The position numbers and the translations under genes were made by a program. A stretch of DNA of 64,000 nt from Owenia fusiformis (lineage: Eukaryota > Annelida > Polychaeta > Sabellida > Oweniidae): the NCBI GenBank assembly GCA_903813345.2, contig CAIIXF020000001.1:44347885-44411884 (forward strand), read 5' to 3'. The notes under the pieces are model-generated. The model made no database searches and was not told the DNA's origin. It worked only from the letters and a program-made list of their open reading frames with translations. Shown here piece by piece: positions 1 to 64,000 of this stretch. How positions within the stretch are numbered: the first letter of the stretch is position 1; the number at the start of each line of letters is the position of its first letter.

Positions 1-92
1 GCCAGCACGTACTCGGAATTTGAATGCATCTTGGTCTCGGGCGATGAAGTCTTCCACCCACGTGTATGAGTAGCGTGGTGGAGTGATTATTT
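1..92 (-). CDS. LAMA5: Partial last exon of the laminin gene, possible inserted domain
   Basis: The first 92 bases, read on the minus strand after acceptor aacttttctag, give an open frame in entry phase 1, matching the exit phase of exons D and E. It reads [20 protein letters not shown] then [11 protein letters not shown] and is cut by the window edge. It does not look like the start of LG4 in vertebrate alpha-5. The pattern (Y-x-Y-x-W, then F-x-F-x-V-R-A) recalls the N-terminal part of the farnesoic acid O-methyltransferase-like domain (Pfam Methyltransf_FA). With 31 codons visible this is only a suggestion. Membership in the laminin gene rests on phase and direction. Confidence 0.5.
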
Positions 93-3000
93 CTAGAAAA
101 GTTGTAGATGAATGAATCCCTGGTGATAACATTCAACACCATGGCAACTGTTGCTATATTGGTTACTATGGAAACTTACCTTAGTCAGTAGAAACAAAGT
201 AACTAGCCGAGTGGGTTATGTTTGAACTATAGCAAAATGAGGTAGAAGCCTTATGTTCACAGTACAATCTAACTATATAGGAAGACACGAAGCAAGCAAA
301 TTTTGCATTCTAGACATTTAACATGTAAGTACAGCAAAATCCTTGCAAGCCTAATACATTGCGGTGACTTCATTTCATCTATCCAGTGATTTGGCTTGCT
401 TTCAAGATTACTGCCATTTACTATAGCTACTAACAGCCCATTCACAATACAACACATGCAATCCTATCATTCTCTCCTAATAACAGCACACATATTAAAT
501 AGTCTAGTATACATGCAGTACATAAAGCTAAACAAAAAGTTATTACTAAGAGAATCAGAAATCTACACCTAATTGTGTATATCTATGTTGAAAATAAAGT
601 CCTAATACACATGTAAAGCATAGTATTAGGCGAATTTTGGTACTGCTGCCTTTGTACTGCAAGATGTACAACATATGTCTTCTTTACTATCAAAAATATA
701 TTATTCCTATAGCAACAACAACTTCAAAATTTATGAATATCTCAAGGGAGGATTGGCTCCCAGAGTGCAACATCGATATTTTTGCCATATATGGGCATGT
801 TGTGATGTTGTGATATCAAAATCAAAATGAGAAACAAAATTCTTGAGTTTTCTTTAACTGGTTATTTCCTTTTCACAATTTTATAGAAAATAGATCTAGG
901 GATATCTCTAAAATGTTCAAAAAGTAGACAGTTGTCATATTAAAAAGTAACAGGTTGAAATGTAAAAAGTAAAATGGCTAAGTTAGAATGCATACCAAAT
1001 GGTTCAGTGCTAGTGATGTTAACGAAAACATAGGACAAATACTTTGTGATGCAAAACTATGCGTGAACATATTACATTAGTGAGCATAAGTGACCCAGCA
1101 CAATCCCATATACACATACATGCACATTCTTAGAAGTTACTATTATAAATCAAATTAATGAGAAAATCTATGAAAATAGTTTCAGTGAATTATATTTTGC
1201 AAAACCAAACCATTCAGCTCATATTATTTAAGCATGCATATAATCACAAATTGTTATAGAGCACACAAATTGTTATAATGTAGAACACACAAATTGTTAT
1301 AAAGCACACATTGTTGTTAGTACAATTGCAATGTACATTTATACAGATTCAATGATCAATTATAAAATTACATGTATATGAACCACTACAAATAAATGAT
1401 CTTTACTCTTAAATTAACTTTATAAGTGAATAGCTTATAGTTTAACTCTAAGTTAGCCTAATGGAATCTAATTTCAGTCTCATTCTGTTCTACGCTTGGG
1501 AGGGAAAGTGGGGATAGGGAGGGAGCTATGTGTAGATGTAATTACAAGCAAGTTTTTGAAAGAGAAGGAATTTTCCTTCCGAAATAACGTCTCCAATAAA
1601 TCCTGCAGTATTTCATAGAATGAGATATAGTGATATATGAATATACCGTTATTTCTAGTTTGAACATAAGAGAAGACCTTGAGAGAGGATGCAATATCCG
1701 AAGCACCAAGCAAAGTATAGCGGGTCCTTGAATTAAGAATGTCGCACCCAAATATCTTACCAGTAGTATTTTTACCAATGTCACCATCAGGTGAAGGTCT
1801 AGTGTCTATGTCTATGACTGGTGTTTCAGGGTCCTCTATATGGCAGGTAGCTAAATAGACATTCACTCTATTGTCAGGAGCAGTTTCGCCAAAGTCCAAT
1901 AATCTGTAAGATGTATAGAGCTAAAGGTTCAGCATCAAGCTTATCTGAACTGATGGTGTATAAGTATAAGCAGTAAAGCAACAAAAAGTGCAGGCTGGCA
2001 AACATGCTAATCTCTCCTTCCATTGGTTGATGAACTAGAAACCTAAAAGCTAAATAACAAAGCCTTGCAGCTATAGGCGCATGGGGCAGGGGATGTATGG
2101 TGTTCTAGCTACATCAACAGGTTCTACATGGGATGGAAAGCTACTGCTATATCATGCTGTCAATCGCCAACAAAGCAGCCCAAGCATGGGAAATGGGTAT
2201 GATCATTTTCCCGCCTTTTTCTATGAGTGACCTTGACCTTACCTCCTGAAGGGAGTTTTGTCGGAGGTGAAGTAGGTGGTAGTGTCGGTGGGGGTGTCAT
2301 ATCAACTAGTGTACAAACAGCCAATTGTACATTGAATGATTCTTTTTTGTCAGCAAAGTTTAGGTAACTGAAACATGGTTAGTGATGATTTGATGAAAAA
2401 TTTGAATAAACACAACACAACTCAAAAAAAGAATAAAAAGAAACAAAACATGAAAAATCAAAACATGAAAATAATATTTTGCTAATATGTAAGTTTTCTC
2501 TACATGTAAGTATTTTTCAAAATGATGTAATCATAATATTAAGTAGATAAGTAATTATTTTGTCAGTTTGAAGCTGTTATAATATTAAACTCCTAAATTT
2601 TAGTCTACGAAAAATGTCCATATATTTTAAAACAAACAATTACTGTATTATTATTAGGAAATTTTGGGGTTCTGAAAATGAAACATACAATTAAGTCATG
2701 TATCAACCAGGAAAAAAGAACATTGAAACATTGAAATCGTTTATAATACTCAATGTAGCAAGAATCTGCAAAAAGATCATTTCATAATTCTAAAACTGTT
2801 GAAATGGAGACACAAAAGTCTTTGATATCCCAATCTAAGATGCAAGAGTCCTTATGTTATACTTTAACATGCTTTACCTTCCATTAACAGTTACATCTCC
2901 TATACATCCAGCAAATGGTTTGACAGTTGGTATATTCTGTTCAACTATGGTGTAGTCATCTGGTACACCACCATAGTACTGGTAGCTGTTGGTGCTTAAC

Positions 3001-6000
3001 TTCCTACGTCTGGTACCTGTAATAGGTCCCTGGATGTTCTCTTTGTCATCTATATTAAGGGTAACACTGAAATAAACACATGATAATGTTGGGTTAATAT
3101 TGAATGATAAACTTGGAAATATTGAAATTTACCAAATTTCAATGATGCACTGTGGTTGGTCAGATCACATCACATGACCAGTTAATAATTCTATAATATC
3201 AAGGCATTAACATGACATCACATGACCTAGTTGCTCATAATATTATGAGTTCAATCTTTAAGTAAGATTTAACTTCTGAGAACTTGTAGCTGATCTTGAA
3301 AAATAAATTGGTCAATTTGAAGCAAGTTGAAAATACCTTTTGACCTTTTCTTGAGAAGGTCATTGAAAGTCAAATCTCAAATCCAAAGTCAGATTTGAAC
3401 TTCTGCAAACTTGTAGATAATTTTGAACTTTGGTCAATTTGAAGCAAGTTGAAAAAAACACCTTTTTGACCTTTTTTGACCTTGAGAAGGTCATTGAAGG
3501 TCAAATCTAAAGTCAGATTTGAACTTCTGCGAACTTGTAGATGATTTTGAACTTTGGTCAATTTGAAGCAAGTTGAAAAAAACACCTTTTTGACCTTTTT
3601 TGACCTTGAGAAGGTCATTGAAGGTCAAGTCTGAAATCTAAAGTCAGATTTGAACTTCTGAGAATTTGTAGATTATCTTAAAAAAGGTTGTCTAATTATT
3701 ATTTGTAAGTTATTGGAAGTTGTAAGAATTTGTTACAGATGCCAGACGCCAACCGCATCCACAAACAAAAAGTTGGCGACTATACAAAGTCTTATTTGGG
3801 AAGACAAAGTTTCTATAACCACCAATTCTAATTTTCTGATATTGCTTAAATATTTTTTAAAATGAACAACTATATAATTGTATACCATACCAATTTCATG
3901 GTTTCAATTATTGTCATATTCATAGATTATCAAGTCAAAATACCTATCATTAGACTTCATAAGCTGTAAATTTCAGTTCAAATACTTTCATAAAATTGTC
4001 CTGATCATAAAGGTTTGAAGGAAAATCAGGCACTCACGTCAGGTCTTCCTTCTTTAATGAGACATAATGCCATTTGCCATCGTTGTAGGTATTTCCACCA
4101 GAATTGACGGTGCTTAACTTGCCATTGCCTGGCACAACACCAATAGCAATCCTTCCATCAACCATTGACACAGAGAATGCTTGAGACTGTAAAAGAAGGA
4201 TAATTCTCATCATAACAGACGCAGTTTCCATCATACAAACATGCAGAAAATCAAAAGCGAAGCTACGTCAATAAGAACTTTTAACATAAGACATAATGAA
4301 TGAAAACAACAAGCAAAATAACAGAAATTAATATTTCTGCATGGAAATGATTGTAAACAACAAAGTAAGGTAAAACTACCAAAGAAATCACTTGGTGTCT
4401 GTTGTACCTGATGCCTTTTGGCCAAGACTCCTTAACCTACTGACAACTACTTTATGGTATTTTAAATAAACAAGATACTTTAACAAAAATATCATTATTA
4501 CTTCACTCTTGATGGTTTTATTGAATAAACAAGATCCATTAGACAAGACACGTTAACTCAAGCACATGTTATTGCTCAAAACATACCTGATCGTCATTAG
4601 CAGAATACATCATGATACCATCCTCTTTATTGCTCTTAAATCTGAATGTCATCTCATAGACTTTGCCTACATTCACAGTGGGCATAGCTACGTAACCCGG
4701 GGCATCCTCTTCAATAGAGAACACCTTGGCTTCCTAGAGATGAATAATAAGAACACATTGATAAATGGCATTGTTAAGAGGCAAGGTTTTGAGAAGCCAT
4801 CTATGGAACAATTGAAGAAGTTATATAGACACAATTTAAAAGTGAAATCATTTATACTATTGAGGAGGATTTCAAATTAACTACCGATGTGTTGACAGAT
4901 AGATGGATGGACAGACAGACAAACATATTTCGGATGAAACTTTTTACAAGGCTGTTTTCTACCTCTAACTTTATAACACATCGGTCCAAGTATGGGATAA
5001 ATATTAACTTACATCACTGCACCCAGGGGACACTCCTACTGCCTCTAAATTGGAACCGAGGTCCTTTTCATTGCCATCAAACTGAACAGATGTTATGCAA
5101 CCTATGAGGCCTTGGCTAGAAACACCACTGAAATATCAACATCAAATCAGGGTAAAGATAAATACATTAACTCAAGAGAACAAAAAGAAACATGTAAAAA
5201 TGTCTTTACAGAATGAAAACATTATCAATAATATTCACAAAAAATTAGTTTAAATCAAGTATCAGACTACAGATGTAAAAGTTCTCACATTGAATACATA
5301 TTCAATCACATAAGTGCCCAGTATTAAACTTTCACAAATCATGTTATTACAATGTCATCGCACCCTTATGCTAAACGAATCAAATATTAGTGGGTGTGGT
5401 CACAAAAATTAGTGAAATTCCAAGCCACCAACCAAACGCATTGATCTCACAAAATCTTTATCGGTCAAACCCCTAAATGATGTTAATGTAAACCCGAAAA
5501 CTTGAGTCTGCCCCAAATGTTAAACAATCAAACATAACCCCAAATGTGACAAACATGTGCAGCACATTCACTTCTTACTCTACTGCAATGTGGCCAGGAA
5601 GCCCTCCGATAAAATATTCCCCAACCATTTCCAGCTGATCTATTACATCTTCAGTTAACTCAGCTTCAAATACTACAAAGGGCATTTTACGACTATATAA
5701 GATGACTTAGTAAGTATTAGATATGACTAAGAAATGTTAAATGGACCATTTTCTGTACTTTTTGTTAGTTCAATATGAAGACTGTCATTTATGCTATAGC
5801 ACTCACAAAATAGTATAACTACAGCATACAGAGTGCTCCAAAAAGTTGGAGAGTCTATAATTCAAATACAAGATATTCAAAAAGTATAGGTACAGTCTAC
5901 ATATTGATTCAACATCAAGTGACAGAAATATGATCTCAGAAATGTATCTGGTTCTATTCAGGCTTATACCAGGAATAATGGCCAAATATATAAACAGTTG

Positions 6001-9000
6001 TGAAAACTTATTATATTCCCTTCAACGAATATTTTCAGCATTTTACAAAACAAACTTGTCATTTAGTCTTCCACAACTGTTGATATTTTGACACCATCCA
6101 TAACATACCACAACATCGACTCTAAATAATAAGTGAGGAAAATAAAACCAGATATTTTTTTCTGAATACAGGGCTTACGCAATGCTGAAGCCTTTCCGCA
6201 TTCCTCCGATAAAAACCTCATTTGTGAAAGACATTTCAGTCATATCTCCTGGTGAATCACCCCTTATCTGTGAATCTACAAATAATGCAAGCAACTAATA
6301 GACTACACATTCATATTAGTAGTAACCATTCCTAGCAATAGATGGCTTTCTGAACAAGTAGAAGCCGTAACTGACACATTCTCAAAGTGCAAATTCAGTG
6401 AGGCAGATAAGTATATTTGCATCTGGATGTGCAAATTCATCAGAACATTTTGAACCACTCTCTGATCATGTTTTAGTCTGGCAAAATTTCGCTATTTGTC
6501 AAGTGTTCAGGCCATATATGCCACAGTAGAATTTGCATTTTTAGTTTTAAAACTCAGCCTTAATAGGTCTTATCCATGCAGTATGTGGAGCATGACATGC
6601 TTGATATACCATGAGGGCATGTTTCAAATGTGGGGGATGCGACATTGGTGGTGGTTCTTCTGATTCAATATTTTTGCCTTTAGATTCCTCATCTTTTAGA
6701 TCATCATATTCCATTTTTCTTCGTCCCATTATTCATATTTCTATCCCTCATATTCAATATTTCCAACCCACTTATGTTGTCTTTGAAATGTCTGATTTCT
6801 TGATAATTATTATGCCATGACATAAGTTTTATTTCCTTCCCTACCCTTGTGTTGGTATATTTCTTAGGTGGGTAGGGGCTACACAAGAGTGCAAACAAAA
6901 TTATTTCCCCCTATTTTCTCTACTTGATTTGTAAACATGCCCTCATGATGTTTAATAACTAGAGCATCCTTTAATTTGTCATCAGTAAGAATATAAGAAG
7001 TATTAGCATTCATAATAAGTTGAATGTACATGTGGTTAACACTATACAGGGCCAGGTCAAATACAATGTGCAATTTTACATGAAAGTAAATTGACATTTT
7101 TGGCCCAGCCACTATTCCTATGTGAAAGCTGAATGTTAAGTTAAAATTCACAGGGAGAGTACATGTATGTTGGTTAGTTAACCCTATCTATTCAGCTGAC
7201 TGAAATTGTCCTTAATCTGCAGTAACACAGATAAATAGTGAGTCCTGAATCTTCACTTTTGTAAATAGCAGTGATAGTTCTTAAAAGTACCCAATACACA
7301 TGTTTCCATGCCAATGATAAAAACAATTGAATAATTATGAGTTATACCGTGGTTCTCCCTGTGAATATAACACGTGCTACTTGAGTGGTTGGGGACATCT
7401 CTCCGATGAGCCTTCCCCACTAAGTTTGAGAGTTATCAGTGATAAAAGTGTAAACCAGCCTAAAACTGAAAATGCATGCAACTACAGTACAATGCGAGTA
7501 TCTCTATCTATGACCAAACATCCATTTCAGCATGCCACCTAGTGAAAAAATACAACATCAATATCCCCCTGGTGTGGGATTCTCTAACTAGCATGGCCCT
7601 CTATTGGTGGACTTACGGGAAGTTAAACCCTAGCCTTTGTCCACCGATAAACACTTCATTGGTGAAGGCCATCTCCTTCATATCTCCAGGAGACATTCCA
7701 CTAACTTTGTCTACAATAAGGGAGTATTATGTTTAAAAAACAATTATGTGGATATAAATTCATTAAATAATGGCAAAGCTAGCAATCTGATTGGCCCTTC
7801 AGGTCCTTGATACCTCACAGATATTTACTAATCATAGATATTTTCATTGAAATTTTTCTTTGGAGATTTCTGAAGTACTGTTCAAGTAATGTTCAAGTAT
7901 ACAATTTAACACACTGAATTCTTCGAGTGACAGCGCTTAAGGCAATTCCATTTCAACTATAGAAATGCTAATATGAACAAATAAATTAGTAGTATCATAA
8001 AAATAATATCAAGCCTATTTTAACTAGACAAAATGTACCTGTTTCTCCATCAATAATAAGAAGGCCTGACTGTTCTTTCCTGATAGCCTGGATTTCATGC
8101 CATTGTCCATCATTGTAGCGTTTTGGAGTTTCCAAGAAAGCTCTTCCTTTGCCAAGGTCATATTGGTAGAAAATCTGAAAACAACATAATTCCAAGTTTG
8201 AAGGTTTCCCTTGTTTATATGTGCAACATTGTATTATTGAATTATTAGTATGTAATACGAATATTAATATTTTCTGAATAGATATATGCTATAGATGCCA
8301 ATAATGCCAAATAATTACCTTCCCATCTTTGAGTTCAATTGACATGAAATCTGTTCCTTTACCCATGAAGAATAGAAGTCCATTTGGTGCGTATGACTTG
8401 AATTTCAATTTGATGTTACTCTTCTTAGCTGGTCTGAATCTTGCTGCATCTATGACAATGTACCCATTGCCATCAAACTTGTACTCACTAACAGTAATCG
8501 CATCTGGCTTTTTCCTGTAAATGAAAATGTTCTTTTATATTCATGACTTCATTCAAGACATCAACCTTTATTTGAAAAAGGGATGAGCTGCCTAGAGGAT
8601 CAGTTTTCTACTGAATGATATGTTCAGGTATGATATTCCAAGAAAGCGAGGATGAGATAATCAGGTATGATTTTTCAGAGAGGGGAGGATGAGATGTTAA
8701 GGTATGATTTTCCAGAAGGGGAGGATGAGATGTTAGGTATCATTCCCCGGAAGGGGAGGAGTTGTCAGCCGCATGACTTGCTTACAGGTAATGCCTGATA
8801 AGTATTTATAAGTAGCTCTTAAAACTTTTGTTAAAGCTCATGAAAGCTAGTTAAGATCTTCCATCTTATCAGCATCATATAAAACCATTTGTTGCAATCA
8901 GAAGCTGGTGTGGCCAACTGATGGGAATCAGGGTATAAACTCACCTAGGACTACATCCTTCATCTATATTCGCTGCTGTAACAAAGTCCCACAACCCAAT

Positions 9001-12000
9001 GGGCACATAGTCAACCGTGACATCCTCAATACAACCAACAAACTTACGGCTGATGATATCATTGATCTGAAATAACAAGATACATTACTGTCAATATTAT
9101 TTTAATATATTAGAATGATGGTTAGTTGTGCAAGGAAAATACCTCATTGAACACATTGTAACATTTTTGCCATTTTCCAAGCTCAGAAGAAGAACCAAAG
9201 TCCATTAGTTTTAACAAAGAGATAGAAAGAGGTCTAATCCTTCAATACATTAATCAACAAAAACAATATATTGACCCAGCCCCACAAGTACATGTACACT
9301 TACATTTGAGGTATCTGGTACACCACCCACAAAGAATTTAGTTGTCTCTTTATCGAGAGAAAGTATAGACATGGTGCCTCTAGATTCTCCAGTTACAGTT
9401 ACTGCCTCTTCTTCATCAAGATCCTCTGGTGTCTGTACTAACAATGTACCCTTTTTGCCACTTCTTTCTGCAATCACATGGTGCCATTTATCTTTCTCAA
9501 CATCCTTCGGGTGTGTGATAACCGCAGCTCCTGATCCCAAGTTATACTTGAATACAACCTTTCCATCTATAATCTCAAGAGCGAAGTAATCTACTCCTAT
9601 GTTTAGGCCACTTCTAGGTGCATCTGAGCCGAGGTACATCAGGAAGCCATCGCGTTCTGTTGTTCTGAAAAACAACTCGACCCGTGTTCGAGATCCCTTG
9701 TCACCCAAGCCATCTGGGTTACGTACTTGAAGTGTGGAATCGCTCTTGTATCTCACCCCAACCTTGATTCTACTAGCTTCAAACCTAGCCAGTCGGATAT
9801 TGTTCTTCAAGTCTTCAAGGTCAACTTTGACAGATTTTCCCAATCTTTCTACCATCTCCTTGGTTACATTTAGATTTTCCATGAGGTTAACTGCTTTTGG
9901 TACCATATCCTGAACCTTTTCCACTGGAAATATCAAGGAAATGTCATTAAAATAAAATACACGCAACAATCAATCGGATTAATTCATTTGTTACATTTGG
10001 ATGTAATACCCCACAACACATCTTGTCTTGATTTAAATTAGTTATTTTTATCCATGTGAATATTTGTGTACTAGGATTTTAGGATTAAGATTTTTTCCTT
10101 TCCCATTACACTCAACACTCAATTCTGATTCAAAACAAGTGGATATCTTTAATAAACCATACCTTGTGCCTTTGCTCTGTCAATGGCCTTATTTGCTGCC
10201 AGGATATCCTCAGGGATCTGTTGCACTTTGATCTTGTCTTCAGGTAGTTCGTCGAGGATGTCTTGGATCTGGTCCTTGGCATTAGTTGCCCTGGTCTGAG
10301 CATCCATTGCTTTATCAGCAGCTTTTTGAGCCTCCTCACCAAAACCATCTACAGTATTATGAATAGATTCCAATTTATTCTTAAGTCAGGGGAATATGAT
10401 AAACTGGTAAAACAAAGCCTCATAATACTGGTTATAAAAAATAAGTTAAAATTCTCTATACGTTATTCTGGAAAATATTGATTTCAATAGAATTTTAAGT
10501 GCTAATTCATGGTTTTAACTTTTAATGTATGTATATATTTTACCATAGAATAATATAAATAAAATAATAAAATATATACATACAATCTTTTAATCATACA
10601 ATGTATGATACACATACTCATGGATTTTTATACATATAGAAGATGTACCTTCAGGCAGTGTATCTAATCCATCAAGAAGCATGTTGAGCAAGTCCCTAGC
10701 ACGTTTAAGTTGATCATCTAGATTTGACACAGACTGTTTAGCACTATCCAACTGATTCCTCAAGTCATTCTCCACCTGCATCGAAATGTGTACCATCACA
10801 TTCACATCACATTCACAAAACATATTTTAAGGATGCAGTACCGGGTCGGTTTTCACGTCTGTTTGCGCAGGTTTGACTTCCGGTTTGAGGAAGCTAGCTC
10901 CCAAGAACGTCATTTTCGCATTTAGTCTTATTCAAAAATTATAGTTTATTTCGATAATGGTGTTTCCAGAAAAGAATCAAATTGCAAACATTTTATCAAG
11001 CATATTTTATTCCTTTCACTTTTATGGGAAAACCTGTTATTGAGTCGCAATTAGTGGATACGAAAACCAGGGTTCGAAAGGTGCCAGCTCTATTGAAAAC
11101 TCAAAAAAGTAAAAAGATTCATTTTGGGTGGGTAAAATAATTTTTTTATTTTGTAATTACCAGACGGCCAATCCTCTTCATATTGCACTTGGATGATGCA
11201 GCGTTTTATTTAGTGTTACCAAAAAGTGGGTCCAATGGACCCCACGGTAAAAAAAAATGGAGTCCAAACCAAAAAAAGTGGGTCCGAAAAATTAAAGGCC
11301 TGAAACTAATTAAAAATGAAAAAATTGGATAAAGCAAATTCAAGTACTCGTTTTTTTCTAAAGTAACACAAATTTAAGGCATTTTTGTCTTTTTTACCAT
11401 GTAGTCTTATGGAGTGATTTTATATTTACTAAACTTACAACTACATAAACATATTTATTGTAACATTTCATAATGTTCATTATCATCATTGTCAATACAT
11501 GAAGGATGTAATGATAATTCAATTTTTCCTCTTTTTATCTAAATCTGTTCAAATGATACACATACATGTACTGTAGGTACATACTAGCTCAGACAATTTT
11601 GTAATTTAGACCCTCTCTGGTGCATTCTGGCATATCTCGGCAAAAAATTTCCAATAATAATATTTATAATACATAATTGATTGTAATTAATTTTTTTTCT
11701 TAATTACTTTGTTTTTCAATGTTGCCCCTTGTTCCTCCTCACTCTGATGTAAATTAATAAACTCAATATTCCTTTCTGACACATTATCAATCTCAATGAA
11801 ATATAAAGATCAACATTCAATAGTTTGATATGTATTTTTGACTTGTAATATTTTATTTGTTTTCAAATGTTGCCCTTTGTGCTTTCTCACTATGATGTAA
11901 GATAATGCCAAAAAGATCAATTGTATTAATTAAACAGTTTGTTGTCAAGTTTATGTGTAGGCTAATTGTTAATAATAGTATCCATTGAAAGATGGCAGGA

Positions 12001-15000
12001 CAGTGATAAAGGTTTTTTGCTACTGACCCATTAATCTCAAAGCAATGATGTTTTGGTTTTAGAGGTCAATCAAAATGGTGGCCGAATTACAGTAAGATAA
12101 TTATCTCAGTGTTTCTCTAACACTGCTGATTATCTGCCTATTATACTTAGATTTTGTCTTCACAAGGTAGGCCAATTTATATTCTTTCATTTGTACTACT
12201 GTTTTAGTGTTCTAAGAGGTAAGGTTTTGGGAAATTGCTGTAAAAATAAAGTGCGTCCAAGGGACTCTGGAGTTTTTTATTTTTCCGTCCAACATTATTT
12301 TTTGGGGTCCATCTAATGTAAGGACGGCGTTAAATAAAACGTAGATGATGATAACATCATAGTGATACATTGTAAAAAATATGAGCAAAATCTAATGTCT
12401 GGAACTTTTTCTACGCTGACCTGGTACTGCATCCTTAAGGTAAGATTTCTATTAATATACCCACAATAAAATCATTATTTCCTTGTGACTGTCGCTGTAA
12501 CCATGGGGTCATGAGTTCGAGATGCGTGAGCTCATTGCATTTATTCATTTCTAGCATAAACCTCAAACTTTCTCTGTTTGCAGTGATTTTAACAGTCAAC
12601 TATGGAGAGTTCAATAATTACATTAACTAAAGCTACAATAAACATCAACTACTATGTGTACCTTATCACTCGCTTCATTAGCTTCTCTAAGAAGTCTTTC
12701 ACTCTTCCTTCTCGACTTCCTAGCCCTCTCGCCCAGTCCTTCCGAGTTGGTCAAAGCTTCCATTGCAGCATCAACAGCAGCTTCAGCAGCCTTCAGTGCA
12801 GCATTGATGGCATCAACAATGTCCTTATAGGCATTAGCTGCTCTCAGAGCATCTTCAGACAGGTTTCGAACACCAGCAAATGTTCTGAAAACAGGATTGA
12901 TTGTCAATATGGCTAACATTTAGCAGTATAGAATGAATGTAGGATATATATGCAAATAATATCCTATTACATGATTATAAGGGATAATATACAATATATA
13001 CAGTATATGTGGATATATTGATATTTTGTCTTGAAAAATACTGTCTCAATAGTTTTTTACTCATAGCAGACAAAATATGAGATATCTTATCAAATGGGCA
13101 TGTCCAAAGAGTATATGCTCAACAAAATACATGTTATCAAACAAGGCATTAACATGCCAAAATGTCACCACCTAAAACAATTTGGTCAATTTAAAGCAAG
13201 TTGGAAAATACCTTTTGACCTTAAGAAGGTTTGATTTGAACTTCTTAGAACATGTAGATGATTTTGAAAAAAAAATTCGTCAATTTGAAGCAAGTTGAAA
13301 AAATACCTCTTGACTTTTTTTGACATTGAGAAGGTCATTGAAGGTCAAATGTCAAATGTCAAGTCAGATTTGAACTTCTGAGAACATGTAGATGATTTTG
13401 AAAAAAAAACTAAGTAAATTTGAAGCAAGTTGAAAAAAAGACCTTTTTGACCTTTTCAAGGTCATTGAAGGTCAAATGTCAAATCTAAAGTCAGATTTGA
13501 ACTTCTGAGAACATGAAGATGATTTTGAAAAAAAATTAGTCAATTTGAAGCAAGTTGAAAAAAGACCTTTTTCACCTTGAGAAGGTCATTGAAGGTCAAA
13601 GGTCAAATTTAAAGTCAGATTTGAACTTCTGAGAACTTGTTAAGTCAAATTTGAACTTCTGAAAAGATGTAGATGATTTTGAAGCAAGTTGAAAACAGAC
13701 CTTTTGACCATTTTTGACCTTGAGAAGGTCATTAAAGGTCAAATGTCAAATCTAAATTCAGATTTGAATTTCTGAGAACATGTAGATGATTTTGAAAAAA
13801 AAAATTGGGTCAATTTGAAGCAAGTTGAAAAAAGACCTTTTTGACCTTGAGAAGGTCACTGAAGGTCAAATGTCAAATCTAAAGTCAAATCTAAAGTCAT
13901 ATTTGAATTTCTGAGAACATGTAGATGATTTTGAATAAAAAATTTAGTCAATTTGAAGCAAGATGAAAAAATACCATTTTGACCTTTTTTGACATTGAGA
14001 AGGTCATTGAAGGTCAAATGTCAAATCTAAAGTCAGATTTGAATTTCTGAGAACATGTAGATGATTTTGAAAAAAAAATTTAGTCAATTTGAAGCAAGTT
14101 GAAAAAAGACCTTTTTGACCTTTTTGACTTTGAGAAGGTCATTGAAGGTCAAATGTCAAATCTTAAGTCAAATCTAAAGTCAGATTTGAATTTCTGAGAA
14201 TACCATAGTACATGGTACATAGATGATTTTGAAATTTTTTTTAGTCAATTTGAAGCAAGTTGAAAACAAACCTTTTTGACCTTTTTTGACCTTGAGAAGG
14301 TCATTGAAGGTCAAATGTCAAATCTAAAGTCAGATTTGAACTTCTGAGAACATGTAGATGATTTAGAAAAAAATTGAAGTCAGTCTAAACAGTATTTGTT
14401 AAGTTATAGGAAGTTGTAAGAAATTGTTACAGACGCCGGACGCCAGACGCCGGACGCCAACCACCAACCGCCGTCGCAAAAAAACGGAGACCATAACAAT
14501 ATGTCACCACTTTTGGTACCACTTTTGGTGGTGACATAAAAAAAACAGCAGATCACAGGTGCAGAACCAGTGAAAACATTCAGAATCCCAAGTGTTAAGT
14601 TATGCAAACATTGACTTACTTCTCAAGGAGATCAGCATCAGAGGTGAGATTCCTAGCATGGATTGTACCTTTCTCTACACATGGCCGCAAATTTTCGTTC
14701 TCCATCTTGCGAGTGTTGATGAAATCACGAAGTTTAAGCATAGCCCCATCTAACTCAGATGATGCTTGATCTAACTCCTAAACATGGAACATAAACATGG
14801 AACATGCACTTTCAGTAAGTTATGGCGTAATTCATAATTTCTATTTCTTAAATGACCACTATTAATAATAATAACTTATATACGATTCAAATGAATTAAT
14901 AGCATATTAATAACCAATACATTGCTAACTAAACTGTAGTGTTTTAAAAAATCTCATCAACTTAAATTTTGGACAAAATATACACAGGCATGTAAACTAT

Positions 15001-18000
15001 ACTTACATCAAAAGCAATGGTTGCATTCCTCAAGAATTCCTTAGCCTGTTCAAGTAAGTCCTTTGCCATGTCCAGTACCATCCTGCAGTCATCCTTCAGA
15101 GTATTAGACTTGGCTATGTCCTCGATGATCATTCTCATGGTCATGTTATTCTTAAGCATCATATCATCAGCAAGCATAGAATCATCCATTGATTTACGGT
15201 TGTTCTTCTGGAGGTCAAGGAGCTTAGCTTCTATGTCATCAATGTTATCAGTGATTTCCATGGTTCGGTTCATCTGGTCATTGGCCCTTTTGGCAAGATC
15301 TTTCACACGATTTAGTGCTGAAAACATATGGTAAAAGGGATTACAATGTGCAGAAATTCACCGAGGTATTATCACTCGATTCTTAGCAAGCTGAATTCGA
15401 CAAACTCTTAATTTTTGAATGATAGAACATATCTTACCATCAATAGCTTCGGTTAGTTCAATTCTGGCCTGATCATCTCTCTCAGTAAAATCTCTATCCT
15501 GAATCTCTTTGAGGATTTTCTCAGCCTCCTCAACCAGTTTAGCCACATTTGTGTTCCCTATACGTCCCAACAAGTCAGCTAAGACTTCCTTTGCAAACTC
15601 GACTGCCTCTGCAAGAAAACATCGGGTGAATATCTAATATCTATATGAGTAGGATTATAATGCATATTATTATGATTGGATTTCCATATTATGGCATTTT
15701 GTATGAATATAATTAAATAACGTCCTGATAGACATTTCTCTCCAGTTTCATAATGGTGGCATGTTCCTTTAAACAGTAACCATCAAGTTCACAAATTCAA
15801 AAATCAAAGAAGGTTTCTTACTTCTGGACATTTCCAATGACATTGCAACTGAAGGTCCCATGCTTGTTATCTCTTCAACAAAATTCTGTGTGTCTTCATT
15901 CAGTCCTTGAGCTTCATCTACTGTATCACCAGCCTAAGGATATAAATCGGTAACATTATAACAATATAAAGTATATTTTAACTGGTCTATGAATTGATCT
16001 GTGGATTCAGATCCTTTAAACACACATACTACTATGACAACATCAAATTGATATCACAAAGAAAAAGTTAGCCTTTCTTGCGAATTCAAAGACAAGATGT
16101 ATGTGATATCAAAGCAAATGAGTGCTCATATTGACTGCAACAACTAGATGAAAACTGTTCGTACCCTACGTCCCACACGTTCACTCATTCTCTTGGCCTC
16201 TTCAACTTCTTTCTTCAATGGATCCAGTTCCACAGCTGTCGGTGGTATCAGGTTGTCAACTCTTGGCTACAATACATCAATAATTCATTTCAAATTTCTT
16301 TGATCAATAAAACAATGTTGGTGGAGGGAGCCACTTAGAGTGTGATCTGATTTATGAATCAATCTTTATGGATTACATTAAATATTTTTCATCGTTTTCC
16401 TGGAGGAAGGATCACCTCTCATAAATTCTGATTACAGGCATGATATAATATCCTATCAACATTAAATATGGTGAACAGTTACAATTTTCTTTTAATTTTT
16501 AAGGCTCACATAAGCTACTATATACAAGAGCTAAGCATCTAAGGGCATGAACAAAATATATTTAGTGTTGTTAGTACCTCAGTTGAAATACTGATTGGTC
16601 AACGAGCGGTGAATAATTTTAACTGTACACCGCGCAATGCATTGCCGGTGAATAATATTCCCAGCATTCCACTAAAATGACGTCATAATCAGACGATAAA
16701 ATGGCCGCCGCTAGCACTAGCCGTTTCAAAAATGTTGAAGATGAGGATATTATTAGTCTCTTAGAGAGTAAAGACAGTCAAAATACGAAGAAAAATCTAA
16801 AACGTTGTACAAAGCTTTTAGTGGACTTCGCCCAGGAGAGTAATTAGACTCCATTGAGTGAACTTACTGCCGATATACTGAAATACAACATGAACGTCTT
16901 GAGGGTCTGGATCCAACTTCAAGTCAACTTCAAGGGTCAGAAAAATCTAAGATATTCTTCGGACTAACAAAACAATTATAGACCTCTCCATTCGGTTTAC
17001 TGTCAAAATTATATCCCTCGACTGTAAACCTCGACCTACGGTCTCGGTTTACAGTCTCGGGATATAATTTTGACAGTAAACCTCTGGAGAGGTCAATAAT
17101 TGTATACTGTATAACATGTATTAAATCCGGGTGCTTTATTTTCCGAATTTAATCAAAATTGCTATTGCCGAATAAAAGTTTGCTGACCTGACACCCCTAA
17201 ATGTAAAGCCAAATAAAACATTGCTAAGCTGACACCCCTAATATAATTTTGATTTACAACTGAATTTTAATCACCTTCATTTGACTGACTCAGAAAACCT
17301 GACATTATGAGTGACAATTTGAGTGATTTATTCACATAATACCCGTATTCGATAGACTCAGGACAATTAATACCAGGATTAAAAAACTTTTAATATCGGG
17401 ATTAAAAACTTTTAATACTGGGATTCCCAAAGCACTTGGATACGATTATATCTTCTGACATTTTAACTTTTTAACATGACAATCCTTTTAATATTTTGTA
17501 GAATTTACTGCATGCATTTTAACTGCAACATTTTTATTATTAACTTTTTGTAATTGTAATGCTGGGGAATAAACCTTCGATTTTATCGTATTTTATTTAT
17601 GATTTTTGTTAAAGTAAAGTAAGTTGATACTCATTAGAAAATTACCCTATTACAGTAAGTTGACACATGTTAGACACCATATTATCGCCCACTAGGGCGA
17701 TCTTCAATTACTTAATTATATTTCCGGTATTTTATGTTGCCGTTTCTGTTTTACATTCGGCAATCGGCAACTTTATATCCATGGCAATATTTCATGTTAT
17801 ACAGTATTTGAAACTGTCTCTGCCAAATGAAATTAAAACCCAAGGCCTTACCCTCAATTCGGTTACAGTCCTGTTAATGGCATTAAGACGTTTGTAAGCA
17901 GCCACTCCAACTGCAACATTCTCCAGGTCCTTGATGACATATGTTAGATTGTAGTCCAAGATCTCGATCTCATCAAGCAGCAGATGTGTACATGTGTCAC

Positions 18001-21000
18001 ATTCTGGAATATGTTTTGTTTTACATGTTGGTTTTCATAGAATATTATGAACATAGAGCAGAGTTGAAAAGCTATGTAATGTATAACAAATGTGTCATTA
18101 CATTGTAAGTATTTATAGGAATACATGTTCATCGTTTCCTCAATATATACCCGCAGCCTGAAGAGCATAAACGGAAAATGTTTTCACTGAATAAGGAAAT
18201 ATTTGATTAACTATGTTATGGTTTTCACTCATAAAAACAGAAGCCGGATATATCCTGAGTCGTATATAAATGGCTAAACACTTACCAACACATCCTTCAT
18301 TTTCAACTGGGGCCCAGCGAGGCAGGCACATGTCGCACTTGGGTCCAGTTACACCTGGCAGACAGATACATTCTCCAGTACTCTGGTCACAAGTTGTAGC
18401 ACCTTCATACTCACAGTCGCATTCTGTAAAGGGAAATAACAATTTCTCATTATTTTATTTTATTAATTGATATGGGAAGTAAAGCAAAATATTGAGAAAT
18501 TTGGATGATTTTCAAAGCTGATTTACAAGTTCATTGCTGTATCAAGTCTTGCGTTACTGAAATTCAATAAACTTCAAGGTACAATATCACCTATATATCT
18601 TAAATACAACATTGTGTATAATAACTAGAATGTTACTTACTTTCACATCCATTTCGACCATAATTCCAGTAGCCCCTCTTGCACTGATTGCATTGTCGTC
18701 CAGTCACACCAGGAGCACACTCACATTGGCCACTGCTAATGTCACAATCATCACTTAAAGATCCTTCAGCACAATCGCATCTCTCGCAGCCATTACAGCT
18801 ATCGAACCCGAATGTATATGGGGCGCATTGGTTACAGTCTCGACCAATCACATTGTTTTGACAATTACAGGTCCCAGTGAACTTATCACATGATCTGCTA
18901 CCACACTGATCGCAAGTACAACCTCGACAGTCTCTTGCAAGGGCATCTCCCCAGAACCAATCGGCACACTGTTCACAATTTGGCCCAGTACTGTTATTGA
19001 TACACCTAAGACATCCTCCAGTGGCCTTGTCACAACTGCTTGGGTCCATGAGGTTAATATTTCCACTGCACCCACATGGCTTGCATTCACCCCCAGGGAT
19101 GTTAGGGTCCCCCCAGAAGCCAAGGTCGCATACCTCACAGAATTGGCCAGTGTAGCCAGGCTTACAGCTACACTTCACTACAGTGCCTCCTCCGCTCACC
19201 TCACAGGTGGTGGCAAAGCTGCAACATATCAATACATACAGCATCAGATCATTAGAGTTCACATTAGCTTGAAAAAACATGACCACTTGGAATTGTAGAA
19301 ATTGATACAGTTGCTGATAACACAAAAGAGCCACACAAAACAGTGACTTAAACACTAAGTTTAAAATATTAACACATCATGAATAGACTCTCTAACTCAC
19401 TTGTTTCCCTCAACACCCTGTGGACATGAGCAAATCTTGCATTCCTGGGTTCTCTGGTCTCTATAGTAACCCTCTTTACACACCTCACAGTTGGGTCCAT
19501 CAGTGTTGTGTAGACAGTCCTTGAATATACAATGTGGTAATGTGTGTGTAACTGTATGTTAAGTGTTTTAATGTGTGTAACAACTGTTGATTCCTTAGAC
19601 AATGACTGTTTGAGAAAATGACAAAATACCAAATGATTTAATTAATAACATGAATTTGCATAAAAATGATCAAATAACACCAGAGAACAAGAATTTGTGA
19701 TCAACTTACAACGCAGACTCCCGTCTCAGAATCACACCTATCAGAATGTCCATTACAATTGCATTCAACACAATCGCCCAAATATGGACCGCTACCATGG
19801 TAATATCCTTCAATACAAGACTCGCAGGATGATCCTGTATATCTTGGGGGACATTCGCAGACCTCTACATTATGTGCAGCCATTCCAGACCCACTCCTGG
19901 AGGCAATGTCGAGGGATGCATCACTTAAGCTGGCTTGTTCGATAACTGTATAGTATGATGCCCGGATTTTGATTGATTCAAGACGAGCAAGGATGGTCAT
20001 GAATTGTTCGCGAGAAACATCATTGTTTGAATCAGCGTGAGTGAAATGTCTCTGAAAACAAAAAAACAACAGCAAAATAATGACGTGATTAGAAACTCAC
20101 ACTAATCTAATATGTAAAAGAGATCTTGTAAAAGAGTTCCTGTAGAATATATTTCTGTACTAGAAGAAAACTTACCAACAAGGAACTTCAGGTGTACACA
20201 AGGGAATGAAATTTTAAAGACATTGGGGTAGGGGGCAATTTGCCCTTTGCTAGTATTATTTTTCGACTCTCAACAGGATAAAAATGAAAATATTCAACAA
20301 GTTGGAAGACTACAGATCCAGCCCACACTGAGTATGCTTCTAACCTCCAAAAATGTTTAATGAAAATAAAAGGACTGACGATAATACAAGAGGCAACAGC
20401 AATATACACCCAAAATACCCCTCAAAATATTGCTCACCTCTAGCAGATCAACCTCTACTGTGAGGGGATAACCAGGTGATGGCTGAGTTTCTGAGAGATG
20501 AACAATGGTCATATTGTTTCCAACTAGGATCACATCATCTTCAATCAAACCCTCAGAATTTCCTCTTCTTGGAATGGTGAATAGCACTGAAAACATATTT
20601 GGGGTTAGTCATGTTTTATATAGGTTATAACAGATCATAAAAAATGTTGGTCTGAAATGGTAAAATATAAATATAATACAGGAAAGCCCAATGTTTGTGT
20701 TATTATTTTCATATTAAAACAATATATTGCCAATCCACTTACCTGTGTATGTCAGTTTACCACCGTATGATGTCACTCGGTTGCCATTGTAACGAGATGG
20801 TGCCACCCAATAGATAGCCTTGTTTGCATCAATGATGTTGTCTCTCACCTCCAAGGAGATTGTCTGTCCACGTTCATCAATGCGTGGATCGTAAACATTC
20901 GTAACCATCCAATTAGCCATGTGACGAAACTGGCTACGTCTCAACTGGGATTTCTCACAGACATTCGTTGCACCAAAACAGAAACATTTTGTGCACCCTT

Positions 21001-24000
21001 CTGGGTTTCTACTCTCCAAATAAAACGTTGCTGGTTTACATTGTTCACATTGGCGACCTTCAACATTCTCTTTGCAGATACACCTTGCAGATTGCTGGTC
21101 GCAGATATCTGGCATGGTACCTCTGCGATCACAGTTACATTCAGCACAGCCTGGGAAGCCATAATATCCAGCTAAGCAGAAGTTGCAACGTCGTCCACCT
21201 ACATTATCTTTACAGTCACAGGCCCCTGTGTTGACATCACAGTTCATGTTGCGACCTCTTACACCTTGGCGGTCACAGTTGCAGTCCTGAATAGGATAAC
21301 AAGATAATAAAATAATTCTGATATGATAAGATATCAAGCTATATAATATAATCAGGACAAAATCTGTTAACCCGAGTTATATCACCTTGAGATACATGAA
21401 GCAGATATGTCTACAAGATTCTTCAAAGGCTCAACTCAATCTATCGGACATGATTTAACAAAACCTGAAAATGCATATAAAGTAAAATATTTGAGAATTC
21501 TAAGAAACTCTATTAGCACTGCCTGGCCTGAAAAGTTCACCTAATATTAAAATGTTCTTACCTCACATCCAATGAGGGGATCATAGCCAAAGGTCCTAGG
21601 TAAGCATGTGTCACAATTTTCACCTGTCACTCTCTCTGGGCAAACACAACGCCCAGTCCTTGGCTCACAGAGGCCACTGGGACAGTTGCATCCTAATGAA
21701 AAATAAAATTGAAACTTAAGTAAAATGACACCCCATTTGCATAAGCTAACCTTATTACACTGAAAAATACACATGTTCTGTACAGAGTGACAGCCCACTA
21801 ATTTTGACTCTTTAACTTTCTCAATTATAGTGAGGTTTCTTTTGTAAATGAGTGTTCAATCTGAGATGCTTATGCATTTTGGGTCCCATTGGTTTAACTC
21901 ACTCTTGATGTTGACCACTCAAATGCTTAATATGAACTTTTATGCGTTACAACAATAGGCAAAGGTACAGATACCAGCTTAAGTAAATAAACAAGTTGAT
22001 TGGAACTTACGTTTGCAGTTGGGGAAGTCATAATATCCAGTCCTACATTGGCTACATGTTCTGCCAATGATGTATGGTTTACATTGACACTGTCCTCCGA
22101 ACTCATTACAAGAGAAACTGGTAGAACCATCGACATCACATCCACATGGTGACGCACCATTGTTGTATTCAGTTGTCAAGGTAAACACAGCACGGCGACA
22201 GAATCCTGGTCCAACATCAGCTGGGTTTATTTCGAAGTTCTTACCAGCACATCTTGTGAAGAATTGACCAGTTTTGTCCATAGCGCCAAACTCAAGAAGG
22301 TTAGGGGTGAAATGCTCAGCTGGGACACTGAGGATGTAGTCCTAAATCATATATTACATTACTATATCAATAACAGACAAATACACAGTCATTAAATTAC
22401 ATAAAGATCTATATCAAAGAGTGACACATAGAATCTTGAAAATCTCATGAATAGGAAATATCCAAAGAATTTAGAACGCAAGGTTTCACAAATACAGGTA
22501 AGAGCTACACTAAGCACAACACTTATATTGTAAACTCATAGTGTTATCAGATATACATGATATGATGGCTATACCTAGTATCTTACACATCCCATAGAAG
22601 TATCAAATATATTATATAAAGCAAAAAAATGTACTAACCACAAATAGAGTCCTTCCTTCAGTGTTGTTAAAGATGATACGAACATCAGTGTTAGAGATAT
22701 CCAAATGGTTCACATCCTCAAATGTAATCACGCCACGGCATCCAGATACACCAGGGCAGTACTCAGCTTTGAATCGACCTAGAAGTAAAATCATTTTACC
22801 TATTGTTAGCAGCATGTACATGTACTTCGATTGGAAATTTAGTGAAAATATTTGTTCCAATAAATATATTAATAGAGGTTCAAATGAATGGAATTATAAT
22901 TCCTGACCAAATGATGTGAAGAAATTGGTCTAAAATGGTTAACTCCACACCATGAATGAATGTAAATCCTCAAATGCACAGCAACAATTTGACCATTCAA
23001 ATCTTCCTAGTATTGAAACAACTGGGCAATTTATACTCACTTGAGATTTTGAAAGAAGGTTTGCACCTCTAAATGAGATCCTATTTTTGTGTTCTTTACT
23101 CAATTCTATTCGACCTAAATTGACTATAGCACTATCAGAAAAACTTTTCGAATGTTTACCTTGAGAGGATTGGCCATCAGCTTCTACAATGACATTGATA
23201 TCATAGTCTACGCCACTTGGTTGGTAATACTGTACAATAAACACATGTTTCCCAGGATTCAATACTTGAACATTCACACGAATATTTGGTTCTCTACGAT
23301 CCAACTTCACAACCTGGAAATATAAAGAACAGTAAAGCATTTGAATTCACCTCTAACAAGTTTATGAATATTATTAAATTTCATGAAACAGAAATAATAT
23401 AATTTCTGTTTCAGTCATGCACTTTTATATTTACATTATGAAAACAACAAGAATGATGAAAAATTATTATTTTGTGTCTCACCTTGATAGATGTGTCTAT
23501 GATTTTAGGAGGAAGAGTCTGTGAAACACGTCCTGAATTTTCCCCAGATTCAAACTCAGTCTTGACGGCACCTGTAGCACTGCTGTACATGCCTTCCATA
23601 CAAACAGTGCCTTGACGCACACACTCCAGTCTGGGCTTAAGATAGTTGATATCCCATTCAGCAATGGGGATAGCAATCACTGAATCCTATAAGAGGAAAG
23701 AAACCATGTGGTATATAACAAGTTATTTATCATCATCGAATCATCACATTTCAAAATTTCCTGGATTTTGATTGGTCAAAATGTGTAAATTGTGGTAAAT
23801 ATGGGAGTAAAACTGACCAAGAGCAGATCTGTGTTTCTGTTGCCTGAGATTGTAATAGAGGCGTAGTCTCCATCAATGGTGTAGATCCCTACCATATCAT
23901 CACCATCCTTAATGACCTGTTGGCATAGGGCACTGAAACATTCAAATTCACACTTCAGTTTCATAAACGAAAGATGTTGAACATCAATACAATAATGACC

Positions 24001-27000
24001 AATATAAAAGTACTCAGAAATGGAAATATGTGTTCATAATCCGCCATGCATCATGCATCTAAACCATTTTACAATTGATTTGCATAAGTGGTCACTGGAG
24101 AGTCATTAATAATTTTTAATCAACTCCAATGTTAATCAACTAAATGGGAAAATAATACATATAATATTTAAAAATATTCAAGTGTAAAAGTATTGTCATT
24201 TACAAAGGGGGGAAGCCTACCTGAATGGGCACGCATACATGTCAGCACTTCCAGTTCCACGAGCTCCTCGGGTAGCGACATCAAAATTGATAGTCTGAGT
24301 CTGTTTAGGTCTTGTATTACGATATCTCACCACCAATACATACTGGCCGCTCTTTGCGACACGTACATTCAGATTTATTGAGTTCTGATCGCGGTTTAGT
24401 GGCGTCAGATAAGGTACCCCAAGAGCATCAGCTGTTTCACGATCAGATGATGTGGTCACGCGACGTCTTTCTTGGTTTACAGTGACTGAACCTTCCTCTG
24501 CACGTGCTTTCTCGAAGTTGGCGAGATCAACATAAGTGTAATGACGACATGGTTGGCCATTGTCAGGCACGACACAAGGTTGAGAAACAAATTCCTGTAG
24601 AATAGTGGCCTCATAGTAAGCCTGTGGTAGCAGTACCAAGTAGTCCTGAAATAAAGGATAATTAAGGTTAAGAACTCCCAGAACAGTGAGATTTTGTGCA
24701 ACACATTCGCGACCAGATTTCTTAGAACTTCAAGCAAGTGAGTATACTTTAGGCATGTATATCTATTTGCCTTATATGTGAGTACAGTAGTAAGAAATTT
24801 AAAATGAACTGATCCATAAAATTTTTGAATTATCTTAGACCTCACACTAGGGAGCATGGCAGGGTTAGTATCTTACAAATATCTGTTTTCCACTTTAATC
24901 TGGCATTTTCAGAAACAATACTCATAGGAAGTACAGGATATAGATAAACACGCTGAACTTACAAGAAGTACATTCTCGGCTGTCTTCACTGAAATGCTCC
25001 ATCTTCCAGGGTTCAGGACAAATGTAGCTATACCGCCAGTTCCAGCAACTGTCACAAATTGAGGAGAATAAGTCGACTCAAATGTCACAGAGCTGGATTG
25101 CTCTGCATCTACAGAGGTATCAGGTGTAACGGTAACCTCAGCAGTGATGGGGGCAGAGTTACGGCTGACATAACGGAACACGAGTCTGTATAAACTGGGC
25201 TTTGTGATGTCAACATCTACCAGTACCTCTTCCTAGAACACCAAGAACAAATAAATCATAAAATTTGACTGAACAGTCCCATTTTACAGATAACACGGCA
25301 TTGCAGGTATCATAGTCATATGCTATAAGTCAACTCTTAAATATGAACATGTATTTTAATTTTCAAAGGATTTAAATACAGTTACATTTATTGTCTAGAC
25401 TTCATTACATACCTGAAGCCTTGACATGATGGCATAGCCTCTCCAGGAATAATCCGGGAAGGCATTGCTATCAAAGTTGTAGCGAACTTTCCCACCAGTG
25501 CTTGTGCGCCCATCTTCAAACTCAAACTTGTTCTCATGAAGAGTTGGGAAGAAATGTTTGGAAATTGGTTTGTCGCACTGTCTGCCTCTAATACGTGGCC
25601 GACAACTACATTGACCATCTGACTGGCGACAGGTGTTGTCCAGTGCTCCACCAACATCACATTGGCAATCTGGTATAGCATAGAACAAACAATATGATAG
25701 AAAACCAAGTGATAAAAATATTAGTGGAATATTAAAGAAAGGACATTGCTTTCCTGGTTTAAGGAACACATTTGGCATGATGCATATCATAGAAGCAAAT
25801 GAAAAAAGATGGACTTAGGGCCAATTTCTTATTCAGACTTTATTTGGTAGCTCATACAGTTATAGCAACTTTAAACAATGCACTTACTGGTACATCCAAA
25901 CAAGTTATACTCCTGCAAGTCATATGTCCCAGGTGTGCAATCGGAACACTGCCTGTCAGTTGTAAATGTCTTACACACGCACTGTCCGTCTGCTGACTTG
26001 CAATCACTAGTGCCACCTATTGTTCCAGGAGTGTGACAATTACAGGTTTCGCAACCCTGTGGGTTATTGACATTCAGGTTCCAGTAGCCTGGTTTACAGG
26101 TGTCACAGATATGACCTTGAACTTTGTCCTTGCACTCACAGAGCTGGCCATTACTGAAGGAACCACATCCTCCAATTGGGAGTCCAGGAATTGTACGAGC
26201 ACCAGCTGGGTTGCAGTTACACTCTAGAACCACACACAGCGTTGCATTTATGTCAGCATTTGTACACTTTCAAACTACTAGGTCTAATTTTTAGAACTAC
26301 CAAGAATAAATCTACAGAATAAACCATTTTAAGAATATTCAGAGATTAACCATTGACAATGATTTCTTAAAATCAGTATCTTTTTTAACTGACAACTCAC
26401 TGGAATAATCGTATCTCAAGTCTCCAGGGCAATAAGAATTATACAAATCAAATGCATGTTTTTTCAATGTTACCTCTTGTGGATTCTAACTGACTCCAAA
26501 CATACCTTCACAGACTGGATAGTTGTAGAAACCCTCCTTGCATTTGTCACAGTTCACACCTTCAAAGTTGTATCTACAGGTACAGTCTCCCCCTTCTTGG
26601 TCACATGATATACCATACGAGCCATATGGGTCACAATCACAAGAGTTGCATTCTGGGTACTTGAAATAGCCTGGAGCGCAGTTTTGGCACAACTGACCCC
26701 CATATTCAGGGTTACAGTAGCACTGGCCTCTGTCGTCACACGAATTTCCACGTGAGCCCGGGTCAGTACACTGGCACTCTATAATACAATAAAATACAAA
26801 ACTGTGATATTATAACACAACAAAACTTTTCTTGTAACACATCTACCACAGATCTATAATATATTCTAATTATTTTTATCTAAAAAGGTTAAGTTATACC
26901 AAAGGCTAACATTCACAAAGACAACCCTGTATTTATTTATCTGACATATACTCTAAAGATAAATCAAAGTGTTATTCTAGATCCAACCCTTTAATTTGCT

Positions 27001-30000
27001 GCAATTTTTCGAAATATGTACAAGACAAAAAAACATGGCAAATCTAATTCTTATTCTAGGGTCTTGCAAAAATGACCTGTTTCACATTATTCATTTACTC
27101 AAGAAATCTCATACTCACCCATACAGGTTGGGTAGTTATAGTAACCAGGTGCACACCGATCACATCTGTCCCCTCCATAGTTCTCCTTGCAGATACACTG
27201 TCCAAACAACTTGTCACAAACCTCCTCAGCAGAGCCAATCATATCACAGCCACAGTAGTCACATGATGGGAAGTTGTAGTAGCCATTGGCGCATTCCCCA
27301 CATGTTAGTCCTCCGTAGCTGTTGCTACATGTACACTGACCTGTTGTGACATCACAGCCACTACCAAGAGATCCAGTTCTGTCACAGGCACAGGCTGCAA
27401 TGAAAACATCACATTGAATCTCTATCGACAGGCCACAATATCCTCGAACTATTTCAGATTACAGTTTTGATGCAGATAAAAAGTTAAATGTAATGGCCTT
27501 TATGGAAGTTTCAACCCCTGTCACCTGTATTGTGTACACATGATCAGGGAGATAAGTTCTTAAGAATACTACATAAATCATGATTCCTTGAGCTAATGGT
27601 CACCTGAATTACCTCTAAAGTGTTGTGAACCATGGGCAACATTAAAAAGGTTGCACCTTTGGAAAAAATAAAACTTACATCTGCAATTGGGAAATCCATA
27701 GTATCCATAGTCACATTGGTCACAGAGGTCACCAGCATAGCCAACCTTACATGGACAGGTTCCTCTGATGGCTTCACAGTTCCCTGGTTGTGTTCCATTC
27801 ACGTTGCAGTCACATGGTACACACCTTGGGTAGCCATAGTAACCAGGAGCACATCTATAACAACAAATAAATATTGATCATTTGTGATGCAACTATTTTA
27901 TCCAAAGATCAATATCAATATCAACAAGATCAATATATACTGTAGAGTATCTAGGACTTATTATTTTGGGAGAGGTGGAGATTTGAAGTGCATGTATAAT
28001 CAATCATGCTGCAACGTAAGCTCCAGCCAAGATGCTCAAGTCCAATAAGTGTTGATTTGGTCCATCTAATTTTTTCACTATGTACATTAAAATGACATGA
28101 AAATCAGTATATACTTCAATTTTGACCAGTCATTTGAAAGCCTATGGCACAGATCTGACCAATATATCAATAGTACCTGTCACAGTTCTCCCCGGTGTAC
28201 TCCTGCCTACATTTACAACGCCCTGTACCATCTTCACAGTCACCTGTAGAGTAAGTGGGGTCACAACGACAGCGCACACACACAAATGGGGAGTCGAGGG
28301 GAGTACCCTCTGGCCTGTAGTAACCAAACTTGCAGCGTTCACAGTTGATTCCCTCAGTATTGTGCTGGCAGTTTTGACATACACCACCACCCTCGTAGTT
28401 ACCTTAAACATTCAATTGTTCCATTATCTTTTATTAGGACTTATTTTGAATAAGAATCGTAAATTAGTCCTATGGGGTATATGGGGTATATTTTCCCTAT
28501 CTGAACATTGGTGGTACAGAATCGTGTGCTTAAAAAGTCACCTTTTCTGTTGAAAATGAATTAGAAGGCCTTTGAAGTATTCATCAATACTGTATGTGTA
28601 CTATTCTGTTGAACAGTCACTTACCATAGATGTCTAAACTGGTCCTATTCTGGGCAACCTCTTCATTGTACACACATTCAGTGGTGTGACTGTGGCAATT
28701 ACAAGGCTCGCATGGGTTGGTAACATATCGAGAGCTCTTCTGCCATTTCTTCTGTACAAAACCAGGACAGCACTCGTCACATTGATCACCGCATGTGTTG
28801 GTTTCATTTCTGCACCGGCAGATCAGTTTGTTAGGGTTCATTGGATCAGTTTTGTCGCAGACATCTGCGTGGCCGTTACAGACACATCTTCCACCTATTG
28901 AGATATCCTTGATACTGTAGTAGTACTAGAAATAGATATTGAAAAATATTTATCTCATGCTAACTACATACAATTAGTATGCAGAGGAAGACTGTTTGGT
29001 GTTATTGTGTGCTTTTTCTTCCTTTACAGTTTACAGAATACATATTGTTTTAGAATATCTTTCCTCTTTTACAATGTTCCTAATAGAACAAATTACCGAT
29101 ACATGGTTTTATCACAAAAGCCAAAGAATGGATGATTTATGTAATATCAACTTAAACAATACAAATCAAATATTTAATAGTAAAAAAAGGGACCAAGAAA
29201 TATTTTATCATTCAGGATTCCTATCATGCATTTTCTCATGATTTTCTGTATCATGTTACAACTTTTTTCTATAGTTCAGCTATTATGTAGGGAAAACAGG
29301 GACAATTCCTAACTTGTATAAATCTCTCAGAGAATGTTTAGAAAATTGATACTGTTTACTAAACAGATTAAAAGAAGTCTCCATTAATCAACATTTCACA
29401 GATTTATATTTACAGTTTAACCAGCAACTTAAGATTTCTTAGGTTGGGTTAACATTATCTTACATTTTTCACATATAGCATTGTAATTAACAGGATTAAA
29501 GTCTTATGTAATGACTACATCTTAAAAGTAAACAGAATGATAATAGAAGACTTATCTTAGGAGTATATGCTAGACAAATAAATACAATGCCCTTTTTGTG
29601 AATCATACCCTTTGTAAATGGTATGACTTTACAACTCTTAAGAACATCATCTGTACTAATATTTCTCCCACATTTTGGGTTGAGGGTATGTTTCAAGTCA
29701 GGGAGATTTCTTCAGCCCTTATTAAATATGGTAGTTTGCCTAGTATGGAGATTAAATTATTGAGATGGGTGTTGGTTCTATTTGCTCTATTTTGAGATCT
29801 CTTAATTAAAAAGAGTTGAAGTACAGCACCCTAAAAACTCATCACCTGTCTCGGAAAGGGTATTTGATATTGCAGGCAATTTATGCTTCAAATCAGTCTA
29901 AATCGTATAGACTCATGTAAAAATAAATTGTGTTTTTTTTTTGTCACACATTCCTCCGAAAAATGTATATTAATACAGTATATCTAAAAATATACTATAC

Positions 30001-33000
30001 GTGTAGATATTATTTTATGTTATAATAAAGTACCTCATGAGCCATCGTACTTCAGAAATTACACTTAACCTTTCATAAACAGCTTACCCAGACAGGCTGG
30101 AAATACCAACACCCACCTCAATCAATTAAAACCTCTGATCTCAGACTAGTGGTAATCTACTTGATTCTCAAAGGATATCCTTCATGAAAGGCTACTGTGA
30201 AAAGGTATAAGGTTTCACTTATCTCAGTAAGTCTGGCTTTACATACTTCCATTCAGGAAATTCCAATTTAGAACATGGTAAAGTTCCTAACTAAGTTTGA
30301 AGTAGCAATCAGGGCTCAGCACCATTAAGCCAGAAAATAGTATTTCAGCTGCCATAGCATTTTGTGGTTTTCATGTTGCACTAAAAGTTGTTGAAAGCTG
30401 ACATTGCCTTGATAATATAAAAAAAATAGTTTACCCCAATTTACATTTCACTAAAAAATTGAAAAAAAAAATCTTTACAATAATGGTCTATTCTCTGAAC
30501 ATAACTTTTCAAAAGTTTATATGATTTTTATCACTTCATTAGGAGTCTATTTACAACCAAAAACCTTGCATTTTCTAAGGATCTCATCCTCTTTCACCCC
30601 AGGAGATCATAAGTCAATTCTCACTTCTATTTTAAAATTATGGCCAAATTATAGTAATTATACCTTGACTAGAGGCCATTTTCTGCCTAACTGAACCTTT
30701 TGGACAGTTATCAACTTGTATAGTGTTGCTTTAGTGGGAAATAAAGTGAAATTTTATTCATTATGTCCAAAAGATATATTTTACATAGCCAGACAGCCAG
30801 ACTGTTTTATTCACACTTGACCAGTATCCAGGGGTTTCATTAGTCAAAGGCAACAAGCCATTTTCTTACGTTGTTTTTACCAAAATTGTCCTGTTTTCGT
30901 GTTAAAACCCCCTCCCCCAGATTAAATTCCCTTTGTCTTTGTTTTGTTGTTAGAAATTCCAAGAGAACCCCTGGGTATCATTAATTGTAGATATACTATA
31001 AATATGCAAATAATCTTGATCAATGGACATTTGAAGTCCAATGTCTTGTCCTCAAGAGCTCTATGGCACACTTCCTCCAAATGTTTTTCTGATATCTCAC
31101 AAAAAGCCCTACACCTTTGGAAAATAAGTCAGAATTTGAAAAAATAGACCTCTCCAAAATGGACCCATAATTTAAGAGGAAATAACAGATCATCAAGAGG
31201 GTTTACTTTTGGCCCCTAAACTTTCGATTCCCTGTGAGGAATTCTGAAATAAATAAAAAACTGACATGATCTCCCCAAAGACAAGACTACTAGACCTCTA
31301 ATTGAATGATTCCCTTGCTTCCTTATATATCTACATTTTTACCTTTTGAATTTATCTTGTATTGAGTTCTTTCTCCCTACTATGAAGTACTTACTTCTTC
31401 TACAACCACCTTGTATACAGAGTTGTTAAGGGAGGGAGGTACACAAGGCCTTGGTGCAAGACTATTATGTAGATGCATGGCAGCATTTGATATACACTAG
31501 CATGACCACCAAGCACATTAACAAGTCATGACCTATGGTTTGTTAATGGCCTACATATGTGCACTATCCTGACAGGGCGAGGCTATAAAAGCCATTACAC
31601 TGAAGGAATGAATAATGAGGAGCTATCTTAGAACTATATGGAAGTGAATGTACAGTACTACCAATCTTGGTGAACACACTTCACTCTCGTGAGCACCTCT
31701 ATCTAGCCGATGGTGAACAACACATCTCTCTAGTGAACACCTCTATTTAGATAACATTTGTCTGTACATTCACTAAAGGACAATGATATTGCCAAGTGAC
31801 TTATAACCAAATCATTTCTGAAGTAAATAACTAACTACAATATACGTACAATGGTGTATTTAGTTTTTCTCATATAAAAAAGTCAAGATAAAAATGACAT
31901 CACTGTCTTTGTTATTCGTAATTGAGAAAGATAAATCTAGATGACATCAAATAACTCGTATGCTTAGACAATATTTTCACTATATTTCATAAAATTGCAC
32001 ACTACAGGTGTGGTAAAACTTTCTATAACACCGCATTATATCATTCATCCTTGGGGCACTTAGATAACTTTGAGAACATGTGACATAATATTATCCTTAA
32101 TTAATCAGGAATAGAAGAACATGTGAAGGAAATTCAGAAAGCTAAAGAGCCTTCATATCTTGAAGGTTTCATAGTGATTAGTTCGAAGGTTTCACTTTAT
32201 TGGTGGAGATATAATGAGCACACCTCGCTAATACTGGTTTACTTTTACCTTCATATGGAGGCGTCCACTCAAAGTACTTCAAAACTCACTTTCTTCACTT
32301 CAACATTATGATAATTTTGGTCAAGCTGTTATGCGTGCCAAAAGATTATATACAAATTGAAGTTACAAAACAAATTATTGAACAAATGATTGTGTTTCAT
32401 ATTGTGTTTGTATCAAATTTGGCCAATGTGCATATCTTAGAAAATATTGCCAAGAAATTGCAGTGAGAAAAAATGTATGGCTCAAACATATTATTTTTCA
32501 TTTTAGTTTATCATAAACTTATCAGACTCTGTAGTCACTAGTGAGTTAATTTAATAACAAACTCTAATTCATTTTTATTTAAGCGATGGAATGCCAAATT
32601 TATCTGACAGGAGTTGACTTTTGCGCCAAAGTTTCTCCTGTATAATTCTTATCTGTCACATCTCAGTTATTTCCCTTTGTTTGCAAAAAGTCAACAAAAT
32701 ATTTTCATGTGGTAAAATATAAATACACATTAAAAGTCTAGTATGTGGCCGCATTTGACCTGACTTATTTCCTGGCTAAAATGTTGGTTCTACCCACCCA
32801 CGCTCATTGATAAAACACATCTGGTAATTTAAAGTATACATTCTAAGTGGAGTATTTAGTTAAACATTAGCCACCGATACTGGAGTAGTGTTTATACCAT
32901 TGTACATGTAGTCTTGAAGTATATGATTGCGTACTACAACCATTTCACATCATCTATTAATCAGACAGCATTAGGGGCAACACTCTCACATCACATTTAA

Positions 33001-36000
33001 TTTCCCTGTTCTTGTAGCCCCACCCCAAGTCCCTATCCCATTCAGAGTTCACACATAAGGACTGACACTCACCCTTCTTGTGACAGTGGGGTCCTGCCTA
33101 GCCAAAGCCATTAAATGTCCCAAGAGTGTCTTGGTCCTCAGGAACCTCAGTCTCACGTGAGTTGCTAGAGTCCATGCCTGCAGCGACTCAGAGTTACTGA
33201 AGTCATTAGCATTGGGGCGTCCATTCACCAGGGAAACAACAATCTAAAATTCAGAATAAGATACAGTTTAGCTCAGAGAATGGATTTGTTTACCCTTTCC
33301 AATATTTTGCTTCTTAAGAATTCAATTACAGCACATTGTAGGTACTATTGGTCACTGGGCCTTTGGGTAGAATTTGTTGGATTGTAATGAATAGACAACA
33401 TTGGGTTGGAGGCTGCTTGGGTTTCTATTGACGCGGACACAATAATTTGCCAGAAAGAAGACTCCGCTTGCTTCTCAGAATGCTCACCAGTTTTTAAACA
33501 GTGGATAATTAATCAATTTCGAAAGAGATTTTTGAGGGATGCCATTTTTTCACTGTAAGAGGTTGGAGCAAATAAGAATCAAGTTCTACACCCCGGTCTT
33601 AATCCCTAGTGAGAATTCTGATACTGATATTGAGGTTTAGCCATCATGGTAAGCCACGCCCTCTCCATCTCTACCCTTCTGCGATGCAACAGAGAGAGAT
33701 ACTATGAGTATCAGAATGAGGTTTAGCCATTATTTTTTATTGACTAATCCTATTTTCATTACCATTATCATATAATAAACTCTTCCACTACTCACCTCTC
33801 CTCCTTCCAATGGGACAACCTTTGAGTAATGAGTTGTACAAATCACAGAGTCATCCCTATCTAATCTTCCCCGAGATGGCAGTCCAAACAGGGTGTTACA
33901 GTCACTATTCGTGTCAGCAAAGTACTGCCAAGGAGTGAATGTCTTACCAAAATCAGCAGATTTCTCGAGGACCCACACCCCAGGACGGGGTGAGTTAGCC
34001 ATCTTAATCCAGACATAGGCAACATGGAATTCCTGAAATGATATAATGTGATAATTAAAATGTGTTGTGACTTTTGATTTTGATAAATACAGAATATCAC
34101 ATCATTTTGAGTGATATCATTTTTATCGCCGAGTTGATATCAAATATCAACACGAGTGAGCGAAGCGAATGAGTGTTGATATTTGATATCTACGAGGCGA
34201 TAAAATGATATCACGAGAAATTATGTGATATTGGGTTTATCCCATGATTACAATCACCGTGTGATGTTCTGATCCAATTTCCAGGACATTGGCAGACAAT
34301 ATAAACTAGAAATTAGAATATCAATTGAATATTTGAAACACTTTATTTCAACAATTAATTAAAAGTAAATAAAATGAACATGTAAACATTGATAAATATC
34401 ACACGGATGTGTGAATGTTGAAATTCGCCAATTCTTCGTCAGACGAATTTGCACCAGCCATTTTGATTTGTACTTTACTCACTGCGCAGTAAAATGCACT
34501 ACTTTTTGTACATGATATAGTTCGTCATAAATACCATTTTTTAATCGTTAGTAAGCAGCCTTCTAATCAAATTATATACACATTCGTAATTCAATACACC
34601 AATGAAACTTAAAGATAATAGATTAACGGACCTATTTTCTCAAAAGAGAATAAATTATCTGACCTAATTTCCAACAATATTGTGGCGCGAAATGCAAATG
34701 TGATATCACACGGATATGCGTGAGATAAACGATATCACACGCATATGAGTTTGATAAACGATTTTCTGGAAAATATCACACGGATTTCAATAATATCAGA
34801 AATATCAATAGCTGTTATTGTACAGATAACACATTAATCGTGGGATAAATGAGTAATATTAAATGCAAATCAGAAATTGTAGAACATAAGATTCCAGGGT
34901 GGGAGGAGAATCATTAAACCAATTCATGGAGCCCAGATTTCTGGCTGGGAATCATTCAACTTTCCATGGTATAAAATAAAATTTGATGGATCTAAATTCC
35001 GGGTATGTATCATATTTCATAATTAAATTGATGGAATTTGTATTTGAATTTATTGATATATAGTGCTATTTCAGTGACCAGACATTTCAGTGACCTTGGT
35101 CATGTTACTGTAGATTTAACATGAAATGGTACATGTATAATCAGTGAGGGTTTATGACAATTTGTACTTCATGTTGTTTTTATACAAGGAATAAAGATCA
35201 CTCAGATAGCATGATAAAGTACTTGTTTTTAACAAGCTATAATTTTCTCTCCAGGGTAAACATGGTAAATAGACTTGATTGTTTGCCATATCATTCATAA
35301 CTTGTCCTCATTGGGCTGCTTTTCAGGGGAATGTCAAAAACACAGCACTTCAAAATAGTATTTTGACTAAGTACAGGCACTGGCAGATCCAGAAGTTAAC
35401 AAGGGGGGGGGGGACATTTCAAGTTAGGGGAAAAATTTCTGCTCTAGACCAACAAAAATTGGGCCTGAATTTTGAAAAAGTTTAAGACCCATTTTTGATA
35501 ATTTGGCATAACAAAGGCCTATGTTTTGAGGCCATATAAAATTTTAAGGCTACTAGAAAAACCACTAGAAAAAATGAAAATCTAGTTCCCCAACAACAGC
35601 AATTTAACAAAGAGCTTTCGATTAAAATCACTAACTATATGTCAGTTTTCGTAAAAAATCAAGGTATACTTAGAGGTTATGTCACTATGACGTGAAATAT
35701 GCCTGAGTTCTCCCAATATAGGCCGACCTTGGGAGGCTCTATATTTGGGCAAGAACGAAGGCATATTTCACGTCATAGTGACATAACTGATGTATTACAT
35801 GCCTTTGTTCCCATGGTTACTTTGTATCAATGACGTGACGTCATGATATTATCATGGTTATTAAAGAAATCTAATATCAAAACGAGGTAAGCGGGCTATA
35901 TCGGGGTAATCGGGCAATATCGGTGGATATAGCTCGCTAACTTTCCCATTGACTTCCATACAAATGCTTCGCTAGGTATGTAATACACTGAAATATGTAA

Positions 36001-39000
36001 TCAGACAGTATTTCTCGCTATGACTTGTCCCCTGACAAAATGACATCAATTTTTAACCTCTGACATGACCCCTACTAGCATTTGATTAATATATTTTGTG
36101 TGGTATATTCAACTTTGTCAGCACCTGTGATAAAAATACATGTCTGCCACTCAATGTTTATACAAACATACTAAAGTTGGATTTTTTAAAACATGAAAAA
36201 TATCTAAGAGTATAATAGAAATATAACTTGGTATGCATGTGAAAATGTACTCGCAAATCAAGTTTTCTTTAAAAATGCATTTTTGTACACTTTAGACATG
36301 AGGAAGTGTTCTCTGAAGACCATTTCTTGAAATCATACCTCATTTCACAAAGGAACTAACATTGTAAAAGTTTTAAAAATTTAACTTAATAATTATTTCA
36401 CAATATTTTCTTCAAACTTGCTTGAAGATTCAAGATCTGCTTAGTGGTGATCATCATGTCTCCACTAATGCAGGCATACCTTGCTAAGAGGAAAGAATGT
36501 GATAACTAAGGAATGTGTATATTGAAGACAAGGGAGTCTGTGGGATTTTTTTAAGGGCGGGAGGTGCATCTACATCTACATTAAACTAGAATGATATTGA
36601 CAGAGGTTTTAAACATGCCACTATTGTTGACAGACAGACAGACAGATGGACAAGTGAGCAATTGCAAAAGCTCACAATGTGAGCTAAAAAATTGCCATCA
36701 TCATAGCTTACACTTGAAGTCTACCTTGTCCACCTCTTTCAACAGAGCACATAGTTCTTTCCTCTGAGTCTCTTCCTCAGCACCATGAATTGGTGAGCCA
36801 TGGATTGGCTCAAAAAGAGGGTACACTCCTGCACTCCCCCCTTCAAACACCCATATACTTGTATTATATAAATGGTAACACTTGAAAGCATATCTGTAGA
36901 GCACACACAGTAGTCTGAAGCACCCTATTAACATAAAGTGGTTGAAGTGGACAATGTTCATTCCACTGGCTGTTCAAGATGATAAGACAAATTTTCCATT
37001 ATTTTGCATGTTGCAGGAGTTATACATGTATACTCTCCTCTTTTAAGTAAGCAATGGGATTTACCCATTATTTGAAAACCCATTACTTGGAAAACCTTTA
37101 TTCTGAAAAGTTACCCCACAACCTGTTATTCTTAAACGGTTCAAAGTAAGGTTTGCATATTATGGGAAAATAAGAGTTTAAGTATATATTATTGGATTCA
37201 TAACCATGGATTATATATTTGGTGGTTGATGCAAAACTGCCTAATCATAATGCAGAACCATTTCCATTTTATATTTCCTTCATTCATTTCCATAAGTTCC
37301 CTTTGCTTGGTACATTGGTAATTCTACTAACTTTTGTTTATGGTCTTATATTTGTGGTAAAACCAAAATTATGTATACATTACCACAAAATAGAGATTGC
37401 CTCTCTTCAAGAACCAGAAAGAAGGAAAGCAAGGAAGTACAAGCAGCTTACCAGCTTGTTCTATGTTCTATTCTTAGCAGTAGGTCTTATGTACACATGT
37501 TTGCCATAAATCTTATGGAAGAACTCTCAGTAAACCATTACTGAAAGCAGAATCCCAACGGAATACTAGAATGTCCTCTGTTTAATTTGTAAACCTTGAT
37601 GGAAAAAGTATGGAGGAGATATTCAGTGCATGCCAAACCACAGCCTGGCAGATAAGACACATTTGGCTGCCAGTGCATACTGCGCCTGTATTCCATTTCC
37701 AAGGCAAAATGTTGGTACCTGGGATCTACCATTGAAAAAAATGAACGCAAATATATGTTGAAAAATTTCAGGCATCTTTTATCACTCTATTTCAACTCAA
37801 AATTATACCATTTGAAAACTTAGAAGTTAACCTCAGTCACAGTCACTCTATGACAGGCGTATGGCAACCGTTGCTTCCCAAAATCGATACACGAGAAAGA
37901 ATAGTCTACAGGGCCTCTACATCGTACTGCTTATCCTATATTTTATGCTGCACATTTCTCTTGAATTTGGGAAGCTACGGCTGCCATACAGTTGCAGTGG
38001 ACCAAATGTGACTGAGGCATTAGTAATGCACATGATTGCTTTAATAACAAAGCCCTACAGTTACATATATTAAAAATCACATATGATTGTATTTAGCTTA
38101 TAGGTAATATTCTGTAATACAATAAAAGTTTTCCAAACATATATACAAAGGAATGGTTTAAACTACAGATCTAGGATTTTCATTGATTATAGTATTCCTA
38201 AAATCTGTTTGGAATGTAAGCAGCTTTGACATTCCTGTATATACTTTAACTACAGTTAGTGGGGTACTAAGATTAAATAGTTTATACAGCGGATACCAAA
38301 AGTAATCCCATCTCAAGATCAATTAAACACAAAGCTCAATTTATTTTCATTATGTCTCACATATGAAATAGTTGGGATATATCTTAAAATATTATATAAT
38401 TCAGATTGGTTATCATTCAAATGTTTCAACCTGAAATAATAAGTTTTTAATTCTTGAAAAAGTGAAAGTACTAAAAATGTGGTCACATGCCTGGAATAAT
38501 CAGTTGTTAAAAATTTGTGCCAAAACTTTGTTCATACATAGGCTTTCACATAGGACCAGCATGTATATAAATATTAAACACTATGCATGCGAAATTTCAG
38601 TTTACCAAAGCCCAGGGTGGCAAACTGTGAACTGACTAGACATGAAAGTTATATATGCACAACCAAAATCTCATGAGATAATATGATGTAATGGTTTAAT
38701 TGGCTCTATTATCAAACACCACTTTATATAACTGAAACTGCTGCTCTGTAAGTTCTCCTTTCAGGTGACATAATATATATATTCGACTTATCAGGGCATT
38801 ATACCTCAAGGCATCTTTATAAATTATTGGCACCAGGAAGGGCATTAGCTGCCAAGTGTGTGTGTAAATAAGCTGAGGTTGAAAAACAAGGACAGATGTG
38901 GAAGAAGACAAATGAGGTGGAGGGGGGCTTTTTGAAAATTAAAATTGAGTTTTAAAGAATTTTTGGAGCTTTTTTCATAAAAACTTATAGAGTTTACTCA

Positions 39001-40331
39001 ACATAAAATGTTTTATTGAAACACTTCATGTCGTTATCATAAAGTTATGGACCTATCACATCTAGATGGTCTTTAGTAAAACAAATTTCAAAGAACCATC
39101 GCTTGGGATCCATCCTGTGGAACTGGCGGATCCATGGGGGGGGGAATGGGGCTCACCCCCGCCCCATTGGATGGGCCCTTAATTAGAGTCCATTTCACTG
39201 CTTCAGTTCGTCAGTAGAACGGCAAAAATAAGAAATTGGGAGACCATTGTGCAATAATATATGGAAAAGTATATTCATAATGTACATGAATGACATTTGT
39301 ATATCTTGGATTGCTTCTAGTTTGGCTTATAAAGTGTGTGGCCTCTTATATTTGGATGTTTCTCTGCCATGTTATTTCCAATAAGATTAACATGGCTGAA
39401 ATTCTTCAAATTACAAGACGGCACAGGCTTATTGCACAAAAAACTAAAAAATCTGAAATATACAAATGTCATTCATGTACATTATGAATATACTTTTCCA
39501 TATATTATTGCACAATAGTCTCCCAATTTCTTATTTTTGCCGTTCTACTGACGAACTGAAGCAGTGAAATGGACTTTAGTAGCCTTTTTGGGCATTACTT
39601 GGACTTTTTGGCCAAATTATCAAAAAATGGGCCTAAATTTTCAAAATTTGGGCCCAATTTTGGGGCCTAAAATTTTTTATTTTACCACACAGATTTTAAA
39701 TTTGCCCCCCCCCCCACCTTGTTAGCTTCTGAATCTGCCAGTGCGTGGGTTCCCACAAAATTCACCCCCTCAAAAAACACCATACCAAAGTGCCAGATAA
39801 CCAACTACAATGAGTCTTTACAATGACTTTTACTACAACAACAAATTGCAACTAAACAGAACAGTGAAATCTAATTAAACAGAAAAGTATAGAAACTTAT
39901 AGAAAAGCATAGAAAAGTTTAGCAAATGATCGGTCCCTCACCTGTCCAAGATCAATTGTAAAATTGACCTCGTTGAAAGTAATGCTTCTGGACAAAGGGG
40001 GGGATTGCCACCAGTTTTCGCTACCGTCCACTGCATTAGAGGCTGGATGAGCATTCTCTCCCGATGGTTCACAATATTCACATAGTTGTCCTTGGATCAG
40101 ATTTTGTTCTTCGCCTCTTCCCACAACGCCGGGATTCGCGCCGGTTAGTCGACAGTAAAGTTCAGGTTCGTTTACTCCTATTCCGCATGTCGCACTCGCG
40201 TTCACATCCTTCCCTTCGGCAAGATTGAAGTATGGCGGTGTTAATGCTTGACTTTTTACTTCAGAGATGTGTAAAATACATGATAAAATCACTAATAAAG
40301 TTGCGGGAATAAAATTCCCTCCGACCGCCAT
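1..40331 (-). CDS. LAMA5: Laminin subunit alpha, alpha-3/5 type (whole gene, 3' end outside window)
   Basis: Secreted basement-membrane chain that joins a beta and a gamma chain through a coiled coil, polymerises through its N-terminal LN domain and binds cell receptors through C-terminal LG domains. Translating the minus strand gives 41 constitutive exons plus two slots of alternative exons and a partial last exon. All are bounded by AG/GT and are phase-consistent from ATG 40331 to position 1 (about 3,270 codons; human alpha-5 is about 3,700). The LF domain between two sets of LE modules and the single L4 domain mark the alpha-3/5 class, since alpha-1/2 chains carry two L4 domains. Residue-level similarity to human alpha-5 is obvious, for example [18 protein letters not shown] and YFNLAEG in the LN domain. 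I call it an alpha-3/5 orthologue; whether 'LAMA5' or the older 'LanA' name fits better depends on the organism. Sub-blocks are given separately below. Confidence 0.96.
1776..1903 (-). CDS. LAMA5: Laminin alpha LG3-end/linker alternative exon E
   Basis: A 128-bp exon with acceptor acatcttacag, donor GTAAAA, entry phase 2 and exit phase 1. It encodes [20 protein letters not shown] then [20 protein letters not shown] and DI. It aligns with exon D over the LxF....xNVxLAxC core and then diverges: the linker is acidic here and Pro/Thr-rich in D. The match in phases, length class and the terminal LG3 cysteine supports a duplicated, mutually exclusive exon. The open frame continues past the donor to about 1480, but nothing there looks like laminin, so I end the exon at 1776. 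Confidence 0.82.
2243..2367 (-). CDS. LAMA5: Laminin alpha LG3-end/linker alternative exon D
   Basis: A 125-bp exon with acceptor catgtttcag, donor GTAAGG, entry phase 2 and exit phase 1. It encodes [18 protein letters not shown] (the last LG3 strand and cysteine), then [17 protein letters not shown] and TKLPSGG, a Pro/Thr-rich linker like the one between LG3 and LG4 of other alpha chains. It is homologous to exon E, 339 bp downstream, which has the same phases. Joining D to E would shift the frame (125+128 bp from phase 2), so one or the other should be used. Confidence 0.88.
2878..4733 (-). CDS. LAMA5: Laminin alpha exons 40-42: LG3 domain
   Basis: Exons 4587-4733, 4038-4186 and 2878-3066. 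LG3 begins [18 protein letters not shown] and continues with [55 protein letters not shown], a [10 protein letters not shown] loop and the cysteine strand [15 protein letters not shown]. Exon 42 leaves in phase 2. The final strand and second cysteine of LG3 come from the next slot, which again has two alternative exons. Exon 41 uses donor GTGAGT after a split Thr codon (AC|T). Intron 41 (3067-4037) contains a truncated copy of the AGGTCATTGAAGGTCAAA repeat. Confidence 0.92.
3285..3770. repeat. Truncated copy of the AGGTCATTGAAGGTCAAA satellite, laminin intron 41
   Basis: Two to three copies of the same roughly 128-bp unit as in intron 30, followed by the same tail (taagttattggaagttgtaa, then GACGCCAACCGC near 3750). 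The TGTCACCACC termini are not visible, so this is a partial copy. Confidence 0.75.
5013..8514 (-). CDS. LAMA5: Laminin alpha exons 36-39: LG2 domain with an alternative-exon slot
   Basis: Constitutive exons 8319-8514, 8039-8174 and 5013-5127 frame LG2. They encode [53 protein letters not shown] (first join), [20 protein letters not shown] and, after the slot, [20 protein letters not shown] with the final cysteine in VSPGCSD. Exon 37 ends in phase 1 and exon 39 begins in phase 2, so the missing strand around the F-I-G-G loop must come from an exon of length 1 modulo 3. Three such exons lie in the 2.9-kb gap (94, 97 and 94 bp); each is entered separately. Reading through without any of them would break the frame. 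Confidence 0.93.
5579..5672 (-). CDS. LAMA5: Laminin alpha LG2 alternative exon C (acidic, divergent form)
   Basis: A 94-bp exon with acceptor ccctttgtag, donor GTAAGA, entry phase 1 and exit phase 2. It encodes [16 protein letters not shown] then [16 protein letters not shown]. It shares the YFIGG strand and overall length with exons A and B but little else, and is rich in Asp/Glu. The GEYFIGGLP string matches the usual LG-domain pattern (YLGGVP in human alpha-5) better than A or B do. It may therefore be the ancestral version, with A and B as later duplicates; this is inference. Confidence 0.85.
6179..6275 (-). CDS. LAMA5: Laminin alpha LG2 alternative exon B, carrying RGDSP
   Basis: A 97-bp exon with acceptor ttatttgtag, donor GTAAGC, entry phase 1 and exit phase 2, so it fits the same slot as exon A. 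It encodes [17 protein letters not shown] then [16 protein letters not shown]. It is clearly a duplicate of exon A (shared [18 protein letters not shown]). The variable start turns the exon A sequence SGMSPGD into RGDSPGD, creating an RGDSP motif, the classical fibronectin-type integrin ligand. The motif lies in what should be a loop before the FIGG strand. It is seen directly in the translation; its exposure and use are inference. Confidence 0.9.
6610..6947. repeat. Inverted-repeat element in the intron between alternative exons A and B
   Basis: CATGAGGGCATGTTT at 6610-6624 faces AAACATGCCCTCATG at 6933-6947, an inverted pair closing about 310 bp of AT-rich sequence. It may be a MITE-like insertion. 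It lies between two mutually exclusive exons, so a stem here could also influence splicing, though nothing shows that it does. A second inverted pair (ATTCACAGGGAGAG near 7146 and TTCTCCCTGTGAAT near 7353) lies in the same intron. Confidence 0.55.
7617..7710 (-). CDS. LAMA5: Laminin alpha LG2 alternative exon A (SGMSPGDM form)
   Basis: A 94-bp exon with acceptor ttattgtag, donor GTAAGT, entry phase 1 and exit phase 2. It encodes [16 protein letters not shown] then [16 protein letters not shown], the strand and F-I-G-G loop that all LG domains have near this point. About 20 of 31 residues match exon B. The exon is a perfect frame fit between exon 37 and exon 39 and needs neither B nor C. It contains no RGD. 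It is probably spliced in a mutually exclusive way with B and C (inference from phase and homology). Confidence 0.9.
8615..8765. repeat. Short minisatellite in laminin intron 35
   Basis: About three imperfect copies of a roughly 45-bp unit containing GGTATGATTTTCCAGA, GGGGAGGATGAGAT and a short spacer. The copies lie between exons 35 and 36. No coding potential was seen. Confidence 0.75.
8945..9923 (-). CDS. LAMA5: Laminin alpha exons 34-35: LG1 domain
   Basis: Exon 34 (9304-9923, 620 bp, the largest in the gene) carries the end of the coiled coil and most of LG1. Exon 35 (8945-9066) completes it. LG1 features are [17 protein letters not shown], the beta-strand pair [20 protein letters not shown], the [19 protein letters not shown] strand, [17 protein letters not shown], the [11 protein letters not shown] loop, and the closing cysteines [12 protein letters not shown] and DEGCSPR. 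LG1 to LG3 form the integrin-binding face in laminins. Exon 35 ends in phase 2. Intron 35 (8515-8944) contains a minisatellite. Confidence 0.94.
9304..18003 (-). CDS. LAMA5: Laminin alpha exons 25-34: coiled-coil domain II/I
   Basis: Exons 17852-18003, 16165-16266, 15822-15933, 15438-15608, 15007-15317, 14620-14777, 12662-12884, 10649-10775, 10163-10348 and the first part of 9304-9923. About 510 residues of heptad-rich sequence follow the cysteine pair CDTC in exon 25 that starts domain II in the family. This part forms the triple coiled coil with the beta and gamma chains. Typical stretches are [40 protein letters not shown] and [20 protein letters not shown] just before LG1. The block is less conserved than the globular domains, so the exon assignment rests more on splice signals, phase and open frame than on similarity. 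Introns 25, 30 and 31 contain transposable elements, listed separately. Confidence 0.88.
10831..12434. mobile_element. Non-autonomous DNA element with TTAA target duplication, in laminin intron 31
   Basis: Terminal inverted repeats GGATGCAGTACCGGGTC (from 10831) and GACCTGGTACTGCATCC (to 12434) are flanked by TTAA on both sides (10827-10830 and 12435-12438). TTAA duplication is the signature of the piggyBac and Kolobok groups. The 1.6-kb interior has no transposase frame. It contains a second inverted pair, CGTTTTATTTA near 11202 and TAAATAAAACG near 12334, flanked by related 'gtgggtccaatggacccc' and 'ggggtccatct' stretches, suggesting one element nested in another. Confidence 0.75.
13162..14537. 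mobile_element. Element with TGTCACCACC termini filled by a minisatellite, laminin intron 30
   Basis: ATGTCACCACC at 13162-13172 faces GGTGGTGACAT at 14527-14537. The interior is mostly eight or nine degenerate copies of a roughly 125-145-bp unit with the core AGGTCATTGAAGGTCAAATG, followed by GATTTGAACTTCTGAGAAC, ATGTAGATGATTTTGAA and CAATTTGAAGCAAGTTGAAA. The right end carries a GACGCCGGACGCC-rich stretch. I see no transposase. It looks like a non-autonomous DNA element that has amplified an internal satellite. Confidence 0.7.
16701..16975 (+). pseudogene. Fragment resembling the N-terminus of Crypton-type / KIAA1958-like recombinase proteins, laminin intron 25
   Basis: On the plus strand (antisense to laminin) an ATG opens [20 protein letters not shown] followed by [20 protein letters not shown] and VDFAQESN, then a stop near 16845. 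The same frame continues with [20 protein letters not shown]. The E-x-K-D-S-x-x-T-K-K pattern and the following helix resemble the N-terminal region of domesticated and transposon-borne tyrosine recombinases of the Crypton/KIAA1958/QRICH1 group. No catalytic core is present. I treat it as a decayed fragment of a DNA transposon or of a gene copy. The assignment is from remembered family patterns and is moderate at best. Confidence 0.45.
16972..17103. repeat. Palindromic hairpin element with GACCTCTCCA ends
   Basis: A nearly perfect 132-bp hairpin. The left arm acaattatagacctctcc and GTCAAAATTATATCCC face the right arm GGGATATAATTTTGAC and ggagaggtcaataattgt. A related, more diverged copy lies near 40795-40930 (tcgactgtaaacctt ... 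ctctggagaggt). It is a MITE-like dispersed repeat. Confidence 0.75.
18286..20051 (-). CDS. LAMA5: Laminin alpha exons 21-24: LEc array before the coiled coil
   Basis: Exons 19710-20051 (end), 19401-19519, 18641-19218 and 18286-18423. They encode the last run of LE modules, residues about 1765-2094. Landmarks are CQCNGHSD-like [31 protein letters not shown] across the exon 22/23 junction (a phase-2 join that rebuilds an Asn codon), [32 protein letters not shown] and [13 protein letters not shown]. The order and spacing follow human alpha-5. Exon 24 ends within the transition to the coiled coil. Intron 23 is short (about 0.2 kb) and intron 24 about 0.28 kb. Confidence 0.94.
19710..22341 (-). 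CDS. LAMA5: Laminin alpha exons 17-21: LEb modules and the single L4 domain
   Basis: Exons 22011-22341 (end), 21562-21692, 20743-21286, 20438-20586 and 19710-20051. Four LE modules (residues about 1385-1565) precede the L4 globular domain. L4 begins after [20 protein letters not shown] and contains [18 protein letters not shown] and a closing [17 protein letters not shown], all close to vertebrate alpha-5. There is one L4 domain, consistent with an alpha-3/5 chain. Exon 19 (544 bp) is the longest exon of this block and fuses two LE modules with the start of L4. All joins are in phase (phase 1 into exon 18, 0 into 19, 1 into 20, 0 into 21). Confidence 0.94.
22011..25669 (-). CDS. LAMA5: Laminin alpha exons 10-17: LF globular domain typical of alpha-3/5 chains
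   Basis: Exons 25413-25669, 24963-25232, 24221-24645, 23818-23932, 23483-23686, 23160-23313, 22639-22778 and 22011-22341. From residue about 830 to 1380 they encode the globule that interrupts the EGF array. Matches to human alpha-5 include [47 protein letters not shown] and [13 protein letters not shown]. Exon 13 uses the slightly unusual donor GTCAGT. Exon 15 has two candidate donors. The one at 23159/23158 is chosen because it joins exon 16 in frame and reproduces the family spacing to the CP..GCR motif. The later one at about 23040 would break the frame. The domain is extracellular; its function is not well defined in the family. Confidence 0.92.
25413..28925 (-). CDS. LAMA5: Laminin alpha exons 4-10: LEa (laminin EGF-like) array
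   Basis: Exons 28625-28925, 28177-28402, 27679-27854, 27119-27394, 26506-26778, 25888-26223 and 25413-25669. They encode about eleven laminin-type EGF modules (eight-cysteine LE repeats) forming the rod behind the LN domain, residues about 267-830. The first module follows [20 protein letters not shown], as in alpha-5. Later modules show the usual CxCxxxG...C.C...GxxCDxCxxGYYxxPxC pattern. Exon borders are mostly phase 1, as is common in shuffled EGF-type exons, but two junctions differ (phase 2 after exon 5, phase 0 after exon 10). Exon 10 begins a last half module ([15 protein letters not shown]) and runs into the LF globular domain. Intron 3 upstream is about 4.1 kb. Confidence 0.95.
28926..33072. 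other. Laminin intron 3, no gene seen
   Basis: About 4.1 kb of AT-rich intron between exon 4 and exon 3. Short open frames exist on both strands but none has recognisable domains, and no clear terminal repeats were found. Confidence 0.7.
33073..40331 (-). CDS. LAMA5: Laminin alpha exons 1-3: signal peptide and LN polymerisation domain
   Basis: Exons 39942-40331, 33796-34032 and 33073-33243, all joined in phase 0. The start ATG (40331-40329) has A at -3 and G at +4. The first roughly 27 residues form a signal peptide (hydrophobic [13 protein letters not shown], then VKSQA). Residues about 29-275 form the LN domain, which mediates laminin network assembly outside the cell. Diagnostic strings are [40 protein letters not shown] and [16 protein letters not shown], each nearly identical to vertebrate alpha-5. 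Intron 1 is about 5.9 kb and intron 2 about 0.55 kb. The long first intron is usual for this family and carries most of the transposable-element debris described below. Nothing essential appears to be missing from the domain. Confidence 0.96.
34093..34853. repeat. Hairpin and inverted-repeat cluster in laminin intron 1
   Basis: AATATCACAT (34093) to ATGTGATATT (ending 34232) closes a 140-bp hairpin whose inner arms are GATATCATTTTTATCGCC and GGCGATAAAATGATATC. Immediately after it, TTTATCCCATGATTA (about 34237) faces TAATCGTGGGATAAA (about 34839), enclosing repeated ATATCACACGGAT motifs. The arrangement suggests two related MITE-like insertions or one compound element. Confidence 0.65.
35373..35560. 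repeat. One-ended copy of a G-rich dispersed repeat
   Basis: Begins GGCACTGGCAGATCCAGAAG, followed by a run of about ten G and then AT-rich text with repeated TTGGGCCT. It matches the ends of the element at 39118-39745. The right terminus is missing. Confidence 0.6.
35676..35787. repeat. Hairpin element with GTTATGTCACTATGACGTG arms
   Basis: The left arm GTTATGTCACTATGACGTG with AAATATGCCT faces AGGCATATTT and CACGTCATAGTGACATAAC. A wider inverted pair, GTATTACATGCC (about 35791) and GGTATGTAATAC (about 35976), suggests that a larger element continues to about 35990. The arms contain TGACGT core motifs like those of CRE sites, but inside a repeat this is probably incidental. Confidence 0.65.
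39118..39745. mobile_element. G-rich CACTGGC-ended element in laminin intron 1, interrupted by a foldback element
   Basis: The left end, actggcggatccatgg followed by a poly-G run, faces the right end, a poly-C run followed by cttctgaatctgccagtgc. Relatives occur at 35373 and 40611-40790, recognisable by repeated TTGGGCCTAAATTTTGAAA. A 389-bp foldback element (next entry) is inserted within it. No protein is encoded. Confidence 0.65.
39187..39575. mobile_element. Foldback MITE with ~120-bp inverted arms and TTAG duplication
   Basis: AGTCCATTTCACTGCTTCAG opens the left arm, and its reverse complement closes the right arm at 39575. The arms are about 120 bp and nearly identical; the loop is about 150 bp. 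TTAG flanks the element on both sides (39183-39186 and 39576-39579), which fits a 4-bp target duplication. The arms' high identity suggests a fairly recent insertion. The superfamily is not determined. Confidence 0.8.
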
Positions 40332-41796
40332 GTTTCTTTTTCTCTGAATGAAAGTTGTCTCAAACTTTTCTACGGTGGCCTATGAGGCACCTATCGGCAG
40401 AGCATGCAATTAAAAATTCAGATAATTTTGTGGTTGTGGTGTATGATGAAGACAAGTAAATGTTTATAACAAAAGTTTAGATCAAACTTTTCATTTTCAA
40501 TCTATCAGTAAAATTTTTGTGTATCTGAATCTATATCATAATTCTACATTGCTCAGAATCTGTTGACTGTATCTTAAATGCAGCAGGGACTTGAAAACTA
40601 TAAGACTTATAAGGGGAGGGGGGGGGGGGGGGTGAAAAAGTTTGGCCCTTGAAACCAAAATGGGCCTAAATTTTGAAAATCTATGGCTTATTTTCTTGAC
40701 AATTTAGCCTGTAATTAAAAAAGGGCCATAAAGTTTTGGGCTAATTTTTTTCTGGGCCCATCCTTGTGGGAGGCCAGGGGTCCCTATCCCACACATATAG
40801 TTCGACTGTAAACCTTGAAACTACTGTTGACCTCCACCTTCGGTCTCTGTCAACAATAGTTTCTTGGTTAACAGTCTCTGTATACAATTTTGCCGGTTGA
40901 CCTCTGGAGAGGTAAAAACTAAAAATTGCATACTGTAGAATGTTAAAGGGGCAACAAGGGCTGTAGAGAGAAAATTCAAACAATGTGTGCTTTTTTGTAG
41001 ATAATAAAAATATATGTTAGTCTTGATGAAATATCCAAACTTAAATATATTTTGACACTGGTCGATGATTGTTGAATGGCCCCCCTGCACTAATTGTTGC
41101 ACCTTTAAAATCACAAGTTTCTTATCATTTCTTATATTTGACTGTTGTCCTCTAAGTTACTGTATGGCTTCATAATAACAAATAGTAATTTGACTGTTAA
41201 CATTTTTACTGGAGCATGGATCAATCTTTTATTTAGGATCAGAGAATAAATCACAAAAGACATCAAGTCCCGGGTTACCAATCCCGGGCATCTGGATGCC
41301 CCTCCTACATGTGGTCACTGTGATCTGTGAATCGTGTACTTTTCTGGGGGGGTGGCACTACTCAGCACTGCGCTAATTGCTCCTATGGTGCAGGCTGCAG
41401 ATGTAGTCTTGCTTAGACATTCCCCTTATCTGGGACCATCATAAAACTTCAGGTGTGTTTAGCTGGTGAAGTTGAAGAACACACTCTTGAAGCAAGACTA
41501 CTACTGTGGATCATCCCCCGGGCGGGACAGTCTGAATGTCTTTGTCAATAATCCGCAAAAGGAGCACATATGAAGCAGATATATAATTATTTAACACTTA
41601 GATTAATAGAATTTGAATAGAATATAATTTAAAACCTAGTGTAAAATGATTGTACAAGATTAAGTGTATGGTCCTGTCATCTATAAAAGAATCAATCAAC
41701 TTTATTCATGTATTGAGTAATGTTCTCGTGTGCTGCCATCTAATAATTATTTTTTGGCGACGTTTGTTTACATCACACATTGATGAGGTGTTCATC
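40332..41796. promoter_or_regulatory. Head-to-head intergenic region between laminin alpha and LPCAT3
   Basis: About 1.47 kb separates the two start codons, which point away from each other, so both promoters and 5' untranslated regions must lie here or in unseen upstream exons. I see no clear TATA box or initiator. The region also contains a G-run (about 40613-40632), a G-rich repeat fragment (40611-40790) and a hairpin repeat copy (about 40795-40930). The call as a regulatory region is by position only. Confidence 0.5.
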
Positions 41797-44700
41797 ATGG
41801 AAGCTAACGAAGCAGACGGAATTATTTCTTTTATAGCAAGAAGTATTGGTGCTCAAGAAAATGCAGTACGTCTTTTAACAAGTCTTTTTCTTGGTAAGTT
41901 ACATCATTTACTTATATGCCCAAAACTTGCGTCCAAATCTTGTTATAGGCTAGGTTGAAAGCTTTGGAGAATATTTCAATTTTTCATTCTAGACTAGACT
42001 AGGCCCTAGATCTATTCAATTCACGTTTTCCGCCAATCTTGTATGGAAGATCGGGCAGAGCACTCATGATCATGTGTTCTAAGATTTACTAGAAAGGAGC
42101 TTAGAACACACGAGGGTTCCAATCTTCTGCTAGTGCCAAATTTTACACAGTCAGTATATGCAGTTATGATTTTGGGCAAATAATCTGCTACCTTTTTCTC
42201 TCCCAGTTCAATGACGTGAAGATTTTCCATTTGTAATTTTGTCAATTTTGCCATATCAAGCTGATAATTATGGTCCTTACCTGTTCTAGTATTGTAAAAA
42301 TATATCAGCCCGTGATGACACGGGAACTTGAACAAAAATTGCACCAACATATACTGATAGTAAAATCATCAAAACGATCAAAAACAGACTTGCTGGACAG
42401 TTTTAGAGATTCGCAATTTTGACCAATCAGATTGCAGAATTTTGAACCGCATCCACTTTTTTGCCAGACACTCTAGATTGCGTTATTGAACTTGGAGACA
42501 AGAAAGTATAGATAACTGCATACTGAACGTGAGATTTTCTTATCTTCGTGCTGGTCTCAAGGTGTAGAAAATAGTATCAAAGTATGAGATAAGAAGTCAG
42601 TTTATGAGTAAAAAAGAACATGTTAGTCTACAGTGGCTGACATGGGGAGGGGGCAGGGGGGGGGGCTTAAAAATTGGGGGCCAAAATCTGCTCCTCCATC
42701 TAAACCAGGGTTCGAAATTAGCATTGCTGAAGTAAAGATTAGTTCCTTCATTTTCTAAAATCGTTACCTAGTAACATGCCCAAACAATGAAAATAGATAC
42801 CTGCTTTATGAGAAAATCTCTATGATCGTCAACTCAACTTCTCAAATGAAAAAATGCTGAGAATTTCGAAATGGCTTTCAATAAAACATACCCCCTTCAA
42901 TAGAATTTGCAGTTCCTATTTTATCATTTAGACTTGAAATAAAAAAATTAAATCTTGGAGAGGAACAACAACACAACGGCTATTTCCATATGTTAATTAG
43001 TTTGACTTTACACTTAGGAATGTTTACAGTGGGAAATTTGAATTTGAATGTTTATAACACATGATTGGTCTCTTATAATTTGATCTGATAACATGACTAC
43101 TGTACCAGATGAAAATGGATATTCTCATAACAAAGACAAGTTTTCTCTGAATTGTTTGGCATGAAAACATTCTTCTTAGGTCTTCTAAAGCTAATTCTGT
43201 TTACTTTTGAGTCAGAAAAATACTATTTTTTGAGGCAAATATGAATATGATGACAAATTTTTAGACTCTGCTGATCCAGTGCTATATATACAACCCTAGA
43301 TACTGGTATTTGATGTCCATTTGTTTTTAGCCACTGTACTACATTTACTTCTATTGGCATATTTTTATCCAGTTTCTAAAATTTCCTGTTAATTAAGATC
43401 CCGCATAGACATGATAGATGATAGATACATGTTCTTAGTACTGTCTTTGAAAACAAGACATTACGTTTCGAATGTTGGAATAATAATAATTGATAATATA
43501 CTTGAGATCAACAGATCAATAGACTTGTTTATTTTATAAGGAAAACTGTGTTTCATCAAAAAAACATCTACCTTACTTTTGTATTCAGTTACCTAGAAAA
43601 TATTCATAACCAGGCTAAAAAGTTAAGTTCGAACCCTGAAACTGGGTAATTCAGATATCAAACTGATGTTATAAGCTTTTTTTTTATTTTTGGCCAAAAT
43701 TTCGACCTAAAATTTTTTGTCTGCGTATGCTGTTAACTTTTGGTCTATGCCTCAAAACATGTGAGGTAAAATGAAACTAGATCTACATATTTGATTGTAT
43801 ATTTTTAACAAATCTAGCTAAAACCTAATTTGTCGTGTCTACTAGTGCTCCAAACGGTAGTGAAAACTTGTGCTGGTATTGCCGGGAATCAATACCTTAC
43901 TGTGACCAAATACCATGATTTTTTGGTTCATATTCGTGAATCCACACATTCTGTAGACTTTTGGGGATGAATTTGGTCCCTATTTCATACAAGCATGGTT
44001 TATGGCCATGATTTATCAATGTCATACCAGATTATCAATAATTCCTGCATTGAATTAAGACATCTACAGCCAGATATTTAATGTAATCATTTCTCAAAGG
44101 ACTTGTCTCAGTTTGGAGAACGAAGTTCATCAATCTGCTGCATGTTACGCCTGCTTTGGACAATTTTGATACTTTTACATCTTGTAGATTTATCCCCCAA
44201 TAAAAATAAATAAAAAAAACAGATAAACATGTGCCATGAGTTTTATGCTACTGGGCATGATGAAACGCCAGTGTCATATACATAAAGATTAAAGTCCTTT
44301 TGGGGAAATCTAAGAATAAATGTAAATTAGATAACAGATTTAAATTATGAATTTGTAAGACTTAATTGGCTCTTTATCACAATCATAACATCAGATCTGT
44401 ATATGACTTTTATATGTTGGTTATAACATCCGAGTCTGGTGCCTGGATGTACCAATAGATGGAGGAACTCTGACTGTTGAAATAAGTTAGATAACATGCA
44501 AAAATTGCTACTAAAAATGAAAATTTCCACGTACTGGAATTCCAGAATTTACGGAGTTCCTTTGGTAATGTAACCATACTGATAAACATATTTAATGACC
44601 AATCAGATAACATTGTGAATTTCCACGTTTGTTCAAGATTTAGATAATCAATTTCGACGAAAATAATTCAACCAGTCAGCACAATCTTGCAATTAGCACA

Positions 44701-47700
44701 TAAAGCAGTGGATTGAGGGCTTCTTCGTTGGTAATTAGTAGGTACTGTAGGTGAATATGTGGTAAGGCTCAACATGCAAAAAGGTCCAGGAGGGTCTTTC
44801 CTATCGCAACATCCTTCTTTAATGACCAACTTTGATCAGAATTTTGAAAATGAAAATTTTAGATCAATTTGAGGAAAGAGTCCCAAAGAGAAAGGAAGCA
44901 CTTCCAGGGTTTTTGGGTGCAAATCTCTCAAATGGATACATCACCCAGTTGCCTCAATTCATAGTGATCATCTTGCCTTGTAAACTGAACACACCTGCAT
45001 ACCATTGTTTGACCTTAAGGAACAGTTTGAAAGGTATCAGGTTGTTGCCCTAACTATAAATATCTTACTGTTAGTAATCACTGCCTAATATGAGAAATTT
45101 GTTTTTAACATTTTCTTCAGAATTTACTCAGATAAGATAGGCACTACTGTGAAGATTAAGAGTTTTAAGCAGCAAGCAGATATACTTATATAATAAAGGG
45201 CCAGTATCGGTAATACTAATCCTAAATTACACCACATCTTTCAATCATAATGATATGTAACCTGCACCATCAATAGACTGTTATTTGCTAAAGTTTGAAA
45301 CTGTTTCTACTGAAGAATCTGTATTAATTTAACTATTTGTGCTGTTGGTACTTGATATTTTCAGATTTTCAGTCTTGATAGTGCAAAATACAGGTCAGAA
45401 TGAATTAAAAAAAAATATTTGGGATTATTTAGATTCAGAATTGTAGATCCTTTAAGATGAAATTGCTCAGTCATTTTGTAATCTAAGACGGAAAAACATT
45501 TGCTATAGCAACTGAATGGATGAGTAAGTGACATTTAGTTAACATGAACCTTTTAGCAGTTGAAATTATTTCATAGCTCAAGCATTAGTAAGATAAAATA
45601 AACTGGTCATGGTGACCTTCATTCACTGAAATATTTAGTTTATCAGAGGAAAAAGTCTTCAATACTTTAAGGTTGTTTTTTCTTAGATCTTTCTCACCCA
45701 TATAACATGGCTATATAAAAAAATAAAATGTACTCTACAATCATCAGATTTATCAAAATATACAACATCCCCTTGATGCTATTCTTATTTCATAGTTTTT
45801 ACTAAAAGACATGTTCATACTGAACATTTGTAATCATTCAACGAAAAGAATCTGTAACCATACATAACAGAATATTGATCAACATTTAAAAAAGGTATTG
45901 CAATTAGCTCCTCTGCCTAAAAATAGTTACCTAAAGCCTTCAGTAAACAATTGTCAAAACCAATAGGGGCAAAAGGGGGAAAATGGCAACATCAAAAATT
46001 GACTGTGTCCAGCCTTTTTTCACCAAAATACGTTTTCAAAAAAGGAAAACATTTTTTCATATTGATTACTTGAAAGAGACCAACAGTAGGAACAAATGGG
46101 AAAATGGCAACAATCAAAAATTGACCGTGTCCAGCCCATTTTCACCAAAATATGTTTTCAAAAAAGGAAAACATTTTTTCATAATGATTACTTGAAAGAA
46201 AGAGATCAACAGTAGGAACAAATAAATATGTTATTAAGCTAAAGAAAAGATATGCCATTGAAGTAAAATATTTTTGACTTTAATAAATACAATTTCTATG
46301 TTTTCAGGTTATCCCTTTGCGTTCTTCCATAGACAGTTCCTCCATGGAAAAGCAGCCATTTTGCAGCATCTTTATTTTATATCAGTAGGACTATGGATCT
46401 GCTATTTCAATTTTGGTAAGTAAGATATTAGATATAAAGCTGCATGTGGTTAGGGCCTTAATAAAGGATTTCCATGGTTACCCATTCTTGATTACCAGAC
46501 CCCCTATTATTTACCATCTACTTTGCAAAAAGAGAAGTATAGTTAGTTGTATCATTTTGGTGGTCATAACTTCAAAAGTATTGCATTGATTTGATTGATT
46601 AGTTTATTAGTTACAATGTAAAAACAATGTCAAGAAGTTTTGGCAAAATATTCAATTAAAATGATTGCCATTTTTATTGTTTTATGAGAACTATTTTGAT
46701 GATAAGTCCAAAAGAATCACATATATTAATTGGATATTTTATCAAAAATTCTTGCAAAATGGCTGCAACTTATAAGTTTATTAGCTATCACTCAGGCATA
46801 ATAGTATATAATTGTGTTATACATGATTTATGACACACCTGCAGTGTCATTTGTAGATTGCAAAACTGAAGAAAATTACTTAGAAATCTTTAAACCCCAC
46901 AATTACCTATCAGTTGTTCATTATGTCACTAACATGAATTATATTTGCTCTATAGGGAATATACTAAAATATATAATTTATATCATGAATAAAAATGATA
47001 CATTCCTACCCTGATACCCACTAACTAGCAGTTCTATACTTGTCCTCTGAGTATGTCAGATGTTTTTCCAGTTTTGGTGCTATGAACTCCAAATTAGGTG
47101 GTGATTTCTGATTCTGATTGCTGGAAGGATTAAATCAAAGAATTCATTTTTATTTTAAAGGGTGTAGACAAAATCCCCTTTTAGATTGGGACATAATTAA
47201 TGTTGCACCTTCTGTAGCATCCTAATTGAGTTGAACTTAAAAGAAATAACATCTTTCTCTTCTAAATTAACAGCAATCTGACATGGAATTATAGAATTTG
47301 CTCCATGTCATTCTAACCTTTAGGCCCTGTTGAACATACATGATAGATTGCTAGTCAAGAATGATGAGTGATATGCAAGAAATGTTGTCTAATACTAATA
47401 ACCCAATGATGTTAATACGAGTTAGTGATAATGCTTTGAGCTCTCCAAGCCAATCGGAACTTGTCATCTCCATTCGCCAGAAGGATGATTTTTTATATTT
47501 GGTCATTTTCTCTGGAGTTACTGTTTACTAAGGCTGCATTTTTGTACCTGATTTTTTGACTGTGTGCAAGATTTTAATCCTAAAAAGTAGCTAGATTGTG
47601 GTTAGGTTGCATGATAGTTGCTGTTAAAACAGTTTAAATATTACGCAACTGTATCAAATTCACTTACTCTGTGATACAAAAATATGCCCTTAGTATTGAC

Positions 47701-50700
47701 CATCAATATTCATTATTTAACACATTTCTTTGTGCTCGCTGATCGGTTTAAAAAATGGCAGCGTGATATGTTTGAAATCTTGATTCATGACCCCCGCTGT
47801 GACCGCCATTGGCAGTGAGAATTGGGCTGCTTAAACTGTAAAAGTATCTCAACTGTTCAGAGATTACTATTCAGCTTACTTCTGCGCTCATGGTACTGAA
47901 AGATCTTGAATCAAACAATAAAGTAATCATTCTTTTTTTGGCTGCGACCATATATGATATAATATTGATATATGGAAATCATAATACAGATTGATTTCTT
48001 GAGAAAATCCTATAAAATAAATATCTGTAGAAGTAAATAATCATAATAAACACCAATTTATTTGATTAGAGCATTAGAAGTGATTCCACCACACTGCTAT
48101 TAAATGTGAACATTTATATAACATGTGTGACTACATTACATTCACCAATCTGTATTGATTACAGTCATTGAAAATTATGTTTACATTGTTGGTACATATG
48201 TGCATCTAATATCAACAACACATATCTCCAAATGTGATTATGTAATACCATAGGTGTAAAGGTCCCTGATTAATGTTAGCACATATAACCCATATATGAC
48301 CCCATATATTCAATGACATGTTACTAGCCCATTTTCGTATATGGCAGAGTTTCAAGAAAATCATAGACATATTTCAAAGACTCTATATCTTTAGGACCCA
48401 AGTATTACTACAAGTGTGAACCATGTTCACTCTGGATGCATACCAGTGGTAATTCCTCCAAAACTTTTACTTAGTGGGGTCCAAATTTTGATTTTATCAC
48501 TGCTGATTTAACATTTTGAAGTATGCCCTGAGGCCCAGAGGCTAGTAAAAATAATGATCATTCAACCTATGTTGATAAGATTATATTTTTAATTCAAAAC
48601 CAACCTGTTGAAAAGGGTTATACAGTTACAGCATTGGCTTTGTGAATAGGATCTATCTCTGCATTGTTTACATTTATTTTATTGTGAAGAAAAATTACTG
48701 TATTATTGATTTGTGTCCTAATTAACTGTTTGTGGCTAGAATAAGTGCAGTGATCTTCCTAGCAAGAGGTTGCAGCACCTACCTGAGATTTTGAAATTAG
48801 ACTTGCACCCACCTGAAAATCTATTTGCATCCACTTGAAAATGAGAAAAATCATGAAAAATGGGCATATTTCATAATTTCAGTCTGAATTGTGAAAATGA
48901 GAATTTTGCACCCACTTGAGTAAAGATCATGTGGAGAACGCTGAAGTGATTAAATTCGAATCCTCAAAGTACTATAAGTTTTTATTATATGTTTCAGGGT
49001 TTGCAGTTATTCACTCTTTAGCTAACATACTGCTGATCTATGTGCTACTTGTGACTGTGGGTGGAACACAGCTCTCTGTGGGCCTGGCGTTAATAGGAAA
49101 TATGGTAATACCGTATTCTCTGTAATTAACGCCCAGGGCGGTTAGAAAATTGAAAGTACATCATTCAGACCATTCTGATTTTTTGTGATAGATTCTTCAA
49201 TTCTTGTTGATTCCTCAATGTTTCTTGAACTTTGTGAAGCGGGGTGGGCTCTTATTAGAGGGTGGGCGATAATTACAGAGAATGCGGTATATTTATTTGT
49301 GCTTATTTGAATGGGTTAAAAAACAAATGATGAAATTCTTGTCAAAATTGCTAAATCAATGTAAGCAACAAGCAAGAATGTAAGTCCAATGTTAATTAGA
49401 CTTTTACCACACTTTCAAATTTGATTGGTTACATAAATGTCTGTCAGTACCTACATGTACTTATGTCCAATTTCTTTGTTTTTCAGTCGTATCTTTTATA
49501 TGGTTACCTACTTCCAAAAGACACTGATAACTATGACATTTCCTGGACCACCCCTCATTGTGTGCTCACACTTCGCCTTACCTCCCTTGTGTTTGACATC
49601 TATGATGGTAGACGAAAGCAGAACAATGTAAGTTCATAATATGATGACAAAAATGCAAATTCTGTTTTTATGTTACCACCAAGATGTATCGTTAGAGCCA
49701 CTGTTTTTGTAACCAGCTTTAGGTGTTTGGTGTTAATCTTGCAGTGCATTTTATCATGTTAATTCCTTGTATATGGTTTCTAAAAGATAACATTATTTAG
49801 CTTTAAAATTGCTTCAATTTGTAGACTCCTAATTATATGTAACCCATTCTAATCGAGTTATCTTCATCAATGTTCAAAAACATAATATGCTTTTGAGAGG
49901 GTTCATCTTCTGCAAAGTTCTAAAAACGACTGTATATTTGACTGATTTGACAACATATTGATTTGTTTATTCCTGTCAATTGTTGTATTGTATTACATGT
50001 TTTTTAACTTCCTACTTTTCTAGGCCAAACTCTCAGCAGAACAAGAATCAACAGCTTTAGACAAGGTGCCATCTTTAATTGAGATTCTTGGGCAAACTTA
50101 CTACTTTGGGGGCTTCATGGTGGGACCCCAGGTAAGTTTTCATCAAATTCTATAATCTGATCTCGAGGATGTCAATGTTTTAGAAGTTTTGTGATAAAGC
50201 TTGTCATTGTGATTGTAGGTAAACTGACCCCATATATCCCAAACTTTGACCTTGTATGTAAAATTGTACACATGTTTCAGATTACCAAGTTGAAAGGAAA
50301 GAAACCCAAAATCATCATAAACATCTTGGTTTTGTTCATCAAAATAGAGCTCAGAAAGTGTGAGATAATGTCACATTCTGATATTACTGATTAACTATGA
50401 TCTTTGTTCTTTTTCCAGTTCTCCATGAGACGATATTTAGACTTTGTGAATGGAGAATTCTCTGATAAAATAACAGGTGGTCCCCCTGCAAGGTAAAGAA
50501 CTTCTTCATATTAATAATATTTTTTGATGAAATTACTAAAAAAAATAATATCAAAAAATTGAAATGAAAAAACAATAGACTACATTCTATTAGTTCTAAT
50601 AACACTGGTTTTAAGATAAAGTAAACTCCAAAAACTTCGAAATTGTAACATCACTTGGAAATTGGAATCATAGAAAATAAACAAAGGTACAATACTGCAA

Positions 50701-53700
50701 TAAGGATGTCATAATGTTTTATTATTAAGAAATTCATCAGTACTACATGCATTTATTGTTTCAGTGTAAAGCCGGGTCTGTCGAGGCTAGTTCTAGGATT
50801 ATGTTATACCTTACTTTTCCAAATCCTTTCTGTATATACACCTGATTCATATCTCACAGATCCAGAATTTCTAGTAAGTACATAGTTGTCTTTGATTCAT
50901 CATTTTAGACTTACAGTATGCCGTAGCCAGGATTTGTCAAGGGGGGGTTCACTTTTTGAAAAATTCCAGGAGGGGTTCACTTGTGACAATTTTGGTCCAA
51001 AAATGGCCAAAATCACTTAAAAAGTGCTCAGAATGGTGAAAAACTGCATGATTTTGAAGGATTCTTTGGCCAGGGGGGGGGGGGTTCGCTCCAACCCATC
51101 GAACCCCCCCCTGGCTACGGGCCTGATTCAGTCCTTAGATGTTACTCAACTGCATAGGGTGACACTGTAAGTTTGAGAGATAGCTAGTATGGATAGCCAA
51201 TGGAGACCAGAGTCCTCAGACATCAATAATTGGTCATGTTCATTTGACATAATGAACATGTACCAGTTTGTCAATGAAGTTCTTGCAAAAAATCATTATA
51301 ATTTTCTTTTTGTTGATATGTATTTAGTTTTGTCACAAAAACAGCTACTGTTATTGATTGGTCAAAAGTTATGATGGTGATGATTATTTCAGAATTCCAC
51401 GTTGCTCTACAAACTACTTTACATCCTGATTTGGGGAAGAGTCTTTCTATTCAAATACAATGGCTGCTGGCTCATCACAGTAAGTTAAACAAAAAATATA
51501 TTCAAAATTTTATATTAATTTCCGTTCTTCAGATTTGCGATAATTTCACGGTTATATAGAAAATGCCTCATTATGTAGTCGTGATAATTTTGAACAAGTA
51601 CTTGTTTTAAATCTAATGATCAATAACTTCCAACATTAATAGACTTGACTCGATCTTTCAGTCTATAAATTACACAATTCATGAAATATGAAACACACCT
51701 TGTTTTCTGTAAATATCAAAACTAAAAAATATTGATCTGGTAACCACATTTTTGCCTTCTTTAATAAATATGAAATGTACTCAACACCTGGGTATTTCTA
51801 GGTGTTTGTACTTCTTATATTACACACGTACAAAGTAATTTTTTAAGCTTTGATGATAATTTTCAGTTAGCAAGTTACAGGTTGCTACCATTTTAGAGGT
51901 TACAAATTGTTTGAGGTGACAAATGTTCGTTATTTTTATATATCTTCATCAGGTAAACTGAATCAAAGTTTCCAGTTTTTTCCAGTTTACCTGATGAATA
52001 CATTGAAATATATTGAAAATCTGTTATCTCAAACAATTGTTTGTTTTAAATACTTGTTAACAGAATACATTTTATTTGTTGATAGGAGTTATATAAAGGT
52101 TGAGCAACTTTAATTGTTCATTATTGATTTATTTGCAGGAAGGAGCATGCTTAGTGACAGGTCTTTCATATAATGGGAAAGACAAGAATGGGAATGATCT
52201 CTGGGATGGGTGTGCGAATATCATACCATATTACTGTGAAGTAGGCGATACTGGTCAGAAACTCATACAAGGATTCAATATAAACACCAATCTATGGATG
52301 GCAAAGTAGGTGTATGGACAGTGTAACATTTTAATTGAGCTAGAAATAATTTAATGCTACAAAAACTACAATAATTTGAATCTTTTAAGGACACATTGAA
52401 AGCATTTTTGGCATTAAGTCATCGAAACAACCACTAAACTGATGATCAGTTGTATTTTTTATGTCTAATTGTCAAATTTCCCAAATTTTTAACCTCAAAG
52501 ATGGTTATTACTAGTTAAGGTATTCAACCTTTAAATGATTTTTATTATCGCACTTTGAAAAAGTGCTATATTGTCGTCGTCTTGTGCTGTTGGGCGGGCG
52601 TTTGGGCGTGCGGGCGGGCGGGACATAAACCAAATCTTGTCATCAAATTTCCAGGATAACTGCTTACCTGTTCAACTTGAAATTTTTACAGATGCAAGAG
52701 CAGACTAGTACCAAGATCTGATTAGGTTAAGGGCATGCTGGGTAAACTATGTGGCGGCCATTTTGAATTTTTCAACAAATTTTGTCATCAAAATTCCAGG
52801 AAAACCACTTATCCGTTCAACTTGAAATTTTTACAGATGCAAGAGCAGACTATTGCCAAGATCTGATTAGGTTTTGGGTATGCTGGCTGAATTACATGGT
52901 GGCCATTTTGAATTTTTGAATTTGGCGGCCATTTTGAATTTTTCAACTTGCTCCAAATTGACCAAATTTTTTTTAAAAACATCTACAAGTTCTCAGAAGT
53001 TCAAATCTGACCTTAGATTTCAGATTTGACCTTTCATTCACCTTCAGTGACCTTGAAAAGGTCAAAAAAGTTGATTTTCTAAATTGATATTTTGGATTTA
53101 AATTTAGGTCAGCTTAATTACAAAACACCTACTGAGGTCTGAAAAAGTGAAATTTTCAAGGTCGAAAGTCAAGGTCATTAAACTAGGTCACAAATGATGT
53201 TATCCAAGTTTCTCAAAGTTTGAGACTACAAATCAATTCTTGTCATCAAAATTCCAAGAAAACCGCTAACCTGTTCAACTTGAAATTTTTACACGTGCAA
53301 TAGCAGACTAGTGCCAAGATCTGATTAGGTTAAGGGCATGCTGGGTAAACTACGTGGTGGCCATTTTGAATTTTTCAACAAATCTTGTCATCAAAATTCC
53401 AGGAAAACCACTTATCCGTTCAACTTGAAATTTTTACAGATGCAAGAACAGACTATTGCCAAAATCTGATTAGGTTTTGGGTATGCTGGCTGAATTACAT
53501 GGTGGCCATTTTGAATTTTTCAATTTGGCGGCCATTTTGAATTTTTCAACTTGCTCCAAATTGACCAAATTTTTTTTTTAAAAACATCTACAAGTTCTCA
53601 GAAGTTCAAATCTGACCTTAGATTTCAGATTTGACCTTTCGTTGACCTTCAGTGGCCTTGAAAAGGTCAAAAATTTGATTTTCTAAATTGATATTTTTGA

Positions 53701-55204
53701 TTTAAATTTAGGTCAGCTAATTACAAAAGACCTACTGAGGTCTGAAAAAGTGAAATTTTCAAGGTCGAAGGTCATCAAATTAGGTCTCAAACAATGTTAT
53801 CTAAATTTTCCCAAAGTTCAAGACTACAAATAAATTCTTGTCATCAAAATTGCAGGAAAACCGCTAACCTTGTCAACTTGAAATGTTTACAGATGCAAGA
53901 GCAGAGTAGTGCCAAGGTCTGATTAGGTTTTGGCCATGCTGGGTAAATTGCATGGTGGCCAGTTTGCTCTTCAAAGTGCGATATTTATCACTGTGTGTCT
54001 TGTTTTTATTTATGAGATGTCATGAATCATGTGAATGCAGCTATTACAATATATTTTTTTTTCAGGTATGTATTTAAACGCCTTAAATTCCTTGGCAACA
54101 AAGATCTCTCTCAACTGTGTACTCTCTTGTTCCTAGCTGTGTGGCACGGCACAAACTCTGGATATTTCATCAACTTCTGCTTAGAGTTTCTCATCATTAA
54201 ATGTGAAAGAGAGGTAAGACTTCGATCATTAGAGAATTATCTATAATATATCCATGTACATGTAGTATTGTCAATTGTGAGAAGCCAAAAGATCTGTTGA
54301 CTAGGGTTTGTGGGTCCCACAACTAATTATTTGTTATAGCACAGGTCCCATGGTACATTATTGAACAATAAGAAATAATTTGATACCTATCACAATACTT
54401 CTGAAAAGTTTGATTCAATGGAATTTAGAAATAATATGAATCATTACATTCAGGTACAATTTTATTCATGAGAAAAAGCCCATGGAGCTCTTATGATTAA
54501 AGGCAAAATAGAATGATTTCCAAAATATGATCTTAACAACTAAATATTTTTGATTTATTTGCAGGTTGGAAGTGTTGTAGATCTTAATCCCACTCTACAC
54601 GCTATACACACAAGCAAGCTCACATATCCCATAATATGGTTCATCAAGCGGTGCTGCATTCTCATTGGTCTAGGATATGCTCTTATTGGCTTTGCATTAC
54701 TAGACTTTGACAAATGGTTAACAGTAAGTGATGCAATATCATAGATGTCTCTGACCCCGCCCATTTGTACCTACTCTAACCTGATGTTGTGTGGAATGTT
54801 GTACACTGTTTATGAAATGTTACCCTGCATGCAGAGTTATAACTCGATGAAGCTCTCTTTTAAGAAGCGAAGTTGAACGAATGCAATAGGGTAATGAAAT
54901 GAATAAGGGGATACAAGAATGCTTGATGCAGAACTTGTGATCTAACTGATATTCATTTTATATGGCTAATGCTAGTCAAATACCATTGTAATTTGCATGT
55001 TTTGCCAGTGTACAATGACATATTTGCATATATTGCAGGTTTGAAATGGTAGATTTTGTTGTATTGCAGGTATACAATGGTACTTACTGGTTGCCTTTTA
55101 TCATCTACTTAACTGTCCCCATATGGAAAGTGCCTCTAAAAGTCATCTTCCCTCCAGTAAAGTCCAGGCAGAATGGTGAGCAAAATCACAATACAGACAA
55201 GTAA
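41797..55204 (+). CDS. LPCAT3: LPCAT3-type lysophospholipid acyltransferase (MBOAT family)
   Basis: ER-membrane enzyme that transfers polyunsaturated acyl groups from acyl-CoA to lysophospholipids, chiefly lysophosphatidylcholine (Lands cycle). Twelve exons: 41797-41893, 46308-46415, 48998-49104, 49487-49627, 50024-50131, 50419-50492, 50765-50873, 51393-51479, 52139-52305, 54066-54213, 54565-54723 and 55070-55204. They sum to 1,440 bp, 479 residues plus stop (human 487). Start ATG 41797 has A at -3 and G at +4. Family strings are YDISWTTPHCVLTLRL, GGFMVGPQFSMRRYLDFVNG, ACLVTGLSYNGKD, FNINTNLWMAKYVFKRLKFL and LLFLAVWHGTNSGYF. The MBOAT catalytic His is about residue 360 (in WHG) and the conserved Asn lies in FNINTN (about 324-328). 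Many hydrophobic segments fit a multi-pass protein. The C-terminus (QNHNTDK) lacks the dilysine ER-retrieval signal of the human enzyme. Confidence 0.96.
41894..46307. other. LPCAT3 intron 1, with small repeats
   Basis: A 4.4-kb AT-rich intron. It holds a G-rich repeat fragment near 42640-42700 and an imperfect tandem duplication at 45984-46220 (two copies of about 123 bp sharing CCAGCC, CACCAAAATA and GGAAAACATTTTTTCAT). An antisense open frame at 42021-42350 is discussed under rejected items. No other gene was seen. Confidence 0.65.
46416..48997. other. LPCAT3 intron 2, no gene seen
   Basis: About 2.6 kb. Near 48740-48930 there is a dispersed-repeat-like stretch with repeated TTGCACCCAC(C/T)TGA. 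No coding signal or clear terminal repeats. Confidence 0.6.
49111..49287. mobile_element. TA-flanked MITE abutting the LPCAT3 exon 3 splice donor
   Basis: The left terminus CCGTATTCTCTGTAATTA with ACGCCC faces GGGCGATAATTACAGAGAATGCGG. TA lies immediately outside both ends (49109-49110 and 49288-49289), as in Tc1/mariner-type insertions. The left TA is positions +5/+6 of the intron that begins GTAATA after exon 3. Confidence 0.78.
50920..51122. repeat. GCCGTAGCCAGG-ended MITE-like element in LPCAT3 intron 7
   Basis: GCCGTAGCCAGG at the left faces CCTGGCTACGGGC at the right, each next to a G or C run. The interior repeats ggttcactt and AATGGCCAAAAT. A one-ended relative (CTCGTAGCCAGC..GGGGGGTTC) lies near 57736-57870. 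Confidence 0.7.
52547..53982. mobile_element. 1.4-kb element with ATCGCACTTTGAA termini in LPCAT3 intron 9
   Basis: ATCGCACTTTGAA (52547) faces TTCAAAGTGCGAT (to 53982), and ATT lies on both outer sides. The interior is two and a part copies of a roughly 615-bp unit (starting with TCATCAAAATTCCAGGAAAA, then ACTTGAAATTTTTACAGATG). Each unit contains the reverse complement of the satellite core seen in laminin introns 30 and 41 (AAATCTGACCTTAGATTTCA and ACCTTGAAAAGGTC). No transposase seen. Confidence 0.7.
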
Positions 55205-56304
55205 GTTAAATGTTCACCACCAAAAAGTTGTGATCTGTTGGTGGTGACATTGTTATAGCCAGCATTTCTTTGGAAGTGACATTCATTCTGTAACAATTGT
55301 TACAATTTTCTCACCATTTGCAAATATTATATTAATTATTAACACAGATTATAATTTGTGACTTTTCTGTATTATTCAAGTATTCCAATTTGATGAATGC
55401 ATGGAAAGATATATATGTATGCATATTCTAATCCATTGCTTATATTTTCAGACAATCCAAGACAGAGTAAAACATATAACTAAAACACAGTCAGCATGTA
55501 TATTTAAAAACAGGGAGCAGCCAGTCCTTAGAACACACAAATCAACACATGGGATTTTTATTTTCAAGGTTCACTCCATAGATTGTTTTACTGAATAGTG
55601 TAATATTATTCATATAGTGCACAAACAACATTGCATTGAAATAGTCATGCAGTTATTAAGCCAATATCAATTTCAAAATGATATTACCAAGTTTACTGTC
55701 AGTTTAGAAACCAAAGATGTTATTTTACCAATATTGACAGAAAAGGTATGTGTTTATCCATAGGTTTGTCACGTGTCAGTGGTATATGTGTCCTTGTTTT
55801 ATCTTGATAAAGTGACTATTCCAAGTCGGACCACGAAGCCTGATGATCTAGACCGTCTATCCCATTGACATAACCAAAATATACAACATGTAAGAGACTA
55901 GGTCAATATTTCAATGTTCATTTCAGATTGACATTTGGTACCCTTCCCTCCAAATCATTGTATTGATAATTTATTGAGTTTAATCAAATTACAAATTGTT
56001 TTAAAAATTCATGGAAACTAGCAAAACAAAGTGATTATGTGCACTCTCAGGATTACTAGGTTCAGCTTTTGGTGTTCAGCCTTTGGCATCTGTACCAAAT
56101 GGCAGGTGGTGACATTTTCCATGTTAATGCCTTATTGTATTTATTACTCACTTGGCATACATTGAATTTGATGTATTGACCATTTCCCTTATTCAGCTCA
56201 ACAGACCAATATATATCCTTTGTACGAAATAAATGGTTGTGAAAGAAGCCTGACAGAATGGGACCATGGAACAGTTATACTCATTATACTGGATTTATTA
56301 CTCA

Positions 56305-57301
56305 CACGGGGTACCATCGAATAATTTTGGCAACGTACCGGAGAACGACATTTTACTAAGAAATGGCAATAATTTAGCACAACATATTTTTTAACTAGAG
56401 TTCTATTTTGATTTTGACAAAAGTAAGTATTCCTTGCAATAACTATTTCATTCATGAGTTTGTAGGAATTCTGTTGGAACCCAGTTCTGATCAAGTACGA
56501 AGTTATTGAAATCGGCGCAGACGGACTTTACTTCGAAAGATGGTTTTTCGATTATAACTTTTCACAACATTTAAGTATAGACTTTTGAAAAAAGTACAGA
56601 ATAGTCCTTATACTTTTGAATAATTCTGTTATTTCTGATTCACACGACTCTGATTTGTTTAATTAAAAAAAAGTTTTAAAAATATTACTTAGGAACGTAA
56701 CCGGAGCTGGGAACGTAACCGGAGCAGATCAGTTGAATTATTTAATCAAAAAAATTAAAATATATGATTTAAAGCACATATACTAATTTACGAACGGGAT
56801 TGTTCGAATGCGTATTTATTAATATATATGCTTTAAATCATATATTTTATTTTTTTAAATTATATAATTCAAGTAATCTGCTCCGGTTACGTTCCCAGCT
56901 CCGGTTACGTTCCTAAGTAATATTTTTAAAACTTTTTTTTTAATTAAACAAATCAGAGTCGTGTGAATCAGAAATAACAGAATTATTCAATAGTATAAGG
57001 ACTATTCTGTACTTTTTTCAAAAGTCTATACTTAAATGCTGTAAAAAGTTATAATCGAAAAACCATCTTTCGGAGTAAAGTCCGACTGCGCCGATTTCAA
57101 TAACTTCGTACTTGATCAGAACTGGGTTCCAACAGAATTCCTACAAACTCATGAATGAAATAGCCATTGCATGGAATACTTACTTTTGTCAAAATCAAAG
57201 TAGAACTCTAGTTGAAAAATATATTGTGCTAAATTATTGCCATTTCTTAGTAAAATGTCGTTCTCCGGTACGTTGCCAAAATTATTCGATGGTACCCCGT
57301 G
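56305..57301. mobile_element. 997-bp near-perfect palindromic DNA element with CAC termini and 5-bp target duplication
   Basis: The left arm begins CACGGGGTACCATCGAATAA and the right arm ends with its exact reverse complement at 57301. The two arms pair almost to the centre near 56800 (loop roughly GGGATTG), with only scattered differences. ACTCA lies directly outside both ends (56300-56304 and 57302-57306), a perfect 5-bp duplication. Each arm holds two GGAACGTAACCGGAGC repeats near 56695-56727 and their mirror near 56880-56912. A terminal CAC and 5-bp duplication are traits of the Transib/ProtoRAG superfamily. No transposase is present, so it is non-autonomous. The open frames of 98 and 85 codons in the arms are mirror copies of each other and look non-coding. 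Confidence 0.85.
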
Positions 57302-60300
57302 ACTCAGCCTCATTGAATTGTAAATTTTACTTTGTTATTATTACATCTCCCGATTTTTGTCAGTTTTGAATTCATGATAAATATACAATAAATTCCGGAG
57401 ATTAGGAAATTGCATTGGTAAAAATGTAAGAGCTCAATTAAAATGTTTTTAAATGGACGATTTTGATTTTAGTAATTTATTTTAGTGTTATTTTCAAAGA
57501 ATGAATGTGTTAACTTTTTTAAATATTTGCAGAAAAATCTAGATCTGAGATGCCAAATTGGTCATGGTATTTTATGTGTTATTATCTTGGTATGCTAGAC
57601 AACAATATAATGCAATGAATATATTTTCTATCAAAACCATGACAGTTATGTAATAGCCTACGATGAAACCATTCTGTTAATTTAATTGTAATTTTTCAAG
57701 TTTTTACATCAACTTTTTATCAACTTGGTCTTACAGGCTCGTAGCCAGCTTTTGCCAAGGGGGGTTCAATTTTCTGAAAAATTCCAGGGGGTTCACTTTT
57801 ACTTTGGCCCAAATTCAAATGAAAATGCTCAGAATCGTGAAACTGCATGATTTTGAAAGAATTTGATGAAACCATTAATTTGTTTGGGGATTTATGTGGA
57901 AATATACCATAGTATAAATTATAATTTATTTGTTTGTAATGAAAACAGTATAGGCTAAAATGAATGAGGATGTACTTGTACTAGTGTTGTTTATATTTAT
58001 GAAGTAAATGTAATATATATTTCAAATGAAGATTCTTTGTAAGCTGTGATTGTATATATTTGTCATATTTGAATCATATATATTTTCCAAAATAAATAAA
58101 TAAGTCACTAAGAACATGTGGTTCAGACAGATTGAGATAGTATTTATTATTATCATACGCTCATGTTGGTGCATTAACTATTAATACATGCAAAGCGAGA
58201 AAGTTGTAATATAACAGTTTAAAAGATTTGGTGACTCTCTTTTAATTATTTCTCATGAAATATATTATTGGCTTATTGTATCAGTATTTGGTTATTGTAA
58301 ATATATTACATTAAAGTGTAGGATAAACTATACATTACTAAGCTATTTAATTTTTACCAACAGTATGTTTATATTATTGTGCAAGCACATCATAGACATA
58401 GATGGGCTACACCCTTAAGAGCAACAAATTCACCAAAAATAGCATCAAATTAAGTAAGTAAGTAAGTTATACAGTAGTAAACACTGACAAAAAAATAAGA
58501 ACGTTCCAGTATGAAAGAGGTTCAAATGTTCACCAATTTTATAAAATGGTCATCAATTATATTAAAGTGTTCAGCAGTTATACAGATGTAATAGACTCAG
58601 AGATCACATCAAAAATGTGACCCTAACCACAATGTAAATTTTGGTTTGAAAGTGGGAGGAGTTTCATTTTACTGGTTATTATTACATCGTTAGTTTATTT
58701 TCTGAAATGTGATCAAGCCACCTTAGAAATACACGAGGGGGGGGTGAATTTGAAATTAATTAATTTTGTGGTTTGGCATGCTGCGTGCATTTATGTTTTA
58801 ATGTGGTCCTCCAACATATATTCGTAATCTATAAAAGTTAAACATTTAATAAGTTCAAATACAAATGTAATCCACTCTTAATTGTCAAAGAGAGTTCTAC
58901 AAATTGGCCAGGTGACAAATGTAAAAATGGCTACTATTTTTCCTGATTTCACTTTGGACTGTATTCACCGGTTTCTTGGTTCTCAATGATATCATTAGTA
59001 TGGAAGTATACATTTTAACCAGTTATCTTCCAAGAAATCACTCATATACATACACAAATATATAATGACATCAGAGTGCAACTTTAACCATTACAATACT
59101 TGGAGTAACATTCAATACAGTATACAATGTAAGTGTATATAATTTAAAATGTAGTGTATAGTTACATTCCAAATGTCAGCGAATTAGCTTGGAATTTTAT
59201 ATTTTACATATGTGTGTTCAAAATAAAAGATAAAAAGGTTGAATCAGAGTAAAAAAGGACATACCTCGTTTAAAAATTGCAAATGTTGCGTGCTGTTATG
59301 TCACCCCTCTCTGATGTTATGTCACCCCTCTATAAATATATTATAATTTCTCGATGCTGACAATAGACAAACATGGTGCTTCATGAATCGATCCAGAAAT
59401 CTGATATTTCATGTAGAGATGCATATATATTCATAAATATATTCTATATTTATTGAATGGGTTTGCACCTTTAAGAGATGAATTTCAAGTAGTAAATGTC
59501 TTCCTAATAATGTCTTTATTTGGTATAGAGTGTGCAATGAGGGAATATGAGGTGATTTATGAACTAAAGTATTTGAGATTTAATTCTGAAAGTTTACTGG
59601 GACCAGGTCAGTATATTCCCTCCAAAAATGTAATTGAACACTATAGAGTAAATTTTTCAAATTAATAGTGGTATTGATCTAGGCTATCAAACAAAGTGAT
59701 AAATTTCTTTTTGTGGTGTATATTGTTATATAAACACTGTCCATATCACATGTATTCGTACATGTATTTTATAATTAGCAGAATTTAACTTCTATACATA
59801 GTGTTGTATCTAAACATATTTATTTAAAGGTTGTAATTGTAAATTAAAAGCTGTAAAAATATGGTTGAAAGTATTGGCTCTTAAAATTAAAAGATCATAT
59901 GTAATTTTATAAAAAAAAGTGTTTGGAGTTTGTATTTTAAATAAATTTATTGATTAAAATTGAATTATAATAAATCTTTTTTTCGTTTCTTGGAATAAAC
60001 ATGATAATATTTTAGACAAGCAGTTTGTACAACTCGGGGAAAATATTTGAGTATAGATGGAGTGACTATTACACTTGCTAATGAATAGGATCTTTAAACA
60101 TCATGTATTTCCCATTGCTTTACCCACCATTTTTGTGACAGTCATTTGGCATCTGTGAGTAATAAATTGTTACAGTTTTGTAATTGTAACAAGGTTGATG
60201 ACGTACAACAAAATGGCGAAACTCAGCTTGAAATAATAACATAAAGTTTAAAGTTAGAATCAGATCCTAATGACAACTCTTGACAAATTTTACAATAGCC

Positions 60301-60573
60301 TATTTTGTGCTCATTTTTAAATGCCCAAAGTGTATGCTGTATTGAGGAAAACTTCACCCAGTCTTTGAATCCTTAATAACTTCACCATTTTATAACATAT
60401 TGTTGGTCTTTTGGGAGATAGTAAGGAATATGTAAGGAATATGTTGGTAGGTCAGCTGTACATGTTGCTTGCAATTTTGTCACTCCCTATGGATCTGATT
60501 CTCCCTTTAGGAATGCGACAATATTTTTTTGAAAATAAACAATAAACAATTTAATTATAATTATTTTAAAGAT

Positions 60574-60583
60574 TTTATTTATT
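60574..60583 (-). terminator. Overlapping AATAAA polyadenylation signals of the zinc finger gene
   Basis: On the minus strand two overlapping AATAAA hexamers lie 12 to 21 bases past the TGA stop (60597-60595). If used, the 3' untranslated region would be very short. They could equally be chance in this AT-rich sequence. Confidence 0.45.
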
Positions 60584-60594
60584 AATATTGATTT

Positions 60595-61518
60595 TCAAAT
60601 TGCTGTACATTTCATAGAGAGGTCAAGCGGTTCAGTTTGCTCATTATATATCAATGATTTATTTGAGGTTATAATTTTATTGAATTGTATATTCCCCTGA
60701 ACAGGACCATTGTAAATGGATAACGGCCTTGGGACTGTATGTTTTGCAACATATGGGACAATTTTAGATGGACCTCCTTCAAGGGTATTATCATGTATCA
60801 TCTTTCGCTTGATTTTGCACGTAAAACATTGACAATATGATAATTTTGAGCACCATGTAGTCTCATGAGATTGTCTATTTTCTAACATGCTTATATCACC
60901 TTGATTAAACCTATGAATGTCTGAGATGTTCCAATGTTTACTAATAAGTTGGCTGTCAGTTGGCATTTGTAATCGAGGAATCCTTTCTGCCCATTTTGGT
61001 CTTTCCCAGCCTGGGTAAAGGTTCATGTTGGGTTGATTTGGTTCATGGTTAGGAGTTCTGTATGTTATATAGCTGTGATGTTGAGCCATAATGTCAGGAT
61101 AAAATCTTTTACCCACAGGGAGCATAGTGTACTGGAACCGTCTGTATTTTGTACGTTTTACCCAGGGGGTAGAGTTTAAATTAACTGGTCCATTCTGGTA
61201 CAGCCTTACCCCCTCAGTTTCAGAAAGACTGCCTTCTACTGGGTACTCTTTGTGTAGTTTTTGATGACGTTTCATATTTGAGAGTTCAGAGAATGTTTTG
61301 AGGCAATATGGGCATTGGTGAGGACGCTCCCCAGTATGGACTTTCCAGTGACGTCTTAGACTGGCCACCTGGGAGAAGCGCCTGCCACATGTCATGCATC
61401 CAAATGGTTGTTCACCAGTGTGACGGCGAGTGTGACGTAATAGGTGTGACATATAGTAGAATTCTGCGTCACATACTGAACACTGGTATTCACCCTGTTG
61501 TTTCCCCTCGGACTCCAT
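60595..61518 (-). CDS. Three-finger C2H2 zinc finger protein with C-terminal PLDLS (CtBP) motif
   Basis: One uninterrupted 307-codon frame. Residues about 12-97 hold three C2H2 fingers: [38 protein letters not shown] and [25 protein letters not shown] and TGERPH linkers are typical of DNA-binding fingers. The remaining 200 residues are low in recognisable domains, with a small cysteine cluster ([12 protein letters not shown]), and the end is [17 protein letters not shown] is the classical binding motif for the CtBP corepressor, so a nuclear repressor role is a reasonable inference. The ATG at 61518 is preceded by aatttaagattaac, which could be a splice acceptor for an untranslated upstream exon. 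I do not recognise a specific orthologue. Confidence 0.85.
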
Positions 61519-64000
61519 GTTAATCTTAAATTAATTAAAAAGAATATTTTTAGCTTTATATAGTTCAATAATGAATGATCCATACCTCAGTTTAAAGTTT
61601 CAAATACTTGATTCATTGGAGTAACATTTTTTTAACTGTCACCTTGTTCACAATATTTTTTCTTGCAATATTCTATGTCATGTCTATTTAATTTCTACCT
61701 TTTATGACTTTATTTCATAATAATCTCTTGAGACTCTACTGGCAAATATATAAACTAACCTGCCCCTTTTCAATTTTAGTGAATTTGGACATTTCATCTT
61801 AAATCTCCAATATCTTTCATATTTGATCAAATATCTCAATCCATTTTTCAAATAATGAAATTAAATTGTAATGGAAACATGAGAATGCCTTTTCAAAATG
61901 TTTCTTCCAACATTTTACAATCTCTTTTCTTTTCTACTACTTTGAAATAGTGAAATGAAACTTAAAACATTCTTCAATTATGCAATTGAGTAAACAACAG
62001 AATTAACAGAAGTCATCCAATCTTGGGATCTAATCATGTTTGATAACTAAGTTTTAAATCATTTAGAAAATAATAAGAATTAAAATAGATTTTTAGACAT
62101 TAACATTTTTTAACAAGTTTTATTTATAAAAATGTATCTCCATTGATGTAAGTTTTTGAATTTTATAAAATCAATTAATTAAGAACATGCTTATGCGTTT
62201 TGTCACATTATTTGAGGTACAAACACTTGAATATTCTAAAAATATTTTAATTGATAAAGAGAATTAATTAAATTAATGAAAATAAATTTACCAACCTGTC
62301 TTGAATCTGGAAACAATCCGCCAATACATCTACATATGATTATTCTTCTTTTTTGAAGCTTCAATTTACAGTTAAAGTTTTGACCAGAAACAACCGTTTT
62401 GATGTCTACTTATTTATATCCATTTTTGATCAGATATGTGAAACTAATACTTTGTTAAGTCAGTTATAATGTGATGATGTCATTTCACATTGTTTTTAGA
62501 ATAATAGGTTTTAATTGCAGTTGTCAAAAAAATAATTTGAGGTGTTCACCTGCAACTTTCACTCTCTTACACCTGTTGATAAAGTCTCAATTTGAAATTC
62601 GATTCAATGTAAAATATATCGGTAAACAAAGGTATTTTGAGGTTTTGGATAAACGTGATGGTTTATCAGCGATAGGGAAAGCGAATTCTTTTGTAGATAT
62701 ATTAACAGGTTATATTTCACTGCTTATTTAAATGTTTATTTGATCTCAAAACACAAACAAAACGATTGTCAAAATTAACAGTCCAAATAAAGCTTTTAAT
62801 TTTGCTTGATTAAATCTTTATTTGACTAGTTGACTAAATTAATTATAGTTTTTACATTACGTTGCCTTTGAATAGATTGTTTATAAAAGGACTTTTACCT
62901 GACTAAAAAATACCTCGTTATGCCACCTGTAATTACAGATTATCTGAAATGATAGTGTCATTTTGGATTTAGTAACTAGATAGGCAGAAACTTTCACTGT
63001 GCAACTGACAGATCTGTGGAATGATTGTATATTTAGTAGGAAAATAAATTAATAATTAACAGCGGTAAGCTGTAATTTAATTAATTTCCATGGTTGACTA
63101 CTCGACAGCAATACAACACACAGGAGAAATTGGAGGAAATTTGAGACATATATTAAGCACATTAATGTTTTAAATTCTTAGAAATACAAAAATGATTAAT
63201 AAGATTTTTACATGTCAATTCTTTAAGTAAACATTTTTTATGGTAGGCCCTCATATAAAAGACATTGGGATTAAAATGGTCGTTAGTGTAGAGGCCTCTA
63301 TTCAATCCGATACCATATAAAACTTAAATTTCATGTTATCTCACCAGATTTTCAATTAGGGTATTCTGAATAGCAATTCCACAAAACTGTCAGGAAAACA
63401 TGAGCCTGAATCCCAAATTAACATTGATGCTTCTCAAAATTAATTTGGAATTTTGAGTCCATATTTTTGTGACAGTTCCATGGAATTGTAATTCTTGAAA
63501 AAATATATGTTTATAAATTGAATTCATGGGATTAATAGATAATATAATGCCCACAATAAAATATGGTACAGAATAAGGGGAATGACAGCTTTGATAAAAA
63601 ATACTTAAATGTATACTAAAAAAGTTAACCCAGAATTCAATATAGTAGTAGGAGTAAGGATACTGTAAAAATAATTACCTTCTTCACCGATTTCAAGTTT
63701 GCAGTTGAGCTGAAAATTTAATAGTATCATAATGAAAAGCAAGGTTGCTGCTTGTGCAGGTCAAAAGTTCAAACTTGCAAATCCCTTGCAAAAAGTTTCT
63801 GGTTGAATTTTATTCTTATTAGTGATACTGTACAAAATCTTTTCCAATGTGGGAAAAGAATTTAAATACATGACTCAACAAATTCTGTGTAATTTGTTGC
63901 AAACATACCTTGTATCTTAACCTTTGAATTTGGGCTACTACCCTCAGTCAAAGTTTTGATACTAAAGGATTTAACAGGGCAATGTGGAATGACTATTCCT
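61519..64000. other. Upstream region of the zinc finger gene, no gene seen
   Basis: About 2.5 kb of AT-rich sequence with only short, domain-free open frames (for example 62471-62731, plus). It probably contains the promoter or untranslated first exon of the zinc finger gene. I could not place either. Confidence 0.5.

Follow-up and report, generated by a model that had tools for sequence, protein, structure and literature searches.

The laminin alpha gene and its tandem exons

We have analyzed a stretch of 64,000 nt of Owenia fusiformis DNA (assembly GCA_903813345.2, contig CAIIXF020000001.1, positions 44,347,885-44,411,884 of the forward strand), referred to here as the window. Its minus strand carries a gene that a simple exon-chain model divides into 40 exons, running from the LN domain to LG3. 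The model is incomplete, in that the open stretch 23346-22939 is left out, and some of its borders may be wrong. Nine exons were scanned against Pfam, and six of these gave matches above cut-off, to Laminin_N, EGF_laminin, Laminin_B and Laminin_G. Matches to Laminin_I and Laminin_II fell below the curated cut-offs. The exon at 12662-12883 matched no Pfam family, and the sole match of the exon at 24221-24645 was to CBM_35, again below cut-off. LN, LE arrays, L4, the coiled-coil domains I and II and the LG domains lie in order on one strand, and the gene is that of a laminin alpha chain.

LG domains 1 to 3 are present. On inspection by eye an exon for LG4-5 was not seen below position 1760; any such domains would have to be encoded upstream of the window's first letter. 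Scans of the window against Rfam and for tRNA genes gave no match, and viral and prokaryote contigs yielded no relatives, in line with the gene being that of an animal. The exons of the LG region that bear on the present analysis are collected in Table 1.

Table 1. Exons of the LG region of the laminin alpha gene, with positions numbered within the window
Feature	Position	Strand	Properties
LG1 exon	9304..9923	-	Laminin_G match; Laminin_II below cut-off; supports the assignment to laminin alpha
Constitutive exon LG2a (start of LG2)	8319..8514	-	open; AG/GT borders; phase 2 to 0
Constitutive exon LG2b, before the cluster	8039..8174	-	ends in phase 1; donor GTACAT
Alternative exon A	7617..7710	-	94 nt; 33 residues; phase 1 to 2; net charge -1
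Alternative exon B	6179..6275	-	97 nt; 34 residues; phase 1 to 2; net charge -2
Alternative exon C	5579..5672	-	94 nt; 33 residues; phase 1 to 2; net charge -8
Constitutive exon LG2d (end of LG2)	5013..5127	-	begins in phase 2
Constitutive exon LG3c, before the probable second cluster	2878..3066	-	leaves in phase 2
d1, probable alternative exon (LG3 end plus Pro/Thr-rich linker)	2243..2367	-	phase 2 to 1
d2, probable alternative exon (LG3 end plus linker)	1761..1903	-	phase 2 to 1

An earlier note on this DNA had placed three alternative exons, A, B and C, within LG2, and its coordinates, AG/GT borders and phases proved exact when checked again. Each of the three has AG before it and GT after it, borrows a single base from the exon that ends at 8039 to begin its first codon, and leaves two bases for the exon that begins at 5127. 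The only open joins are those in which a single exon, A, B or C, stands between its constitutive neighbors, each giving one open LG2 domain. The other arrangements break the frame, as the note had claimed for the pairs and for the skip: when reading continues from the preceding exon, AB, AC, BC and ABC meet stops, and skipping of all three is out of frame. The total length of ABC is a multiple of three, yet B falls in a wrong frame within it. Exons of similar length, with the same phases and proper borders, whose joined or skipped forms would be non-functional by reason of frame, agree in these respects with a mutually exclusive cluster.

A second, smaller cluster probably lies at the end of LG3, where d1 and d2 are the candidate alternative pair. 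Either of them, placed after the exon ending at 2878, remains open to its own end, while the two together break the frame. They have in common the motif N-V-x-L-A-x-C. On the gene strand the best other match of each is its partner, or a segment overlapping that partner, with a score of 30; unrelated segments reach 30 on the plus strand and 29 on the minus strand. With either exon, LG3 aligns to LG3 of laminin alpha1 up to query residue 184. The exon that follows d1 or d2 lies outside the window.

Relatedness of the three exons and their place in LG2

In order to judge the similarity of the exons against chance, all open segments in the window that are bordered by AG and GT, lead from phase 1 to phase 2 and measure 82-111 nt were used for comparison (plus strand, 341; minus strand, 269). 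B matches A with a score of 106, where the best segment overlapping neither reaches 20. The two are identical at 21 of 32 aligned residues, 12 of which are encoded by different codons in A and B. The Nei-Gojobori proportions are pS = 0.80 and pN = 0.24, with only 19.8 synonymous sites contributing to the former. Within a core of 24 codons, 22 base changes have resulted in five residue changes; random placement gives a mean of 13.8, and none of 20,000 trials was as low. Residues have been retained although the codons differ, and both copies have thus been translated in the course of their divergence. The comparison shows A and B to be diverged duplicates whose protein sequence has been preserved by selection.

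The same divergence bears on the explanation that the cluster results from the assembly, with haplotypes or collapsed paralogues placed in tandem. The tandem layout is what such an error would produce, and nothing else points to it. The longest direct repeat between 4900 and 8300 is the 85-nt match between A and B, at 72% identity, which reaches just 8 nt into the introns, and the remaining families of direct repeats, among the 20 of 23 families listed, measure 26 nt or less. Moreover, synonymous change between A and B is close to saturation. We therefore reject an assembly artefact on the basis of the A/B divergence, and regard it as very improbable.

The relationship of C to the other two is much fainter. 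C matches B with a score of 25, compared with best unrelated segments of 19 (B as query) and 23 (C as query). With A as query, the 12 highest-scoring entries of the segment scan do not include C, and a shorter form of C (5663-5579) scores 12, a value not exceeding that of unrelated segments. In a second scan by local alignment C matches A with a score of 29, the next unrelated segment reaching 27. Identical residues number 5 of 32 between A and C and 9 of 30 between B and C. Direct comparison cannot establish that C is a duplicate of A or B.

The domain profile gives a clearer answer. LG2 scores 73.5 bits against Pfam LG_2 when none of the three exons is present, rising to 88.1 with A, 92.9 with B and 95.3 with C. 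Seven control inserts, window segments drawn from the higher scorers of the segment scan, gave 72.9-80.9 bits, all below A, B and C. It is the domain profile, and not direct comparison, that assigns C to LG2. The proposal that all three exons encode the same strand and loop of LG2 is supported for A and B by alignment and for C by the LG_2 profile, but the direct homology of C is close to background. Given its best fit to the LG profile, C may possibly be the older form.

Solved structures were compared with the A and C forms. On going from A to C, the whole-chain score rises from 141.1 to 145.9 for laminin alpha1 LG1-3 and from 108.3 to 113.5 for laminin alpha2 LG1-3. Human laminin alpha5 is matched by the C form over query residues 8-174 (42.1 bits) and by the A form over 8-72 (31.4 bits). 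Neurexin scores fall from the A to the C form (3qcw, 208.2 to 200.8), as do those of two laminin alpha2 entries, 1qu0 (LG5; 51.6 to 46.9) and 1okq (115.1 to 114.3). The highest-scoring domain alignment listed for the A form, at 79.9 bits, is that with LG2 of laminin alpha1.

Could a single exon, most likely C, be the working one, and at least one of its neighbors a duplicate that is dead or scarcely used? C does complete LG2 best in Pfam, and it outscores A against laminin alpha1, alpha2 LG1-3 and alpha5. Dead copies, however, would lose what A and B have retained, namely conserved residues at near saturation of synonymous change, an open frame and GTAAG donors. We consider this explanation improbable.

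The A form was submitted to AlphaFold2 together with four other entries from the window, and five models were calculated. The best has pLDDT 82.8 and pTM 0.84 (pLDDT for all five 82.8, 81.9, 70.3, 60.7 and 56.7). The predicted structure is an LG domain. It matches LG domains of pikachurin and perlecan as well as those of laminin, agrin and neurexin, the last three being among the best matches. In the model exon A provides a strand (residues 106-111), a loop (112-123) that lies in the least certain block, a further strand (124-127) and the beginning of the stretch 128-144.

Further copies were sought among 173 phase-matched candidates, with lengths 0.7-1.3 times that of the exon, located beside 38 of the 40 model exons (the first and last being excluded). 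Near A the search returned only B (score 108, together with shorter forms of B) and C (29). A 76-nt segment at 6958-6883 was considered as an extra copy and rejected; its score of 27 is at the level of unrelated pairs, and it overlaps an inverted repeat. An all-against-all comparison of translated stretches over positions 1-41000 recovered A and B among the best 30 low-cysteine pairs per strand. The other pairs among these derive mostly from a minisatellite.

Probable exclusive use of the three exons

The interpretation that best accommodates these observations is that the cluster comprises three tandem alternative exons of a laminin alpha gene that are used one at a time, to which we would assign a probability of about 0.8. 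We infer the exclusivity of A, B and C from the reading frame. On this model the spliceosome would join 8039 to 7710, 6275 or 5672 and then the chosen exon to 5127, with the choice among A, B and C set by tissue or stage. Transcripts containing none or two of the exons would be unproductive and subject to removal by nonsense-mediated decay. The mutually exclusive splicing put forward in the earlier note is supported in part, by the identity of the gene, the phases and borders, the homology of A and B and the purifying selection upon them, and the completion of the domain by C; what tempers it is that a break in frame is weaker than active exclusion.

How might exclusion be achieved? The introns around A, B and C measure 328, 1341, 506 and 451 nt, those of 1341 and 506 nt separating A from B and B from C respectively. 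Steric hindrance requires less than about 50 nt between donor and branch point, and the introns between the exons are far from this. Nor was a U12-type donor, as incompatibility between U2 and U12 introns would demand, found in any of the four introns. With long introns and no U12-type donor, crowding or mixed intron types are unlikely to explain the exclusion.

Dscam-type competition between RNA structures has been reported to set exon choice in several insect genes (PMC6071210), and the introns here are long enough to accommodate it. We scanned for a docking site that could pair with one selector site near each exon, in both directions, comparing the single genome with 20 shuffled versions. 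The observed pairing did not rise above the shuffles. The energy of the worst of the three pairings was reached by 3 of 20 shuffles with the dock after C and by 8 of 20 with the dock before A; for the best summed energy the corresponding numbers were 7 and 10 of 20. Covariation cannot be revealed by one genome. On balance competing structures seem an unlikely basis for the choice.

These results have a bearing on a further possibility, that the exons are alternative but not strictly exclusive. Splicing would then be leaky, with two-exon and no-exon transcripts frequent and sorted by the frame together with nonsense-mediated decay; double inclusion might itself serve to lower expression of the gene. 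The predicted frame alone is sufficient to render wrong joins useless, since double joins meet stops and skipping is out of frame, and the spacing of the exons, the type of their donors and the results of the docking scan all leave room for such leakage. Joined reads were moreover seen in 83 of 377 human clusters of the frame-shifting kind (PMC5740500). Yet 294 of those 377 were without joined reads (same source), and versions maintained for so long suggest a regulated choice. Leaky splicing is accordingly the less favored account, though a more credible one than choice by competing structures, and we retain use of one exon at a time as the preferred reading.

The splice sites themselves were examined with a matrix trained on eight constitutive exons. 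Among all AG dinucleotides in the gene the acceptors of A, B and C stand at the 63rd, 90th and 76th percentiles, and among all GT dinucleotides their donors stand at the 96th, 68th and 60th; constitutive sites are at the 99th in both cases, a value supplied by the same eight exons used in training. The acceptors of all three exons end in TTGTAG. Of the other 39 acceptors in the model two end in GTAG, and one of these in TTGTAG. Exon A alone among 43 exons (the 40 of the model plus B, C and d1) is followed within 150 nt by two GCATG words, one of which is TGCATG. The word GCATG is bound by Rbfox proteins. The pattern was noticed after six words had been viewed in six places, and the pair following exon A is to be taken as a lead, not as a result.

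Comparison with known systems and a possible receptor switch

Mutually exclusive tandem exons and splicing within LG domains are each already known. In tandem clusters such as those of Dscam, Mhc and 14-3-3zeta the exons are likewise neighbors of similar length with the same phases (PMC3923563, PMC3228551, PMC5740500, PMC6071210 and PMC9741552). The present exons share with them the breaking of the frame on joining and, at least for A and B, homology. They differ in belonging to a laminin alpha chain; none of the five papers just cited uses the word laminin in its main text. A laminin alpha with this arrangement in LG2 was not found among the literature titles and abstract openings listed; these cover part of the matches, and the absence is weak evidence. 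This agrees with the earlier note, which knew of no such laminin alpha chain.

Which receptor a laminin binds is usually attributed to the identity of the alpha gene expressed. If our reading is correct, a single alpha gene would supply several adhesion specificities by exchanging part of LG2, and the animal can probably choose one version of the exon at a time by splicing. The swap would replace one edge of LG2, consisting of a strand, the loop that is varied in agrin, the F-I-G-G strand and the loop that follows, and would leave the fold unchanged. The piece encoded by exon C contains neither Lys nor Arg, and the surface of LG2 would change from near neutral with A or B to strongly acidic with C. 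Integrins, dystroglycan or heparan sulphate could then respond differently to the same laminin trimer.

Taken further, three versions of LG2 and two of LG3 would give a splice-coded laminin with six combinations, altering by tissue the face that the basement membrane presents to integrin and dystroglycan, with exon C conferring the acidic edge. This would be the ligand-side counterpart of the X1/X2 splicing of integrins. We put it forward tentatively, as rather less likely to be right than wrong.

There is some precedent for its elements. In human laminin-511 the bottom of LG2 of laminin alpha5 contacts integrin alpha6, including the spliced X1 region (PMC8241838); LG2 is also the domain in which the present exchange would occur. 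The X1/X2 splicing of integrin alpha6 and alpha7 takes place at the laminin-integrin contact on the side of the receptor (PMC8241838), whereas here it would be on that of the ligand. The integrin-contact residues of human alpha5 are R3042, R3045, K3092, K3099 and D3102.

In agrin the KSRK insert constitutes splice site A, which lies in the J-K loop adjoining a putative calcium site and lowers the binding of dystroglycan (PMC6450144). In the alignment of the A form, agrin KSRK falls inside the segment covered by the swapped exon; splicing would alter the same LG loop as in agrin, where the binding of dystroglycan and heparin is changed as a consequence (PMC6450144). Agrin adds or omits four residues in LG2, whereas the laminin alpha described here would exchange a whole segment of 32-33 residues. 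A similar relationship exists with splice site 4 of neurexin, in LNS6, a domain of the LG fold whose choice of partner depends on splicing (PMC9812575). That site is an insert that is present or absent, where in the laminin alpha there would be an exchange. We take it to lie in the loop before the I-G-G strand, the region covered by the laminin exon.

Splice variants of a laminin alpha chain are also known in the form of alpha3A and alpha3B, and in that respect resemble the forms proposed for this gene; they differ in the short arm, where alpha3B has an LN domain, and not in an LG domain (PMC11260871).

Candidate exons at the LG3 end

Joining d1 to d2, the two exon candidates at the end of the third laminin G domain (LG3), breaks the reading frame. 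They are probably a second alternative exon pair of the laminin alpha gene, closing LG3.

Features, with positions in the window
Feature	Position	Strand	Remarks
Alternative exon candidate d1	2367-2243	minus	LG3 end; phase 2 to 1
Alternative exon candidate d2	1903-1761	minus	LG3 end; phase 2 to 1
Open stretch absent from exon model	23346-22939	minus	laminin short-arm region
Open frame, 311 aa	60595-61530	minus	end near PLDLSMK
Perfect inverted repeat, 15 nt	6610-6624 and 6933-6947		A-B intron; arms 308 nt apart
Perfect inverted repeat, 13 nt	7146-7158 and 7354-7366		A-B intron; arms 195 nt apart

Sequences following exon A

Exon A, the first of three tandem alternative LG2 exons, has two GCATG words in the 150 nt downstream (7616-7467, minus strand), one of them within TGCATG; it alone has two within that distance among the 43 exons compared (the 40 of our exon model, B, C and d1). 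In the intron between exons A and B, the 15-nt inverted repeat may represent a stem or else a mobile element of small size. An open segment resembling exons A and B (6958-6883, minus strand), whose score of 27 is at background level, is perhaps a relic exon copy or a chance likeness.

Other open frames and tandem repeats

The open stretch in the short-arm region is likely an exon overlooked by the model. Judged by eye, the 311-aa frame looks like a C2H2 zinc-finger protein.

Two introns of the laminin alpha gene contain tandem repeats of 124-136 nt (3260-3673 and 13233-14373), alike in appearance, in which AAGGTCA/TGACCTT occurs several times. Elsewhere, a 145-nt unit forms two similar arrays of two copies each (52631-52917 and 53234-53523), about 600 nt apart.
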